The notes beneath the pieces were generated by a model. That model saw only the letters and a program-made list of their open reading frames with translations, did not search any database and was not told where the DNA came from. A stretch of DNA of 64,000 nucleotides. It comes from Gulosibacter molinativorax (GTDB lineage Bacteria > Actinomycetota > Actinomycetes > Actinomycetales > Microbacteriaceae). The stretch is from assembly GCF_003010915.2 (NCBI RefSeq), contig NZ_CP028426.1, forward strand, positions 3,100,001-3,164,000, given 5' to 3'. The position numbers and the translations under genes are program-made. Of this stretch, positions 1 to 64,000 are shown piece by piece. Position 1 is the stretch's first letter; each line of letters starts with the position of its first letter.

Positions 1-336
1 TACCCTGAGATCGCAACCGTGGGTTGGCAGGAGAAGGATGTGCGCGAGCAGATCCGCAGCGGCCGCGTGCACAAGCTCGACCTCGCGGGCAACCCCCGCG
101 CGAAGATGCAGGGCTTCCGGGACGGTTTCGTGAAGCTCATTGCGGGCAACAACCTTGGGACGATCATCGGCGGCGTGATTGTGGCGCCGCGCGCATCCGA
201 GCTGGTGCTCGCGCTGTCGATCGCGATTGAGCAGCGGTTGACCGTGGACGAGATTGCCGAGTCGTGGGCGGTATACCCGTCGCTTTCGGGCTCCATCGTG
301 GACGCGGCCCGCGCCATGCACCGCCGCATCGAGTAG
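1..336 (+). CDS. lpdA: NAD(P)H-quinone dehydrogenase LpdA-type, C-terminal part (5' truncated by window)
   Basis: The reading frame is already open at base 1, so only the last 111 residues are present. They form the dimerisation domain of the pyridine-nucleotide disulfide oxidoreductase family: the PEIATVG motif is at the very start and YPSLSGS lies near the end. Classical dihydrolipoamide dehydrogenases carry an HPTxSE segment with the catalytic histidine there. The YPSLSGS form matches mycobacterial LpdA, a flavoprotein that reduces quinones rather than lipoamide. The next conserved genes (accA, maf, accE, accD, birA) also lie near lpdA in mycobacteria, which supports the name. The flavin and NAD domains and the redox cysteines lie outside the window, so substrate choice cannot be judged directly. 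Confidence 0.8.
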   Translation, partial: YPEIATVGWQEKDVREQIRSGRVHKLDLAGNPRAKMQGFRDGFVKLIAGNNLGTIIGGVIVAPRASELVLALSIAIEQRLTVDEIAESWAVYPSLSGSIVDAARAMHRRIE

Positions 337-441
337 CTGCGGCGCGGCCGGCGGGGTGCGCGGCTTGCGGGGTGGGTACGCGTTGCGGGCGGCCACCATT
401 GCGGCTATTCGTCGCGGTTGGCCGCCGCACCTCGCGTCAAT

Positions 442-712
442 CATTGCCGTTAGCGCTTGCCCTTGCTGGCACTTGGGCGGGGGTGAGCGTTACTGGCAAT
501 GGTGGCGTGGGAGAGCGGTGCTGTTTTGCGTGGCTAGTTCTGCGCCCATTGCCGCTAGCGCTTGCCCTTGCTGGCACTTGGGCGGGGGTGAGCGTTACCG
601 GCAATGGCGGCGTGGGAGAGCGGTGCTGTTTTGTGCGGCTAGTTCTGCGCCCATTGCCGCTAGCGCTTGCCCTTGCTGGCACTTGGGCGGGGGTGAGCGT
701 TACTGGCAATGG
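442..712. repeat. Family A palindromic repeat, three copies at a 105-bp period
   Basis: Copies start near 442, 547 and 652. Each core is about 61 bp, opens with CCATTGCC(G), closes with GGCAATGG, and has GTTAGCGCTT-like and AGCGTTAC-like arms, so it can fold as an imperfect hairpin. The 44 bp between cores is also repeated, except after the last copy. Related units occur at 2035-2376 and 40974-41034. The rest of 337-829 holds no gene I can support; short degenerate pieces of the same repeat run on to about 765. Confidence 0.9.
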
Positions 713-829
713 GGACCTGCGTGAGCGGCAATGTCGCGCGCTAGCCGCAATGCTGGCGTGGCCGACGACCGGCAGCCGGTGACCGACGACCGTCGAAAGC
801 GAACGCCGCACATCAAGATATGTCGGCGA

Positions 830-1834
830 TTACCCGATTGCAGCGTGATTCCACTGGAAGATATCCGTCCAGTTTGTGACCACGGGTTTCTTCATCGGCC
901 TCAACTCAAGAGTGGCCGTTGGCGGCGGCAGTAGCGCGGCACGTTGCTTTGCGCTGTCCCAGCGGTTCAGAAACGTCTGCTGTGATCGCAGCACATCCCA
1001 ATCCCAGCGTGTCAGCTCATGGTTCGTGTCACGCAAAGAGTTTTCACGACTTTTCTCGGCCATTACTGCATCCGCGGCCGATTGGCCTGGCTTCAAGAAC
1101 TTGCCGTATTTGACCTTCCCGTCAAACTCGCCGAGCAGACCGTCTCTCGTGCCGAAGTCTGTGCGACCAATAAACGTGCCATCACGAGCGATCACGGATG
1201 GTTGCTGTAATGGAAGCTCTATGCCAGCGCAGATGAAGTGGTATCTGCTCCAAGTCTCGGCATAACTCTCCGATCGATCACTCGCGTGTTCGACGGCCCA
1301 CCGTAAATGGCGACCGAAACGGTTGACGCTCACGAGCGGCTGGAGATCCACCTCCCGAGCTCGAGCTGCATCCGCCATAGCCAGTAGCTCGGGGAGGCTC
1401 AGCGTTCCGGCGAGATCCTGAATCGTACGAGTAATGCTCGTGCAGCGGATCCCCGCAACCTCGACAACCTCATCGGCGGCCAACTTCGCCTGGTGGGTGT
1501 GAGCCCACTCGCTCTTCGTAGATTTTGAGGCTCGCGTCACGTGTACGAGGTTCGGGATGCGTGAGTACAGCATTGGTAGACCGTGAAAGATCGCGGCACT
1601 GAGCCCGCTGATTACTGCGATCGGCGTGGATGCGGCTAGCCCTATGATTTTCGCTGCATGCCAAGATTCCTGGGAGACGTCATCAGGTTCGGTGCCCTGC
1701 AAGTCCAGATATGCGCCACGATGAATGCGTGTCCATTCGTGACGCTTTGCGGTGCGGTGCAATGGCGGCACCGGCGTGACCGATTTCGAGATGTCCCTAG
1801 CAAGGATGATATTCACGCAGCCAGTTGAGTACAT
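830..1834 (-). CDS. AbiEi-like / DUF559-type protein, orphan
   Basis: A 334-residue protein with the architecture of actinobacterial AbiEi-family proteins. The N-terminal segment resembles the winged-helix part (HEWTRIHRGAYLDL, about residues 32-45). A middle TSITRTIQDLAG motif (about 132-143) is typical of these proteins. The C-terminal domain resembles the DUF559/Vsr-like nuclease fold, with IGRTDF and GEFDGKVKY near residues 230-250. AbiEi is the antitoxin of type IV abortive-infection systems, but no AbiEii nucleotidyltransferase toxin gene is adjacent on either strand. Base composition is visibly less GC-rich than the neighbours, and family A repeats flank the gene on both sides, which suggests transfer. 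The start is uncertain because no clear ribosome site precedes it. Confidence 0.7.
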   Translation of the reverse strand: MYSTGCVNIILARDISKSVTPVPPLHRTAKRHEWTRIHRGAYLDLQGTEPDDVSQESWHAAKIIGLAASTPIAVISGLSAAIFHGLPMLYSRIPNLVHVTRASKSTKSEWAHTHQAKLAADEVVEVAGIRCTSITRTIQDLAGTLSLPELLAMADAARAREVDLQPLVSVNRFGRHLRWAVEHASDRSESYAETWSRYHFICAGIELPLQQPSVIARDGTFIGRTDFGTRDGLLGEFDGKVKYGKFLKPGQSAADAVMAEKSRENSLRDTNHELTRWDWDVLRSQQTFLNRWDSAKQRAALLPPPTATLELRPMKKPVVTNWTDIFQWNHAAIG

Positions 1835-1867
1835 TCGGCGAACTACTGCTTCGTGACGCAGTCAAAT

Positions 1868-1904
1868 TGTGGACAACGTTCGCAACGGTGGCATTTGTGG
1901 ACAA
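1868..1904 (-). promoter_or_regulatory. Two DnaA-box-like 9-mers upstream of the AbiEi-like gene
   Basis: On the minus strand, TTGTCCACA occurs exactly at 1868-1876 and 1896-1904, in the same orientation and 28 bp apart. This is the DnaA-box form preferred in high-GC actinobacteria. The sites sit 34-70 bp upstream of the AbiEi-like start, so they could act as an operator or a DnaA titration site, or be coincidental. Confidence 0.35.
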
Positions 1905-2034
1905 CTCGGGCTGCATTTGCCGGCCGAACGCGACTTCTGTTCGGGTGCATCTACGCAACTCGCCCTCCTCGTGCATCCTTCCCTCAGCCGGTATGCCCCT
2001 GCCACGTCGTGCAGCAGGCTCGCCGGCGGCGCAT

Positions 2035-2376
2035 CCATTGCCGGTAGCGCTTTGCCGGGCCTGAGGACGGGCAATGGTTGGCGTTAGGGGTAGGGGGTGG
2101 CGGTGCGGGCGTGGGGTTGGCGGCGCGTCCATTGCCGGTAGCGCTTTGCCGGGCCTGAGGACGGGCAATGGTTGGCGTTAGGGGTAGGGGGTGGCGGTGC
2201 GGGCGTGGGGTTGGCGGCGCGTCCATTGCCGGTAGCGCTTTGCCGGGCCTGAGGACAGGCAAGGGTGGGCGTTAGCGGTAGGGGTGGCGGTGCGTGCGTG
2301 GGGTTGGCGGCGCATCCATTGCAGGTAGCGCTCGCCCTTGCGCGCATACGAGCAAGGGCGAGTGCTTGCGGCAATG
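2035..2376. repeat. Family A palindromic repeat, four copies at a 93-94-bp period
   Basis: Units start at 2035, 2129, 2223 and 2316. The first three are nearly identical and carry CCATTGCCGGTAGCGCTTTG followed about 20 bases later by GGGCAATGG or a close variant. The fourth is divergent and ends in GCGGCAATGCC. The terminal arms match the array at 442-712, though the internal sequence differs. The stretch 1905-2034 before the array shows no gene. Confidence 0.9.
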
Positions 2377-2386
2377 CCAGCAAAGC

Positions 2387-2431
2387 AAAAAGCGGGGTGG
2401 ATGCGCGACCCAATGCGCGCATCCACCCCGC
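2387..2431 (-). terminator. Rho-independent terminator of accA
   Basis: A perfect 16-bp stem (GCGGGGTGGATGCGCG and its complement, 2392-2407 and 2416-2431) with an 8-base loop is followed, on the minus strand, by a TTTTTGCTTT tract. It lies about 100 bp past the accA stop codon. Confidence 0.85.
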
Positions 2432-2534
2432 CACGAATGCGGGCCGGCGCCAGAGCCGCCGCTGGGTCGGCGACAGCCCCGCCGCCAGCGCCGGCGACAG
2501 CCCCGCACCCAGCCCCGCCGCGAGCCCCAGCGCC

Positions 2535-4316
2535 CTACGCGTCGACGATCTCGAGCAGCTGCGTGCCCGAGGAAATCGTCTCGCCGGGGGCACCCGCGAG
2601 ACCAGCCACGACGCCGTCGCGGTGCGCGGCGATCGGCTGCTCCATCTTCATGGCCTCGAGGACGCAGACGAGGTCGCCCTTGACGACCTTCTGGCCCTCT
2701 TCAACCGCGAACTTCACGATCGTGGCCTGCATCGGCGCCTTGACGGCGAAACCGGACTCGGTCGCGATGGCGCCGTGCGAGCGGCGACGGGGCGCGTGGC
2801 CCGCCATATTGCGGCCGACCCCACCGTGCTCGAGGCCAGCGGAGATCACGAGACGCTCCGGCAGCGACACCTCGATGCGCTTGTCGTTGACCTCGACGAC
2901 GACCTCGCGGCGCGAACCGGGGCCTTCGGCCGAACCGGCCTCGCCATCCCAGGGCTCGAGGTTGTTCTCGTACTCGGTCTCGATCCAGCGCGTGAACACG
3001 CCAAACTCGCCATTCTCGGCGGTGAAGGCCGGCTGATTCACGACGTCGCGGTGGAACGGGATCACCGTGGGCATCCCGGCGACCTCGAACTCCTCGAGCG
3101 CGCGACGCGAGCGCTCGAGCGCCTCTTCGCGGGTCGCGCCCGTGACGATGAGCTTCGCGAGCATCGAGTCGAACGCACCCGAGACGGTGTCGCCCTGGCG
3201 CACGCCGGAGTCGATCCGGATGCCGGGGCCGGTCGGGGTCTCGAACGACGTGATCTTGCCCGGGGCGGGGAGGAAGCCGCGGCCCGGGTCTTCGCCGTTG
3301 ATGCGGAACTCGAAGGAGTGGCCCTCGGCGGTCGGATCGTCGTAGCCGAGCGCCTCGCCCTCGGCGATGCGGAACTGCTCGCGCACGAGGTCGATGCCCG
3401 TAACTTCTTCCGAGACAGGGTGCTCGACCTGCAGGCGCGTGTTCACCTCGAGGAACGCGACCGTGCCATCGACTGCGATGAGGAACTCGCAGGTGCCGGC
3501 GCCGACATAGCCAACCTCGCGCAGAATCGCCTTGGATGCGCGGTACATTTCGTCGCGCTGGGCGTCAGTAATAAAGGGGGCCGGGGCCTCCTCGACGAGC
3601 TTCTGGTTGCGGCGCTGCAGCGAGCAGTCGCGCGTCGAGACGACGACGACGTTGCCGTGCGCATCCGCGAGGCACTGCGTCTCGACGTGACGCGGGCGGT
3701 CGAGGAACTTCTCCACGAAGCACTCCCCACGACCGAATGCGGCGACGGCCTCTCGGGTAGCCGACTCAAACGCATCCTCAACCTCGGACTCCTCGCGCAC
3801 GACCTTGAGGCCGCGCCCGCCACCGCCATAGGCCGCCTTGATCGCGACCGGGTAGCCGTGCTCGGCCGTGAACTCCAAGACTTCCGAGGCACCAGAGACC
3901 GGCTCGAGCGTTCCGGGAGCGAGGGGAGCGCCGACCTTCTCAGCGACGTGGCGCGCGGTGACCTTGTCACCCAACGCGTCGATCGCCTCGGGTGACGGGC
4001 CGATCCAGATGAGACCCGCAGCGACCACGGCGCGGGCGAAGTCAGAGTTCTCTGCGAGGAAACCGTATCCGGGGTGCACCGCGTTCGCGCCCGATCGGCG
4101 GGCGACCGAGAGCAGTTTGTCGATGACGAGATAGGTCTCGGCACTCGTGGTGCCACGCAATGCGTATGCCTCATCGGCCAAACGTGCGTGCGGTGCGTCG
4201 CGATCCTGGTCGGCGTACACGGCGACGGATGAGATCCCCGCATCGCGTGCTGCTCGGATAATTCGGACCGCAATTTCGCCGCGGTTGGCGATCAGTAGCT
4301 TTTCAATGCGAGGCAT
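2535..4316 (-). CDS. accA3: Acetyl/propionyl-CoA carboxylase alpha subunit (biotin carboxylase + BCCP)
   Basis: A 593-residue protein that carboxylates biotin with ATP and bicarbonate and carries it on its own BCCP domain. The N-terminal biotin carboxylase domain starts at [14 protein letters not shown]. An ATP-grasp glycine-rich loop (YGGGGRGLK) lies near residue 165 and the catalytic [14 protein letters not shown] block near 290. The C-terminal biotinyl domain ends the protein, with the biotin-accepting lysine in EAMKMEQ near 558. Length matches actinobacterial AccA3 (about 600). Partner beta and epsilon subunits are encoded 8-10 kb away (12537-14515) and the biotin ligase at 14726, so this is probably the shared alpha chain of acyl-CoA carboxylases making malonyl- or methylmalonyl-CoA. 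It is transcribed divergently from the ABC exporter; the 233-bp gap should hold both promoters. Confidence 0.95.
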
Positions 4317-4549
4317 AATTCCCTAGCCTAAGGCGAAATCGTTACCTAAGGTTGGCGACTCCCGACAATCTTCGGCCACCTCTTGCTGTGGAATCCTCCT
4401 GGCCACCGCGATTGTGACCTAGCCACAACCGCGCATCCCAACACCTGTCCGTTAACTTCCGCGGATGAAATATCAACGCCATTCTGCGAGGATGGGACGT
4501 TGCTCAAAAGGCGAGCTTCGTAGCAGGAAGACTCAGAAGGACTTCGCTC

Positions 4550-6283
4550 ATGCTTTGGAAATTACTCGTGCAGTATTTGCGCCCGAGTTGGCGCTTTGTC
4601 GTTGGGGTGCTGGTATTCCAGTTCCTGCAGGCGTTAGGCGCACTGTATCTTCCCACGCTCAACGCCGACATCATTAACAAAGGTGTGGCCGTCGGGGACG
4701 TCGGCTACATCTGGCGCACGGGCTCGTTCATGTTACTCGTCGCTTTCTTGCAGGTCGTGGCGAACATTATCGCGATCTGGTGCGGCGCGCGCGCCGCGAT
4801 GCGCGCCGGTCAGCTGATGCGTCGAGACGTATTCGACCACGTCGGCTCGTTCTCGGAGCGCGAGATCAGCCAGTTCGGTGCAGGCTCGCTCATCACCCGC
4901 AACACGAACGACGTGCAGCAGGTGCAGATGCTCATCTTCATGACCTGCACGATGATGGTCTCCGCCCCGATGCTCGCGATCGGCGGCGTGATCATGGCGC
5001 TGCGGCAGGATGTTGGGCTCAGCTGGATCATCGCGGCCGCGGCACCGATTCTGTTGCTTTTCGTCGGGTTCATTGTGTGGCGCATGGTGCCGCTGTTCAG
5101 CCGCTACCAGGAGCGTCTCGACAACATCAACCGCGTGCTGCGCGAGCAGCTCTCGGGCATCCGGGTCATCCGCGCGTTCGTGCGCGAGGACATCGAGCGT
5201 GACCGCTTCAAGGATGCGAACGAGAAGATCATGGAGACGGGTCGCCGAGTCGGTAACCTCTTCGTCGTCGTCTTCCCCGGCGCATCCATGGTGATGAACC
5301 TCGCGATCGTCGCCGTGATCTGGTTCGGCGGGATGCAGGTGGACCAGGGCGACGTGCAGATCGGTTCGCTGTTCGCCTACATCTCGTACGTGATGCAGAT
5401 CCTCATGGGCGTGATCATGGTGAGCTTCCTCACGATGATGATCCCGCGCGCGGCCGTGTGTGCCGACCGAATCGGCGAGGTGCTCGCAACCGACAGCTCG
5501 CTCAAGCTCGACGGCGCAGGCATCGCGACGCAGCCGCAGCCCGGCCTCGTCGAATTCGAGAGGGTCTCGTTCGCCTACCCCGGCGCCGAGCATCCCGTGC
5601 TCGAAGACGTTAACTTCCGCGCCGAGCCCGGCGAAACCGTCGCGGTGATCGGCTCGACCGGTTCCGGCAAAACGACGCTCGTTAACCTCGTCCCGCGGCT
5701 CTTCGACGCAACCTCGGGCGAGGTGCGCGTCGGCGGCGTGCCGGTGAAGGATGCGGAACCCGCGACCCTCTGGGGCTCAATCGGCCTCGTCCCGCAGCGA
5801 CCTTTCCTCTTCTCGGGGACCGTCGCATCCAACCTCGAGTTTGGGCGCGAGGGTGCGACCGAGGAAGAAATGTGGGCTGCACTCGAGATCGCACAGGCGG
5901 CCGACTTCGTGCGCGAGATGCCGGGCGCGCTCGACGCGAAGATCGCACAGGGCGGCACGAACGTCTCCGGCGGCCAGCGGCAGCGACTGTCGATTGCCCG
6001 GGCGATCATTCACCAACCGAAACTGCTCGTCTTCGACGACTCGTTCTCGGCGCTCGACCTCACGACGGATGCGAAGCTTCGCGCCGCGCTCTGGCGCGAG
6101 TTGCCGGAGGTGACGAAGCTCGTTGTCGCGCAGCGCGTGTCCACGATCATCGACGCCGACCGCATCATCGTGCTCGACGACGGCCGCATCGTCGGCACCG
6201 GCACCCACGACGAGCTGCTCGAGTCGAACACCACGTACCAAGAAATCGTCGAGTCGCAGCTTTCCGCGGAGGCACAGGCATGA
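4550..6283 (+). CDS. ABC exporter half-transporter A (degenerate ATP site)
   Basis: A 577-residue fused permease-ATPase of the MsbA/LmrA type. The N-terminal 300 residues contain about six membrane helices; the ATPase follows, with Walker A GSTGSGKTT near 368 and signature VSGGQRQR near 470. Walker B ends LLVFDDS: an aspartate replaces the catalytic glutamate. The switch position reads VAQR, so glutamine replaces histidine. Such changes mark the non-hydrolysing site of heterodimeric exporters like TM287/288. The start at 4550 has an AGAAGG ribosome site about 8 bases upstream. The stop overlaps the next start by 4 bp (ATGA), so the two halves are translationally coupled. The substrate is unknown; drugs, lipids or peptides are typical of the family. 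Confidence 0.93.
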   Translation: MLWKLLVQYLRPSWRFVVGVLVFQFLQALGALYLPTLNADIINKGVAVGDVGYIWRTGSFMLLVAFLQVVANIIAIWCGARAAMRAGQLMRRDVFDHVGSFSEREISQFGAGSLITRNTNDVQQVQMLIFMTCTMMVSAPMLAIGGVIMALRQDVGLSWIIAAAAPILLLFVGFIVWRMVPLFSRYQERLDNINRVLREQLSGIRVIRAFVREDIERDRFKDANEKIMETGRRVGNLFVVVFPGASMVMNLAIVAVIWFGGMQVDQGDVQIGSLFAYISYVMQILMGVIMVSFLTMMIPRAAVCADRIGEVLATDSSLKLDGAGIATQPQPGLVEFERVSFAYPGAEHPVLEDVNFRAEPGETVAVIGSTGSGKTTLVNLVPRLFDATSGEVRVGGVPVKDAEPATLWGSIGLVPQRPFLFSGTVASNLEFGREGATEEEMWAALEIAQAADFVREMPGALDAKIAQGGTNVSGGQRQRLSIARAIIHQPKLLVFDDSFSALDLTTDAKLRAALWRELPEVTKLVVAQRVSTIIDADRIIVLDDGRIVGTGTHDELLESNTTYQEIVESQLSAEAQA

Positions 6284-8496
6284 GCGAGAACAAATCACCG
6301 AAGAAGTCGAACGCACCGGTTGAGGAAGAGTTTGACGAGGAAGCGGCTGCGGCGGCGGCTTCGGCCGGTGCTGGGATGGGGGACGGCTCCGGCGACACCC
6401 GTCCGGCCGAGCACTTCTGGCCGAGTTTCAAGCGACTGCTCGGATTGCTCAAGCCGTGGGCCTGGGTCTTCGGCATCGCGACGCTGCTCGGAATCATCTG
6501 GGTGATTCTCACCGTAACGGCACCAAAGCTGCTGGGTGAAGCGACCAACATCATCTTTGAGGGCGTCATTTCTTCGCAAATGCCCGAAGGCGCAACGCAA
6601 CAACAAGTGGCCGACGGACTGCGCGCATCCGGCCAAGAAGATTTCGCGAACATGGTCGAGGCCATGAAGAACCTTGTGCCGGGGCAAGGCGTCGACTTTT
6701 ACGCGCTCTCGCAGATGCTGCTGCTCACGCTCGGCGTCTACGCGCTCGCGAACATTTTCGACTGGGCTTCCGGGTACCTGCTGAACCAGGTTGTCGTGAA
6801 GGCGATGTTTGGCCTGCGCCGCAGCGTGGAGGAGAAGATTCACCGCCTACCGCTGAGCTACTTCGACCGCGTGAAGCGGGGCGAGCTGCTCAGCCGCGTC
6901 ACGAACGACGTCGACAACATCACGAATGCGCTGCAGCAGTCGCTGATCTACGCGATCACGTCGCTGCTCACCGTAATCGGTGTGCTCGTGATGATGTTCT
7001 CGATCTCGTGGTCGCTCGCGCTCGTCGCGCTGGTCGTGCTGCCGATTACCGGCGGTATCTTCGCGGTGATCGGGCCGCGCTCGCAGAAGAACTTTGCGAA
7101 GCAGTGGAAGGCCACCGGAAAGCTGAACAGCCGCGTCGAGGAGTCGTTCTCGGGCCACGCGCTCGTGCGCGTCTACGGTCGCGAGGATGACATCCGCGAG
7201 CGGTTCGCGACGGAGAACAACGAGCTGTACGAGGCATCGTTCAAGGCGCAGTTCCTCTCGGGCATGATGATGCCGCTGATGATGTTCGCAGGCAACCTGG
7301 CCTACGTCGGCATCGCAGTGCTCGGTGGTCTGCAGGTCGCGAGCGGGCAGATTCGCCTCGGCGACGTGCAGGCGTTCATTCAGTACTCGCAACAGTTCAC
7401 GCAGCCGCTCGCACAGCTCGGCGGCATGGCGACGACCGTGCAGTCCGCGACTGCTTCAGCGGAGCGTGTCTTCGAACTGCTTGATGCAGAGGAAGAGGAA
7501 CCGGATGCGGACGACGCCCCGGAACTCGTCCCCGGCCCCGGCCGCATCGAGTTTAAGGACGTGCAGTTCTCCTACGACCCGGAGCGCGAGCTCATTCGCG
7601 ACCTGAACTTCTCGGTTGAGCCTGGGCAAACGGTCGCGATCGTTGGCCCGACCGGTGCCGGCAAGACGACGCTCGTGAACCTCATCATGCGGTTCTACGA
7701 GCTCGACGGCGGCGCAATCGAGCTGGATGGGCAGGTCACCGGCGAACTTCGCCGTCACGACGTGCGCGCCCGCACCGGCATGGTGCTGCAGGATCCGTGG
7801 CTGTTCCAGGGTTCGATTCTTGAAAACATCCGCTACGGACGACAGGATGCATCGGACGATGAGGTGCGCGCGGCCGCGGAAGCGACGTTCGTGGATCGCT
7901 TCGTTCGGCAGCTGCCTGAGGGGTACGAGACCGTGCTCGACGAGGAGGCCTCGAATGTATCCGCGGGTGAGAAGCAGCTCATCACGATCGCTCGCGCGTT
8001 CGTGGCGGATCCCGCCGTGCTCATCCTCGATGAGGCGACGAGCTCGGTCGACACCCGCACCGAGTTGCTGCTGCAGCACGCGATGAACGCGCTGCGCGAG
8101 GGGCGCACGAGCTTCGTGATCGCGCACCGCCTGTCGACCATCCGCGACGCCGACCTCATCCTCGTGATGGAGAACGGCCGCATCGTGGAGAAGGGCAATC
8201 ACGAGTCACTGCTCGCGGCCGAGGGTGCGTACTGGCGCCTGTACCAGTCGCAGTTCGCGGGCGCCGCGGTCGATCTCGACGCGGAAGAAGCCGCGTTGAC
8301 GGGGGCCGTGCCCGTGGTGACTGGGGCTGTTGGGGCTGCTGTTGCTGTTGAGGGCGGGGCCGCTGGGGCTGGGTCGGCCAGCGGTGGGCCTGCTGGTGGT
8401 GGGCCTGCTGCAACCGGGGGCGTGCCGACGGTTCCGGGTGCACCCGGTGGGCCCACGACCGGGCCGATCCCGCTGCCGGGCGGCGGCTCGGAGTAG
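6280..8496 (+). CDS. ABC exporter half-transporter B (consensus ATP site)
   Basis: A 738-residue partner of the preceding half-transporter. The start is set by the 4-bp overlap at 6280 and by a hydrophilic acidic N-terminus; longer open frames upstream are antisense-like artefacts. An N-terminal extension of about 50 residues precedes the membrane domain. The ATPase has Walker A GPTGAGKTT, an unusual signature VSAGEKQ, Walker B LILDEAT with the catalytic glutamate, and switch histidine in VIAHRLST. Together with subunit A it should form one active and one degenerate ATP site. After the ATPase comes a tail of roughly 75 residues very rich in Gly, Ala, Pro and Val, absent from typical family members. 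No gene follows for about 730 bp; repeats begin soon after the stop. Confidence 0.93.
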   Translation: MSENKSPKKSNAPVEEEFDEEAAAAAASAGAGMGDGSGDTRPAEHFWPSFKRLLGLLKPWAWVFGIATLLGIIWVILTVTAPKLLGEATNIIFEGVISSQMPEGATQQQVADGLRASGQEDFANMVEAMKNLVPGQGVDFYALSQMLLLTLGVYALANIFDWASGYLLNQVVVKAMFGLRRSVEEKIHRLPLSYFDRVKRGELLSRVTNDVDNITNALQQSLIYAITSLLTVIGVLVMMFSISWSLALVALVVLPITGGIFAVIGPRSQKNFAKQWKATGKLNSRVEESFSGHALVRVYGREDDIRERFATENNELYEASFKAQFLSGMMMPLMMFAGNLAYVGIAVLGGLQVASGQIRLGDVQAFIQYSQQFTQPLAQLGGMATTVQSATASAERVFELLDAEEEEPDADDAPELVPGPGRIEFKDVQFSYDPERELIRDLNFSVEPGQTVAIVGPTGAGKTTLVNLIMRFYELDGGAIELDGQVTGELRRHDVRARTGMVLQDPWLFQGSILENIRYGRQDASDDEVRAAAEATFVDRFVRQLPEGYETVLDEEASNVSAGEKQLITIARAFVADPAVLILDEATSSVDTRTELLLQHAMNALREGRTSFVIAHRLSTIRDADLILVMENGRIVEKGNHESLLAAEGAYWRLYQSQFAGAAVDLDAEEAALTGAVPVVTGAVGAAVAVEGGAAGAGSASGGPAGGGPAATGGVPTVPGAPGGPTTGPIPLPGGGSE

Positions 8497-8529
8497 TCAG
8501 GGACGGCTGGGGCGCTGCGCGCTTTCGCC

Positions 8530-8655
8530 GATGCTGCGCGCCGACAGCGCTCACCGACAGCGCTCACCGACAGTGCTCATCGACAGTGCTCGCTGACAGT
8601 GCTCATCGACAGCATTCGTCGACAGTGCTCATCGACAGCACTGGCCGAGAGCACT
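8530..8655. repeat. 13-bp tandem repeat, about nine copies
   Basis: GACAG recurs at 8543, 8556, 8569, 8582, 8595, 8608, 8621 and 8634, exactly 13 bp apart, followed by GAGAG at 8647. The unit is close to CGACAGTGCTCAT. No open frame that looks coding runs through it. Confidence 0.9.
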
Positions 8656-8665
8656 CTCCGAAATT

Positions 8666-8775
8666 GGTCACGGAGCGGGGTTATCGCTCCCGTTAACCCC
8701 GCTCCGTGACCAGCCCTGGGAGGGAAACCCCAATGAGTGACCAATTTGCGTTTTCACCCTCCGCAAATTGGTCAC
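8666..8775. repeat. Family C palindromes (GGTCAC arms), two hairpins
   Basis: The first is a perfect 18-bp inverted repeat: GGTCACGGAGCGGGGTTA at 8666-8683 with its complement at 8694-8711, around a 10-base loop. The second pairs GTGACCAATTTGCG (8737-8750) with its complement (8762-8775). Related sequences recur at 12322-12467 and 58191-58440. Confidence 0.88.
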
Positions 8776-8801
8776 TTCTTGTAGTTTCACCCGCCGCGGA
8801 C

Positions 8802-9227
8802 TGCATCCGGTGCCGAGTTTGCGAGATGCGCCGCGCAGGCACGTCGCTCGATGTATTCGCGATGCCTCCGACTGCATCCGGTGACGGGTTTGCATGACGT
8901 CCTTCGTAGATTCGTCGTTGGATGCGCTTCTTGCGCTGCCGAGTGCATCGGGTGCCGGGTTTGCGAGACGTCCTTTGCAGGTCCGTCGTTGGATGCGTTT
9001 CTGGCGCGGCCGACTGCATCCGGTGACGGGTTTGCGGGACACTCTCGGCAGAGTCGTCGCCCGATGTACTCGCGATGCCGCGGCGTGCATCCGGTGCCGG
9101 GCTTGCGGGACGTCCTTCGTAGAGTCGTCGCTGGATGCGATGCTCCCGCCGCGGTGTGCATCCGGTGCCGGGTTTGCGGGACGCGTTCGGCAGAGTCGTC
9201 GTTAGATGTAGTTCCGCAACGCGCTCA
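8802..9227. repeat. Family B 71-bp tandem repeat, six units
   Basis: The phrase TGCATCCGGTG(A/C)CGGGTTTG, or a close variant, starts at 8802, 8873, 8944, 9015, 9086 and 9157: exact 71-bp steps. Each unit carries a second arm ending in GGATGC or GATGTA about 45 bases later, so every unit can form a hairpin. The last unit touches the 3' end of maf. The same 71-bp step occurs at 12213 and 58460-58790. Confidence 0.92.
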
Positions 9228-9878
9228 GGATGCGGCGCCCGGGCGATTCCACAACGCCGGCCAATCGTAGCCCAGCTGGCGAGTCAAATTCCGCACCACC
9301 GGCAACGAGATGCCGATCACCGTCGAGGGGTCGCCCGAGATCCGCTCGATGAATGCGCCACCGAGCGAGTCGATCGTGAACGCGCCCGCGACCCAGAGCG
9401 GCTCACCCGACGAAATGTACTGCTCAATCTCGTAGTCGCTCAGGTCATCGACGAACGTAACCTCCGCCGACTTCACCGCACCCACGCCCTCGTCCGCGGC
9501 GACGTGACCCGACGCATCCACGGTGCGATCGACGAGCCAGTGCCCCGACCACAGCGTGCCAGTACGGCCGCGTTGCATTTCCCAACGCTCGCGGGCGACT
9601 TCGGGGGAGCCAGGCTTGCCGTAAATCTCGCCGTCGATCTCGAACATCGAATCGCCGCCGAGCACGAGGCCGTCGTGCGCATCCCGCTCTTCGCCATCGG
9701 CGACGGCGAGCGCCTTCGCTCGTGCGAGCGTCAGCACCGTCTCTGCCGGTGTCAACGGGCCGTTCGAGGCGAGGACCGCATCCTCGTCGACCGACGATGG
9801 GCGGACCACGGGCTCAATGCCGGCGTTGCGAAGCACGTCGAGGCGGGCGGGGGACGTCGAGGCGAGGATGAGACGCAT
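9225..9878 (-). CDS. maf: Maf-family nucleoside triphosphate pyrophosphatase
   Basis: A 217-residue Maf/YhdE-type protein, which hydrolyses non-canonical or excess nucleoside triphosphates to monophosphates in the cytoplasm. The N-terminus LILASTSPARLDVLR is the family signature (S-x-S-x-x-R-x-x-L), followed by VDED near residue 33. LVLGGDSMFEIDG (about 75) is the conserved GxD segment. Near the C-terminus IDSLGGAFIERISGDPSTVIG matches the family block. I chose the ATG at 9878 because it begins directly at the first strand; longer frames upstream lie antisense to the next gene. The stop is inside the last 71-bp repeat unit. In mycobacteria maf also lies near accE and accD. Confidence 0.93.
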   Translation of the reverse strand: MRLILASTSPARLDVLRNAGIEPVVRPSSVDEDAVLASNGPLTPAETVLTLARAKALAVADGEERDAHDGLVLGGDSMFEIDGEIYGKPGSPEVARERWEMQRGRTGTLWSGHWLVDRTVDASGHVAADEGVGAVKSAEVTFVDDLSDYEIEQYISSGEPLWVAGAFTIDSLGGAFIERISGDPSTVIGISLPVVRNLTRQLGYDWPALWNRPGAAS

Positions 9879-9960
9879 GGTGACCAGAATATGCCTCCCC
9901 GCTTGCAAGCGAATACGATTGCCGACAAGACCATTCGAACTCGGAGCTTCAGGGAGCCAC

Positions 9961-10371
9961 ATGTCTGACGCGCCGCGTCGCTTACGCCTGGGAATGCTGG
10001 TCTTGACCCCATTTCTGATCTTCGCGCTGGTGCTTGGGATGGTTGCCGCGCGGCCAACGCTGAGCCCCGGCCAGCTTGTGCTCGTTACTTGGATCGGGGC
10101 GTTCCTGCTCGGCGGGTGGCTGTTCATTCTTCGGGAGTATCTCCCGGGCCGCGCCCGGGAGCAGTTTCGACGCATCAGCCTCGTGATCATTACCTTGGCC
10201 CTCGTCGGGGTTGGCATCGGGACGATATGGTTCGGCGTCGAGTCGCTCGTGAACGGTGAGGATGCGCTGAGGTCGTTGCTGATGATCGGCGCCGGAATCG
10301 TCGTGATCGGCTTGGGCGGCATGCTGGTGTTTCGGAAGGGCGTGGGAACTTTTCGCGACCGAGGTGACTAG
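9961..10371 (+). CDS. Small integral membrane protein, unknown function
   Basis: 136 residues with four likely membrane helices (about 10-30, 40-60, 75-97 and 105-122) and a basic C-terminal tail (FRKGVGTFRDRGD). No enzymatic motif is visible and I do not recognise the family. It is divergent from maf, with 82 bp between the starts, and is followed within 90 bp by a second small membrane protein, so the two probably share a transcript. Codon use is the same as in the neighbours, which supports a real gene. Confidence 0.65.
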   Translation: MSDAPRRLRLGMLVLTPFLIFALVLGMVAARPTLSPGQLVLVTWIGAFLLGGWLFILREYLPGRAREQFRRISLVIITLALVGVGIGTIWFGVESLVNGEDALRSLLMIGAGIVVIGLGGMLVFRKGVGTFRDRGD

Positions 10372-10381
10372 ATCCGGATCC

Positions 10382-10459
10382 GTGACGTTCAAGATTCCCC
10401 GCGCCGCCGACCGCGTGCAGCAACTCTGGCGGGCCGCCCAACCCGAAACGGAGCACTAA
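10382..10459 (+). CDS. Possible 25-residue ORF coupled to the next gene
   Basis: A GTG-started frame of 25 residues (MTFKIPRAADRVQQLWRAAQ...) fills the gap between the two small membrane protein genes. Its TAA overlaps the next ATG by one base (TAATG), a common coupling arrangement. No good ribosome site is visible. It could equally be chance open frame in high-GC DNA. Confidence 0.3.
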   Translation: MTFKIPRAADRVQQLWRAAQPETEH

Positions 10460-10914
10460 TGCGTGAAGCAATACGAAAGCTCGGACCTCGCGGAATCCTC
10501 GCAGTTGTCCTGATCCCGCCCGCCTTCATTGCGCTCGTCATCGGCATCGTGGTTTCGGCGAGCGAGTTTTCACTCTGGCAGTGGCTGGCACTTCCCGGCG
10601 CGGTGCTCATCCTTGCCGGAGGCTTCGCTGCCATCATCTCGCTCATCGTCGCCCCGGCCCGGCAAGTACCGCTCGCGGTCGCCGGTGGCCTAACCATGCT
10701 CGTCGGCTTCGCTGCGGTCGGCGCGGGACTGCTCGTGTTCGGAGTGTCCCTCGCGAGCAGCTCAGGCAGCTTCTCCGGCGGCGCGGGCATCGCGACAGGT
10801 GCCGGCGCAGTCATCTTGGCGGTCGTCGTTTTCGTGGGCATCCGGGCAGCTATCACGCAGCGGCACCGGAATCGAGACGAGCATCCTGACCCGCGGAACC
10901 CCGCTGACAACTAG
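10459..10914 (+). CDS. Small integral membrane protein, unknown function
   Basis: 151 residues with four predicted membrane helices (about 12-34, 40-63, 70-94 and 107-129). A Ser/Gly-rich loop between the last two (SSSGSFSGGAG) and a charged C-terminal tail (TQRHRNRDEHPDPRN) follow. I recognise no family. It follows the other small membrane gene at 9961 and ends 10 bp before the RNA methyltransferase start, so it is likely in one operon with both. Confidence 0.65.
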   Translation: MREAIRKLGPRGILAVVLIPPAFIALVIGIVVSASEFSLWQWLALPGAVLILAGGFAAIISLIVAPARQVPLAVAGGLTMLVGFAAVGAGLLVFGVSLASSSGSFSGGAGIATGAGAVILAVVVFVGIRAAITQRHRNRDEHPDPRNPADN

Positions 10915-10924
10915 GCTTGACCGC

Positions 10925-12199
10925 GTGACTGAACCAACCGCATCCAGCCCCGAACTCACCGAGGGCGACATTGTCGAACTCACCGTCGGTGAAGTTGCCC
11001 ACGGCGGCATTTTCGTCGCCCGCCACGACTCGGGCCGGGTGGTGTTCGTTTCGGACGCGTTGCCCGGCGAGCGCGTGCGCGCCGAGATCAGCGAGGTGAA
11101 GAAACGCTTCGCGCGCGCCGAGACGCTCGAGGTGCTCGACGCATCCAGCGAGCGGCTCGAACATGTCTGGCCCGAGGCCGACGTCTCGCGTGCTCCCGAT
11201 GACCGCCCCGGCGGCGCCGAATTCGGCCACACTTCGGTGGCGTTTGGCCGCGAACTGAAACGTCGCGTCTTGGCGGATGCGCTCGCTCGCTTCGGCGGCG
11301 TCGAGCCGGAGTTTGAGGTTTCAAGTCTCGGGAACGACGACGAAACTCGCGGCACCGGCTGGCGCACTCGCGTCACGCTGCACGTTGACGACGACGGCCG
11401 CGTCGGGCCGTTCGCCGCGCGCTCGCACCGGGTCGTGGATGTCCGCAGCCTGCCACTCGCGTTCCCCGATATCGACGAGCTGGCGCAGCAGATCATCGCG
11501 AAGGGCCACCGCGGCCCCGGGCGCATCGATTTCGTCGCCCCGGCAGACTTCGAGGTGCGGATGCGCGCTCGAGTCAAGGGCGCATCCACGCGTAAGCCCG
11601 AGCTGCTTCGGGAGCGCGTGGGCGAGCGCGAGTTTGCCGTCTCGGAAGACGGCTTCTGGCAGGTGCACCGGCTCGCGGCCGTGACGCTGTACGACGCCGT
11701 GCAGGATGCGATCGATCGTTCGCGCTTCGACGTTTCGGCGCAGCACTTCGACCTGTTCGGTGGCGTCGGACTTCTCGGCGCCGCCGTCGCGGAGCTCGCG
11801 GGTAAGGATGCGCGGGTCGAGTCGGTCGAGGACGCGAAGGAAGCGACGGAACTCGCCCTGACGAACCTCGCCGAGTGGGGCGGGGCCACGGCGAAGACCG
11901 GCCGCGTCGATCGATACCTGCACGGCCTGCTCGACTCGGGCGCGGATGCCCTGGCGGCGGCTCGCGCGGGGACGGTCGTGTTAGACCCGCCGCGCTCAGG
12001 CGCGAAGGCGGACGTGACCGAGCCGTTGGCTGAGCTCGCTCCTGCGCAGATCGTGTACGTCGCGTGTGATCCGGTTGCGCTCGGGCGCGACACCGGGCTC
12101 TTGCGGGAGCGCGGCTACGAGCTCACGCGCTTGCGCTCGTACGATCTCTTCCCGAACACGCATCACGTCGAGGCCGTCGCGACGTTCGTACGCGCTTAG
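10925..12199 (+). CDS. TRAM-domain class I RNA (uracil-5-) methyltransferase, COG2265
   Basis: A 424-residue S-adenosylmethionine-dependent RNA methyltransferase of the RumA/TrmA group, which makes 5-methyluridine in rRNA or tRNA. An N-terminal TRAM RNA-binding domain (about 12-70, GDIVELTVGEVAHGG) is followed by the methyltransferase core. The AdoMet-binding segment FDLFGGVGLLGAAVAEL lies near 275. VVLDPPRSG lies near 350. The catalytic cysteine sits in VYVACDPVALGRD near 375. The GTG at 10925 is chosen because it begins just before the TRAM domain and 10 bp after the upstream stop; the longer frame overlaps the membrane gene. No Fe-S cysteine cluster of the E. coli RlmD type is obvious, so rRNA versus tRNA target is undecided. 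Confidence 0.88.
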   Translation: MTEPTASSPELTEGDIVELTVGEVAHGGIFVARHDSGRVVFVSDALPGERVRAEISEVKKRFARAETLEVLDASSERLEHVWPEADVSRAPDDRPGGAEFGHTSVAFGRELKRRVLADALARFGGVEPEFEVSSLGNDDETRGTGWRTRVTLHVDDDGRVGPFAARSHRVVDVRSLPLAFPDIDELAQQIIAKGHRGPGRIDFVAPADFEVRMRARVKGASTRKPELLRERVGEREFAVSEDGFWQVHRLAAVTLYDAVQDAIDRSRFDVSAQHFDLFGGVGLLGAAVAELAGKDARVESVEDAKEATELALTNLAEWGGATAKTGRVDRYLHGLLDSGADALAAARAGTVVLDPPRSGAKADVTEPLAELAPAQIVYVACDPVALGRDTGLLRERGYELTRLRSYDLFPNTHHVEAVATFVRA

Positions 12200-12212
12200 C
12201 CGGCCGCCGCTC

Positions 12213-12330
12213 TGCATCGAGCGACGGGCTTGCGGGGGTGGTTTGGTAGGCGGGTCGCTGGATGCACTTCACGGCGCCGAGAATGCATTGAGCGACGGAT
12301 TTGCGCGTGGACGGCGCGGAGGAATGGTCA
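12213..12330. repeat. Family B 71-bp repeat, two units
   Basis: TGCATCGAGCGACGGGCTTG at 12213 and TGCATTGAGCGACGGATTTG at 12284 are exactly 71 bp apart and match the units at 8802 and 58531. GGTCGCTGGATGCA-like second arms follow. No gene is visible in 12200-12536; it is filled by this repeat and family C. Confidence 0.88.
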
Positions 12331-12467
12331 CAAAGCGGGGCAGCGCTCGAGGAATGGTCACGCGTCGGGGTTTTGCGTACGCATATCCCCGGTATGCGAC
12401 CAATCCTCGGAGGCTAACCCCGGTATGCGACCAATCCTCGGAGGGACTCCCAATTTGTGACCAATCC
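12322..12467. repeat. Family C palindromes (GGTCAC / GACCAATCC arms)
   Basis: GGTCAC occurs at 12326 and 12356, each followed by CGGGG. Inverse arms GCGACCAATCCTCGGAG occur twice at about 12396 and 12426 (30 bp apart), and GTGACCAATCC at about 12458. The arrangement is the same mix as at 8666-8775 and 58191-58440, again directly beside family B units. Confidence 0.85.
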
Positions 12468-12536
12468 GGCAGGAATGGGTATCCACGACAGAGGCAACCA
12501 GCAATTAAGCTGTGCGCCGCTAGCCCGGTAAACCCG

Positions 12537-12911
12537 CTATCGGTAGCGGCCGAAGAGGGGATCGCCTGGCATCATCCCGCCCTGCATGTAGCGCTGGGAA
12601 CGAGCCCAGGGTGAGAGCTTCGGCGCACGGTCGCGCGGACGGTCTGCCGAGACGCCACCCTCGAACAGGGCAGCGAGCGTCGCAGCGACCGCGCCGATTT
12701 CTTCGTCGGTCGGGTTCCCGCGAACAAGCGCGGCATCGCCCGGAGTGAGTGAGTCGGAGACGTCGAGGTCGGGGATGCTCACGCGCGGCTGACCGGTCCG
12801 CGGCGCGAGGAGGCCCGGAGCGCCATTGCCAGCAGCGTCCCCGCGCCCAGCAGCCTCGAAGCCGCCCGCAGCGTCGCCGCCAACCAAATCAGGATCAAAT
12901 TCAGTAGCCAT
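12537..12911 (-). CDS. accE: Acyl-CoA carboxylase epsilon subunit
   Basis: 124 residues. The last 60 match the small epsilon subunit of actinobacterial acyl-CoA carboxylases: VRGNPTDEEIGAVAATLAAL (about 63-82) followed by a basic, tryptophan-containing tail (SPWARSQRY). The first 60 residues are a Gly/Ala-rich, probably disordered extension. Epsilon bridges and stabilises the alpha and beta subunits. The ATG overlaps the stop of the upstream beta subunit by one base (TAATG), which implies translational coupling and a balanced ratio. Confidence 0.9.
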   Translation of the reverse strand: MATEFDPDLVGGDAAGGFEAAGRGDAAGNGAPGLLAPRTGQPRVSIPDLDVSDSLTPGDAALVRGNPTDEEIGAVAATLAALFEGGVSADRPRDRAPKLSPWARSQRYMQGGMMPGDPLFGRYR

Positions 12912-14515
12912 TAGAGCGGAATGTTCCCGTGCTTCTTGGGCGGAATGGTCGCGCGCTTCGACGCGAGCGAGCGCAGCGCCTTGGTGACGGTGAGTCGCGT
13001 CGCGGCCGGCTCGATGATCGAGTCGAGCTCGCCGCGTTCAGCGGCAAGATACGGCGAGGCAACGTTGTACGTGTACTCGTCGGCAAGCTTCTTCCCGAGC
13101 GCCACCGAGTCTTCGCCGTTTTCCTCGGCCGCGGCGATGTCGCGGCGGTAGAGGATGTTCACGGCGCCCGAGCCGCCCATCACGGCGATCTCGGCTGTCG
13201 GCCACGCGACGTTGTAGTCGGCGCCGAGCTGCTTCGAGCCCATCACGATGTACGCGCCGCCGTAGGCCTTACGCAGGATCACGGTGACCAGCGGCACGGT
13301 CGCCTCGGCGTAGGCGTACAGCAGCTTCGCGCCGCGACGGATCACGCCCGACCACTCCTGGTCGGTGCCGGGAAGGTAACCCGGCACATCCACCAGCGTG
13401 ACAATCGGGATCGAGAACGAGTCGCACATCCGCAGGAACCGCGCGGCCTTCTCACCAGCGTCGATGTTGAGCGTGCCCGCCATCTGGTTGGGCTGGTTCG
13501 CGATGATGCCGATCGGCGAGCCGTCGATGCGCGCAAACCCGACCACGATGTTCGGCGCGAAGAGCGCCTGGATCTCGAGGAATTCGCCGTCGTCGACGAT
13601 CGTCTCGATGACCTTGAGCACGTCGTACGGCTGCGAGGGCGAGTCGGGGATGATCTCGTTCAGCACGCGGTCGCGGTCGGTGATCTCGAGCTGCGTCGCC
13701 GCCTCGTAGCGCGGTAGCTCGGCAAGGTTGTTGTCGGGCAGGTAGCTGATGAGGTTCCGGGCGAAGTCGAGCGCATCCTCTTCGTCGGCCGCGAGGTAGT
13801 GCGAGACACCCGACTGGCGGTTGTGCGCGAGCGCGCCCCCGAGCTCCTCCATGCCGACGTCCTCGCCGGTCACGGTCTTGATGACATCGGGGCCGGTGAC
13901 GAACATGTGGCTCGTCTTGTCGACCATGATCACCGCGTCGGTCAGTGCGGGGGAGTATACCGCGCCACCGGCGGCCGGACCCATAATGATCGAGATCTGC
14001 GGGATTACCCCCGAGGCCATCGTGTTGAGCTTGAAGATCTCGCCGTACTTGCCGAGCGCTATCACGCCCTCCTGGATGCGCGCCCCACCCGAGTCGAGGA
14101 TGCCGAAGATCGGCACGCCCGCCTTGAGCGCGTACTCCATGATCTTGACGATCTTCTCGCCGGCAACCTCGCCGAGAGAGCCGCCGAAGACGGTGAAGTT
14201 CTGCGAGTACACGGCAACGTTGCGGCCGTGGATGGTGCCGGTGCCGATGACGACCGAGTCGCCGTAGGGCCGGTTCTTATCCATCCCGAATGCGGTCGTA
14301 CGGTGGCGCACGTACTCGTCCATCTCCACGAACGACCCCGGGTCGAGGAGCCCGTGGATGCGCTCGCGGGCGGTGTTCTTGCCCTTCGCGTGTTGCTTTG
14401 TGGCGGCGCGTTCTTCGGCGTCGGTAACGGCCTCCGCGTAGCGGCGCTTGAGATCTTGGATGCGGCCAGCAGTCGTGAGATTGGGCTGGTCACTCGCAGC
14501 AGCGTTGTCGTTCAT
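12911..14515 (-). CDS. accD5: Acyl-CoA carboxylase beta subunit (carboxyltransferase)
   Basis: A 534-residue carboxyltransferase that moves CO2 from biotin on the alpha subunit to acetyl- or propionyl-CoA. The two crotonase-like halves are visible: the N-half oxyanion region [14 protein letters not shown] and [11 protein letters not shown], and the C-half [18 protein letters not shown] and [20 protein letters not shown]. Length is typical of PccB/AccD5 proteins. I chose the ATG at 14515 because the N-terminus [19 protein letters not shown] leads straight into the family start; a longer frame upstream covers the antisense of birA. It is transcribed away from birA, and accE follows with a one-base overlap. 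Confidence 0.95.
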
Positions 14516-14725
14516 CCGTCCAAGCCTATACGCGAGCGAGCGTGCGAATGTGGATGAAACCGCGAATGATCGCCCTGCCGGATTGTGAGAACCTCTAAAT
14601 GCCTCGGTCGGGACTTCCCCACAGCGCGTGCCGATACCGTAGTAAGCAGTATCGCCGCGAGTAGGATGCCTTCGTCGCTGTGCGACCGCGAGGAACCCCT
14701 GCGCGGAGAAATTGGGAGACCAGGT

Positions 14726-15562
14726 ATGCCAGAACTCACCGATGTGCAGCTCAGCGCTGGCTCGAGCGCGCCGCTCGAGTGGCACGATGAAGTCGCGGGG
14801 ACGAACGCGCTCATGCGCGAGCGCTTCGTCGATCAGGAAGAGCGCTTCGTGCCCTTCCACAGCATCGCCACGGGATCGCAGACCGCAGGCCGCGGCCGCC
14901 TCGATCGCGAGTGGGTCGCACCTGCGGGCGCATCGCTCGCGATTTCGACATACCTCGAGTTTTCGGCGGATGCGGCGAGAGAGTCGATCGGCTGGGTCCC
15001 GCTGGCAGCCGGGGTCGCGCTGCGGGATGCGCTGGTCGAGCTGGCGCCGACGCTCGCCGAGCAGCTCTCAATCAAGTGGCCGAACGACCTGCTGCTGAAC
15101 GGCAAGAAGGTCTCGGGCATCCTCGGCGAGATGCTTGGAGTGGTCGACGGCGGCGAGCGTTTTGCGTGTGTCGTCGGCGTCGGGGTGAACCTCACGACGC
15201 CCGAGAGCGGGCTCCCCACCGAGCGCGCAATCGCCCTCGATTCGGTCAGCGTCGAAGTCACCGGCCGTGCGCTTGCGGCGACGTTCGTGCGGAAGCTAGC
15301 CACGCGCATCCTTGAACTCACGGCCACGAACGGCGACGCGGATGCCGCGGGACTGCGCGCCGATCTCTTGTTGCACTGCAGCACGATCGATTCCGACGTG
15401 CGGGTGACGTTGCCGGGGGATGCGGATCTCGTCGGTCGTGCAATCGGCATCACCGCGCAGGGCAATCTTGAAGTGCGCGACGCGCGCGGTGAGGTGCACG
15501 CCATCAACGTCGGCGATATCGAGCACGTGCGCCCCGCCGGTCGAATCGGGGAGGGCGAGTGA
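14726..15562 (+). CDS. birA: Biotin--[acetyl-CoA-carboxylase] ligase
   Basis: A 278-residue biotin protein ligase that activates biotin as biotinyl-AMP and attaches it to the lysine of the AccA3 BCCP domain. The family motifs are GRGRLDREW (about 54-62, the biotin/AMP loop) and [19 protein letters not shown] (about 113-131). GVGVNLT follows near 152, then the small C-terminal SH3-like domain. There is no N-terminal DNA-binding helix-turn-helix, so this is the monofunctional class, not a repressor. The ATG at 14726 has GGGAGACC upstream; earlier in-frame codons lie in the promoter region. It is divergent from accD, and its stop overlaps the next gene by 4 bp. Confidence 0.95.
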
Positions 15563-16134
15563 CGCAGTTTCCGCCCGCCGGTTGGAGTGACCCGAATCAG
15601 CAACAGCGCCTGCAAAGCCAGCAGCACGTCGCAAACCACGGCGGCGGGCAACCGGCGCGCCCCGAGTTTCGTGTCGCCGCGATGCGGCAGCATGCCCGCC
15701 GAGTCATCCTGCCGTCCCTCATCCTTATCGCTGCGGCGGCGGTGATTGGCTACAGCTTTCGCGGACTTCGCGAACCGGGAGACTGGGTGACGTGGGCAGT
15801 TATCGCGGGGATCGTGGCCGTGTTGTTCGGAATCGCGCCCATAGTCGCATGGCTTCGTCACCGCTACGAGATCACGACCGTGCGAACGATGTCGCGCCGC
15901 GGGCTCATCCGCTCGGTCAAGCGCGAGATCGCGCATCACCAGGTCGTCAAGGTCGAGATGCAGCGCAATCCGTGGCAGGCAATCTTCGGGTCGGGCACGA
16001 TTTACCTGACCGCGGTGAACGGTCGCGTGTTCGATCTCAAGGATGTGCCGAACGCGGTGACGGTGACGCAGGCGTTGCGGGAGCTCACCGGCAACGTGAA
16101 TCGTCACACCGACGAGCCCGAGCAGGCTGAGTAA
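15559..16134 (+). CDS. Membrane protein with bacterial PH domain (bPH2/DUF304)
   Basis: 191 residues with a GTG start that overlaps the birA stop (GTGA). A polar N-terminus of about 50 residues is followed by two membrane helices (about 53-70 and 77-97). The cytosolic PH-like domain follows: YEITTVRTMSRRGLIRSVKREIAHHQVV... ending in a helix with TVTQALRELTG. The pattern of a hairpin membrane anchor plus the ITxxRxxxRxGxxxR strand is that of bPH2 proteins, whose role is unknown. The same gene follows birA in mycobacteria (Rv3278c position), which supports a conserved link to the locus. Confidence 0.82.
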   Translation: MTQFPPAGWSDPNQQQRLQSQQHVANHGGGQPARPEFRVAAMRQHARRVILPSLILIAAAAVIGYSFRGLREPGDWVTWAVIAGIVAVLFGIAPIVAWLRHRYEITTVRTMSRRGLIRSVKREIAHHQVVKVEMQRNPWQAIFGSGTIYLTAVNGRVFDLKDVPNAVTVTQALRELTGNVNRHTDEPEQAE

Positions 16135-16167
16135 TCAAGTTCAGTGAGTAGGTGGCGGAGCCGCTTT

Positions 16168-16276
16168 GCAAGCTCAGTGAGTAGGCGGCGGAGCCGCCGT
16201 ATCGAACTGCGCGGGCCCCTTTCGATACGCCTCTTCGCGGCTACTCAAGGTGCGGTCGCCGCTTCGCGGCTACTCA
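16168..16276. repeat. Family D repeat (GAGTAG ... GTATCGAA palindrome)
   Basis: Units containing GTGAGTAGGCGGCGGAGCCG and its partner TTCGATACGCCTCTTCGCGG pair through GTATCGAA (16199-16206) and TTCGATAC (16221-16228). A partial extra copy lies on each side. It sits between convergent genes and runs into the 3' end of gtrA. Similar units are at 18799, 23549, 41674 and 44471. Confidence 0.8.
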
Positions 16277-16751
16277 AGGTATCGTCCGCCGCATCCTGAA
16301 CCTCGAGCCAATGCTGCCGCTTCGGCGAGTACACCCACCAGCGGTAGAGCGCGAAGCGGAAGACCGAGCCGAGGCCGATGCCGATGAGGTTTGACACATT
16401 GTCGACGACGAGCGACTGCCAGCCGAGCAGGTAGTGCGTGATCCACAGGGGGACGAGCCCGATGACCATGCCGGCGAGGCTGACACCGAGGAACTCGAGG
16501 CCCTCGCGCGTGGCATGTTGGCCGGTCGCGCGATGCTTGCGGAACGTCCAGAATCGATTGCCGAGCCAGCTCCACGCAATCGCGACGAGCGTCGCGATCA
16601 CCTTCGCGACCATCGGTCCGAGCGCATGAGCTTCCGGCGTCAGGATGGTCGTGCGCAGCAGAGTGTAGACACCGAGGTCGACGAAGACCCCAAGGCCACC
16701 GATCAGCCCAAACTTGAGCAACTGACCCACGAGGTGGCGAAACCAAGGCAT
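16245..16751 (-). CDS. GtrA-family membrane protein
   Basis: 168 residues with four membrane helices and GtrA/DPMS-type motifs: LKFGLIGGLGVFVDLGVYTLL at the start, WSWLGNRFWTFRKHR near 70, and SVFRFALYRWWVYSP near the end. GtrA proteins are thought to move or present polyprenyl-linked sugars during surface polysaccharide synthesis. The ATG at 16751 gives a standard-length protein. An in-frame TTG at 16880 with a GAGAG site upstream would add 43 residues and cannot be excluded. The last codons (about SSREAATAP) are written in family D repeat sequence, so the original 3' end appears to have been overwritten. The 316 bases between this start and purK hold no further gene I can support. Confidence 0.85.
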   Translation of the reverse strand: MPWFRHLVGQLLKFGLIGGLGVFVDLGVYTLLRTTILTPEAHALGPMVAKVIATLVAIAWSWLGNRFWTFRKHRATGQHATREGLEFLGVSLAGMVIGLVPLWITHYLLGWQSLVVDNVSNLIGIGLGSVFRFALYRWWVYSPKRQHWLEVQDAADDTLSSREAATAP

Positions 16752-17067
16752 TGAGAATCGCCGCGGGCTCGTACCCGGATGGGCGTGCGAGTCGGCGTGA
16801 TCAGCCGCGATTACGGCAAGCGCGCCCGAGTGAGGGTGGGGCGAATCTTGCCATGATCGATCGTGGTGTTCGTCAGTCAAATGCGCTCTCTCAGAAGTCG
16901 GCACGTCACGAGGACGTCCTCCGATTGTCCCACGGTGACCCCATGAACGTAACCCAGGTGCGACAATAACGGGGTAGTTACGCCTGAAGGCGTACGCGAG
17001 GCGGATCATTCCGCCAGGCCGACTCAAGTCGGTGATCGAGAGAATTCGAGCAGGAAGGCAGTTGCGG

Positions 17068-18285
17068 ATGGGTGTGCCGGTCGTAGGCGTAGTGGGCGGT
17101 GGGCAGCTGGCCCGGATGATGGTTCCCGCGGCGGTTGAGCTCGGGATCGAGATTCGGGTGCTCGCGGAGGTTGAGGGCTCATCGGCACGACTGGCCGCGA
17201 CGCAGGTGGGCGACTACCGCGATGTTGACACTGTCATGGCCTTTGCGAAAGACGTTGACGTCGTGACGTTCGATCACGAGCATGTGCCGCAGAACGTGTT
17301 GCGCGCGATGGTCGATGCCGGTATCTCGGTGCAGCCGGGCCCGGATGCACTGGAATTTGCGCAGGACAAGCTGCGGATGCGCGAGCGGCTGACTGAGCTC
17401 GGTGCCCCGGTTCCAGCCTGGGCGGCCGTGTCCAATGCCGAGGAGCTGCAGCGATTCATCGATGAGCACCGCGGTGTCGCAATCCTCAAGACCCCGCGAG
17501 GCGGTTACGACGGTCGCGGCGTGCGCGTGGTGCGCTCGGGCGAGGAGGGCGCCGACTGGTTCCAGGACTTCGACCGGCTGCTCGTGGAGGAGCTCGTCGA
17601 GTTCCGTCGCGAGCTCGCGCAGCTGATCGCGCGGCGCCCGAGCGGCGAGATCCGCGTGTGGCCGGTTGCCGAGACCGTTCAGCGTGGCGGGGTCTGCCAC
17701 GAGGTCATCGCGCCCGCCCCGGGTGCTGGCAGCGGTGCGAACCGGTTCGCCGAGGTTGCCACCGGTATCGCGGAGTCGATCGCGGAAGGGCTGGACGTGA
17801 CCGGCGTGCTGGCGGTCGAGATGTTCGAGACGACCGACTCGCGGCTCCTCGTCAACGAGCTCGCGATGCGCCCACACAATTCGGGGCACTGGACGATCGA
17901 CGGTTCCCGCACGAGCCAGTTCGAGCAGCACCTGCGTGCGGTGCTCGACCTCCCGCTCGGCGACCCGGCGGCGCTCGACGCGCACTCGGTGATGGTCAAC
18001 ATCCTGGGCGGGCCGCAGGAGGAAGCGATCACCGATCGATTCGCCGTCGCGATGGAACACGTCCCGGACGCGAAGCTGCACACCTATGGCAAGTCCGCGC
18101 GTCCGGGACGCAAGGTCGGCCACGTCACCGTGACCGGCGATGACCTCGACGAGGTCATGTACCGCGCGCGCACCGCGGCGGGATTCTTCGACGACCCTGA
18201 CACCGAAACCGACACTGGCACCGACACCGACACCGACACCGCAACCGAGACCAGCACCAGCACCAACACCGAGGAGACACGTTGA
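17068..18285 (+). CDS. purK: N5-carboxyaminoimidazole ribonucleotide synthase
   Basis: A 405-residue ATP-grasp enzyme of purine synthesis, converting AIR, bicarbonate and ATP to N5-CAIR. The N-terminal [14 protein letters not shown] is diagnostic. ATP-grasp motifs follow: [17 protein letters not shown] near 142, and the metal-binding [27 protein letters not shown] near 252. The ATG at 17068 has AGGAAGG 9 bases upstream and is preferred over a start 36 bases earlier. The C-terminus carries an unusual tail of about 30 residues made mostly of alternating Asp/Glu and Thr, encoded by a simple GACACC-type repeat. The stop overlaps the purE TTG start by 4 bp. Confidence 0.95.
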
Positions 18286-18788
18286 CCGAAGCGACCGCCC
18301 GCGTGGGCATCATCATGGGCTCGGACTCGGACTGGCCGGTCATGAGCGAGGCCGCCGCCGCGCTGCGCGAGTTCGGCGTCGAATTCGAAGTTGAAGTGGT
18401 CTCGGCACACCGCACTCCCGACAAGATGGTGGACTATGCCCGTGGTGCTCGCGACCGCGGCATCCAGGTCATCATTGCCGGCGCGGGCGGGGCCGCGCAC
18501 CTGCCCGGCATGGTCGCATCCATGACCACGCTGCCGGTGATTGGCGTGCCTGTGCCGCTCAAGTACCTCGATGGGATGGATTCGCTGCTTTCGATCGTGC
18601 AGATGCCGGGCGGCATCCCGGTCGCCACAGTGTCGATCGGCGGCGCGAAGAACGCCGGGATCCTCGCGGCGCGCATCCTCGGCTCGACCGAACAGGCCGT
18701 GGCCGACAAGCTGCAGGACTACGCCGACGGGCTCACCGCGATGGTCGCGGAGAAGAACGCCGCGCTGCAGGCGAAGGTGGGCGGCTAG
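18282..18788 (+). CDS. purE: 5-(carboxyamino)imidazole ribonucleotide mutase
   Basis: A 168-residue class I PurE, converting N5-CAIR to CAIR, the step after PurK. Motifs: [13 protein letters not shown] at 9-21 and [11 protein letters not shown] near 40 (catalytic histidine). [11 protein letters not shown] (about 67) and [18 protein letters not shown] (about 108) follow. The start is a TTG inside the purK stop (TTGA overlap) with GAGGAG 6 bases upstream, so translation is coupled. Length is normal. A strong hairpin 10 bp downstream probably ends the transcript. Confidence 0.95.
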
Positions 18789-18798
18789 CGCGCGAGAT

Positions 18799-18849
18799 AC
18801 GGTGCTTCGCCCTACTCAACGAGCGGCGCTGAGTAGGGCGAAGCACCGT
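18799..18849. terminator. Bidirectional hairpin between purE and the VOC gene
   Basis: A perfect 20-bp stem (ACGGTGCTTCGCCCTACTCA at 18799-18818 and its complement at 18830-18849) encloses an 11-base loop. It lies between convergent genes and shares CTACTCA/TGAGTAG with family D repeats. No strong T-tract follows, so it may be a repeat element acting as a terminator. Confidence 0.75.
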
Positions 18850-18867
18850 CGCGAACAGTGCCGCTGG

Positions 18868-19302
18868 CTATGCGGGCTGTGCCGCCGCGCCCACGTTCAC
18901 GCTCCACTCGATATTGAACTTGTCGGTGAGCTGCCCGTAGGTATCGCCCCAGATTTGCGTCTCGAAGGGCATCCCGACGGTGCCGCCCTCGCTGAGTGCA
19001 TTGAAGTAGGTCGTGCCCTCGTCGATGTCGTCGCCCCACAGCGAGATCGATAGGTGGTTACCGACGACATAGGCCGCGTTGTCCTCAGTCATGCGCGGGT
19101 CGTAGTCGGAGGCGGCGAGCGTAATCGCGCCACCCGTGATAGCGGCGTGCATCACCCAGCCGTGCGCCGGGTCGTCTTCGGGGGTGCCGAATTCGCCGTA
19201 TGTGGCGACGTTGAGCTCGCCGCCGAAGATGCCGTGGTAGAACTCCATGGCCTCGCGCGCCTTGCCATCGAAGGTGAGGTAGGGAACTGCATTTACGGTC
19301 AT
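18868..19302 (-). CDS. VOC-family (PhnB-like) protein
   Basis: 144 residues of the vicinal-oxygen-chelate fold. The PhnB-like subgroup starts with AVPYLTFDGKAREAMEFYHGIFGGEL. It continues with VMHAAITGGAITLAASD and LSISLWGDDIDEGTTYFNALSEGG, and ends GDTYGQLTDKFNIEWSVN. Related proteins are annotated 3-demethylubiquinone methyltransferase-like, but without evidence of that reaction; glyoxalase, bleomycin-binding or dioxygenase roles are all possible. Residues at the usual metal positions are only partly conserved. It is monocistronic between two terminators. Confidence 0.85.
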   Translation of the reverse strand: MTVNAVPYLTFDGKAREAMEFYHGIFGGELNVATYGEFGTPEDDPAHGWVMHAAITGGAITLAASDYDPRMTEDNAAYVVGNHLSISLWGDDIDEGTTYFNALSEGGTVGMPFETQIWGDTYGQLTDKFNIEWSVNVGAAAQPA

Positions 19303-19488
19303 GATCAGGTCCTTTTTCTATCGAGACGACTGGTCTTTCGAAGCGGAGTGGAGTGCCCGACGCTGCTTCGGCGCAGTGAGCGCAGACACAGGGTAGGTCC
19401 CGCACCATGGGGTTCCCCGAATCGCCGATGATTGCCACCAAGCGGATACGCCGGAAGCTAAGTCGCCAGGAACGCGGCCGCCAAAACG

Positions 19489-19529
19489 CCGAAGGCCGTG
19501 CCGATCAACAAGATCGGCACGGCCTTCGG
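19489..19529 (-). terminator. Terminator of the phosphoesterase gene
   Basis: A perfect 18-bp stem (CCGAAGGCCGTGCCGATC at 19489-19506 with its complement at 19512-19529) and a 5-base loop lie about 33 bp past the phosphoesterase stop. On the minus strand CGTTTTGG follows. The rest of 19303-19561 shows no gene. Confidence 0.85.
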
Positions 19530-19561
19530 TCGGTTAATCGCGGGATGCGGTCAGCGAGTGA

Positions 19562-21880
19562 CTAGACGTTCTCGCGGCGCTGGCGCAGCACCAGCAGCAG
19601 ACCGCCACCGAGCAGCAGCGCGATCAGCGCGAGTAGCGGCCACGCGATGTCGGCACCGGTCTGTGCCAGGCCGTCCTCGCCTGCGTCGGTCGAGCCGCCG
19701 GTTTCGTCGACGGATGCGCTGGGCGCGGTGGTTGCGCCAGCGTCAGTCGAGGTCGGGGCTGTCGAGGTCGGCGCAGCGGTCTCGGTCGGCGCAACCGTCT
19801 CGGTCGGCTGAGCAGTTTCGGTCGGCTGAGCCGTCTCGGTCGGCGCAACCGTCTCGGTCGGTTCGGTCGCGGCGTCGGCACGCGAGGTCAGCCACTGGTC
19901 GGCACCGAGGGGAGCTGCAACCATGCGGACTTCACCGAGGCAGCCAAGGTAACCCGACTGGCGGTCGCCGGCGTACGAGCCAGCACCAAGAACCCACTGC
20001 GCGGCGGCGTCGTGGGCGATGCCGGTCGTGCCGGGGGCGTTACGGAGCACGGGGACACCGTCGACGTAGAGCGTGGTCATGCCGGTCGCCGGGTCGTTGA
20101 CCGCGGCGAGGTGCAGCCACTCGCCGAGGTTGACGATCTCGCCCGACCAGTTCGAGGATTCAACGGGCGGGTTCTGCGAGTCGACGAACGAGAACTGCAC
20201 CTCGTTGAGGGTCGAGAACGCCCACGCGAACGGCGGCTCCTCACCTTCGGTGTTGGCGTAGCCATCGATGTTGCCGCGCTGGCCGTCACGGGTGAGCCAC
20301 TGCATCCACGCGTTGTCGGTGGTCGAGTACTCGGGATCGATCTTGACGAAGGCTTCGAGCGTGAAGCCGTTCGAGAAGGTCTCCGAGTTCACCGGAGCGT
20401 CGGCGTCGGTGAGGAAGTAGCTCGCGACGTTGTCGACGCGGCTGGCGTTGTCGAAGCAGACCGAACCGGCGTTGGCCGAGAGCGGGTGGTGGTCAGTCGA
20501 CCAGGTGACGTCAGACTCCTGTGCGTGCGTCACGGGGGCCTCGTTGAGCGGCGCGCGCGTGAAGTCGTTGCCAGCTGCGATGTCGGTGATGACCGAGCCA
20601 ACCGGGGCAATCTCGCCGTCGGCCTTGTCGGTCGGCATCGTCCAGTGCGCCACGGTGTTGTCTACCTGCGGGTAGTCGGATGCGTCGGCCGGCAGCTGCT
20701 GCTGCGGCGCCTCGGGCGCGTTGTAGTTCGTGGTGAGGTAGTCGCGCAGGGCTGCAGTCGCCGATGCGTCGTCAGCGGCGCCGACGGTGAGGTCGGGGAA
20801 TCGGGATGCGAAGTCGAAGTCAATCGTGAACGACTGGCCCCCGCCGGTGAGCAGCGCCTGGTCATCGGCAACGAGCGTGTCGGTCGGCTTCTCGAGGACC
20901 CACGGCGAGAACGAGGTCTGGTGGATCTTGTTGTTCGTGAGGTCGAGCTCGACGAGGCCCATGTAGCCGTTACCGCCCATGTACGCCATCTGGTAGTCCA
21001 TGAGGACCTGGTGCACGGGGTTGCCGAAGTTGTTCGTGCGCTCCCACTTGGTCGCACCGTGGTGGTGGCCGTTGAAGGTCAGGAAGACCTGGTCGTGGTT
21101 TGCGATGACCTGCTCCCACACGCGCTCGCCGAATTCGGTCGAGATCGGGGTCGAGCCGTCACCAGCGACGTTGATGAGCTGGTGCGAGTTGACGATCGTC
21201 GGGAGGTCAGGATGCGCATCCAGCACATCCGAGGCCCACTGAAGGGATGCGTCGGTCGCCTGCCAAGAGAGGTTCATGACCAGGAACTGCTGGCCGTCGA
21301 CCTCGAAGATGTGGTACTCGTGGGCACCGGTCTCGTCGCGGCCACCGAAGGTCGAGTTGAGCGCGGCGCGTTCCGGAGTGAAGTTCTCGAGGTAGGTGTC
21401 GTAGGCGACAGGGTCGGTGTCGGATGCGCCAGCACCAACATCGTGGTTGCCCGCGAGAATCGAGTACGGGTGCCCCGCATCCTCGAGGGTCTGCATCGCG
21501 GCGTCGGCAACCGCCCACTGCTCGGGGTGGTTCTGCTGGTCGACGATGTCACCGAGGTGCATTGACATCGCAATGCCGTACTGGTCCTGGTTGTCGGCGA
21601 GCCACTGCGTCTGCGCGGCGTATGGCTCCGAGCCGTACGTCGCCATGTACTGGTTGCCGGTCTCTTCCGTCGAGTAGCGCGAGTAGAACTGGGTGTCGGG
21701 GATCACACCGAGCGTGAATCGAGCGCCGAGTTCGTTCATCGAGGCGTCGGCAGGGATCGTCGTGTCTTCGGCGTGCGCGGCGGAGGCGGGCGTCAGCAGC
21801 CCCGCCGTGGCGCCAATCGCGAGGGAGAGGCCGAGCGCCCCGAGTCCCCGCGCGCGGCGCGTTGCGAATGTTCTAAACAA
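19562..21880 (-). CDS. Secreted calcineurin-like phosphoesterase with LamG domain and LAQTG anchor
   Basis: 772 residues. A signal peptide of about 37 residues ends ASAAHA. The metallophosphoesterase domain (about 50-340) has GVIPDTQ, HLGDIVD, ILAGNHDVG and later FNGHHHG as metal-site motifs. The middle (about 440-690) is a concanavalin/LamG-like jelly roll (ASYFLTDADAPVN, GEWLHLAAVNDPATGMTTLYVDGVPV). Next is a repetitive Thr/Glu/Pro stretch (ETAQPTETVAPTE...). The end is a sortase signal: LAQTG at 738, a hydrophobic helix and RQRR. LAxTG is the form used by class E sortases of high-GC actinobacteria. The substrate is unknown; extracellular nucleotide or phosphodiester cleavage is likely. No sortase gene is in the window. 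Confidence 0.9.
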   Translation of the reverse strand: MFRTFATRRARGLGALGLSLAIGATAGLLTPASAAHAEDTTIPADASMNELGARFTLGVIPDTQFYSRYSTEETGNQYMATYGSEPYAAQTQWLADNQDQYGIAMSMHLGDIVDQQNHPEQWAVADAAMQTLEDAGHPYSILAGNHDVGAGASDTDPVAYDTYLENFTPERAALNSTFGGRDETGAHEYHIFEVDGQQFLVMNLSWQATDASLQWASDVLDAHPDLPTIVNSHQLINVAGDGSTPISTEFGERVWEQVIANHDQVFLTFNGHHHGATKWERTNNFGNPVHQVLMDYQMAYMGGNGYMGLVELDLTNNKIHQTSFSPWVLEKPTDTLVADDQALLTGGGQSFTIDFDFASRFPDLTVGAADDASATAALRDYLTTNYNAPEAPQQQLPADASDYPQVDNTVAHWTMPTDKADGEIAPVGSVITDIAAGNDFTRAPLNEAPVTHAQESDVTWSTDHHPLSANAGSVCFDNASRVDNVASYFLTDADAPVNSETFSNGFTLEAFVKIDPEYSTTDNAWMQWLTRDGQRGNIDGYANTEGEEPPFAWAFSTLNEVQFSFVDSQNPPVESSNWSGEIVNLGEWLHLAAVNDPATGMTTLYVDGVPVLRNAPGTTGIAHDAAAQWVLGAGSYAGDRQSGYLGCLGEVRMVAAPLGADQWLTSRADAATEPTETVAPTETAQPTETAQPTETVAPTETAAPTSTAPTSTDAGATTAPSASVDETGGSTDAGEDGLAQTGADIAWPLLALIALLLGGGLLLVLRQRRENV

Positions 21881-22149
21881 GTGAGTGCAGCCCTTCAGGA
21901 AGCATTGCTGGGAAAGGAAAGGCCGCAGATGAAACCGTAGTCATCATGCGGACCGCGAATAGGCTCACACGGTGGATGAACGACTTGCGCGGCAGAAGTT
22001 GTCGTGGAGGCATCTCGCAGGTAAACAATTGTGTTTGTCTGCGGCGGTCGCGCGCGACTTGCGAAAGCCCGCGCGAGCCCGACAACTCGGCGACGTTCCC
22101 CGAGTTGTGTGCGCGCATCCCAACTAGGGTCGCTACCCTTGTCCGAGTT

Positions 22150-23535
22150 ATGAGCAAATCCTTGCCGCTTCGGCACCCCGACACCTCCGACCCCGAGTTC
22201 ATGACTCGCCGGGCTTGGTGGCTCGTCATCGCGAATGTTTTGGTGCCCGGCGCCGGGCCGCTGCTGTCGGGCAATCGGCGGTTCGGCCGCTTGGGCCTGC
22301 GCCTCTGGCTCTACGCGCTGCTCGCGATCGTCGTGATCGTGCTGTTGATGCTGGTCTTGCGCGGCCCGCTGCTCTTCTTCCTCACGACGTGGTGGGGGCT
22401 CGGGATCGTCGCGGCCGTCGTCCTCGCATACGGCATTTGGATGGGCATCACGATGCTCGAGACGCTCCGGCAGGTGAAGCTGTTTCGGGTGGATGCGTTT
22501 GCTCGCGGCCTCGTGACCGTGGTCGCGGTGATCCTCGGTGTCATCCCGATCTTCGTCGGCGGCTTCGGCGCGGCGAACATCCTGCAGGCGCAGAGCGCCG
22601 TGCAGTCGATCTTCGGCGGGCCGAGCGCCGGGCTCAAGCTTCCGGCGGACGGTCGCCTCAACGTGCTGCTACTGGGCGGGGACGCGGGGAAGACTCGCGA
22701 GGGGATGCGCCCGGACTCGATCTCGGTGATGAGCTTCAACGCGTTCACCGGGCAGGCCACGACGATCGGTATCCCGCGAACGACCGTGAATTTCGGGTTC
22801 GCCGAGGGCCCGATGCATGACTTATATCCCGAGGGCTACTACAACTGCAATGTCTCGGTGTGCTACCTCAACTCGGTCTACACCGAGGTGACGTATCACG
22901 ACTACGACATGTACCAGGACGCCGAGAGCAAGGGCTCGGACAAGGGCATCGAGGCGACCAAGGACGCCGTCGAGTGGATCACCGGGCTCGATATTCAGTA
23001 CTACGTCTTCATTAACATGGACGGCTTCTCCGACCTCATCGACGCGATGGGTGGGGTGACGATCGATGTTAAGGAACCGGTCGTCATGGGGGCGAATGAC
23101 GAGGGCCAGGAGGGCTGGAAACCGCCGGTCGGGACGATCGAGCCCGGCGTGCAGACCTTGGATGGGTACACGGCCCTCTGGTACGCGCGCTCGCGGTACG
23201 AGGCCACCGACTACGACCGCATGCAGCGCCAGCGCGAGTTGCAGGATGCGATCATCGCCCAGCTGCCGAAGGCCATGATCGGCAAGAGTGGCCCGATCCT
23301 CGGCGTGCTCGACGAGGTCGTGAAGACGGATATGCCGAAGGGTGAGGCGGGCATCATCGCCGACCTCGTGCTGAAGTCGCGGGGGCGCGATGACAGCGTG
23401 AAGCTGCAGCTTTCGCCGCCGAACATGGACCCGGACAATCCAGACTTCGACGCCGCCCGGGTCCTCATCGACGAGGCGATCAAGAACCCCCAGCCGGAGG
23501 AGACCGCGGCGTCGACTGAGGCACCCGCCCCGTAG
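22150..23535 (+). CDS. LytR-CpsA-Psr (LCP) family cell-wall glycopolymer ligase
   Basis: 461 residues. The N-terminal 140 residues hold several membrane helices, more than the single anchor of classical LCP proteins. The extracellular LCP domain (about 170-440) follows: LNVLLLGGDAGKTREGMRPDSISVMSF, GIPRTTV, FINMDGFSDLIDAMGGVTIDV, and LWYARSRYEATDYDRMQRQRELQDAI, where the arginines and aspartates bind the polyprenyl pyrophosphate. LCP enzymes transfer glycopolymers from lipid carriers to peptidoglycan. I chose the ATG at 22150; codons upstream run through the divergent promoter region. The 269 bp to the phosphoesterase start holds no other gene. Nearby envelope genes fit the role. Confidence 0.92.
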   Translation: MSKSLPLRHPDTSDPEFMTRRAWWLVIANVLVPGAGPLLSGNRRFGRLGLRLWLYALLAIVVIVLLMLVLRGPLLFFLTTWWGLGIVAAVVLAYGIWMGITMLETLRQVKLFRVDAFARGLVTVVAVILGVIPIFVGGFGAANILQAQSAVQSIFGGPSAGLKLPADGRLNVLLLGGDAGKTREGMRPDSISVMSFNAFTGQATTIGIPRTTVNFGFAEGPMHDLYPEGYYNCNVSVCYLNSVYTEVTYHDYDMYQDAESKGSDKGIEATKDAVEWITGLDIQYYVFINMDGFSDLIDAMGGVTIDVKEPVVMGANDEGQEGWKPPVGTIEPGVQTLDGYTALWYARSRYEATDYDRMQRQRELQDAIIAQLPKAMIGKSGPILGVLDEVVKTDMPKGEAGIIADLVLKSRGRDDSVKLQLSPPNMDPDNPDFDAARVLIDEAIKNPQPEETAASTEAPAP

Positions 23536-23548
23536 CCCCGCCGCTCGG

Positions 23549-23606
23549 TGAGTAGCCGCGCAGCGGCGTATCGAAGCGCCCCTCGATACGGCCTTCGGCC
23601 TACTCG
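23549..23606. repeat. Family D repeat between convergent genes
   Basis: TGAGTAGCCGCGCAGCGGCG then TATCGA, paired with TCGATACGGCCTTCGGCCTA then CTCG, forms an imperfect hairpin between the LCP gene and the convergent glycosyltransferase gene. It probably acts as a shared terminator. Confidence 0.82.
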
Positions 23607-23619
23607 GGGAGCGGTGGGC

Positions 23620-24765
23620 CTACAGGTCCGCGTGGAGGTGCCAGACGAGGTCGCCGGAGTAGCCCCAGGAGTAGACCGGCGCGCGGTCGTACCCGGCGGT
23701 CGTGAGCGTCTGCTGCAGCTCGACGTCGTGCAGGACGTTTGACAGCGCGATCGCGAGGCGTTGCTCGAAGGTTTCGGGGTTCTCGAGCGACACGTGCAGC
23801 GACGCGCCCTGCGAAACTTCGTTGAGCGCGGGCAGATCGCTATGCACGACCGGCGTGCCGGAACGGAATGCCTCGAGCACCGAGAGCCCGATGCCCTCGT
23901 AGGTCGCGGGGAGGCAGAAGACCGACGCGTGGTGGAAGACCACCGCGAGTTCCGCATCCGTCAACACTCCGAGCGTGCGCACGCGGTGGCGGGCCACGCC
24001 GGCCTCCTCGCACAGCGAGTCGATCGATGTCTCGCCAAAGGTGTCGCTGCCCGCGTGAACGAGCACCGCATCCGCGAGCTGCGGGAGGGCCAGCGCCCGA
24101 ATCAGCCGGTCGATGCCGCGGTGAGGCTCGAGCGAGCCGAGCGACAGAATGTAGTCGCCCGGCAGATTGAGGCGCATCTCGATCTCGCTCGAGAGCTTCG
24201 GGTCGTCGGGCATCCGCACGTTGATCGGTGCCGCGCCGGGAACCACGCGCAGCCGGTCACGGAACTCGAAGAGCTCGCCGACCTGCTCCGCGAGGGCGTG
24301 GGTTGGGGTGACCACCGCATCCGCGAACTGCCAGGCGCGCTTGAGCTGCGCCTTCTGCCAGCGCACCTCCGCGGTCGGCAGGCCCTCGGGATGCGTCCAG
24401 GCGCGGGTGTCGGAGACGGTCACGATCGTCTGCTGCGGGCCGCCGGTCTCGGCCGCGCGAATCGGCGCGAACAGGCTGGGCGCGTGATAAAGGCCCTCGC
24501 CAAACACCGAGGTGAACAGCCCGTGCTGCCACGACTTCGCGAGCGTCTTGTGGTTGAGCTTTGCGACCTGGATGTCGCTGATGCCGTTCAGCCGGTTGAG
24601 GAGCTGGTTTTCTTGCTCGGGCGTGATCTGCGAGACGACGCCGACGACCTCGCAGTTGGCGGGCGCGCGGCGAATCACCTCGCGCGCGAGGTTTTCTGCG
24701 TAGCGGTCGACGGCGCCGGGCACGGGCACGAGGAGCTCGTCGACGAAGTACTTGAGCGTCACCAT
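23620..24765 (-). CDS. Family 4 (GT-B) glycosyltransferase
   Basis: 381 residues of the GT-B fold. The C-terminal nucleotide-sugar domain is clear: YILSLGSLEPHRGIDRLIRAL near 208, RVRTLGVLTDAELAVVFHHASVFCLPATYEGIGLSVLEAFRSGTPVV near 262-310 with the EGIGLSVLEAF block (ExxxxxxxE motif). The N-terminal acceptor domain includes LYHAPSLFAPIRA and VVTPTHALAEQV. It likely adds a hexose such as mannose, rhamnose or glucose to an envelope glycan. The ATG at 24765 overlaps the stop of a 20-codon upstream ORF. It is divergent from UDP-glucose dehydrogenase. Confidence 0.9.
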   Translation of the reverse strand: MVTLKYFVDELLVPVPGAVDRYAENLAREVIRRAPANCEVVGVVSQITPEQENQLLNRLNGISDIQVAKLNHKTLAKSWQHGLFTSVFGEGLYHAPSLFAPIRAAETGGPQQTIVTVSDTRAWTHPEGLPTAEVRWQKAQLKRAWQFADAVVTPTHALAEQVGELFEFRDRLRVVPGAAPINVRMPDDPKLSSEIEMRLNLPGDYILSLGSLEPHRGIDRLIRALALPQLADAVLVHAGSDTFGETSIDSLCEEAGVARHRVRTLGVLTDAELAVVFHHASVFCLPATYEGIGLSVLEAFRSGTPVVHSDLPALNEVSQGASLHVSLENPETFEQRLAIALSNVLHDVELQQTLTTAGYDRAPVYSWGYSGDLVWHLHADL

Positions 24766-24821
24766 GTTGTGGCGCGCACCTCCAGATCGGCAGTAATGCC
24801 GCGGTGGATGTGTTGGTACAT
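24759..24821 (-). CDS. 20-residue upstream ORF overlapping the glycosyltransferase start
   Basis: ATG at 24821 with a strong AAGGAG site 4 bases upstream opens a 20-residue frame (MYQHIHRGITADLEVRATTW). Its TGA lies within ATGGTGA, where ATG is the glycosyltransferase start. The glycosyltransferase has no well-placed ribosome site of its own: its nearest GGAGG is about 12 bases away and lies inside this ORF. The arrangement fits translational coupling through a leader peptide. No attenuator codon run is visible. Confidence 0.5.
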   Translation of the reverse strand: MYQHIHRGITADLEVRATTW

Positions 24822-25107
24822 GGAGCTCCTTGGTCCTGGCGTAGACGCGTGGTGTCGGCGGATGCGCGCATCGAGAACGGCGCTAAGCCTATCCAAGAGC
24901 AAGTCTGAAATCGGTGAGCGCGCGCCGCATCCGGACGCAGTAGCCGGTGCAGTACCCCGCGCGGGTGACATCCGCGGCGGCGCGTGGCTGGTCGGCAATC
25001 GGATGCGCGCTCGCAAGATGAAGTTTGGCTCGCGTTCAAATTGCTCGGGTTGCCTGAGTGGACACATTCGCTTATCGGCGGATGCAGCTCCACACGAAAG
25101 CGACAAC

Positions 25108-26433
25108 ATGAAGCTGATCTCAGTCATTGGCTGCGGCTACCTCGGTGCGGTACACGCCGCGTGTATGGCAGAACTCGGTCACACGGTCATCGGGCTTGAC
25201 ACCGACACCGAAAAGATCGCGGAACTGGCCGCGGGGCGCGCGCCCTTCTACGAGCCCGGTCTGAACGAATTGCTCGAGCGAAACGTCGCGGCGGGGCGGC
25301 TTAAGTTCACCTCGAAGTATCGCGATATTGCGGATGCGGATGTGCACTTCATTGCGGTCGGCACGCCGCAGCTGGCCACTGGGGAAGGCGCCGACCTGCG
25401 CTTCGTCGACGCCGCGAGCGACGCGCTGGCCGCGGTGCTGCCGAGGCATCGGAAGGTCGCGCCGCTCATCGCGGGGAAATCGACCGTGCCAGTGGGGACG
25501 GCGAGCCGACTCGCCAAGCTGTTCGGCAAGCGCGGCGCGGTGCTCGCCTGGAACCCCGAGTTCCTCCGCGAGGGCTTCGCAGTCAAGGACACGCTGAGCC
25601 CCGACCGCATCGTCTACGGGCTGCCCGAGAAAAAATCGGAGGCGAAGCTCGCCGAGAAGCTGCTCGATGAGGTGTACGCGCGGCTCCTGGACGAGGACAT
25701 CCCGAAGATCACCGCCGACTACGCCACGGCAGAGCTCGTGAAGACATCGGCGAACGCATTCCTCGCGACGAAGATCTCGTTCATCAACGCGATGGCCGAG
25801 TTGTGCGATGCGACGGGCGCAGACGTGACGACACTCGCGAAGGCGATTGGCCACGACGACCGCATCGGCAAGAAGTTCCTGCGCGCGGGCGTGGGGTTTG
25901 GCGGCGGCTGCCTGCCGAAGGACATTCGCGCGTTCATCGCTCGCGCGGAAGAGCTCGGTGCGGGTCGGTCGCTCGAGTTTCTCCGCAACGTGGATGCGGT
26001 CAATAGCCGCCAGCGGATGCGTGCGGTTGAGCTGCTGCAGGAGAGCCTCGATCGCCCGCTCGAGGGCGCGACGATCGCGGTGCTGGGCGCCGCGTTCAAG
26101 CCGGACAGCGACGACATTCGTGACTCGCCCGCACTCGACATCGCAGCGAAGGTCGCGGAGCTCGGGGCAACGGTGCGCGTCACCGACCCGCAGGCCGTGG
26201 ACAACGTGCGGCGTCGGCAGCCCGAGCGGCTCGTCGTCGACACGGTCGACGAGGCGATCGAAGGCGCGGATGCGGTCATGGTGCTGACCGAGTGGAAGGA
26301 ATACCGCAAGCTCAACCCCAAGCGGGTCGGCAAACAGGTCGCGAACAAGCTCGTGATCGATGGGCGTAACTGTCTCGAGCAGGGCGAGTGGCGCGACGCT
26401 GGCTGGCAGTACGTGGGGATGGGTCGCCGCTAG
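25108..26433 (+). CDS. ugd: UDP-glucose 6-dehydrogenase family protein
   Basis: 441 residues. It oxidises UDP-glucose to UDP-glucuronate with two NAD+; related GDP-mannose or UDP-ManNAc dehydrogenases cannot be fully excluded. Rossmann motif VIGCGYLGAVHAA at 5-17. ELVKTSANAFLATKISFINA near 211 carries the active-site lysine and asparagine. GVGFGGGCLPKDI has the catalytic cysteine near 268. FKPDSDDIRDSPAL begins the C-terminal domain near 331. The ATG at 25108 is chosen because the first strand starts there; the long upstream frame is antisense to the glycosyltransferase. The 286-bp region upstream shows no other gene on the plus strand. The product would feed uronic-acid-containing wall polymers. 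Confidence 0.92.
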   Translation: MKLISVIGCGYLGAVHAACMAELGHTVIGLDTDTEKIAELAAGRAPFYEPGLNELLERNVAAGRLKFTSKYRDIADADVHFIAVGTPQLATGEGADLRFVDAASDALAAVLPRHRKVAPLIAGKSTVPVGTASRLAKLFGKRGAVLAWNPEFLREGFAVKDTLSPDRIVYGLPEKKSEAKLAEKLLDEVYARLLDEDIPKITADYATAELVKTSANAFLATKISFINAMAELCDATGADVTTLAKAIGHDDRIGKKFLRAGVGFGGGCLPKDIRAFIARAEELGAGRSLEFLRNVDAVNSRQRMRAVELLQESLDRPLEGATIAVLGAAFKPDSDDIRDSPALDIAAKVAELGATVRVTDPQAVDNVRRRQPERLVVDTVDEAIEGADAVMVLTEWKEYRKLNPKRVGKQVANKLVIDGRNCLEQGEWRDAGWQYVGMGRR

Positions 26434-26468
26434 TTAGGGCAGTTACAGCGTCTCAGCAGGCAAGGGGG

Positions 26469-26519
26469 CTCAGCTAGCTAGGGAGCTCAGCTAGCTAGGG
26501 AGCTCAGCTAGCTACGGGG
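26469..26519. repeat. 17-bp tandem repeat, three copies, at a convergent gene junction
   Basis: CTCAGCTAGCTAGGGAG starts at 26469 and 26486 and, with changes at the end, at 26503. Each copy contains the palindrome AGCTAGCT. The last copy includes the stop codon of the M23 gene. Confidence 0.88.
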
Positions 26520-27852
26520 TCTCCGAGGTGGCGGCATCGGTTCCGCTCGGGGCCTTAGGGCTGCCGGTGCCTTCAGCGGGCGTGCCGCCGTCGGCTGGCT
26601 CGGAAGTGTCTGTAGCCCCTTCGCCATCGGTGGGCTCGGCCTCGGGCGGATCGGGCGTGTCTGCGGGCGTGGTCGCCGGCGAGGAGGGCGTTGTCGATTG
26701 GTCTGGCGTTCCCGACTCGGGCGGCGCGATGGTGCCGTCTGAAGGGTTCGATTCCGTAGGCGTCGTCGACGGGTCCGTCATCGGCGACTCCGACGGTCCC
26801 GAGGTGGCTCCGCTTCCCGATGGCGGCGTCGTGGCCTGCGCCGAAGGCACGGATGCATCCGGTAGTTCTTTCGGATCGACCTCGAGCGTGTCTTCGTCGG
26901 GCAGCCAGCCCTCGCCCTCGGCGTCGGGATCCTCGTTCGCATGCCAGTCAACGCACGGCCGATCGATTACCTCGACGTCCTCGTCATCCGCGTACTTCTT
27001 GAGGAACGTGTACGGGTCAACGTGGGTCCCCTCGATGACGATCTCGAGGTGCAGGTGGGGGCCGGTAGACGCCCCCGTGTTGCCGAGTTCACCGAGCTTC
27101 TCACCCGCCACGACGACATCTCCGGCGCTGACGGTCAGCGAACCCGTGAGCATGTGCGCGTAGACGGACCGCGTCATCTTGCCGTCGACGCGGTGCTCGA
27201 CGACGACGTGCACGCCGAGACCGCTCTGATCGGTCGGTGAGACGTCGATCACTATGCCGGCGGCGATCGACCCGATCGGGGAGCCTGCGGCGCCAGAGAA
27301 GTCGAGCCCGCGGTGATTCGACGAGCAGCCGCTGCAAGGCGAGTTACGCGGCCCGAACCCCGAGGTGATGTAGCGGTCGCGGGTTTCGAGCGGCCAGCGG
27401 ACGGCATGCTGAGCGACGGCCGCACCGCCCTCGCCGAGCGCCGGATCCCGCTGCGCCGCAGGCTGCCCGGTGGGGCTTGACTGCGCAGAGGATGCGTCGA
27501 ACGCGGGCCCGGGCGCCGCGGCACCCGCCGTCGCGGATTCTGGGGACGCCGCCCCACCTTGGCCGGTGCCAACACCGTCGCCCGGGCCATCACCGTTGCC
27601 AGACACGCCGCCCCGGATGCCTTGGCTCGCGTCGGTCGTTTCGGCATCCTCGGCCGGATGCGCGGGCTGGGTAGGGGAGGGGGTCGCGGTCGGGATGAGC
27701 TCGATTGTGGCTGGAGCGCTGGTGGGGTTGAACAGGTACACGACCGCGCCGGTCGCGAGCCCGGCCACGACGAGGGAGGACGTCGCGATGCGGAAGATCT
27801 GCCGCCGTTTTTGCGCCGCGAAGGCCGACTTGACCACCAATCGTGTCGACAC
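26512..27852 (-). CDS. Membrane-anchored M23 peptidase
   Basis: 446 residues. A cytosolic start of about 22 residues is followed by a membrane helix (about 23-42, VVAGLATGAVVYLF), then a Pro/Thr/Gly-rich linker. The lysostaphin-type M23 domain (about 145-290) has zinc motifs HRGLDFSG and GPHLHLEI, consistent with an LytM-like endopeptidase that cuts peptidoglycan cross-bridges. Just before the first zinc histidine is NSPCSGCSSNHRG, and a third cysteine follows the domain (DRPCVDWHANED); cysteines are uncommon in this exported family. The last 110 residues are a low-complexity Ser/Thr/Pro/Glu tail, without a sortase motif. It is convergent with ugd and 191 bp from the upstream ligase gene; nothing else is seen in that gap. 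Confidence 0.9.
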   Translation of the reverse strand: MSTRLVVKSAFAAQKRRQIFRIATSSLVVAGLATGAVVYLFNPTSAPATIELIPTATPSPTQPAHPAEDAETTDASQGIRGGVSGNGDGPGDGVGTGQGGAASPESATAGAAAPGPAFDASSAQSSPTGQPAAQRDPALGEGGAAVAQHAVRWPLETRDRYITSGFGPRNSPCSGCSSNHRGLDFSGAAGSPIGSIAAGIVIDVSPTDQSGLGVHVVVEHRVDGKMTRSVYAHMLTGSLTVSAGDVVVAGEKLGELGNTGASTGPHLHLEIVIEGTHVDPYTFLKKYADDEDVEVIDRPCVDWHANEDPDAEGEGWLPDEDTLEVDPKELPDASVPSAQATTPPSGSGATSGPSESPMTDPSTTPTESNPSDGTIAPPESGTPDQSTTPSSPATTPADTPDPPEAEPTDGEGATDTSEPADGGTPAEGTGSPKAPSGTDAATSETP

Positions 27853-28043
27853 AGCGGGAGCTCCTCGATGAGTTCACATCGCCACGCCGGATGACGATTG
27901 CTGCCTGCATCTTAGGCAGCTGAAACTGGGCAAAACCTCACCCTCTAAGGCGAATTTCTCAATTTGAAGATCGAACGCGCGCAGATTCGACGCAATTCGG
28001 TATTCGCTTCCTCTTAATTAAGCGAGGTCTCGCTACGGGATGA

Positions 28044-29540
28044 TTAGAGGTCGCGTTTCGGGTCGAGGATGACCGTAATTGGCCCGGTGCGGTCGCCGAC
28101 CGTCTGTCGGGGCAGGATGGACACATCCTGGACGCGGAGCTTCGAATAGATCGCGAAGTAGGTGAGCATGAACCAGCCGCCCTCCACGATCAGGCGCGAC
28201 TCGGTCATCCCCTGGACAACGAGCGCGACCATGATGAGGAACGGGATTGTCGTGATGCCGGAGAGGTGCCCGTGAGCCGGGTCGCGTCGCGACGCGACCA
28301 TGGGGGTATCGGGCCGGTTGATCGCGATCCACCACGTGCGGATGAACGTCGTGAACACTAGCCCGATGAACAGCGCGACGCCGATGAAGCCGACCTGCAT
28401 CCACACGTCGAAGAACGCGTTGTGGGCCTGGTGATATGCCATACCCTGGACGATTGCGAGGTCATCAAACTCCGGGAGCCAGGGTGCCCAATAGCTGATC
28501 CAGCCGATGCCCACGACGGGGGACTCCGAACCGAGTTTGAAGACAGCGCGCCAGATGTCGCCGCGTCCCGTCATGTCGGAGGAGCGATTCATGAGCGCGA
28601 AGAGCTGCTCGTTGAAGGCGACCGCGAGATAGCTGCCGCCCAGCAGCCCGATTCCGACGACCGCGTACATCACCCAGCGCCACGCTCGCCGTAGCTTTCT
28701 ACCGAGGTACACCAGCACCGTGCCGAACAGGATGAATGCGAGTGCGACGTAGGCCGTCGCGGAGTCGGTGAGTGCGAGCGCGACGCTCGCAAGCACGATC
28801 GACACGATGCCGTGAATCTTGCCGATGACGCCGTCGAAGAGCTGCGCGGCCGTGACGATCAGGGCGAGGAGCGCGACCATCGCCAGGAGGTTGCGATTGC
28901 CCATGATGCCCTGGATCGGGCCGCCGTCGAAGAGATCGCTGCGCGACCAGTAGAACCCGACTGGCAGGGGAGAGGGGATGTCGTCGGTCGCGAGCAGGTT
29001 CTCCAGCACGCCGGGGCGCAGGTACGTGGGCGGAATGACGCCCTCGCGGAAGAAGAGAGCGGCAATCAGCTCGAAGAGGAGCGAGGATGCGACGAGCAAC
29101 CGCATCCCGACGCCCAGGGCGCGGATGAACTGGAAACGAGTGAGGGTCACGGCCATCGTCAGGGCGACGAACGCGGTGACGATTTGGACCAGGCTCCCGG
29201 CGACGGTCTCGAGGGGATATCGCGACCAGAACACCGAGACGAGGCACCAGCCGACAAACGCGAGGAGGCTCGTGGGTAGGTGCTGGATGCGCAAGGGCGG
29301 CCGCGCCTTCGCGTACGCCACGACGGCGAGCGCGACGATGGCGACCACGACGATTGCGTACCCCACCCAGCCGATCGTGTATCGGAAGAGGTCACCCGCG
29401 AACACGAGGATGAGGGTGGCCACGAGCAGTAGCATTTGCGGCGTGAACTTCCCGTGGAACTCGGATGCGATCTCCCGCTCTGAAAACACGCCGCGCGAGG
29501 GCGCGGCTGATTCAGGTCCTGTCGATGGCATGAGCTTCAT
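28044..29540 (-). CDS. O-antigen ligase/polymerase-like (Wzy_C) membrane protein
   Basis: 498 residues with 10-12 membrane helices and a larger extracytoplasmic loop in the C-terminal half. The Wzy_C/WaaL type segment runs from about 190 to 330 (GIMGNRNLLAMVALLAL, LALTDSATAYVALAFILFG, DMTGRGDIWRAVFKLG, YHQAHNAFFDVWMQVGF). The H-N-x-x-x-D/W motif near 390 is typical of this superfamily. Such proteins polymerise or ligate lipid-linked glycans outside the membrane. I chose the ATG at 29540, near the divergent lipoprotein; a much longer frame runs antisense through it. The neighbours suggest a role in envelope polysaccharide assembly. The 223-bp divergent gap should hold both promoters. Confidence 0.85.
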   Translation of the reverse strand: MKLMPSTGPESAAPSRGVFSEREIASEFHGKFTPQMLLLVATLILVFAGDLFRYTIGWVGYAIVVVAIVALAVVAYAKARPPLRIQHLPTSLLAFVGWCLVSVFWSRYPLETVAGSLVQIVTAFVALTMAVTLTRFQFIRALGVGMRLLVASSLLFELIAALFFREGVIPPTYLRPGVLENLLATDDIPSPLPVGFYWSRSDLFDGGPIQGIMGNRNLLAMVALLALIVTAAQLFDGVIGKIHGIVSIVLASVALALTDSATAYVALAFILFGTVLVYLGRKLRRAWRWVMYAVVGIGLLGGSYLAVAFNEQLFALMNRSSDMTGRGDIWRAVFKLGSESPVVGIGWISYWAPWLPEFDDLAIVQGMAYHQAHNAFFDVWMQVGFIGVALFIGLVFTTFIRTWWIAINRPDTPMVASRRDPAHGHLSGITTIPFLIMVALVVQGMTESRLIVEGGWFMLTYFAIYSKLRVQDVSILPRQTVGDRTGPITVILDPKRDL

Positions 29541-29763
29541 TCTTACCGATTGCTGTTCTGGATCACGAAACGAAAACGGTATTGCAACTCGAATGTAACT
29601 TCTAGTGCGCACGCCGCTGAAGGATGGCCCGGTCAAGGCGACACGCCGGGTCCTCAGTGCTTTTCGGGGACGATTTTGGTGCTCGGCGTGACATTTGTGA
29701 CGATTGTTATTAGTGTGGCCAGTGTTGTTTGAAGTGACGACACGCCGTGGAATGAGGAAATTG

Positions 29764-30258
29764 ATGACCACCCTCGAAGTAATCAAAAGGCGCGTAAAGC
29801 CCGTTTTGGCGGGTGTTGCTGTTTCGGCAACTATTGCGCTTGCGCTCGCAGGCTGCGCGACCGGTTCAGGCCCGGGCACCCAGGCCGACGGGGCGACCTC
29901 GACGGATGCCGCGACTCCGGAGACCGCGGCGGTCGAGCCGACTGCAGCTCCGGATGACGACCGCTTGCAGGCCAACGTGATTGTGCTGGACGCGCGGTAT
30001 GACGCCGCGGCCGGAACGATCGAGGTGAGCTCGATCGTGAACAACCACATCGGCGAGGGCACGTGCACGACCGCCGCGACCTCCGCAGAGGGTGAATCGC
30101 TCGAGGTCGAGACCGAGGCGCTCCCGGATGCGCAGAGCACCGTGTGCCCGACCGTGACGATTGACAACGTCCCGGAAGGTGACTGGAGCGTCACCGTGAC
30201 CTTCGACAGCGCCGATGCCTTCGGCACCTCGGAGTCGACCCTCGTGGAGGCCCCGTAA
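29764..30258 (+). CDS. Secreted lipoprotein of unknown function
   Basis: 164 residues. The signal peptide ends in a lipobox (LALAGC, cysteine near residue 31), so the mature protein should be lipid-anchored on the outer face of the membrane. After a Thr/Ala/Pro-rich linker, a beta-rich domain of about 95 residues follows (VIVLDARYDAAAGTIEVSSI, EGDWSVTVTFDSAD) with two cysteines (GTCTT and STVCP) that could form a disulfide. The fold looks Ig-like, but I do not recognise a family. The ATG at 29764 has AGGA 5 bases upstream; an ATG 12 bases earlier is possible. The stop overlaps the next start (TAATG), so it is coupled to the surface protein. Confidence 0.75.
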   Translation: MTTLEVIKRRVKPVLAGVAVSATIALALAGCATGSGPGTQADGATSTDAATPETAAVEPTAAPDDDRLQANVIVLDARYDAAAGTIEVSSIVNNHIGEGTCTTAATSAEGESLEVETEALPDAQSTVCPTVTIDNVPEGDWSVTVTFDSADAFGTSESTLVEAP

Positions 30259-32018
30259 TGAAGCGGCTGATCAAACGAGTTTTGGCGACGGCGGGCGTTC
30301 TCGCGCTTGCCGCCGGTATCGGGGCGACCGGAGTTGCCACCGCGCCAGCCGCCCAGGCGGCGAATGCCTCGGACTTCAATGCCGGGATGCTCATCACCGA
30401 CTCGTTATTCTTTGACTCTGATTCGATGACGGCGACCGAGGTGCAGAACTTCCTCGACGAGAAGGGTAAATACTGCGACTCGAACTGTCTGAAGGACCAC
30501 ACGCTCAGCACGTCGTCGCAGCCCGCGTCGTCACGCTGCGACGGCTACACGGGCCGCAGTAGCGAGACCGCGGCGCAGGTCATCACGAACGTGGCGGAGT
30601 CCTGCGGCATCTCGCCGATGGTTCTCCTCGTCATGCTCGAGAAGGAGACCTCGCTTGTCACGATGACCGACCCGTCCAACTGGCGCTACGAACGCGCAAT
30701 GGGGTACTACTGCCCGGACGACCCGAACCGCCCCGGTTGGTGCGACCCCGAATATGCGGGCCTGTTTAACCAGCTCTACAACGCGTCCGCGCAGTTCCAG
30801 CGCTACACGCAGAACCCCACGTCGTATGGGTACAAGGCTGGCCAGACCAACAACATCCTCCTGAACCCCGATGCCTCGTGTGGCACGAAGTCGGTTTACA
30901 TCGAGAACCAGGCCACCGCGAACCTCTACATCTACACGCCGTACACACCGAATCAGGCTGCGCTCGACAACCTCTACGGCGAGGGCAACTACTGCTCGGC
31001 GTATGGAAACCGGAACTTCTGGCGGCTGTACACCGACTGGTTCGGCCCGACGACGGCTACGGCGCCCAAGCAGAAGCCCGCGTCGAACCCGGAGCCGGCG
31101 GTGACGCCTACGCCGAAGCCGACGCCGACCCCGACGCCCACACCTACACCGACGCCGACTCCCAAGCCGACTACGACGGCAACGCCGACCCCGAAGCCGA
31201 CTACGGCAACAACGCCGAAGCCGACTACGACGGCAACGCCGACTCAGAAGCCGACCACGACGGCGACCCCGAAGCCGACCGAGACCACGGCCCCGAAGCC
31301 GACGGAAACCGCGGCGCCGAAACCGGCCGCGACGCCAAAGCAGACCGAGGCCCCGACGAAGACCGAGGCCCCGACGAAGACTGAGGCGCCGAGCGAGACG
31401 GTGAAGCCGAAGGGATCCGCGATGTCGGTGGTCCCGAAGGTTGACACCAAGGACAAGGAGCCTGCGAAGGAGATGCCAGCCGCGGAAGAACCGAAGCAGC
31501 CGGCACCGACGACGCAGGAGCCAACGACTCAGGCGCCGAAGGAATCGACCTCGTCCACGAACAACACGGTGACCGACGCGTCGGGAGCGGACAAGCCTAC
31601 GACCGGTAGCTCCGCCACGTCGCCGCAGAACTCCGTCAGCGACAACGCCAACTCGACGCGCCACCCCGACGTGAAGACCGACGGTGCAGACGGCTCGGCG
31701 GTAGCCGAGGCGGGACCTGCTGCGGGCGCGGTTGACACCGTTGCGCAGGCGGATAAGTCCGAAGAGTCGTCGCTCTCCATCATCCCGCCGAGCGACAAGG
31801 GCGATGAGGCGAGCGGCGCACCCAGCGCGGGTGACGCATCCGAGCAGCCGAACGATGCGGGGCTGACGGTCCTGCCGTCGACGAGCGTCGAGGCCGTTGC
31901 GCAAGACGATGCGCTCGCACAAACCGGTGCCGCGCAGCTGCTCGTCACGCTCGGAATCGTGCTCTCGCTCGGCGTGATTGGGGCCACACTGGTCATCGCT
32001 CGCCGACAGCCGAGCTAG
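30258..32018 (+). CDS. LAQTG-anchored surface protein with conserved cysteine-rich N-terminal domain
   Basis: 586 residues with GGAGG 7 bases before the start. A signal peptide (about 1-34) precedes a domain of about 220 residues conserved in actinobacteria and often listed as hypothetical or hemagglutinin. It has FNAGMLITDSLFFDSDSMTATEVQNFL, paired cysteines, CGISPMVLLVMLEKETSLVT (about 107-126), and YGNRNFWRLYTDWFGPT at its end. The Glu-Lys-Glu helix resembles the catalytic helix of lysozyme-like transglycosylases, so a muramidase activity is possible but unproven. Residues 260-550 are Pro/Thr/Lys/Ala repeats that would span the wall. LAQTG at 553 with a hydrophobic helix and ARRQPS is a class E sortase signal. 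A terminator follows at once. Confidence 0.8.
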   Translation: MKRLIKRVLATAGVLALAAGIGATGVATAPAAQAANASDFNAGMLITDSLFFDSDSMTATEVQNFLDEKGKYCDSNCLKDHTLSTSSQPASSRCDGYTGRSSETAAQVITNVAESCGISPMVLLVMLEKETSLVTMTDPSNWRYERAMGYYCPDDPNRPGWCDPEYAGLFNQLYNASAQFQRYTQNPTSYGYKAGQTNNILLNPDASCGTKSVYIENQATANLYIYTPYTPNQAALDNLYGEGNYCSAYGNRNFWRLYTDWFGPTTATAPKQKPASNPEPAVTPTPKPTPTPTPTPTPTPTPKPTTTATPTPKPTTATTPKPTTTATPTQKPTTTATPKPTETTAPKPTETAAPKPAATPKQTEAPTKTEAPTKTEAPSETVKPKGSAMSVVPKVDTKDKEPAKEMPAAEEPKQPAPTTQEPTTQAPKESTSSTNNTVTDASGADKPTTGSSATSPQNSVSDNANSTRHPDVKTDGADGSAVAEAGPAAGAVDTVAQADKSEESSLSIIPPSDKGDEASGAPSAGDASEQPNDAGLTVLPSTSVEAVAQDDALAQTGAAQLLVTLGIVLSLGVIGATLVIARRQPS

Positions 32019-32045
32019 CGAGTTCGCGCGGCAAAACTGACCGCT

Positions 32046-32083
32046 GAAAATGGGCCTGAGGATGTATCCTCGGGCCCATTTTC
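32046..32083 (+). terminator. Rho-independent terminator after the LAQTG protein
   Basis: GAAAATGGGCC-T-GAGGA (32046-32062) pairs with TCCTC-G-GGCCCATTTTC (32067-32083) around a 4-base loop. The stem ends in TTTTC, giving the U-rich end. Confidence 0.85.
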
Positions 32084-32157
32084 GGTTGACCGCGCGCAGT
32101 CACTTTCAAGTGTCAAGGAGTTGGTTAAACGTGGGGGATACTGTCTGAGGAATGTTT

Positions 32158-33417
32158 GTGGAAATCGAGAACACGCCGATTCGCTATGCGTGGGGTGCAC
32201 GAGGTGCGCTCAGTGAGTATCTGGGCAATGCAGGCGTGCTCGTCGAACCTGAAACCGGCACGGGTGACTCCGCGCCGATCCAGGCAGAGGTGTGGCTGGG
32301 CAGCCACTACGGCTCACCCTCGCGGATTTCGCGACCGGAAACTGCTAGCGGCGCGAAGGACCTCGCCGAGTGGATCGAGCGCGACCCCGAAGCTGCGCTG
32401 GGCCGCTACGCGCAGGGACTGCGCGTGGGCGATCCTGTCCGACTCCCATTCCTCTTGAAGGTCCTCGCGGCAGGGAAGCCCCTGTCGCTCCAGGTGCATC
32501 CTTCCTTGCAGAAAGCGCGCGAAGGCTTCGCCGCCGAGGAAGCCGAGGGAATTCCCCGGCTCGCGCACAATCGCAACTACCGCGACCCGTTCCACAAGCC
32601 CGAACTGCTCGTTGCGCTGAGTCCGGAAATGTCGGCGCTCGCGGGGTTCCGCGATTTCGTCGAGGTGAAGGAACTTGTCCAGCATGTCTCGACCTTCGCA
32701 GGCGGGGCCTTCGGGGCCTTCGCGACGCGCGTCGACGCGCTCGAGGATAGCGAATCGCTCGGGGAACTCGTTGCCTGGGTCCTCGAGGGCTCGCCCGAGG
32801 CGCTCGCGGCCGCGAAAGCAGTGGATGCGTGGCTCGACTCCGCGGACGATCGCTACGGCCGGGAGCGCGAAAACGTGCGGCGCATCCGCACTGAACACCC
32901 GAATGACTCGGGTGTGTTGACGACGTTGCTGATGAACCACATCCAATTGCGCCGTGGCGAATCGGTCTACGTCCGCAGCGGCACAATTCACGCGTACCTC
33001 GAGGGCGTCGGGATCGAGATCATGGCGGCCAGCGACAACGTGCTGCGCGGTGGGCTCACGAACAAGCACGTCGATGTTCCCGAACTCCTGCGGGTGCTGG
33101 ATTGCTCGCCGACCCCGCCGCCACTGCTTGAACCGGTGGAGCAAGCACCGGGGCACATGATTTTGTCAGGTGCCGAACCAGACTTCCGTTTGCACCGATT
33201 CACGGGCGAATTGATTGGGGTCGACGTGAACGGTCCGGGTATCGCGCTGTGTCTCGGGGATCGAGCCGAACTCGTCGGTGGGGATGGGGCGACTCACGCC
33301 CTCTCGCGCGGCGAAGCGGTCTACATCACGCAGGATGAGCGGCACGTCACGGTCTCGGCGGACGACCTCGTTATCGCGTCGGCGGCCGTGCCAGCCGACG
33401 TTGCTTTGCCGCTTTAA
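32158..33417 (+). CDS. manA: Mannose-6-phosphate isomerase
   Basis: A type I, zinc-dependent cupin enzyme of about 419 residues interconverting fructose-6-P and mannose-6-P. The motifs are YAWGARGALSEYL at the start and AEVWLGSHYGSPS near 42. KPLSLQVHPSLQKAREGF (about 102) and NYRDPFHKPELLVALS (about 138) carry zinc ligands. IHAYLEGVGIEIMAASDNVLRGGLTNKH follows near 278. GAGG at 32147-32150 is 7 bases from GTG 32158 but only one base from ATG 32152, so GTG is the better start; ATG would add two residues. It supplies mannose-6-P to ManB, encoded at 39510. Confidence 0.95.
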   Translation: MEIENTPIRYAWGARGALSEYLGNAGVLVEPETGTGDSAPIQAEVWLGSHYGSPSRISRPETASGAKDLAEWIERDPEAALGRYAQGLRVGDPVRLPFLLKVLAAGKPLSLQVHPSLQKAREGFAAEEAEGIPRLAHNRNYRDPFHKPELLVALSPEMSALAGFRDFVEVKELVQHVSTFAGGAFGAFATRVDALEDSESLGELVAWVLEGSPEALAAAKAVDAWLDSADDRYGRERENVRRIRTEHPNDSGVLTTLLMNHIQLRRGESVYVRSGTIHAYLEGVGIEIMAASDNVLRGGLTNKHVDVPELLRVLDCSPTPPPLLEPVEQAPGHMILSGAEPDFRLHRFTGELIGVDVNGPGIALCLGDRAELVGGDGATHALSRGEAVYITQDERHVTVSADDLVIASAAVPADVALPL

Positions 33418-33498
33418 TAGGCAATTTCCTTCGGCGTGCCGCGCCTGGCAATCCGCCGAAACTTTAAAGGCCGGGTTTAAACTTATGGACTCCCCGGC

Positions 33499-33528
33499 TT
33501 GACGTGAGGCGAACTACACCGGTGTAAT
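33499..33528 (+). promoter_or_regulatory. Probable whiB2 promoter
   Basis: TTGACG (33499-33504) and TGTAAT (33523-33528) are separated by 18 bases, a good match to a primary-sigma promoter. The predicted transcript starts about 45 bases before the whiB2 ATG. Confidence 0.55.
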
Positions 33529-33579
33529 TGGTACCGGTAGTTGGGCAAGTCATTCGAAGAAAAAGTGGGGGTTGTGCTA

Positions 33580-33891
33580 ATGGCTAAGTTGATACGCGAT
33601 GTTCCGAGCAACTGGTACGTCGACCCGCTCGAACTGGGCGTACCGGGTGCTGAAGGGTACATCGGCGACGACAACCCGCTTTCGTGGCAGGCTGATGCGC
33701 TTTGCGCGCAGACTGACCCGGAGGCATTTTTCCCTGAAAAGGGTGGTTCCACGCGCGACGCAAAGCAGATCTGCCAGTCGTGCGAGGTTCGTAGCGAGTG
33801 CCTCGAGTACGCGCTCGAGAACGACGAACGCTTCGGTATCTGGGGCGGTCTGTCTGAGCGCGAACGCCGGAAACTGCGGAAGCAGGCGTAG
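33580..33891 (+). CDS. whiB2: WhiB-family iron-sulfur transcription factor (WhiB2/WhmD type)
   Basis: 103 residues. Four cysteines ligate a [4Fe-4S] cluster: one in DALCAQTDPEAFFPEKGG, then ICQSCEVRSEC. The GIWGGLSERERRKLRKQA end is the family's turn and basic DNA-binding tail. The ATG at 33580 has GGGGG 8 bases upstream; a TTG 39 bases earlier in the same frame is less likely. The neighbourhood (manA, manB, DUF3499, Rv3259-like) matches that of mycobacterial whiB2/whmD, which is needed for septation, and this supports the paralogue choice. A strong terminator follows, so it is probably transcribed alone. Confidence 0.93.
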   Translation: MAKLIRDVPSNWYVDPLELGVPGAEGYIGDDNPLSWQADALCAQTDPEAFFPEKGGSTRDAKQICQSCEVRSECLEYALENDERFGIWGGLSERERRKLRKQA

Positions 33892-33915
33892 CGAAACGCT
33901 TCGCAGGAATGTTGC

Positions 33916-33949
33916 AAGACCGTCGCCCACCCCACTGGGCGGCGGTCTT
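33916..33949 (+). terminator. Terminator of whiB2
   Basis: AAGACCGTCGCCCA (33916-33929) pairs with TGGGCGGCGGTCTT (33936-33949) with one G-T pair and a 6-base loop, 25 bp after the whiB2 stop. The downstream T-tract is short. Confidence 0.8.
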
Positions 33950-34014
33950 GATCAGTTTCCGGCTTGCCGATGTCAATGCTTTCACGCGCAGACACGAAAA
34001 CTAGCATTCGACTG

Positions 34015-37005
34015 ATGCGACCAAGAGTGACTGCGATCGTTGTCGCGCACAATGCGGCGAAACCCCTCGGGCGAACGCTTGAGGCCCTGGGGGCGCAGAC
34101 TTGGCGACCCCACCGGACTGTCGTCGTCGACATCAAGTCCCGGGACGAGTCAGCCGAGGTGATCGCCGAGTTCGCGCCCGATCTCACGGTGACCGTCGAC
34201 GAGCGCGCGTCCTTCGGCGAGGCGATCGCTGCCGGGGTCGACGCGCTGAGCGAGGTTGACGAGGGCGACCGGGCGCGCATCGAAGAGTTTGGCAGCGCTG
34301 GCGACGCCCCGAACGATTGGTTCTGGTTCCTCGGCGCCGACAACGTGCCCGATCCGGATGCACTCGAGGAACTGCTGGACACGACGGAGCGAAATCCCTC
34401 GCTCGAAGTGACCGGGCCGAAGGTCGTCCGCGCCGATGACCCCGCGGTGCTCGTGGAATACGGCGAGTCGATCGCGCCGAACGACGAAACCATTCGCCTG
34501 CACGAGGATGCGCTCGACCAGGGCCAATTCGAGCACCTCTCGGATGTTCTTGGCGTTGCGAGTGCCGGGATGCTCGTGCTTCGCGACACGTGGGAACGAC
34601 TCGGCGGCTTTGATCCGGGGCTACCCGCGGTCGACTACGCGCTCGACTTCTGCGTGCGCACATGGCTCAGCGACGGCCGCGTGATTTTGAGCCCCGGCGC
34701 CCGCGTCGAGTCAAAGGCGGAAAATGCCGTCGGCACGTCCAGGTTCGGCCGACACACCCGCCCGCTGCAGCGCTATCGGCTCGAGCGCACCGCGGTGCTG
34801 CACCGGCAGCTCGCGTGGAGCGGCGGATTCGAATTCTTCCTCCGCTGGCTCCTGCTCATCCCGGGCGCCTTCGGCCGCGCGATCCTGCACCTGCTCCGGA
34901 AACAGCCCGGGCGCATCCTGCCCGATTTCCGCGCCGCATTCGCCCTCCTCTTCGGCCGTACCCGCGCGGGTGCGGCGCGCCGCAGATTCCAGGCGACCTC
35001 GAACCATCCCTTCGCGAGCCTCGACCAGCTGCTGATCTCGCCCTCAGAGTGGCGGAAGATGAAGGCCAACCGGCGCGACGAGTATCGCGCGCTCGTGCAG
35101 CAGGATGGCGATCGGTACAACTTCATCACCGGTGGCGGTGGCTGGGTGCTCATCCTCGCGGTGATCGCGACACTCGTGCTCATGTTCCCGCTCCTGCGCA
35201 GCGCGACGATCGCGGGCGGGGCGCTCCTGCCACTCTCGAACGGCATTGGGGAACTCTGGGCGAACACGGGCTATGGCCTTCGGGATGCGGGCGGTGGCGT
35301 CGGCGTCGCGGATCCCTTTGCCTATATCCTCGCGATGCTGGGCACGCTGACGTTCTGGCACCCGAGCCTGTCGATTGTGGTGGTGTGGCTCCTCGCGATC
35401 CCGCTCTCTGCGGTCGGCGCTTGGTACCTCATGGCCCGGTTTACCGTTCGACCGTGGCTGCGCGCGCTCGGCGCGGTTGCCTGGATGCTCGCGCCGATGC
35501 TCTTTGTGGCGCTCGCCGAGGGGCGCCTCGGCGCGGTGCTCGTCCACGTCGCGCTGCCCTGGCTCTTCTTCGCCGGCTTCGCGGCATCCCGCAGCTGGGC
35601 AGCGGCCGCAACGGCCTCGCTGCTGGCCGTCGTCGTCGCGGCGTCCTCGCCGATGCTGATCCCCGCACTCGTCGTCGTCTGGATTATCTCGGTGATCATC
35701 GCCGGCCGCGGCTGGGTGCGTCAGGTCTTCATCCCGATTCCTGCCGCCGCAATGTTCCTGCCGCTGTTCGTGTCGCAATTCAACCGTGGCCGGCCGCTCG
35801 CGGTCTTTGCGGATCCCGGAATGCCGACGCCCTACGACCCGACGCGTTCCTGGCAGTCGGCGCTGATGTTCCCGACGCAGTCCTTCGGAGGTTGGGGGGA
35901 TTTGCTCGGCCGTTTCGGCCTGCAGCTGAACATCCCTCTGCTGATCGGCATCCTGCTCGCGCCGCTCGTGCTGCTCGCGATCTACGGACTCTTTACTCGC
36001 GGCTGGCGAGTCGCTACCGCCGGTATCGCGATTGCCGCGGCCGGCATCTTGACCGCGGCGCTGGCGGCGAATACGTCGCTGACGAGCATCGCGGGGGTCT
36101 CGGTGCCGCTGTGGATCGGTTCCGCGCAGTCGTTGGCCTATCTTTCGCTTGTTACCGCGGCGGTCGCCGGTGCGGCGTTCCTCGGCCCCGTGCGCATCCC
36201 CGCCGTCGTCGTGAGCTTCCTCGCGGCCGTGCTGCTCATCGTGCCGATCGCACCGGCGTTCCTCACCGGTACGGCGTCGGTCGAGGCCTCCGATGGTCGC
36301 ACGCTCCCGGCGCTCGTGGATGCGCAGGGCAAGTCAGCGAGCCAGCTCGGTACCTTGGTGATCACGCCGCTCGAGCAGAACGAAATGCACGTGCACCTCG
36401 AGCGTGGCTCCGGCCTCAAGTTGAACGAGTTTTCTACGCTGGAGTCGACCGGTCTGCAGCCGGTCGACACGGACCTGCGCCTCGCGGAGATCTCCGTCGG
36501 ATTCCTGTCCGAAGGCGCGACCAACCCCACCGCGAGCCTGCACGAGTTCGGCATCGCCTACATTCTCGTGAAGCCGTCGCCGACCAGCGGTGCGGCGCTC
36601 GAAGAGCGACTGCTCACCGCGCTGTCGACCAACGAGGCGCTCGTCGCCGCGGGCGATACGGGCGACTTCGGCGTCCTCTTCCAGGTCGTGAACGCGGCCG
36701 AGCAGCCGACCGACCCCGACCTCGCGCAGCGGTTGGACGTCACCAACCTGCAGAACGAGCTTGGTCGAGGGATGCTGTTCGTCCAGGCCGCCATCATCGT
36801 GTTCTGCCTGCTCCTCGCACTGCCGACCGGTGGCCTCGCGGCGCGTGTTCGCAGCCGCGCGGCGCACGGTTCGCGGCACTGGGAGAAGCTGGATGAGGGG
36901 CAGGCGCTCCCGAAGCGCGATTACGAAGACGACGGGGTACGGATCTATACGGAGGCGACCGGCGACCACATCGACGCGGCACCCGAAGGAGGACGACGTG
37001 GCTGA
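34015..37005 (+). CDS. Large membrane protein with N-terminal family 2 glycosyltransferase
   Basis: About 996 residues. Residues 1-260 are a GT-A glycosyltransferase: RVTAIVVAHNAAKPLGRTLEAL, WFWFLGADNVPDPDALEELL (variant DxD), GMLVLRDTWERLGGFDPGLPAVDYALDFCVRTW. A basic region follows, then at least 12 membrane helices to about 770. An extracytoplasmic domain of about 190 residues and a final helix with a charged cytosolic tail end it. It probably moves a sugar to a lipid carrier or exports the product. The family is known beside whiB2 in actinobacteria, but its acceptor is unknown. The start is uncertain: 34015 opens at the first strand; ATGs at 33970 and 33976 would add 13-15 residues. It overlaps the next gene by 8 bp. 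Confidence 0.85.
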   Translation: MRPRVTAIVVAHNAAKPLGRTLEALGAQTWRPHRTVVVDIKSRDESAEVIAEFAPDLTVTVDERASFGEAIAAGVDALSEVDEGDRARIEEFGSAGDAPNDWFWFLGADNVPDPDALEELLDTTERNPSLEVTGPKVVRADDPAVLVEYGESIAPNDETIRLHEDALDQGQFEHLSDVLGVASAGMLVLRDTWERLGGFDPGLPAVDYALDFCVRTWLSDGRVILSPGARVESKAENAVGTSRFGRHTRPLQRYRLERTAVLHRQLAWSGGFEFFLRWLLLIPGAFGRAILHLLRKQPGRILPDFRAAFALLFGRTRAGAARRRFQATSNHPFASLDQLLISPSEWRKMKANRRDEYRALVQQDGDRYNFITGGGGWVLILAVIATLVLMFPLLRSATIAGGALLPLSNGIGELWANTGYGLRDAGGGVGVADPFAYILAMLGTLTFWHPSLSIVVVWLLAIPLSAVGAWYLMARFTVRPWLRALGAVAWMLAPMLFVALAEGRLGAVLVHVALPWLFFAGFAASRSWAAAATASLLAVVVAASSPMLIPALVVVWIISVIIAGRGWVRQVFIPIPAAAMFLPLFVSQFNRGRPLAVFADPGMPTPYDPTRSWQSALMFPTQSFGGWGDLLGRFGLQLNIPLLIGILLAPLVLLAIYGLFTRGWRVATAGIAIAAAGILTAALAANTSLTSIAGVSVPLWIGSAQSLAYLSLVTAAVAGAAFLGPVRIPAVVVSFLAAVLLIVPIAPAFLTGTASVEASDGRTLPALVDAQGKSASQLGTLVITPLEQNEMHVHLERGSGLKLNEFSTLESTGLQPVDTDLRLAEISVGFLSEGATNPTASLHEFGIAYILVKPSPTSGAALEERLLTALSTNEALVAAGDTGDFGVLFQVVNAAEQPTDPDLAQRLDVTNLQNELGRGMLFVQAAIIVFCLLLALPTGGLAARVRSRAAHGSRHWEKLDEGQALPKRDYEDDGVRIYTEATGDHIDAAPEGGRRG

Positions 37006-38686
37006 CATGCACGATGCAGATCGAGGCGACGTGGAGCCGAAGGAGCCCTTCGCCGGATCGGTGGACCGCGAACTGCTTGCGCCGCCCGAGGCGGATCCTT
37101 ACGCGGTACCGCGAGCCTCGGCGGATGCGCAGCCGGCGGACGACGCCAGCCCCGTGCATCCTGACGACACCGTGCCCGTGCTCCCCGAGGGCGAGGTGCC
37201 GATCGACGAGAACGCGCCCTCGACCACTGCAGCCGCGGCGAAGACCACGAGCGCGGGCGGGTCAACGATGGCCCGGCGAGTGAGAAAGGCCCGGCGGAAG
37301 CGGCGGGGTCAGAAGGCCGTCGCGCGACGTCGGAGCGTCGTCGGCGCGGTGACGCACACGATTGGGGCGATCAGCGCTCTCGCAATCATTGGCGCGAGCA
37401 CGTGGGCGCTTGGCTGGTACCAGTTGCCCTCCTTCTCGGCGCAGGCGGAGCCGATCGAGATCGCGCCGGCACCGGGCGACCAACAGCGCGTCTGCCCCGG
37501 TTCATTGCAACAGCTTGGGCTCGCCGACGACGCGGATGCGGCCTCACCGGTGGGTACGGCCGAGGTGACGATCGCATCCTCGTACGCCGACTACTCGACT
37601 CAGGAGCTCGGCGGCGAGCCCACCGACCCGGTGAGCATCGAGGCGCCCGGGCAAGTAGGCGACGCAATCACGATGCTGAGCGCATCCCAGTCGGTGTTCC
37701 TGTCGACGAACGCGACCACGGGGCTGTCCGTGACCAATTGCACGCAACCGATCGCAACGCAGTGGCTCCTGGGCGGTGCCACGACGCTCGGTCACACACT
37801 CGTGCTCGACGTGATCAACCCGGGTACGGCCGAGGCGCGCGTCAACTTTGAGGTCTACGGAACCGACGGCGCGATTGTGCCGGGGCTGCAGGAGGTCGTG
37901 GTGCAGCCGGGGGAGCGTGAGACGATGAGCCTCGCGGGTGTTGCGCCCAGCGCGACGGCTTTCGCGGTGAAGGTCACCTCGACCGGTTCGGCCGTGTCAG
38001 CCTTCCTGCACGAGACCATCATCGATACGCTCACCCCGAAGGGCTCCGACATCGTCGGTTCGACCGCGCTGCCATCGACGACGCAAACGCTCCCCGGCCT
38101 CCACGTCTACGCGCGACCGGACGCCGACGCGACTTCGTTCACGGAGATCGGCACGACCCTGCGCATCCTGAACCCGAACGAGGAAGACACGACCGCGACG
38201 CTGACGGCCTACGCCGCTGACGGCTCGGTCGCCTACTCGGGGGAACTCGAGCTCACCTCGATGCGGATTGTCGAGCTGCCGTTCGCGGATGTCGCCGAGG
38301 GCGACTACACGATTCGACTCGATGCCGATCGGCCGGTGCTGCTGAGCGGGCGAGTGTCGCCGCTCGACCGCAACGAGTTCGCGTGGGTGCCGTCGTCTTC
38401 GACACTCGTGGGCGACGAGATCGTGCCCGTCGCGGAGGGTCCGAACCCGCGACTCGCGGTGTACAACCCGACGGAAGAGGCCCGCGAGGTCGAGGTTGAC
38501 GGGAGCACGGTCACGATCGAACCGCTCGCGACCTATGAGACGGACGTGTCGGCGGCCAGCACCGTGGAGCTGCACGGCGTGGCCGGCCTCACCGCGGCGG
38601 TGCACTATTCGGCCGGTGGGCAGCTCGCGAGCGCGCCGGTGCGGCCGGGCAACGCGGACGCCGAGGCGATTCGCGTCGTGAAGTGA
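36998..38686 (+). CDS. DUF5719-family exported protein
   Basis: 562 residues. An acidic cytosolic N-terminus of about 85 residues precedes a strongly basic patch (ARRVRKARRKRRGQKAVARRR) and one membrane helix (about 112-135). The remaining 420 residues are extracytoplasmic and beta-rich, with repeated units (LHVYARPDADATSFTEIGTTLRILNPNEEDTTATLTAY, NPTEEAREVEVDG). This is the layout of DUF5719 proteins, usually encoded right after the large GT2 protein. GTG at 36998 has AAGGAGG 5 bases upstream and overlaps the GT2 stop by 8 bp, so the two are coupled and may form a complex. No catalytic motif is visible; a scaffold or carbohydrate-binding role is a guess. Confidence 0.82.
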   Translation: MADMHDADRGDVEPKEPFAGSVDRELLAPPEADPYAVPRASADAQPADDASPVHPDDTVPVLPEGEVPIDENAPSTTAAAAKTTSAGGSTMARRVRKARRKRRGQKAVARRRSVVGAVTHTIGAISALAIIGASTWALGWYQLPSFSAQAEPIEIAPAPGDQQRVCPGSLQQLGLADDADAASPVGTAEVTIASSYADYSTQELGGEPTDPVSIEAPGQVGDAITMLSASQSVFLSTNATTGLSVTNCTQPIATQWLLGGATTLGHTLVLDVINPGTAEARVNFEVYGTDGAIVPGLQEVVVQPGERETMSLAGVAPSATAFAVKVTSTGSAVSAFLHETIIDTLTPKGSDIVGSTALPSTTQTLPGLHVYARPDADATSFTEIGTTLRILNPNEEDTTATLTAYAADGSVAYSGELELTSMRIVELPFADVAEGDYTIRLDADRPVLLSGRVSPLDRNEFAWVPSSSTLVGDEIVPVAEGPNPRLAVYNPTEEAREVEVDGSTVTIEPLATYETDVSAASTVELHGVAGLTAAVHYSAGGQLASAPVRPGNADAEAIRVVK

Positions 38687-38739
38687 CCGGCGTCGTGGCG
38701 TGACCTCGCGCATCCCTGGCGGCCGGCCGTCAGGGAGGC

Positions 38740-39177
38740 CTAGTGGCCGTTGTGCAGGATGTCCTCGAGGCCGCCGTCGAGGAGATCGTTGACGGCCAGC
38801 ATGACCGTGTGCTCGACGTACTCGCGATACCGAATCTGATCGCGAGGCTCGGACAGCGAGATGCCCACGAGGCGCTCGATCGGGACGCGGAAGATGACGA
38901 CGCTGTGCTCATCCTGCACATGCCATCGGCTGGAATTGTCCACGCCCTGCTCGGCAGCTGGCATCGGCGCGATGCCGACCCGGACATCCTTCATCTGCTC
39001 GGGCGCGACGGTTCGCAGGAACCCCAGCGTCTCGCCAACGACCTGGTGGAAGCGGGGAATGCGCCCGGTCAGCTGTGGCAGATGGGGACCGGCGACGCTC
39101 GAGCGGAGCGCGCGTCCGTGCCGGGAACGAGACCCGCGCGAACGGCGCGTCCCGGTGCTGCGCCTGCGACTTGCCAT
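38740..39177 (-). CDS. Metallopeptidase-family-like protein (Rv3259 type)
   Basis: 145 residues. A basic N-terminus (ASRRRSTGTRRSRGSRSRHGR) is followed by a compact domain containing VRVGIAPMPAAEQGV, VVIFRVPIERLVG and YREYVEHTVMLAVNDLL. The order and phrases match the small protein next to whiB2 and manB in mycobacteria (Rv3259 position), which databases group with zincin-like metallopeptidases. Here the place of an HExxH zinc motif reads YREYVEH, so peptidase activity is doubtful. I chose the ATG at 39177; a longer frame extends into the divergent DUF3499 promoter. It is convergent with DUF5719, 53 bp away. Confidence 0.72.
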   Translation of the reverse strand: MASRRRSTGTRRSRGSRSRHGRALRSSVAGPHLPQLTGRIPRFHQVVGETLGFLRTVAPEQMKDVRVGIAPMPAAEQGVDNSSRWHVQDEHSVVIFRVPIERLVGISLSEPRDQIRYREYVEHTVMLAVNDLLDGGLEDILHNGH

Positions 39178-39244
39178 ACCCACCAGCTTAGCCGTGCCGC
39201 CGCGTGCACGCACGGGGGCGAAGCGCATCCGCTATCGTTGCGAT

Positions 39245-39460
39245 ATGCGTTCCCGCACCTGCTGTCGGGTGGCGTGTTCGCGTCGTGCGGAATACACGCT
39301 CACCTTTGACTACGATGACAAAATGGCCGCGATCGGCCCCCTTGCCTACCAGGCTGAACCGCACAGCTATGACCTGTGCGCGTTGCACGCCGCGCGCACG
39401 AGCGTGCCGGAGGGATGGACGCTCATCAAACCGACTCCGATCGGCCAGGACTTCCGTTAG
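39245..39460 (+). CDS. DUF3499-family small cysteine protein
   Basis: 71 residues: RSRTCCRVACSRRAEYTLTFDY, then YDLCALHAARTSVPEGW and a short tail. The two clusters (TCxxxAC and LCxxHA) look like a zinc-ribbon-like metal site. This matches DUF3499, encoded beside manB and whiB2 in most actinobacteria (Rv3258c position). Function is unknown. It precedes manB by 49 bp on the same strand, so they are likely cotranscribed. It is too small and cysteine-rich to be chance, and the gene order is conserved. Confidence 0.85.
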   Translation: MRSRTCCRVACSRRAEYTLTFDYDDKMAAIGPLAYQAEPHSYDLCALHAARTSVPEGWTLIKPTPIGQDFR

Positions 39461-39509
39461 TCGGTGTCGGATGCGGTCTCGGGCGCCCTCTCGAGGTAAG
39501 TTGGCGACT

Positions 39510-40952
39510 ATGCAGATTGCGTTTGAACCGGTTGCGGGCGCCGATCGCGGCGACCTCCAGCAGGTGGTCAAGAACTATGACGTCCGCGGACTGGTCGGCG
39601 ACACGCTCACCGAACCGCTGATTACCGCGCTCGGTGCGGCCACCGCGGATGAGCTGAAGCTCGCGGGGGAAGAGCTCGTGATCGGCCACGACATGCGCGA
39701 CTCTAGCCCGACCTACGCTCGCGCATTCGCCGCCGGGGCTCGCGCGCGCGCCGCAAACATCGTCCACATCGGCCTGTGCTCAACCGACATGAACTATTAC
39801 GCCTCCGGGGCGCGCGGGGCCGCAGCCGCGATGTTCACCGCATCCCACAACCCGTCGACGTACAACGGCATCAAGATCTCGCGCGCCGGGGCACGCGGGA
39901 TCTCGTTCGACACCGGGTTGGCCGCGATCCGCGATCGGGCCGCCGAGTACCTGGACGGCGGCATCCCCGCCGCCACTACCGCGGGCACCGAGACGGAGAT
40001 CGACGTCCTGGCCGCCTATGCGGCATACCTGCGCGAGCTTGTTGATCTTTCGGCTATCCGCCCACTCAAGATCGTGGTGGATGCGGGGAACGGCATGGGC
40101 GGACTGACCGTACCCGCTGTGCTGGGCGACGCATCCGACCTACCGAAGCTGCCGCTCGAGATCGTGCCGATGTACTTTGAGCTCGACGGAACGTTCCCGA
40201 ACCACGAGGCGAACCCGCTCGACCCGAAGAACCTCGTCGACCTGCAGCGCCGCGTGGTTGAGGAAGGTGCGGACCTCGGGCTTGCGTTCGATGGGGATGC
40301 GGATCGCTGCTTTGTCGTGGATGAGCAGGGCGAGCCCGTCTCGCCCTCGGCGGTCTCGGCGATTGTCGCGACGCGTGAGATTGCGCGGGCTTCGGCCGAA
40401 GGCGAGGACGACATCCACGTCATCCACAACCTGCTGACGAGTCGTTACGTCGAGGAGACGATCGAGGCGGCCGGGGCGACCCCGGTACGCACACGCGTCG
40501 GCCACTCACTCATCAAGGCCGAGATGGCCCGCACCGGTGCGGTGTTCGGTGGCGAACACTCGGCGCACTATTACTTCCGCGACTTCTGGGGTGCTGACAA
40601 CGGGATGCTCGCGGCGATGCACGTGCTCGCGACGGTGGGCTCCAACGGCGAGCCGGTCTCGGCCATTGCCGCGCGCAACACCCCGTATTTTTCCTCGGGC
40701 GAGATCAACTCGACGGTCGAGGATGTGCCGGCCGCGTACGAGCGGCTGGTCACCGCGCTGGGCCCGGGCGGCGTGGGCGCGGACATGGACGAGCTCGACG
40801 GCATCACGTTTTCTTCCGGTGGTCGCGACTGGTGGTGGGCGAACATCCGCCCCTCGAACACCGAGCCACTCCTGCGCCTGAACGTCGAGGCCGTGAGCGA
40901 GGAGCTCATGGTGAGGGTGCGCGATCGCGCGCTGGAGCTCATTCGCGCGTAG
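39510..40952 (+). CDS. manB: Phosphomannomutase/phosphoglucomutase
   Basis: 480 residues. It converts mannose-6-P (from ManA) to mannose-1-P for GDP-mannose synthesis. Motifs: VKNYDVRGLVGDTL at the start, MFTASHNPSTYNGIKIS with the phosphoserine near 108, DAGNGMGG near 192, LGLAFDGDADRCFVVDE near 258 (metal loop), GGEHSAHYYFRDFWGADNG near 347, and RPSNTEPLLRLNVEA near 449. The ATG at 39510 has GAGGTAAG about 9 bases upstream. Mannose-1-P feeds mannosylated lipids and wall glycans, which links it to the glycosyltransferases here. Confidence 0.95.
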   Translation: MQIAFEPVAGADRGDLQQVVKNYDVRGLVGDTLTEPLITALGAATADELKLAGEELVIGHDMRDSSPTYARAFAAGARARAANIVHIGLCSTDMNYYASGARGAAAAMFTASHNPSTYNGIKISRAGARGISFDTGLAAIRDRAAEYLDGGIPAATTAGTETEIDVLAAYAAYLRELVDLSAIRPLKIVVDAGNGMGGLTVPAVLGDASDLPKLPLEIVPMYFELDGTFPNHEANPLDPKNLVDLQRRVVEEGADLGLAFDGDADRCFVVDEQGEPVSPSAVSAIVATREIARASAEGEDDIHVIHNLLTSRYVEETIEAAGATPVRTRVGHSLIKAEMARTGAVFGGEHSAHYYFRDFWGADNGMLAAMHVLATVGSNGEPVSAIAARNTPYFSSGEINSTVEDVPAAYERLVTALGPGGVGADMDELDGITFSSGGRDWWWANIRPSNTEPLLRLNVEAVSEELMVRVRDRALELIRA

Positions 40953-40973
40953 GGCGCCAGGCGGGGTTGCCGG

Positions 40974-41034
40974 CATTGCCAGTAGGGCTTGCCCTTGCCT
41001 GTGTACGGGGCGGGCCTGGCGTTACCTGCAATGG
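40974..41034. repeat. Family A palindromic repeat, single copy
   Basis: CATTGCCAGTAGGGCTTGCC opens the element at 40974 and TGGCGTTACCTGCAATGG closes it, with a 61-bp span equal to the cores at 442-712. It lies just after manB. Confidence 0.82.
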
Positions 41035-41126
41035 CGGGATGCGCTAACGGCAAGGGTGAGTGCGTTGTACAATCCCGTGCTGCGCCGGGCGCGAACGCGC
41101 AGCCTTCATGGGGCACAATAGGCCGT

Positions 41127-41663
41127 ATGGACCTGCGCACACCGGACCCCGAATCATCCGGCTGGATGAGCGAGAGCGACCTCGAACTCATCCGCCGCCG
41201 CATGCCGATTCTCTACGTCGAGGCCATCCCCGTTCGAGTGGATGACGCGGGTATCGTCGAGCACATCGGCATGCTGCTGCGAGCCAATAGCGACGGCATG
41301 ATCACCCGTACCTTCGTGTCGGGTCGCGTGCACTACGGCGAGACGGTGCGTGGAGCGCTCATGCGCCACCTCGAGAAAGACCTCGGCGCGATGGCGTTCC
41401 CGCAGGTGCCACTCAACCTCTCGCCGTTCACGGTGGCCGAGTTCTCGCCGCTGCCGATGACTGAGCTCTACGACGCGCGGCAGCACGCCGTCGCGCTCGA
41501 GTACATCGTGCCGGTGTCGGGCGAGTGCGCGCCGCGGCACGATGCGCTGGAGGTCACCTGGGTCACGCCCGACGAAGCGAAGGACCCAGACCTCCTCGAG
41601 GAACTCGAGGGCGGCCGCGGCAAGATCCTCCGCACGGCGCTCGGCTTCCTCGGCGCCTGGTAG
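41127..41663 (+). CDS. DUF4916 / NUDIX-fold protein
   Basis: 178 residues. The actinobacterial DUF4916 group of NUDIX-like proteins is recognised from GWMSESDLELIRRRMPILYVEAIPVRVDDAGIVEHIGMLLR, SGRVHYGETVRGALMRHLEKDLGAMAFP, and EVTWVTPDEA near the end. The REUxEE part of a true NUDIX box is not complete (GETVRGALMRHLEKDLGA), so hydrolase activity is uncertain. The ATG at 41127 is chosen at the start of the conserved region; the frame upstream runs through a family A repeat. Confidence 0.85.
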   Translation: MDLRTPDPESSGWMSESDLELIRRRMPILYVEAIPVRVDDAGIVEHIGMLLRANSDGMITRTFVSGRVHYGETVRGALMRHLEKDLGAMAFPQVPLNLSPFTVAEFSPLPMTELYDARQHAVALEYIVPVSGECAPRHDALEVTWVTPDEAKDPDLLEELEGGRGKILRTALGFLGAW

Positions 41664-41673
41664 GTCCCGCGGT

Positions 41674-41750
41674 CATTGAGTAGCCGAGTAGCGGCGTATC
41701 AATGTCGCAGTCGGCGGGTTTCAATACGGGCTGCGCCCTACTCAACCAGC
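41674..41750. repeat. Family D repeat between convergent genes
   Basis: TTGAGTAGCCGAGTAGCGGC then GTATCAA, paired with TTTCAATACGGGCTGCGCCC then TACTCAA. It separates the DUF4916 gene from the convergent EVE gene. Confidence 0.8.
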
Positions 41751-41756
41751 GGCACC

Positions 41757-42275
41757 CTACCGAATAAGCCGCGGGCGGTCGCCGTCGAAGCCGTCCGGGC
41801 CGGGGTCGCGACCCTCTTGCAACGCACGCAACATGTAGCCGCTCGGCTCGGGCGCGGGGCGGCGCACCGCATCCTCAAAAATCTCGAAATCCCGACGGGA
41901 AATCTCGACCCAGCCGGGCCGTAACTGCTCGCCCCAAAACTTGGAATCGCGGGTGAGCTCGAGCATGTCCCGCAGCGGACGGATGTACGCGAACCGCGCA
42001 TCCGGTAGCCACTCGACGTCGACGCGCCAGGGCGACCGGCCAGCGGTGCCCGGCTGATACGGCTGCTCCGAGACGACGCGACCGGCCTGCACCGCCGCGC
42101 GCAGCGGCTCCCCGTCCGGGTTCTGGTAGCGGGGGCTGTAGAGCACGACGCCGTCGGCCACACCCATGCGGTCGAGCGGCTCGAGCGAGCCCCACGACAC
42201 CTGCGCGAAGCCACCGTCGATGAGATCGCGGGCACGATCAAGCGGCTGCACAATCAGCCAGTACCGGATTCCCAC
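41757..42275 (-). CDS. EVE-domain protein
   Basis: 172 residues. The EVE/PUA-like fold is recognised from RYWLIVQPLDRARDLIDGGFAQVSWG, LDRMGVADGVVLYSPRYQNPDGEPLRA, WRVDVEWLPDARFAYIRPL and LRPGWVEISRRDFEIFEDAV. EVE proteins bind modified bases in DNA or RNA; in bacteria many are of unknown use and some join restriction systems. None is next to it here. It lies 24 bp downstream of the ornithine-cyclodeaminase-like gene on the same strand. Confidence 0.88.
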   Translation of the reverse strand: MGIRYWLIVQPLDRARDLIDGGFAQVSWGSLEPLDRMGVADGVVLYSPRYQNPDGEPLRAAVQAGRVVSEQPYQPGTAGRSPWRVDVEWLPDARFAYIRPLRDMLELTRDSKFWGEQLRPGWVEISRRDFEIFEDAVRRPAPEPSGYMLRALQEGRDPGPDGFDGDRPRLIR

Positions 42276-42299
42276 CCGCGATCCCTCGAAACGCAGCGC

Positions 42300-43253
42300 T
42301 TAGCGCAGTGCCGTTGCGGGCACGCGCTCGTAGATCTCGCCAGCGACTACGAGGTCCTGCCACGACATGCCCACGGTCTTCAGCACCGTCGGCTTCGACG
42401 GGTCAAGCTTGCGCTCGCCACGCACGAGGTCGCGCAGGGGGATGAGCTGCTCGGCCGTGATCGCGCCCTCTTCGGCGGCGAGGACGATGTCGCCAGCCTC
42501 GCGCATCGCGGTCGCGACGTCTTCGACGACCACGTTCGAGCGCGCGATGAGTTTCGAGTCGAGCTCGCGGTGGTCGTGGTTGTGGGAGCCGACCGCGATC
42601 ACGAGCGTGCCGGGGCGGATGCCTTCCGAATCAAAGAGCGGCTCGGCGGCACCGGTCGCGGTCACGATCACATCGGATTCGCAGGTCGCGTCGTGCGGGT
42701 CAATCGCGGTTCCGGTGCGGGCGAACCAGCCGTGCTCGGAGGCGTTCGCGGCGAACATCTCGGCGCGCTCGGGGCGGCGGCCGTGCACAACCAGGCGCTC
42801 CATCGTGGGGCGCAGCTCCTTGAGCGCGAGCGTGTGCGAACGGGCCTGCGCGCCGTAACCGAACATCAGCAGTCGCTTCGGGTCGCGGGCGAGCACCAGG
42901 TCGGCGACGAGCATCGATACGGCCGCCGCGCGCACGCTGGTGAGCTCGTTCCCATCCACGATCACCTGCGGAGTCGTCGTGTCCGCATCCATCAGCAGGT
43001 ACAGACCCTGCACACGCGACTTATTGCGCGCCGTGTTGTTCGGGTTCACCGAGATCAGCTTCGAACCCACCCAGCGCGAAGACTGCGACGGCATGAACAG
43101 CAGCTGCTTGCCGTCGTGGAGCGGCAGGATCTCGCGCTCGAAATCCGTGGCGGGATCGACGTCGGTCAGCAGCGCTTGCTTGAGCGACTCAGTCGCGTGG
43201 CGATACGTGACGTGCTTGCGGATGTGCTGGCTGGTGATGTGAGGAATGGTCAC
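42300..43253 (-). CDS. Ornithine cyclodeaminase / mu-crystallin family protein
   Basis: 317 residues of the NAD(P)-dependent OCD/mu-crystallin family. GSKLISVNPNNTARNKSRVQGLYLLMDADT (about 63-92), GNELTSVRAAAVSMLVADLVLAR, and the Rossmann glycine motif LLMFGYGAQARSHTLAL are typical. VIVTATGAAEPLFDSEGIRPGTLVIAVGSHNHDHRELD matches the later block. Members act as ornithine cyclodeaminase, alanine or lysine-derived imine reductase, or siderophore-diamino acid enzymes; the sequence does not decide. The catalytic aspartate region (EDVATAMREAGD) is present. Confidence 0.88.
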   Translation of the reverse strand: MTIPHITSQHIRKHVTYRHATESLKQALLTDVDPATDFEREILPLHDGKQLLFMPSQSSRWVGSKLISVNPNNTARNKSRVQGLYLLMDADTTTPQVIVDGNELTSVRAAAVSMLVADLVLARDPKRLLMFGYGAQARSHTLALKELRPTMERLVVHGRRPERAEMFAANASEHGWFARTGTAIDPHDATCESDVIVTATGAAEPLFDSEGIRPGTLVIAVGSHNHDHRELDSKLIARSNVVVEDVATAMREAGDIVLAAEEGAITAEQLIPLRDLVRGERKLDPSKPTVLKTVGMSWQDLVVAGEIYERVPATALR

Positions 43254-43392
43254 TGGGGGCCCTTCAGTGCGGAGTACTCGAACCGTGCTCGTACTTTGCG
43301 CGACGCCACCAAAGCAGCAGTGCTGGCGACGTCACGCAGGAAAATGCGCGCATTGCGCAAATCGTATCGGGTTTACTCGACTCGCGATGACG

Positions 43393-44448
43393 TCAGGATG
43401 CGCTGGCACGTTCGATCTCGGAAATGAGCCGGTCGAGCGCGTGGTCCGGCGTGTCCCACGCGGTCATGAGGCGCACTACGCCAGGGAGCGCGGGCCAGTC
43501 GTAGAACTTGATGCCGGTCGCGCGGACAGCGTCAGCGACACCCGGTGCGAGCCGCGCGAAGACCGCGTTCGCCTCGACCTCAAGCGGCACCTCGCACCCC
43601 AGCGTCGCGCGGAGCCGTTCCGCGAGCTTTTGAGCCTGTGCATTCGCGTGGCGGGCGTTCTCGAGCCAGAGGTTCCCGTCGTACAGGGCGAGCAGCTGCG
43701 CCGAAATGAAGCGCTGCTTCGAGGCCAGCTGCATCGAAAACTTGCGGATGATCTCGATGCCGGACACCGCATCCGGCTCGCGGACCACGATCGCCTCGGC
43801 GACCATCGCGCCGATCTTCGTGCCGCCGAGCGAGATGACGTCGACCCCGTCGCTCAGTTCTGCGAGGGATGCGTTGGTGGCGGCGGCCGCGTTCGCGAGT
43901 CGGGAGCCGTCGAGGTGGATGCGCATCCCGTGTTCGCGGGCGGCAGCGACAAGGGCGCGTGTCTGGTCGACGGAATACACCGTGCCGAACTCGGTCGAGT
44001 TCGAGAACGAAAGGACGTGCGGGTACGCGCGGTGCGGGTCGTCGGGGGAGGTGGCGGTGGCGGCGCGGGAGACGTCCTCGGGGGTGAGCCGTCCATCCTG
44101 AGTTGCGGTCGAGAGCACCTTGAGCCCGGCGAGGCGCTCTGGGGCTGCCTGCTCGTCGGTGTTGATGTGGGCGCTCGCGGCGGTGAACACGCCGCCCCAG
44201 CGCGGGGTGAGGGCCTGCAGGGCGACGACGTTCGCACCCGTGCCGTTGAACACCGGGTAGACCTCGGCGCGCTCGCCGAAGAGCTCGCGCATCGAGTCGC
44301 GCAGGAGCTCGGTGTATGGGTCGTCGCCGTAGCCTTGGACGTGGCCGCCGTTGGCCGTCGCGATTGCCTCGAGCACGAGCGGATGTGCGCCCGCGTAGTT
44401 GTCGGAGCCGAAATGGTACGAATCTTGGTCGTGGAGCGAAGAGATCAC
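43393..44448 (-). CDS. ltaE: Low-specificity L-threonine aldolase
   Basis: 351 residues of a fold-type I PLP enzyme cleaving threonine or allo-threonine to glycine and acetaldehyde. SDNYAGAHPLVLEAI opens the protein. PVFNGTGANVVALQAL (about 66) and MRIHLDGSRLANAAAA (about 172) follow. The PLP lysine lies in ISLGGTKIGAM near 213. The end DALDRLISEIE-like helix is complete. No overlap with neighbours: OCD-like gene 139 bp downstream, SprT gene 130 bp upstream with a family D repeat between. Confidence 0.9.
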   Translation of the reverse strand: MISSLHDQDSYHFGSDNYAGAHPLVLEAIATANGGHVQGYGDDPYTELLRDSMRELFGERAEVYPVFNGTGANVVALQALTPRWGGVFTAASAHINTDEQAAPERLAGLKVLSTATQDGRLTPEDVSRAATATSPDDPHRAYPHVLSFSNSTEFGTVYSVDQTRALVAAAREHGMRIHLDGSRLANAAAATNASLAELSDGVDVISLGGTKIGAMVAEAIVVREPDAVSGIEIIRKFSMQLASKQRFISAQLLALYDGNLWLENARHANAQAQKLAERLRATLGCEVPLEVEANAVFARLAPGVADAVRATGIKFYDWPALPGVVRLMTAWDTPDHALDRLISEIERASAS

Positions 44449-44470
44449 CGGCCCATTATCCGCTGAAGCC

Positions 44471-44566
44471 CGGTGAGTAGTCGCCGCTGAAGCCCGGTGA
44501 GTAGACGCGAAGCGTCGTATCGAAGCGTGGCGGCCATTGATACGCGGCTTCGCCGCTACTCAATAG
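44471..44566. repeat. Family D repeat upstream of ltaE
   Basis: GGTGAGTAG occurs twice (near 44471 and 44498), followed by GACGCGAAGCGTCGTATCGA, paired with TTGATACGCGGCTTCGCCGC then TACTCAA. Unlike the other copies it lies between genes of the same orientation. Confidence 0.8.
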
Positions 44567-44578
44567 TCCGTCCGCGCA

Positions 44579-45037
44579 CTACACCGTCTGGCGCTCGCGC
44601 CAGGTCACGAGGAAGCGCCGATCGAAGCGCTTCGAGCACTTCGCGCACGACACCGCACGGTTGCCGGGGCGACGGAAACGGTAGATCTCGTGCCCGTTCG
44701 GACACGTCCCAACCCATTTCGCGAACTCATCTGCCACCTCGGCCGTGTGCGTGCGCCCGCCCACGTACCCGATCTGCGCCGCGCACGCCTGCCACACCGG
44801 GCCGTGCCCGGCCCGCGCGCCAACCATCCCGTGCGCGATCTCGTGCAGGAGCGTCTGCTTGACCTGCTCATCCGAGTGCTTCTGCGCGAGATAGCGTGAG
44901 ACCGAGATCTCGCGACGCTCGAAATTGCATTTACCGGCGCGAGTCTTGGCGTTGTCGAACGCGAACGACCAGGAGTCGTCGAGATGCGTGGCGATGAGCT
45001 CCGCGGCCCAGCCGCGCACGTCAGTAAGGTCGGCCAC
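44579..45037 (-). CDS. SprT-like zinc metalloprotease-family protein
   Basis: 152 residues. LLHEIAHGMVGARAGHGPVW (about 63-82) has the HExxH...H zinc site of the SprT/Spartan family. The C-terminus holds a zinc ribbon (GTCPNGH ... VSCAKCSKRF). Eukaryotic Spartan degrades DNA-protein crosslinks; bacterial SprT roles are unknown. The GTG start lies one base after the stop of the upstream TPR gene, so the two are one operon. Confidence 0.9.
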   Translation of the reverse strand: MADLTDVRGWAAELIATHLDDSWSFAFDNAKTRAGKCNFERREISVSRYLAQKHSDEQVKQTLLHEIAHGMVGARAGHGPVWQACAAQIGYVGGRTHTAEVADEFAKWVGTCPNGHEIYRFRRPGNRAVSCAKCSKRFDRRFLVTWRERQTV

Positions 45038-45038
45038 G

Positions 45039-45605
45039 CTAGTTGTCGATCGAGGTGATCGGCTCGTCGAACTCTTCCGTCGAGGTGCCCTCGAGCTTCG
45101 CGCGCACGGCGCGAATCGCGAACTTGGTCGAGTTCGTCTGGTCCGCGGGGATGCCCTCGTTCTCGCGGTACTTCAGCGCGCGTTCGAAATCGGCGAGGGC
45201 CTCCTCGAGCCGACCGAGGTCGAACAGGACCTTGCCGCGGTGCTGCAGCGAGAAGCCGGCCAGCTCATCCCACTCGTGGGCAACCGCTTCGTCGACGCAT
45301 CCCGTCAGCTCGTTAAGCGCGGTGTCGAGCTTGCCCTGATATTGCTCGACCTGCGCGCGGCGAACGCGCGCCGCGAGCGAGTCCTCACGCGAACCCGTGA
45401 AGCGCGACTGCCGCAGCGCGGTTTGTGCCTTGTCGAACGCTTCGTCGAGTCGGCCGAGCATGCGCAGCAGCGCGACCTGCTCGTTCAGCGCCGACAGCGA
45501 GCGGAATCGTTCGATCTCCTCGAGACGCGTGGCGGCGGCATCCGGGTCGATGCGTTCGCGCAGGGTCTCGGGGTCATAGCCAAGGATAATCGGGGAGTCA
45601 GACAC
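45039..45605 (-). CDS. Tetratricopeptide-repeat protein
   Basis: 188 residues. At least three helical repeats are visible: LSALNEQVALLRMLGRLDEAFDKAQTALR, YQGKLDTALNELTGCVDEAVAH and FSLQHRGKVLFDLGRLEEALADFERALKYRE, the last with a good TPR consensus. It has no signal peptide and is likely a cytosolic adaptor. The GTG at 45605 begins SDSPIILGYDPETLRERI; a longer frame adds a cysteine-rich stretch that does not look real. One base separates it from the sprT start. Confidence 0.78.
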   Translation of the reverse strand: MSDSPIILGYDPETLRERIDPDAAATRLEEIERFRSLSALNEQVALLRMLGRLDEAFDKAQTALRQSRFTGSREDSLAARVRRAQVEQYQGKLDTALNELTGCVDEAVAHEWDELAGFSLQHRGKVLFDLGRLEEALADFERALKYRENEGIPADQTNSTKFAIRAVRAKLEGTSTEEFDEPITSIDN

Positions 45606-45682
45606 GCCCTCGAGGTTATCGGGATGAACTTGGGAAGTGAAACAACACCGCCGGGATGTTGCCATTCGGCGCCGCGCTCGGC

Positions 45683-46090
45683 CTATTTATGGAGGCCAGT
45701 CTCGCCGGGCTTCAGCGGGCGGATGCGGATCGACGAGTAGACGTCGTTGACCGAAATGTTCGACACAGGGCGCCAGCCGCGCTCGACCAACATGGTCCAC
45801 AACGAGTCGCGGTTGATGTCGGCGCGATTCCCTTTCGCGTAGATGAGCCACACCGCCTGCACGTCGGCGAGTTCTTCCAGGTGATTGTCGAGTAACTCGG
45901 CTGCGGCGTCGCGGTCGGCCACGTGCGCGGCCACGAAGCCCGCAGCTACGAGCGATTCAGCGACCTCGTGGTCCTCGGCGAAGGCCTGAATTTCTGTCGG
46001 GAGCGCATCCTGCCGTGGCCAAAACGCGAGTGTCGCATCCGCCTTCAGATTGAGGCGTCGGTCGAGGGGCTTGGGTTCAGTCGCATTCAC
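45683..46090 (-). CDS. Conserved hypothetical protein (DUF3052-like?)
   Basis: 135 residues with a GTG start at 46090. The middle has alternating helices and strands; the most distinctive part is VQAVWLIYAKGNRADINRDSLWTMLVERGWRPVSNISVNDVYSSIRIRPL. This kind of LIYxKG...DINRDSLW block occurs in small actinobacterial proteins I would place near DUF3052, with low certainty. No membrane segment or catalytic motif. It is divergent from the lipoprotein gene, with 99 bp between the starts. Confidence 0.6.
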   Translation of the reverse strand: MNATEPKPLDRRLNLKADATLAFWPRQDALPTEIQAFAEDHEVAESLVAAGFVAAHVADRDAAAELLDNHLEELADVQAVWLIYAKGNRADINRDSLWTMLVERGWRPVSNISVNDVYSSIRIRPLKPGETGLHK

Positions 46091-46189
46091 GGGGCCACCG
46101 TACGAAACGTTGCTGAGCGAAATACCTGGTACGAGTTCTATTCTTGCCTGCATCACCGAAGCGAGAACCACGAACGAACGAGGCAGGCG

Positions 46190-46708
46190 ATGCGCGCTCA
46201 ATTAGGCCGACCCAGCGGCGGCTGGAGGCGGGCATCGCGGAGGCTCACCCTCGGCCTCGTGTCGCTCTCGATCGGCACGCTCCTCGCCGGATGCGGAATG
46301 AGCATCCCGACGGACCCAAACGGCACGCTCGATCGCGTTACGGGAGGGGAGCTGCGGGTCGGCGTCTCGAGTAATCCGCCGCGTACCGACGTGGCGGACC
46401 AACCCTCCGGTATCGAGGTCGACGCCGTCGAAGAGTTCGCGAGCACACTGGATGCTGATATCGAGTGGATCGAGGGTTCCGAGGCGGAACTTGTCGAGGG
46501 GCTCAAAAATGGCAGCCTCGACCTTGCGATCGCCGGGTTTCACGACGATTCACCCTGGGCGCCGGAGGTGGCGGTAACGAGATCGTGCATACGGGGAACC
46601 GATGCTGCGGGGAAGCCGACGAATTTCGTGATGTTCGTACCGGCGGGAGAAAACGACTTTCTCACGAGCCTCGAGGCGTCCCTGTGTGACGAGGAGCCGA
46701 AGCGATGA
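46190..46708 (+). CDS. Half-size solute-binding lipoprotein
   Basis: 172 residues. The signal peptide ends in LLAGCG (cysteine near 35). The mature part, GGELRVGVSSNPPRTDVADQPSGIEVDAVEEFASTLDADIEWIEGSEAELVEGLKNGSLDLAIAGF..., matches lobe 1 of family 3 amino-acid-type binding proteins (SBP_bac_3). Lobe 2 is almost entirely missing: normal members have about 230-250 mature residues, this has about 138. AGGCAGG precedes the ATG at 46190. The stop overlaps the CDF transporter start by 4 bp, an unusual partner; no ABC permease is near. It may sense or deliver metal rather than import a solute. Confidence 0.75.
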   Translation: MRAQLGRPSGGWRRASRRLTLGLVSLSIGTLLAGCGMSIPTDPNGTLDRVTGGELRVGVSSNPPRTDVADQPSGIEVDAVEEFASTLDADIEWIEGSEAELVEGLKNGSLDLAIAGFHDDSPWAPEVAVTRSCIRGTDAAGKPTNFVMFVPAGENDFLTSLEASLCDEEPKR

Positions 46709-47667
46709 AACGACTTCCGCTCCCCGACGGCCTCCTGCGCGAACGTGCGCGGGCAATTCGGCTGCAGTGGATCTCGTTGACCATCACGGCATTGAGCGCG
46801 GCGCTCGTGTTTAGCGTGGCCGGCAACTCGCAGGCGATGAAAGCGGCGTGGGTTGAGGACGCCCTGTCGCTCATCCCACCGATCGCGTTCCTCATTTCAA
46901 GCCGCGTGAGTACGCAGGCGCCGACGCAACGACATCCGTATGGCTTTCACCGTTCGGTCGGCGTGGGGCACCTCATCGCGAGCGTGGCGCTGACGGCAAT
47001 GGCGCTGATCCTCATCTACGAGTCGGCGAGCGCATTGCTCGCGGCGGAGCACCCGACTATCGGTTCGGTCGAATTATTCGGAGTGACGCTGTGGCAAGGC
47101 TGGCTCATGATCGGCGCGATGATCCTCACCGGATGGCCGCCGGTGGTGCTCGGCCATATCAAACTGAAATACGCGCGAAAACTCCACGACAAGATTTTGT
47201 ACGCGGATGCGGAGATGAATAAAGCCGATTGGCAGACCGCAACGGGGTCGATATTCGGCATTCTCGGGATCGGCCTTGGCCTGTGGTGGCTTGACGCGAC
47301 GGTCGCACTGCTGATCGCGGGCAGCATCCTCAAGGATGGCGTGAGCAATTTGCGGGCATCGCTACTCGACCTCATGGACAAGCAGGCAAGAACGCACGAC
47401 GATGCCAAGACGCATCCACTCGTTGGTGATTCGAATCGCGCGATTGCCGACCTGCCGTGGGTAAAAGCGGTCGGTTCCCGAGTCCGGGATGAGGGCCACG
47501 AGCTGCACCTCGAGGCATTCGTCGTGCCGAAGCATCCAAAACGAGTCTCGATCGAACGGCTCGAGGAGGCTCGCGAGGCGTGCCAGGTGCTCGATTGGAA
47601 ACTCCGGGATGTCGTGATCGTGCCGGTGCGGGAGCTTCCGGAATGGGTCTACTCCCGGCAAGACTGA
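46705..47667 (+). CDS. Cation diffusion facilitator (CDF) family transporter
   Basis: 320 residues with six membrane helices and a cytosolic C-terminal domain. Metal-site residues in helices 2 and 5 are recognisable: AAWVEDALSLIPPIAFLISSR (about 46) and KILYADAEMNKADWQTATGSIFGI (about 165; A-D-x-x-x-K-A-D pattern). RHPYGFHRSVGVG after helix 2 is typical. CDF proteins export zinc, iron or manganese by proton antiport. Helix 2 has W-x-E-D where HxxxD or DxxxD is usual, so the metal is not predictable. It is coupled to the half-size binding lipoprotein. Confidence 0.87.
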   Translation: MKRLPLPDGLLRERARAIRLQWISLTITALSAALVFSVAGNSQAMKAAWVEDALSLIPPIAFLISSRVSTQAPTQRHPYGFHRSVGVGHLIASVALTAMALILIYESASALLAAEHPTIGSVELFGVTLWQGWLMIGAMILTGWPPVVLGHIKLKYARKLHDKILYADAEMNKADWQTATGSIFGILGIGLGLWWLDATVALLIAGSILKDGVSNLRASLLDLMDKQARTHDDAKTHPLVGDSNRAIADLPWVKAVGSRVRDEGHELHLEAFVVPKHPKRVSIERLEEAREACQVLDWKLRDVVIVPVRELPEWVYSRQD

Positions 47668-47701
47668 CGTGCCGCGTACTCGAGATGACTAGAGTGACCC
47701 C

Positions 47702-48211
47702 ATGAGCTACAGCGCCCACGATCTGCCCGATTTGATCGCAGACCAAGTCGAAGGAAGCGGGACGCGAGTGGCGCTCGCGGAATCGCTGACGTGCGGCACC
47801 GTCGCGGGGATGCTCGGGCGGGGACACGGCACTTCGGCGTGGCTGCGCGGGGGTATCGTTGCCTACTCCACGGAAATAAAACAGCGAGTACTCGGGGTCA
47901 GCCCGGGGCCCGTGGTGACCGCCCGATGCGCGGAGGAGATGGCGGCTGGTGCGGCCAAGCTCTTTGACGCCGAAATCACCGTCTCGACTACCGGAGTCGG
48001 CGGGCCGGGCTCGCAAGAGGGCCGCCCCGCTGGCACGGTATTTGTCGGCTGGTATCGCGACGGTCAGGTCGGTAGCACGGAGTATCTGTTCGCGGGTGAT
48101 CCCGAACGGGTGCTCGATCAGACGGTCTCGGTGGCGCTGCAACGGCTGTACGAAATCACCAGCGACACCAAGCGCACCGCGACTGCGGGAGACTCGAACC
48201 TGCACGGTTAG
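47702..48211 (+). CDS. pncC: CinA C-terminal-domain protein (nicotinamide-nucleotide amidase type)
   Basis: 169 residues consisting only of the CinA C-terminal domain: RVALAESLTCGTVAGMLG, WLRGGIVAYSTEIKQRVLGV, VSTTGVGGPGSQEGRPAGTVFVGWY. Members deamidate NMN to nicotinic acid mononucleotide in the NAD salvage cycle. The usual AESxTGG is AESLTCG and TGxAGP is TGVGGP; both small changes near the active serine could alter activity. The last 4 bp overlap the convergent SDR gene. Confidence 0.85.
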   Translation: MSYSAHDLPDLIADQVEGSGTRVALAESLTCGTVAGMLGRGHGTSAWLRGGIVAYSTEIKQRVLGVSPGPVVTARCAEEMAAGAAKLFDAEITVSTTGVGGPGSQEGRPAGTVFVGWYRDGQVGSTEYLFAGDPERVLDQTVSVALQRLYEITSDTKRTATAGDSNLHG

Positions 48212-49113
48212 GGAGACGGGGTCCCGCCATTCACGTTGAGCGTTTCGCCGAGCACATAGCTCGACTCGGGCGACGTGAGGAACACAAACGCTGGCGCGAC
48301 CTCAGTCGGCTGACCGGCTCGACCCAGCGGAGTGTTCTTGCCGAAGTCCGGCAGCTTCTCCTTCGGCTGTCCATCCGACACCTGCAGCGGCGTCCAGATC
48401 GGCCCGGGTGCAACCGCATTCACGCGGATGCCCTTGGGCGCCAGCTGCTGCGCGAGCCCCTTCGAAAAGTTGTTAATTGCTGCCTTCGTTGACGCATAGT
48501 CGAGCAGCGGTGTAGACGGTTTGTAGGCCTGAATCGATGTCGTATTCACGATCGTCGAGCCCGGTGGCATGTGGGGGATGGCGGCCCTGCTGATTCGATA
48601 AATCGCGTGGATGTTCGTTTCGAACGTGTTCGTCCACTGCGCATCGCTGAGGTCAGCGATGTCCTCAACGGCGATCTGGCGACCGGCGTTGTTCACGAGC
48701 GCGTCAAGCCCGCCGAGTGCATCCACCGCCTGCGTGACGAGCGCCTCGCAAAAATCGCGATCGGCAAGATCGCCGGGGATGAGGAACGCGCGCCTCCCGG
48801 AAGCCTCGATCACCCGCTTGATTTCTTGTGCATCCGGCTCCTCGACCGGCAAATACGAGAGCGCGACGTCGGCACCTTCCCTGGCGAACGCGATTGCTAC
48901 GGCCGCACCGATGCCCGAATCAGCACCCGTGATGAGGGCCTTGCGGCCTTCGAGCCTGCCGGTTCCGCGGTAGGAATCCTGTCCTCGGTCGGTGTGGGGG
49001 ATGAGGTACTGGTCGATGCCGGGCTCGGGCTGGTCCTGGATGGGTGGGGTGATTTCGGGGTATCGGGTGACGGGATTCTGGAAGGTCAGCTGATCGGTGG
49101 TCGTTTCGCTCAC
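48208..49113 (-). CDS. SDR-family oxidoreductase (YghA/glucose-dehydrogenase-like)
   Basis: 301 residues. The N-terminal extension typical of the YghA/general-stress group (NPVTRYPEITPPIQDQPEPG) precedes the Rossmann fold ALITGADSGIGAAVAIAFAREGADVAL. NNAGRQ and the active-site YASTKAA (Y-x-x-x-K) are present. The end LTSPESSYVLGETLNVNGG is normal. These NAD(P)-dependent enzymes are often stress-induced; the substrate is unknown. GTG at 49113 is the first codon giving the family N-terminus. It is divergent from the small Rho-N protein. Confidence 0.9.
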   Translation of the reverse strand: MSETTTDQLTFQNPVTRYPEITPPIQDQPEPGIDQYLIPHTDRGQDSYRGTGRLEGRKALITGADSGIGAAVAIAFAREGADVALSYLPVEEPDAQEIKRVIEASGRRAFLIPGDLADRDFCEALVTQAVDALGGLDALVNNAGRQIAVEDIADLSDAQWTNTFETNIHAIYRISRAAIPHMPPGSTIVNTTSIQAYKPSTPLLDYASTKAAINNFSKGLAQQLAPKGIRVNAVAPGPIWTPLQVSDGQPKEKLPDFGKNTPLGRAGQPTEVAPAFVFLTSPESSYVLGETLNVNGGTPSP

Positions 49114-49348
49114 GATGGTGCCTCCTCGGCGATCGGTCCAGCTGGTCGGAGTCTTGTCTCGTTCGGTTGAAGTTGGGCGCGTTCTGTTGACGCACACTCT
49201 GGACGCTAGGGCGGTCACCGTAACGCGAACTGGCCGCGAGGTGCGAGTCGCATGGCAATACGCGGAAAGAGCGGCGGAATACTCAGGCGGCTCTGACTCC
49301 CGGGGCACAGACTGCAGAGACGAACTGCACGAACCGGAGGAGGCGGCA

Positions 49349-49606
49349 ATGCCACGATCGAGCATCAAAGACGAAGAACTCTACAAGCGCCTTCGCGAGG
49401 AAGGGAACTCGGAAGAGAAGGCAGCACGCATCGCGAATGCGGCGGCGAAGGAAGGGCGTGACAAGGTGGGCTCGCGCGGCGGTTCCGCGGAGGACTACGA
49501 GGACCGAACCGTCGAAGAACTCCGCGACCGCGCGCGCGAGCTTGGGCTAAGCGGGTATTCCAAGTTGCGCAAGCAGGACCTGATCGACCTCCTGCGGAAC
49601 CATTGA
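49349..49606 (+). CDS. Rho N-terminal-domain-like small protein (DUF7218 type)
   Basis: 85 residues. The first half is charged (KDEELYKRLREEGNSEEKAARIANAAAKEGRDKVG) and the second half is a SAP/Rho-N-like helix pair (YEDRTVEELRDRARELGLSGYSKLRKQDLIDLLRNH). GGAGGAGG 5-6 bases upstream gives a strong start. Similar small proteins in actinobacteria are listed as Rho termination factor N-terminal or plasmid-stabilisation proteins; nucleic-acid binding is likely. It is 15 bp from the convergent FHA gene. Confidence 0.82.
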   Translation: MPRSSIKDEELYKRLREEGNSEEKAARIANAAAKEGRDKVGSRGGSAEDYEDRTVEELRDRARELGLSGYSKLRKQDLIDLLRNH

Positions 49607-49621
49607 CCGCTTGCCGCGAGA

Positions 49622-50245
49622 CTACGGTGCGGCCGGGCCCGGTTGCTCGTTCCGGCGCCGCTGCGCCTGTGCCTCCAGCGTCTCGTCGAGCTTCGCGTGA
49701 AGCCCATCGTTCACCGCCAACTCGTGCCGCTCGCGATAGTCGGGCGGGGCATCCTGTTGGGGCTGGCGAGAAAGCTCACCGCCCTCACGGCCGCCGTACG
49801 GGCGACCGTGGTCCGCATACTCGCTGCGCTGGAACGAGAAGCCATAGCCGTGGATGCGGAACTCCGCGCCGTGCCGAAGCAACACACCGGTCGGTGCGTC
49901 GTCGGTTGGGGACTCTTCGCCCGCGGTAGACGTCTCAGTGTCGCCAAGCGTGTCGAGCACGTAGTCGTCCATCTCGGTGTGGCTGATGGTCGCGTGATGC
50001 GGGAGGATGCCTTCGAGCACGATGTCGTTGTCCGGATCAGAACCGATCGTGGTCACCTCGTGGGTGAGATGAAACTCCGGTGACCCTAGCGGGTCTTCAA
50101 TCCCGGTCATGACGATCCTGGGGTCGCCGGCACCGTAGGTGCTGTGGGTGGTCTGGCCCTCGCCGTAGTGCGGCGGATCCTGGTGCGGCGACCGCGTCGG
50201 ACCCGCGTGTCGTTCTCGGTTGATCCCATCGTGTAGTTCGGTCAT
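49622..50245 (-). CDS. FHA-domain protein
   Basis: 207 residues. A forkhead-associated domain lies at about 55-150 (FHLTHEVTTIGSDPDNDIVLEGILPHHATISHTEMDDYVL ... GVLLRHGAEFRIHGYGFSF). It has GSDPDND and LPHHATI, where canonical FHA has GR...SRxH, so phosphothreonine binding may be weak. The N-terminus is histidine- and proline-rich and the C-terminus is a charged helix. No membrane helix. The ATG at 50245 has GTGAGG upstream. No kinase or phosphatase is adjacent. Confidence 0.8.
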   Translation of the reverse strand: MTELHDGINRERHAGPTRSPHQDPPHYGEGQTTHSTYGAGDPRIVMTGIEDPLGSPEFHLTHEVTTIGSDPDNDIVLEGILPHHATISHTEMDDYVLDTLGDTETSTAGEESPTDDAPTGVLLRHGAEFRIHGYGFSFQRSEYADHGRPYGGREGGELSRQPQQDAPPDYRERHELAVNDGLHAKLDETLEAQAQRRRNEQPGPAAP

Positions 50246-50395
50246 CGTCGATACCTCACTTCCTTGGGTGCCTGCCCAAGCGCTGGACAAGTTCACCTCG
50301 TCTACGGCGCTGGCTCCGGTCGAGCGCTGGCCGTAGCTTCACCCTAACGAGACGTCATAAAGAAACCTCATAGCGCGAGCGGTGCCGGGAGGCGC

Positions 50396-51256
50396 TCACG
50401 AACGATCTCGAAAAATATTGCTGGCAGGGGCGGGAGAGGGCTTGGCTTGAGCGTCGCGTACGGGTGTCGCGCCCCGCAGCCACTGGAAGGTCTGCGCGTC
50501 GCTGTGCACGGTCGCTGGCGGGAAGCCGGATGCGGCGAGTCGCGCAAGGCCCGGATACTCGCGTCTGTCGCGGCTTGCTGCGGCGACGATGTTGCCGAAG
50601 CGGCGTCCCTTAAATACCGCCGGATCCGAGATGAGCTGCGTAGGCCCAATCGCCTCCCGGATCGTGGCCACCTCGCCGCGAGCGAACGTCAGATCGTGGC
50701 CGTCAGAGATATTCACGAGTACAACGCCATCTGGCGCGAGGAAGGCCCCGAGTTCCTGAAAGAACTCGAGCGAGGTGACGTGTGCCGGAGTCTGAGAGCC
50801 GGCGAACACATCCACAATCAGCGCATCCACCTTGCCTGCGAGCCCGCGAGGTAGCTTCGCGAGCTGCTCACGTGCGTCGCCATATCGGATGCGAATGGAT
50901 GCGTGAGCGGGCAACGGCGCGACCTCGCGCACGAACTCGACCAGGTCGCGCTCGAGCTCGATCACTTGCTGGCGCGAGCCGGGACGGCTGTGCTCGAGAT
51001 AGCGGGGGATGGTGAGGGCGCCTGCGCCGAGGTGCACCGCGGTGATGGGCCCACCGAGTGGGAACGCGAGATCGAGCACGTGGCTCATGTGGCGGATATA
51101 CCCGAAGCTGAGGTCGCCCGGGTCCTCGATGTTGATTTCGGACTGCGGGGTGCCGTCGACGAACAGGGTGATTCGTGGTCCGTCTTTCTTTGCCATTGCC
51201 TGTCGGCCGGAGGCGAGTGTCGCGGTGAAATCGGTGTCCTGTCGCTTCCGTGCCAT
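50396..51256 (-). CDS. Spermidine-synthase-like methyltransferase-fold protein
   Basis: 286 residues. The core resembles actinobacterial spermidine-synthase-like proteins: DLSFGYIRHMSHVLDLAFPLGGPITAVHLGAGALTIPRYL (nucleotide-binding glycines) and VDALIVDVFAGSQTPAHVTSLEFFQELGAFLAPDGVVLVNISDG. The usual GGGDG of true polyamine synthases is HLGAGAL, so spermidine synthesis is unlikely. Reaction unknown. It has no operon partner. The 150-bp region before the FHA gene's start (50246-50395) shows nothing. Confidence 0.8.
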   Translation of the reverse strand: MARKRQDTDFTATLASGRQAMAKKDGPRITLFVDGTPQSEINIEDPGDLSFGYIRHMSHVLDLAFPLGGPITAVHLGAGALTIPRYLEHSRPGSRQQVIELERDLVEFVREVAPLPAHASIRIRYGDAREQLAKLPRGLAGKVDALIVDVFAGSQTPAHVTSLEFFQELGAFLAPDGVVLVNISDGHDLTFARGEVATIREAIGPTQLISDPAVFKGRRFGNIVAAASRDRREYPGLARLAASGFPPATVHSDAQTFQWLRGATPVRDAQAKPSPAPASNIFRDRS

Positions 51257-51347
51257 GCGGCAATCCTCGCACGGATGCGCCGCTTGGGGACGCCGGTGGC
51301 CGCCTCAACGGCGCCTTCATGGTCCCCTGAACGCGCACCTCCGCGCC

Positions 51348-51420
51348 GCGTACGCCCGCACCTCGCTGCGTACCCCCGCACCTCGCCGCGTACTCCCGCA
51401 CCTCGCCGCGTACTCCCGAG
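51348..51420. repeat. 20-bp tandem repeat, about 3.5 copies
   Basis: GCGTACTCCCGCACCTCGCC-type units begin at 51348, 51368, 51388 and 51408. No gene is visible in 51257-51594; it also holds the fur operator region and a GGTACCGGGTACCGG stretch near 51466. Confidence 0.85.
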
Positions 51421-51556
51421 AATGCAATTTACTGTGCCCCTGGACGTGGTCCGTTGTATTTTCGGGGGTACCGGGTACCGGATCCGGCAGCCGGGTTCGG
51501 GATACCGGGCGTTGCCTCAGCGCTGCCTTAACGGAACCTGTCAATTTTTGATTAAT

Positions 51557-51573
51557 TCAAAACAATCTTTTGA
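51557..51573 (+). promoter_or_regulatory. Possible autoregulatory operator of the Fur-type gene
   Basis: TCAAAA-CAATC-TTTTGA is a perfect 6-bp inverted repeat 22 bp upstream of the ATG, inside an unusually AT-rich stretch (51541-51590) with flanking TTGATT repeats. Catalase-linked Fur proteins of actinobacteria repress themselves from AT-rich palindromes like this. Confidence 0.5.
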
Positions 51574-51594
51574 TTGAGTCAAGAAAGCGATACG

Positions 51595-52038
51595 ATGGCG
51601 AGCGTGACCGAACGCGATATGATCTCTTGGACCGACCGCCTCCGTGCGGCCGGTTTGCGAGTGACCTCGCGCCGACTCGCACTGCTGGAGGCGCTTGACG
51701 CGCATCCGCATGCTTCGGTCGACGAAGTCTTCCAGCACACCGCGGCCCTGGTGCCTAGCCTCACCAAGCAGGCCGTGTACGTGAGCCTCGATGACTTCGT
51801 CGCGAGTGGACTCATCCGGAGGCTCGATGGCTCGCCGGCGCGCTACGAAACGCGCACCGCAGACAACCATCACCACCTCATCTGCGATGACTGCGGCAAG
51901 ATCATCGACGTCGACTGCGCGGTTGGCGAGGCACCGTGTCTCATTCCGGGGCACGCAGAGGGCTTCAACATTCGCGTCGCTGAAGTGGTCTATCGGGGCC
52001 AGTGCCCCGAATGCGCCGCGCTAGCCATCGCATCCTGA
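51595..52038 (+). CDS. Fur-family peroxide-type regulator (CatR/FurA)
   Basis: 147 residues. A winged-helix N-terminus ([63 protein letters not shown]) is followed by the metal domain [17 protein letters not shown] and a C-terminal CPEC. The two CxxC pairs make the structural zinc site; HHHLICDDC is standard for FurA/PerR. Position directly before catalase identifies it as the CatR/FurA class that derepresses catalase on peroxide. The ATG at 51595 has AAGAAAG upstream. The catalase gene starts 56 bp after the stop. Confidence 0.9.
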
Positions 52039-52094
52039 GTTTTCGATTGCGCAGAGAAACCCCCCGACAGTCCCACGAATCACTAGGAGTGAAT

Positions 52095-53606
52095 GTGACT
52101 CAGTTCGAATCCAACATCGACCCGACACTGCCGTCAACGCGCCAGAACGGCGCCCCCGCAGAAAGCGACCGCAACTCACTCACGGTTGGCTCGAACGGCC
52201 CGATCGTTCTGCACGACGTGCAGCTCGTCGAGACCCTTTCGGCATTCAACCGCGAGCGTGTGCCCGAGCGTAACCCGCACGCCAAGGGCGCCGGTGCATT
52301 CGGTGAGTTCGAGGCGACCGAGGACGTGTCGCAGTGGACCCACGCGCACATCTTCCAGAAGGGCAACAAGACCCGTTCGCTTGCGCGCTTTTCGACGGTT
52401 GCCGGTGAGCAGGGCTCGCCCGACACGTGGCGTGACGTTCGCGGCTTCTCGCTGAAGTTCTACACGCAGGAGGGCAACCTCGACATCGTGGGCAACAACA
52501 CCCCGGTGTTCTTCCTCCGTGACCCGATGAAGTTCCCGCACTTCATCCGCTCGCAGAAGCGCCTGCCCGACTCGGGCCTGCGCAGTGCGACGATGCAGTG
52601 GGACTTCTGGACCCAGAACCCCGAGTCGGCGCACCAAGTGACCTACCTCATGGGTGAGCGTGGCCTGCCCCGAAGCTGGCGCGAGATGAACGGCTACTCG
52701 TCGCACACCTACTCGTGGATCAACAAGGACGGCGAGATTTCGTGGGTGAAGTACCACTGGATCTCGGACCAGGGCGTGCACACCCTCAGCAACCAGGAGG
52801 CCGAGGAGCTCGCCGGTAAGGACGCCGAGTACCACCGCCGCGACCTGTTCGACTCGATCGCCGCGGGCAACTTCCCGTCGTGGACCCTCAAGGTGCAGAT
52901 CATGCCGTACGAGGACGCGAAGAAGTACCGCTTCAACCCGTTCGACCTCACCAAGATCTGGTCGCACAAGGACTACCCGCTGCACGAGGTTGGCAAGCTC
53001 ACGCTCAACGAGAACCCGGCGAACTTCTTCGCCGAGATCGAGCAGGCGGCGTTCGCTCCGTCGAACTACGTCCCCGGCACCGGCATCTCGCCGGACAAGA
53101 TGCTCATGGGCCGCATGTACGGCTACGCAGACGCACAGCGCGCCCGCATCGGCACCAACTTCGCGCAGCTGCCGGTGAACCGTCCGATCGTCAAGACGAA
53201 CAGCTACACCTTCGACGGCAACATGCGCTTCGACCACTCGGGCAACGCCCCGGTCTACGCCCCGAACTCGTTCGGTCGCCCGCACGCTGACGAGACCGGT
53301 CCGGTCGAGAACAACTGGACTTCCGATGGCGAGCTCGTGCGCATCGCTTCGGCGCTCTTCCCCGAGGACGACGACTTCGGCCAGCCCGGCACCCTCGTGC
53401 GCGAGGTCTTCAACGACGCGCAGCGCGACCAGTTCGTCGAGACCGTCGCCGGTGCGCTTGACGGCGTCATCGAGCCGGTTCTGTCGAACGCGTTCCAGTA
53501 CTGGAAGAACGTCGACCAGACCATCGGCGAGCGCATCGAGAAGCGCTGGCACGAGAACGCCGGTGCGGTGTCGGTTGTCGGCATGGGCCAGGACAAGGAC
53601 AACTAG
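52095..53606 (+). CDS. katA: Catalase (haem, monofunctional)
   Basis: 503 residues of a clade 3-size catalase that decomposes hydrogen peroxide. The catalytic histidine lies in [19 protein letters not shown] (about residues 56-74), where most catalases have [13 protein letters not shown]; the proline-asparagine variant is unusual. The active asparagine is in [21 protein letters not shown] (about 132-152). The haem tyrosine is in [14 protein letters not shown] (about 338). GTG at 52095 has AGGAG 5 bases upstream. It is transcribed with the Fur-type gene and followed by a terminator. Confidence 0.95.
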
Positions 53607-53628
53607 TCCCGCTCCTAGAGCACACTAG

Positions 53629-53664
53629 AAATTGGGCCTCGCGGATTGCCGCGGGGCCCGATTT
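53629..53664 (+). terminator. Terminator of katA
   Basis: AAATTGGGCCTCGCGG pairs imperfectly with CCGCGGGGCCCGATTT around ATTG, about 22 bp after the catalase stop; TTTCGTTTC follows. Confidence 0.75.
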
Positions 53665-53675
53665 CGTTTCCGCGG

Positions 53676-53720
53676 CTGGATGTACATCGAGTGACGGGCT
53701 TGCGGCAAAGGGCGAGTGCA
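53676..53720. repeat. Family B repeat, single degenerate unit
   Basis: TGTACATCGAGTGACGGGCT followed by TGCGG matches the left arm of the 71-bp units. It is the only copy in the window not in an array. The remaining bases to 53817 should hold the promoter of the ABC operon. Confidence 0.65.
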
Positions 53721-53817
53721 ACCGGGAAAATTCCGCAATATTACGGGGCGACATTCGTCTCTTAACCCGGGGCCCTTAGGGTGGAGCGGTTCCACCGCGA
53801 AGAGATTGTGAGCTGCC

Positions 53818-54666
53818 ATGTCGATGAAAACTGTGCTTGATCCCACCGCATCCAGCACGACCGCGGGCACCGTCGAACTCCGCGACGTGACGAAGTCGTT
53901 CGCGACCAACGACGGCAACCACCTCGTCCTGCGGGACATAACCCTGTCCATCCCGCCGCGGCACATCGTCGCGATAATCGGAGCGAGCGGCTCCGGCAAA
54001 TCGACGCTGCTGCGCCTCGTTGCGGGCCTCGGCGATGGGCCGACCACGGGCGAGGCCACCATCGATGGCACGACGATTGCGGAATACGACAGCCGCTGCG
54101 GGGTCGCGTTCCAGGAAGCACGGCTGCTGCCGTGGCGCTCGGTCTTCGAGAATGTCTCGCTCGGTCTGCCGAAAGGCACGGCGAAGGATGCGGGGGAGGC
54201 CCGGGTGCGCCACTTGCTTGAGCTGGTTGGCCTCGACGGCTTCGCCGACCACCGACCGCGCGAGATTTCAGGCGGAATGGCGCAGCGCGCATCCCTCGCT
54301 CGAGCACTCGCACGCAACCCCGAAGTTCTGCTGCTCGACGAGCCGTTTGGCGCGCTCGATGCGCTGACACGTTTGAGGATGCACGACCTGCTGCTCGAAG
54401 TCCACGCCGCGTCCCCGACGACGGTGCTGTTCGTGACTCACGACGTCGACGAGGCGTTGAAGCTCGCCGACACCGTACTCGTGCTCGGCACGCAGAAGCG
54501 ACCGGCCACCGCGACCCGCGACGCGGAACGTGTTCCCGGCGCCACCGTCATCGACGTGGTGCAGCCGCGCGAACTGCGACCCAGAAGCACAACATCCCGC
54601 GAGTTTGCCGAACTGCGGCACCGCTTGCTCGACAATCTCGGGGTGCAGTTGTCCTCAGAGGCGTAG
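53818..54666 (+). CDS. ABC uptake ATPase, nitrate/sulfonate/taurine type
   Basis: 282 residues of the SsuB/TauB/ThiZ class that powers import. Walker A GASGSGKST near 53, Q-loop VAFQEARLLPWRSV near 97, signature ISGGMAQRASLARALA near 150, Walker B LLLDEPFGALDALTR near 172 and switch VTHDVDEAL near 206. The C-terminal 65 residues include a variable region. ATG 53818; a second ATG at 53824 is possible. The matching permease starts at 57229, after an IS insertion. No substrate-binding protein gene is found, so sulfonate, nitrate or thiamine-precursor specificity cannot be decided. Confidence 0.9.
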   Translation: MSMKTVLDPTASSTTAGTVELRDVTKSFATNDGNHLVLRDITLSIPPRHIVAIIGASGSGKSTLLRLVAGLGDGPTTGEATIDGTTIAEYDSRCGVAFQEARLLPWRSVFENVSLGLPKGTAKDAGEARVRHLLELVGLDGFADHRPREISGGMAQRASLARALARNPEVLLLDEPFGALDALTRLRMHDLLLEVHAASPTTVLFVTHDVDEALKLADTVLVLGTQKRPATATRDAERVPGATVIDVVQPRELRPRSTTSREFAELRHRLLDNLGVQLSSEA

Positions 54667-54807
54667 GCAATTTTGAGGGAAGCGACCTGTGCATCCGGGA
54701 GCGCCGGGTTCCCCGTTGGAAAGCACCTTTTCGCAGCCTGCGGCGACGTGCCCGGGACCACGCCCGCGCAGCCATTGACTAGGGCGTGTCTCCCATATGG
54801 TTCGTGA

Positions 54808-55164
54808 TTGATCCGCAATTGTGGACTCGTGGCATCTGTTGTGGGTTCTCGTTCTCGTCGACTAACTGATAGGCAATGGGCGCTGATCGCGCCGTTACTC
54901 CCATCGAATGAGGGACGGCGTGGTCATCCGTTTGGTGATGATCGTCGTGTCGTGGACGGAATGATTTACCGGTTCCGAACCTCGACTCCGTGGCGAGATA
55001 TCCCTCGGGAGGAGTTCGGCCCGTGGCAGACGATCTGGAAGCGACACCGCCGCTATGCCAGCGACGGCACCTGGGATCGCGTGCTGCAAGCCCTCCTCGC
55101 GCAGGCTGACGCTGCAGGCCTGATCGATTGGGACGTGTCCGTGGACGCGACGATCGCGCGGGCG
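54808..55164 (+). pseudogene. IS5-family transposase, N-terminal part, interrupted
   Basis: LTDRQWALIAPLLPSNEGRRGHPFGDDRRVVDGMIYRFRTSTPWRDIP...WKRHRRYASDGTWDRVL...IDWDVSVDATIARA is the ORFA of an IS427-type transposase, with the first catalytic aspartate in SVDATI. The frame is broken at 55164 by the inner element and runs into a few foreign codons and a stop. Joined at 56598 it would continue HQHATNTTRPDQDTGG, the normal family sequence. The TTG at 54808 or a GTG at 54829 is the likely start. Confidence 0.85.
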
Positions 55165-56589
55165 CGGGGGTGTCAGATGGTTTGTGTACGGGGTCACTCG
55201 TGAAAGGACATGATGGTGACTGTGACCGATGCACATTCGAACCCGAAACAAGCTGCTGAGCTCGTCGCTGAGCTCAAGGCGTCTGGTGCTCTTGACGAGC
55301 TGTTCTCCCGGATCGATTCCGGCGAGGTCGAGCTGACCGGTGATGGCGGGCTCGTGCCGGCGCTGATCAAAGAGACCCTCGAGCGCGGCCTGCAGGCGGA
55401 GATGACTTCGCACTTGGGGTATGCGAAGGACGATCGCGAAGCGAAGGCGACGGCGAACTCGAGGAACGGCTCGTCAGCCAAGACTGTGGCGTCCGAGGTG
55501 GGCGATATCGAGATCGCCGTGCCCCGGGACCGTGACGGGTCGTTCACCCCGCGCTTGGTGCCGAAGGGCTCCAGGCGGCTCGGTGGGCTTGATGACATGA
55601 TCATCAGCCTCTACGCCGGTGGGATGACGATCCGGGATATCCAGCATCACCTCGTATCGACGATCGGCACCGAGCTCTCGCACGAGACGATCTCCACAAT
55701 CACTGACGCGGTGTTGGAGGCGGTGATGGACTGGCAGAACCGGCCGCTCGAGGAGTTCTACCCCGTGATCTACCTCGACGCGATCCGGGTGAAGGTCCGC
55801 GACAACGGCCACGTTCGATCCAAGGCCGCGCATATCGCCGTCGGCGTGGACATGGACGGGATCAAGCACGTGCTCGGCATCTGGGTGCAGAACACCGAAG
55901 GCGCGTCGTTCTGGGCCCACGTCTGCGCCGAGCTGGCCAACCGGGGAGTCCGGGACGTGCTCATCGTGTGCTGCGACGGGCTCACCGGTCTGCCTGAGGC
56001 GATTGAGGCGACTTGGCCGGACTCGTTGGTCCAGACGTGCGTCGTGCACCTCATCCGGGCCGCGAACCGGTTCGTGGCCTACGGGGATCGGAAGGCCGTG
56101 TCCAAGGGGCTCAAAGCGATCTACGCCGCGGCGAACGAGGACACCGCCTTGCAGGCGCTCACGGAGTTCGCCGAATCCCCGCTGGGGCAGAAGTACCCGT
56201 CAGCGGTCGCGGTATGGGAGAACGCGTGGGACCGGTTCACACCGTTCCTGCAGTTCCCGCCCGAAGTGCGGCGGGTGATCTATACGACGAACAGCATCGA
56301 GTCGCTGAACTACCAGCTGCGCAAGGTCACGAAGAACCGCTCCCAGTTCCCCACCGATGACTCCGTCGTGAAGTTGCTCTGGCTGGCGATCTGCAACATC
56401 GAGGACAAACGCGCCCGGGAACGCGAAAAGGAACGCGGCAAACCCGGCCCCAGGAAGGCCTCCGGGCGGCTCGTCGAGGGACAGATCACGACGAACTGGA
56501 AACAAGCCCTTGCCCAGCTAGCAGTGGCCTACCCCGACCGAATCAACCGAAACTTCTGAAAGTCCCATACACAAACCAGTTGACAAGCC
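55165..56589 (+). mobile_element. IS256-family insertion sequence with intact target duplication
   Basis: 1425 bp. Imperfect inverted ends: TGTCAGATGGTTTGTGTACG near the left tip and, reversed, TGTCAACTGGTTTGTGTATG near the right tip. The 8-bp target CGCGGGCG is duplicated at 55157-55164 and 56590-56597, and one complete transposase lies inside. IS256 elements make 8-9-bp duplications, in agreement. Confidence 0.9.
55210..56559 (+). CDS. IS256-family (Mutator) transposase
   Basis: 449 residues, full length for the family. Catalytic DDE residues are visible: aspartate in VIYLDAIRVKV near 194, aspartate in IVCCDGLTGLPEAI near 257, glutamate in VAVWENAWDRF near 337. The C-terminal IYTTNSIESLNYQLRKVTKNR block is typical. 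The ATG at 55210 has GAAAGGA upstream. The gene looks intact, so the element may still be mobile. Confidence 0.95.
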   Translation: MMVTVTDAHSNPKQAAELVAELKASGALDELFSRIDSGEVELTGDGGLVPALIKETLERGLQAEMTSHLGYAKDDREAKATANSRNGSSAKTVASEVGDIEIAVPRDRDGSFTPRLVPKGSRRLGGLDDMIISLYAGGMTIRDIQHHLVSTIGTELSHETISTITDAVLEAVMDWQNRPLEEFYPVIYLDAIRVKVRDNGHVRSKAAHIAVGVDMDGIKHVLGIWVQNTEGASFWAHVCAELANRGVRDVLIVCCDGLTGLPEAIEATWPDSLVQTCVVHLIRAANRFVAYGDRKAVSKGLKAIYAAANEDTALQALTEFAESPLGQKYPSAVAVWENAWDRFTPFLQFPPEVRRVIYTTNSIESLNYQLRKVTKNRSQFPTDDSVVKLLWLAICNIEDKRAREREKERGKPGPRKASGRLVEGQITTNWKQALAQLAVAYPDRINRNF

Positions 56590-56597
56590 CGCGGGCG

Positions 56598-57195
56598 CAT
56601 CAGCACGCCACGAACACCACGCGCCCCGACCAGGACACAGGGGGCATTGTCGAATTACAAGAATCTGCCGTTTGATGAGATCGAGCCCGCCGGTCACGGC
56701 ATCGGCCGTTCCCGCGGCGGGCTGACGACCAAGATCCACCACGCGGTCGACGGTCACGGACTGCCTCTGGCGATCGTTGTCACTGGCGGGCAGCGTAACG
56801 ATGGCGCGATGCTCGAACAAGTCCTGGACGATATCCGCGTCCCCAGGGTCGGTGGCGGCAGACCGCGCACCCGACCGGACGCGGTGCTGGCTGACAAGGC
56901 CTACGGCAGCGGCGTGAACCGGCGCATGCTCCGCGCCCGCGGGATTCGTGCGGTGATCCCGGAGAAGAGCAACGAGATCGCGGCCCGCAAACGCAAAGGA
57001 CACAAGGGTGGACGTCCACCGAGCTTCGACGCAGGCGCGTACAAGGATCGCAACGTCGTCGAGCGCTCCTTCGCCCTTGTCAAGCAATGGCGCGGCATCG
57101 CCACCCGCTACGACAAACTCGCCATCACTTACCGAGCCGGTGCCGTCCTCCACGCCGTCCTCACCTGGGCAACACTATTGGGAGACATGCCATAG
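56598..57195 (+). pseudogene. IS5-family transposase, C-terminal part (frameshifted second ORF)
   Basis: The first bases continue the interrupted ORFA and stop at about 56674; the second frame, open from 56647, carries EIEPAGHGIGRSRGGLTTKIHHAVDGHGLPLAIVVTGGQRND, then DAVLADKAYGSGVNRRML (catalytic aspartate) and DRNVVERSFALVKQWRGIATRYDKLA (catalytic glutamate). IS427-type elements normally join these two frames by programmed frameshifting, so the frame change is native; only the IS256 insertion inactivates it. The stop codon uses the flanking TA. Confidence 0.85.
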
Positions 57196-57228
57196 AACCC
57201 AGCAACAATTACCAGAGTCGAGAGAAAC

Positions 57229-58086
57229 ATGAGCATTGACGCCGAGACGACGACCGCGCAAGATCCCGTGATTGCTGTCGTGGCGACCGAACCGCCGGCG
57301 GAAGCGCCCGTCGCGCCGCCGATTTCGAAGCGGCGACGCCGTGGTCTTGGCTGGGCTGTCGGGGCGATCGTGCCGCTTGTGTTGTTCGTGTTTTGGCAGT
57401 GGAGCACGAGTGCTGGGCTCTTCACGCCCGTGCAGTTGCCGGCCCCGCGCGCGGTATACGACGCGGCCGTCGATCTAGTCGACCGCGGGCAGCTCTTCGG
57501 CCACATCGGAATTTCCCTGCAGCGCGTGCTGCTCGGCTTTTTCATTGGCGCCGTGCTCGGCGTCGTGATCGGCTCGATCATTGGGCTCTCGCGGCTGTCG
57601 CACATGCTGTTCGCGCCGACGATCGGCGCATTCCGCGCGGTCACCGGCCTCGCGTGGGTGCCGCTGCTCGCGCTGTGGATCGGTATCGGTGAGGATGCGA
57701 AAGTCACCCTGGTTGCGATCGGCGCGTTCTTCCCCGTGTACACGACCGTCGCATCCGCGCTGCGCCACGTGGATCCGCACCTGATTGAGGCGGGCAAGGC
57801 TTTTGGATTGCACGGAGTGTCGTTGCTCGTATCGGTGCGCATCCCGGCGGCGCTGCCAGCGATCTTGTCGGGCCTGCGCTTGGCGCTGGCGCAGGCGTGG
57901 CTATTCGTGGTCGCGGCGGAGCTGCTCGCGTCCTCGGAGGGCCTCGGGTTCCTGCTGGTCGATTCGCAGAATAACGGCCGTGTCGACCGCATGATTCTCG
58001 CGATCATCCTGCTCGCCGTGATCGGCAAGATCTGCGACAGCCTCTTTGCCGTGGCCGAGAAGGCCGCGTTGAAGAAGTGGAGCTAG
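57229..58086 (+). CDS. ABC uptake permease, nitrate/sulfonate/taurine type
   Basis: 285 residues with six membrane helices. The SsuC/TauC class is shown by QLPAPRAVYDAAVDLV after helix 1, FRAVTGLAWVPLLALWIGIGEDAKV, and the EAA loop EAGKAFGLHGVSLLVSVRIPAALP that docks on the ATPase. FVVAAELLASSEGLGFLLVDSQNN is also typical. The start has GAGAGAA close upstream, only 34 bp after the IS5 right end, so its own ribosome site survives but the original promoter is now more than 3 kb away. No binding-protein gene follows. Confidence 0.9.
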   Translation: MSIDAETTTAQDPVIAVVATEPPAEAPVAPPISKRRRRGLGWAVGAIVPLVLFVFWQWSTSAGLFTPVQLPAPRAVYDAAVDLVDRGQLFGHIGISLQRVLLGFFIGAVLGVVIGSIIGLSRLSHMLFAPTIGAFRAVTGLAWVPLLALWIGIGEDAKVTLVAIGAFFPVYTTVASALRHVDPHLIEAGKAFGLHGVSLLVSVRIPAALPAILSGLRLALAQAWLFVVAAELLASSEGLGFLLVDSQNNGRVDRMILAIILLAVIGKICDSLFAVAEKAALKKWS

Positions 58087-58190
58087 CCGCGGGGACGGGC
58101 TGCGAAGACTTGATTGGCGGAGAAGTGCGGCCTTCGAAAAGCGTGCGCTGAAGAATTGGGGCACCCGGCAGAGCTCGGCTGCGCGGAGAT

Positions 58191-58440
58191 TGGTCACGGT
58201 GCGGGGTTTTCCCGACTGATGGCGCCCGAGTAGCGGTGCTCGCATCCAAAGATTGGTCACGTTTCGGGGTTTGTGTGGGAGGGCTGGTCACGTTTCGGGG
58301 TTTGTGCGGGAAGGCTGGTCACGTTTTGGGGTTTGGGTGGGAGGGCTGGTCACGTTTCGGGGTTTGTGTGGGAGGGCTGGTCACATTTCGGGGTTATATG
58401 CCCTCATAACCCCGACATTCGACCAATCCTCTGAGGGTGC
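58191..58440. repeat. Family C repeat with a 31-bp tandem array (five copies)
   Basis: GGTCACGTTTCGGGGTTTGT starts at 58255, 58286, 58317, 58348 and 58379 (minor changes), exact 31-bp steps, preceded by a GGTCAC-type unit at 58194. The last unit turns into a palindrome: CGGGGTTATATGCCCTCATAACCCCG. An inverse arm with GACCAATCCTC then appears near 58421. The sequence 58087-58190 shows no gene. Confidence 0.9.
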
Positions 58441-58459
58441 GCGGTTTCAGTCTGACGGA

Positions 58460-58790
58460 GCGCATCCAATGACGGATTTGAGGGGTGCCCGCCATAAATC
58501 GGTCATTCGATGCCCCCGCCACAGACGGATTGCATTGAGCGACGGGTTTATGGGGAGGAGGCCGGAGGCTGGTCACTGGATGCACACCGCCGCGGGTGGA
58601 TTGCATTGAGCGACGGGTTCGCGGAGGTGTGGCCGGAGGCTGGTCACTCGATGCACTCTGCTGAGCGGAGACTGCATCGAGTGACGGGTTTGGGGGAGGG
58701 CGCGTGCAGGCTGGTCACTGGATGCACTCCTGGTGCCCAGGATTGCATCGCGCGACGGATTTGCGAAGTGGGGGAGCTCGCCGCAGCGCC
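58460..58790. repeat. Family B 71-bp tandem repeat, five units
   Basis: Left arms TGCATTGAGCGACGGGTTTA and variants start at 58531, 58602, 58673 and 58744, with a degenerate first unit near 58460: 71-bp steps. In these units the second arm reads GGTCACTGGATGCA or GGTCACTCGATGCA, nearly the exact reverse complement of TGCATCGAGTGACGG, so each unit is a clear hairpin. Confidence 0.92.
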
Positions 58791-58951
58791 GCCGACCCGC
58801 AACGCGCAACCGCGACGCCGAAGCGCGACGCGCCGCCGACCCGCAACGCGCAACCGCGCCGCCGAAGCGCGATGCGCAGCCGCGACGCCGATCCGCAACG
58901 CTGAACCGCGACGCGCAGCCGCGACGCGCACCCGCGACGCCAGCCGGCCCA
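58791..58951. repeat. GC-rich simple repeat, 44-bp and shorter periods
   Basis: GCCGACCCGCAACGCGCAAC starts at 58791 and again at 58835, and degenerate CGCGACGCC/CGCAGCCGCGA words fill the rest up to the stop codon of the MBL gene. No credible coding frame. Confidence 0.8.
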
Positions 58952-59671
58952 CTAACCCTCGGGCGAGTACGCATCCAGCGCCGGATTCGCCGCCTCGAGC
59001 CCGCCGAGCAGCCGCCAGCGGTTGAGGAAGCCGCGTTCTTTTCCCAACGTCGATGGCAACCCGTGCCCCGGGTAGAACACTGTCGAATCGGGAAAACGCC
59101 GAAACACGCGCTCGACCACGTCGGTCAGCAGTTGCTCGTATCGCGCCGGGTCATCCCACGTGTTCCCAATGCCACCGGGAAACAGCGAGTCGCCGGTGAT
59201 CAGCCGAGGAGCCGCATCCGAAGACACAACAGACAACGCGACGGAGCCGTCCGTGTGCCCGCGCAGTCCAATCACCCCGAGCCGTAGGTCTCCCACGTGC
59301 ACCTCGTCGCCATGAACAAGCGGGCGATCCGTAGGCACGGGAATCTCCGCAGCATCCGCCGCACCAGCCAGAGTCGGCACGCCGAGATCGTCGCGCACTT
59401 CGCCGAGCGCCTGCCAGTGGTCGGGATGCTTGTGGGTCGTGAGGATGCCCACCGGCTGAATCTCGGGTCGGTCAGCGGCGAGCGCGGCGTCGTTCGCGAC
59501 GTCGAGCAGACGCAACACATAGGGCGCGGCGTCGGCCGCGTCGACGATCAGGGCCGACCCAGTGACCGTGTCGACGATGACGTAGCAGTTGTTCTCATAG
59601 TCGTTCAGCTCGGCGTAGTGAATCTCGACGGTGCCGAAAGAATCCAGCTTTGGCGTGAATGGATGCGTCAT
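58952..59671 (-). CDS. MBL-fold metallo-hydrolase (glyoxalase II-like)
   Basis: 239 residues. The metallo-beta-lactamase fold signature is TTHKHPDHWQALGEV (HxHxDH, about 87-101). RGHTDGSVAL follows near 151, and LITGDSLFPGGIGNT (about 170) and VFYPGHG (about 213) supply the other metal ligands. The start YAELNDYENNCYVIVDTVTGSALIVDA is typical of hydroxyacylglutathione-hydrolase-like or rhodanese-associated enzymes; the substrate is unknown. The ATG at 59671 leads into the fold; an ATG at 59698 would add nine residues. It is divergent from rpoB. Confidence 0.9.
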   Translation of the reverse strand: MTHPFTPKLDSFGTVEIHYAELNDYENNCYVIVDTVTGSALIVDAADAAPYVLRLLDVANDAALAADRPEIQPVGILTTHKHPDHWQALGEVRDDLGVPTLAGAADAAEIPVPTDRPLVHGDEVHVGDLRLGVIGLRGHTDGSVALSVVSSDAAPRLITGDSLFPGGIGNTWDDPARYEQLLTDVVERVFRRFPDSTVFYPGHGLPSTLGKERGFLNRWRLLGGLEAANPALDAYSPEG

Positions 59672-59794
59672 GCCAAGAGAATACGCGGCCAACGGCATGC
59701 GCGATGCGCCAACCGCAACGCGCGAAGAACCCCGTCAGCAACGAACATGAGACCAAACGCTGCCAAGGCTTGAGCGGACGCAAGAATTGCGGTA

Positions 59795-59823
59795 TAGACA
59801 TGCCCAAAAAATGTGCCTATAGT
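59795..59823 (+). promoter_or_regulatory. Strong promoter upstream of rpoB
   Basis: TAGACA (59795-59800) and TATAGT (59818-59823) are 17 bases apart, each one base from consensus, in an AT-rich pocket. The predicted start near 59830 leaves a leader of about 175 bases before the rpoB TTG. No leader ORF with a good ribosome site was seen. Confidence 0.65.
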
Positions 59824-60004
59824 AGTTGTTTGCGCTTCGTCGCACCATGCCTTCATATTGCGGTCGGCTTGGTGGTCGCTTCAGCTGAGAGTTTACACAC
59901 AATGTGTGATCAGGCGAGTTATTGACCACCTGGCGGCGAGCCATTCCCCACGACCATATGCATCGAGCGTCCCGTTAGCCGCGGGATGTGTGGAGGTAAT
60001 TCTT

Positions 60005-64000
<3,996 letters not shown>

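What the first reader, a model, noticed from the sequence alone, without database searches (positions are those of the whole stretch)
8802..9227. 71-bp hairpin units arrayed at three separate loci
Exact 71-bp tandem steps occur at 8802-9227 (six units), 12213-12330 (two) and 58460-58790 (five), with one stray unit at 53676. Each unit carries TGCATC(C/G)xGTGACGG and a distal arm close to its reverse complement, so each can fold alone. The same period at distant sites with diverged sequence means the unit length is conserved, which a random tandem expansion would not explain. This looks like a REP/BIME-like family, and I know of no description for this group. Possible roles are a transposase-mobilised element, transcript ends, or nucleoid-protein sites.
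Basis: seen in the sequence. Interest (0 to 1): 0.7.

Follow-up and report, generated by a model that had tools for sequence, protein, structure and literature searches.

The report
Dispersed palindromes paired with AbiEi-Vsr nuclease genes
The 71-bp repeats are pairs of inverted 22-bp sites scattered between the genes of a Gulosibacter bacterium; they also sit on both sides of the gene for a nuclease that probably recognises them, and similar gene-plus-repeat pairs turn up in other actinobacteria, which points to an undescribed counterpart of REP repeats and their transposases.

Summary
The repeats are real and genome-wide. The unit is a 22-bp arm in alternating orientation, with gaps of 17 bp (inside a hairpin unit) and 10 bp (between units), which sum to 71. 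A model finds 120 matches, counting both strands, in 23 intergenic gaps, 12 of them convergent. The sister species G. chungangensis has its own version (18 + 10 = 72 bp), at the same site in the six loci compared. Arm changes are not compensatory: paired arms match less than shuffles do, so this is not an RNA-stem family. No RAYT gene was found in 11 Gulosibacter.

The unexpected result is a partner. A ~320-aa protein (AbiEi-like fold plus Vsr/homing-endonuclease-like nuclease) is encoded 22 kb left of the window, flanked on both sides by these arrays. The genome's only other homologue (E up to 1e-6) lies in the window (830-1834), flanked on both sides by a second repeat family. The pattern generalises: 18 of 38 further such genes share a 14-nt word between their flanks, against 3 of 231 control genes. 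AbiEi antitoxins bind inverted 23-bp repeats, a like geometry. I propose a REPIN/RAYT-like system with an unrelated enzyme. Recognition is likely; nuclease-driven spread is inferred, not shown.

The parts
8802..9210 (+). 71-bp array 1: 12 arms (six hairpin periods), between an ABC-transporter gene (6280-8496 +) and maf (9225-9878 -), convergent
   Evidence: the syntenic ABC/maf gap in G. chungangensis is 32 bp by gene calls, and the 11-kb locus has no half-site match
8729..8783 (.). two degenerate arms (+ then -) just before array 1, at proper spacing
   Evidence: scores 17.7 and 17.8; one search match 3108762-3108823, E 1.4e-6 and 3.1e-5 on the two strands
12213..12305 (+). 71-bp array 2: 3 arms, convergent gap after a TRAM-domain methyltransferase gene (10925-12199)
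   Evidence: orthologous arrays in G. chungangensis C1:73929-74134 and 68209-68302
53683..53704 (+). single arm, 76 bp after the catalase gene
58461..58765 (+). 71-bp array 3: 9 arms, convergent gap
830..1834 (-). second AbiEi-Vsr-type gene of the genome (334 aa): AbiEi-like N-terminus, weak similarity to the nuclease part of gene 1; no Pfam match
   Evidence: E 6.4e-7; no Pfam family; PADLOC AbiEi 1.2e-12; hhalign 95.5%, E 1.5e-8
442..752 (.). second repeat family (arms CATTGCCGSTAGCGCTT, inverted at 43 bp, 105-bp period), left flank of gene 830-1834
2036..2376 (.). second repeat family, 94-bp period, right flank of gene 830-1834
40974..41055 (.). further, weaker copy of the second repeat family (2 to 4 mismatches)

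Best explanation
The arrays are double-stranded DNA recognition sites of a two-domain protein encoded at G000:C1:3076825-3077787, about 22 kb left of the window. Its N-terminal AbiEi-like domain binds the 22-bp arms as inverted pairs at a fixed, nearly two-turn spacing; its C-terminal Vsr/EDxHD-type nuclease domain acts at or near them. The protein and its palindromes form a pair that has spread and is kept uniform within each genome, much as RAYT transposases and REPINs are thought to. Most likely the nuclease nicks or cuts at its sites and repair copies or tandemly duplicates units, so arms stay uniform while spacers drift. Shown by computation: dispersal, fixed spacing, arms better conserved than spacers, both-sided flanking of the gene, and generality. 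Inferred: binding, cutting, and cutting-driven spread.
Confidence: 0.65

Rival explanations
1. Operator/regulon: the palindromes are only binding sites (autoregulation plus a structural or regulatory role elsewhere); the nuclease domain does not drive their spread.
For: AbiEi-type antitoxins autoregulate through inverted 23-bp repeats (PMC7319586, passages); fixed spacing and conserved arms fit pure binding.
Against: Sites lie mostly behind genes, not at promoters: 12 of 23 occupied gaps are convergent and 2 divergent, against 9 and 23 of 82 unoccupied gaps (p 7e-5 for convergent). The gene carries full elements on both sides. A six-period array exists at a site empty in the sister species.
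Confidence: 0.2
2. RNA-level element: terminator or mRNA-end hairpin spread by chance or selection.
For: 3'-end and convergent placement; units fold better than shuffles, mean z -2.1 to -3.3.
Against: Arm changes are anti-compensatory; a preferred G/C mismatch at position 7; loop length fixed while loop sequence varies; no Rfam match at gathering score.
Confidence: 0.08
3. Passive association: repeat families amplified by something else accumulate around a tolerant, frequently exchanged gene.
For: The 20 genomes carry 1 to 11 homologues each, so the gene is common and variable.
Against: The repeat differs from gene to gene and stays with the gene; both genes of the own genome have different repeats. 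Flank similarity is high among the closest proteins (27 pairs at 45% identity or more: mean 26.4 vs 11.3 in the reversed null), but only 9 of these 27 reach a score of 14 and three orthologous-looking loci drive the mean; below 45% the excess over the null is small.
Confidence: 0.05
4. Classical REP/BIME mobilised by a RAYT (Y1) transposase.
For: Extragenic inverted doublets and arrays.
Against: No PF01797 hit in 11 of 11 Gulosibacter genomes searched, nor in G030, which carries 22 complete hairpins.
Confidence: 0.02

Closest known systems
REPIN/REP sequences with RAYT (TnpA-REP, Y1) transposases
   Same: Short extragenic palindromic doublets, singlets and tandem arrays; one repeat type per gene, found beside that gene; several independent types in one genome (PMC3116915, abstract and passages).
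   Different: The partner is an AbiEi-Vsr-type protein instead of an HUH transposase. The arm is a 22-bp half-site, and two inverted arms at fixed spacing look like a dsDNA site.
AbiEi antitoxin operators (type IV toxin-antitoxin AbiE; Rv2827c)
   Same: AbiEi-like fold; inverted 23-bp repeats, even tandem pairs of pairs (PMC7319586, passages).
   Different: There the repeats are a promoter operator of a toxin-antitoxin operon. Here the AbiEi-like part is fused to a nuclease, repeats lie on both sides of the gene and are dispersed, mostly behind genes.
Vsr / EDxHD homing endonucleases (I-Bth0305I)
   Same: Nuclease domain fold. The EDxHD label is recalled.
   Different: No intron, intein or split gene was seen; the dispersed part is a palindrome. 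Homing is not shown.
Caulobacter VsrA (DUF559) and the methyltransferase ScmA
   Same: DUF559/Vsr-like nuclease linked to a DNA-damage response of its own cell (PMC12907096, start of abstract and passages).
   Different: No repeat family mentioned in the passages seen.

Membership tests
REP/REPIN-RAYT | extragenic dispersed palindromic repeats, many as inverted doublets | tested here: met
REP/REPIN-RAYT | RAYT (Y1 HUH transposase, PF01797) in the genome | tested here: not met
   0 of 11 Gulosibacter; control rings in E. coli
REP/REPIN-RAYT | cognate gene flanked by its own repeat type | tested here: met
   met, but with an unrelated gene:
REP/REPIN-RAYT | excision or transposition of the repeat | not testable with these tools
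   only indirect: one array site empty in the sister species and one the other way round
AbiEi antitoxin | AbiEi fold | tested here: inconclusive
AbiEi antitoxin | partner nucleotidyltransferase toxin AbiEii next to it | not tested
   neighbours of gene 1 seen are a PEP-utilising-enzyme gene and an inserted IS21-type pair; no AbiEii search was made, gene 2 neighbours not scanned
Vsr/DUF559 nuclease | Vsr-like nuclease fold with conserved acidic residues | tested here: met
   (4 sequences); relatives match PF04480/PF18741, gene 1 itself matches no Pfam family
Homing endonuclease | spread into sites lacking the gene | not testable with these tools
   none
structured RNA element | compensatory base-pair changes | tested here: not met

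The most novel reading that the evidence does not exclude
Actinobacteria carry a large class of gene-plus-palindrome pairs in which each AbiEi-Vsr nuclease propagates and homogenises its own binding palindromes across the chromosome by nicking and repair: a REPIN-like parasite or domesticated system built on a toxin-antitoxin DNA-binding fold and a homing-endonuclease nuclease, with each pair speaking its own sequence dialect.
Probability: 0.4. Interest if true: 0.93.

Novelty: new variant of a known kind. Interest (0 to 1): 0.84.

Why it matters
To my knowledge most short repeat families of actinobacteria lack a known mobilising enzyme, and AbiEi-DUF559 proteins lack a known function. Pairing the two gives both a testable role. 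It would be a second, unrelated enzymatic solution to REP-type repeat spread, with many ready gene/site pairs for studying specificity and co-evolution of a long-site nuclease.

Tried and rejected
RAYT: none found. RNA stem: rejected by anti-covariation and no Rfam match. CRISPR-like guides: rejected by inspection, since spacers repeat inside an array. Strand-specific G-T wobbles: present on both strands, no clear bias. Insertion-sequence ends: outside the arrays only one isolated arm was found with up to 2 mismatches. Gene neighbours of arrays (not all neighbours scanned): mostly metabolic and housekeeping genes, no shared function apart from the nuclease gene. A 239-aa gene also lies between two arrays (3330299-3331716); it has no Pfam match and only insignificant NCBIfam lipoprotein matches and was not pursued. 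Phage records: no match to the protein; plasmid records: 4 with a match. Three Arthrobacter plasmid genes were checked: one clear both-sided case (ERGS1:01), one with a hairpin on one side only, one with a shared 15-mer and a hairpin on one side. Tree of 39 proteins: the GTC-ATGC dialect is not one clade (4 changes; 20 of 500 shuffles as low). The inverted-repeat scan of the rplQ region in the genus did not detect even the own imperfect array, so it says little; the absence in 8 other Gulosibacter rests on the dialect-specific model. In one search one hairpin (L212) was compared with the wrong genome and is ignored. L247 is invalid (contig end makes the flanks overlap): 22 of 44 becomes 21 of 43. 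In one search the gene starts were often overextended, so its many zero scores are not counts of absence. Literature: searches in an open-access library; the 14 papers naming DUF559 were seen as a listing with abstract starts (one, PMC12907096, also in passages), and none of those titles or abstract starts concerns such repeats. Subscription journals and preprints are not held.

Full report
WHAT IS THERE. The window is positions 3,100,001-3,164,000 of a 3.47-Mb chromosome. It lies in a Gulosibacter: same-genus relative G004 has a contig of the length of one of Gulosibacter chungangensis KCTC 13959, and G010 one of Gulosibacter sp. 10. The reported steps at 8802, 12213 and 58461 and the lone arm at 53683 are confirmed.

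The basic part is a 22-bp arm, roughly TGCATCSAGYGACGGRYYTGCG, in alternating orientation. Gaps alternate: 17 bp in 50 of 55 -/+ pairs, 10 bp in 37 of 48 +/- pairs. Genome-wide there are 56 pattern matches against 0 in the control and 120 model matches at E up to 0.1, counting both strands. The one search list of 129 arms comes from the fetched loci and includes a few weak single hits, some inside genes, which I do not count as members.

CONTEXT. Called gaps that hold arrays: 12 convergent, 9 tandem, 2 divergent. Gaps of 60 bp or more without arrays in the same loci: 9, 50 and 23 (convergent excess p 7e-5; a simple codon-usage gene caller of my own; two of the 23 sites are weak model matches and one holds a single arm). 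None of the 23 lies inside a called gene; one overlaps a gene end by 12 bp. Convergent/divergent counts are 7/3 of 18 arrays in G. chungangensis, 6/1 of 18 hairpins in G030 and 5/1 of 7 in G010.

NOT AN RNA FAMILY. Counting pairs on 41 and 31 units, paired cells are 77.9% and 76.4%, below shuffled means of 81.5% and 80.0%; all 500 shuffles reached at least the observed value. The cause is two arm types, with G or C at position 7, that face each other (own h10 p 7e-4, h17 p 0.004; G. chungangensis h18 p 0.01, its h10 p 1.0). Spacers are less conserved between arrays than arms (identity 0.50 vs 0.74 in the own genome) but not random (0.34), and their length hardly varies. That fits a protein reading two inverted sites on double-stranded DNA.

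CONCERTED CHANGE. G. chungangensis carries arrays at orthologous sites in six loci compared: a methionyl-tRNA-synthetase-type gene, an LTD-domain gene, the 2509074 locus, behind the L17 ribosomal protein gene, the TRAM-methyltransferase gene, and the nuclease locus. Its arms and spacing are its own: 18 + 10 = 72 bp, 18 in 41 of 42 pairs. Arms at orthologous sites are no more alike across species (0.619, 7 comparisons) than at other sites (0.612), and less alike than paralogues within a species (0.698 and 0.682). Sites also come and go. Conversely, its C18:41021-41280 array lies between two genes that overlap in the own genome. The own-dialect model finds nothing in 8 other Gulosibacter. An IS21-type element with a 6-bp target duplication sits inside one inter-unit gap at the nuclease locus; leaving it out, the gap is the usual 10 bp (read).

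WIDER FAMILY. Other genomes have solitary hairpins of the same plan, GTCRNNNRATGC - 19 to 21 bp - GCATYNNNYGAC, each with its own dialect. The pattern allowed gaps of 17-23; in 299 Microbacteriaceae genomes, 14 (the own one included) have a match and the reversed control has none; all listed matches have gaps of 19-21 (listing capped). Three of the single hits overlap or lie in called genes and may be chance (L212, L221, L223). G030 has 22 complete pairs, all with arms 35 bp apart; in the 16 printed, loops differ except in two neighbouring pairs.

THE PARTNER. The arrays at 3076462-3076696 and 3077802-3080770 flank a 320-aa gene on both sides. Its G. chungangensis orthologue (59% identical) is flanked by arrays on both sides; so are homologues in G010 and G070 and in G030 at 3232161-3233060. 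The own genome's only other homologue at E up to 1e-6 is in the window at 830-1834. It is flanked on both sides by a second dispersed family (CATTGCCGSTAGCGCTT; 70 matches vs 5 control, arms often inverted at 43 bp).

GENERALITY. One search gave 88 matches in 20 genomes; I fetched 40 more loci, most of the stronger ones, from 15 genomes. Leaving out one that belonged to the discovery set (L285) and one cut by a contig end (L247), 18 of 38 share an exact word of 14 nt or more between their 300-bp flanks, against 3 of 231 control genes (p 7e-15); 21 of 38 against 20 of 231 have an inverted repeat of score 16 or more (p 2e-10). The 38 include G030's L262, whose flanking hairpins I had noticed before the test. 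Controls are called genes of 250-420 aa from the named accD loci. A phylum search found strong homologues in 8 of 149 genomes, the own one included; 14 of 28 scorable loci of 29 share 14 nt or more, with rough gene ends and no separate control. Dispersed hairpins matched the same genome's gene flank in 5 of 9 genomes tested and did not in 4; for one of the two G171 hairpins an orthologous locus of G306 scored slightly higher (16.0 vs 15.0), and G090's hairpin matched the flank of the same-genus G209 gene. The closest proteins (27 pairs at 45% identity or more) have similar flanks on average (26.4 vs null 11.3), but only 9 of 27 pairs reach 14 and three orthologous-looking loci drive the mean. 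Database search lists 120 homologues at E up to 1e-10 among 8000 scored candidates.

MECHANISM. Most likely the AbiEi part reads the arm pair and the Vsr-like part nicks there, with repair-driven duplication and uniformity. Binding is well supported by inference, cutting moderately, spread least. It works like REPIN/RAYT but is not a member, because the RAYT is absent.

Noticed in passing
window 8666-8742, 12326-12470, 58192-58430: Third palindromic repeat family (GGTCAC..GGGG, 31-bp tandem units at 58254-58395), beside the three 71-bp arrays of the window; partner gene unknown.
   Followed up: partly
window 8528-8661 and 58786-58941: 13-bp and 13/26-bp tandem repeats next to arrays 1 and 3.
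   Followed up: no
G000:C1:3077966-3080638 (L037): IS21-type element inserted in an inter-unit gap of an array, 6-bp target duplication.
   Followed up: partly
G001:C2:246882-247820 and G009:C41:29662-30600: Homologues of the nuclease gene with in-frame stop codons in Gulosibacter genomes where the own-dialect model found no repeats.
   Followed up: no
G000:C1:3330524-3331243 (L040:4524-5243 -): A 239-aa gene without a Pfam match lies between two arrays.
   Followed up: partly
L317 (NZ_CP012477.1, Arthrobacter sp. ERGS1:01 plasmid): Hypothetical protein WP_054009319.1, a homologue, is flanked on both sides by hairpins sharing a 22-nt word.
   Followed up: partly
L249 (G006:C9:53338-54276): Homologue flanked by perfect 21- and 28-bp-arm hairpins of an unrelated dialect; dispersal in that genome not tested.
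   Followed up: no
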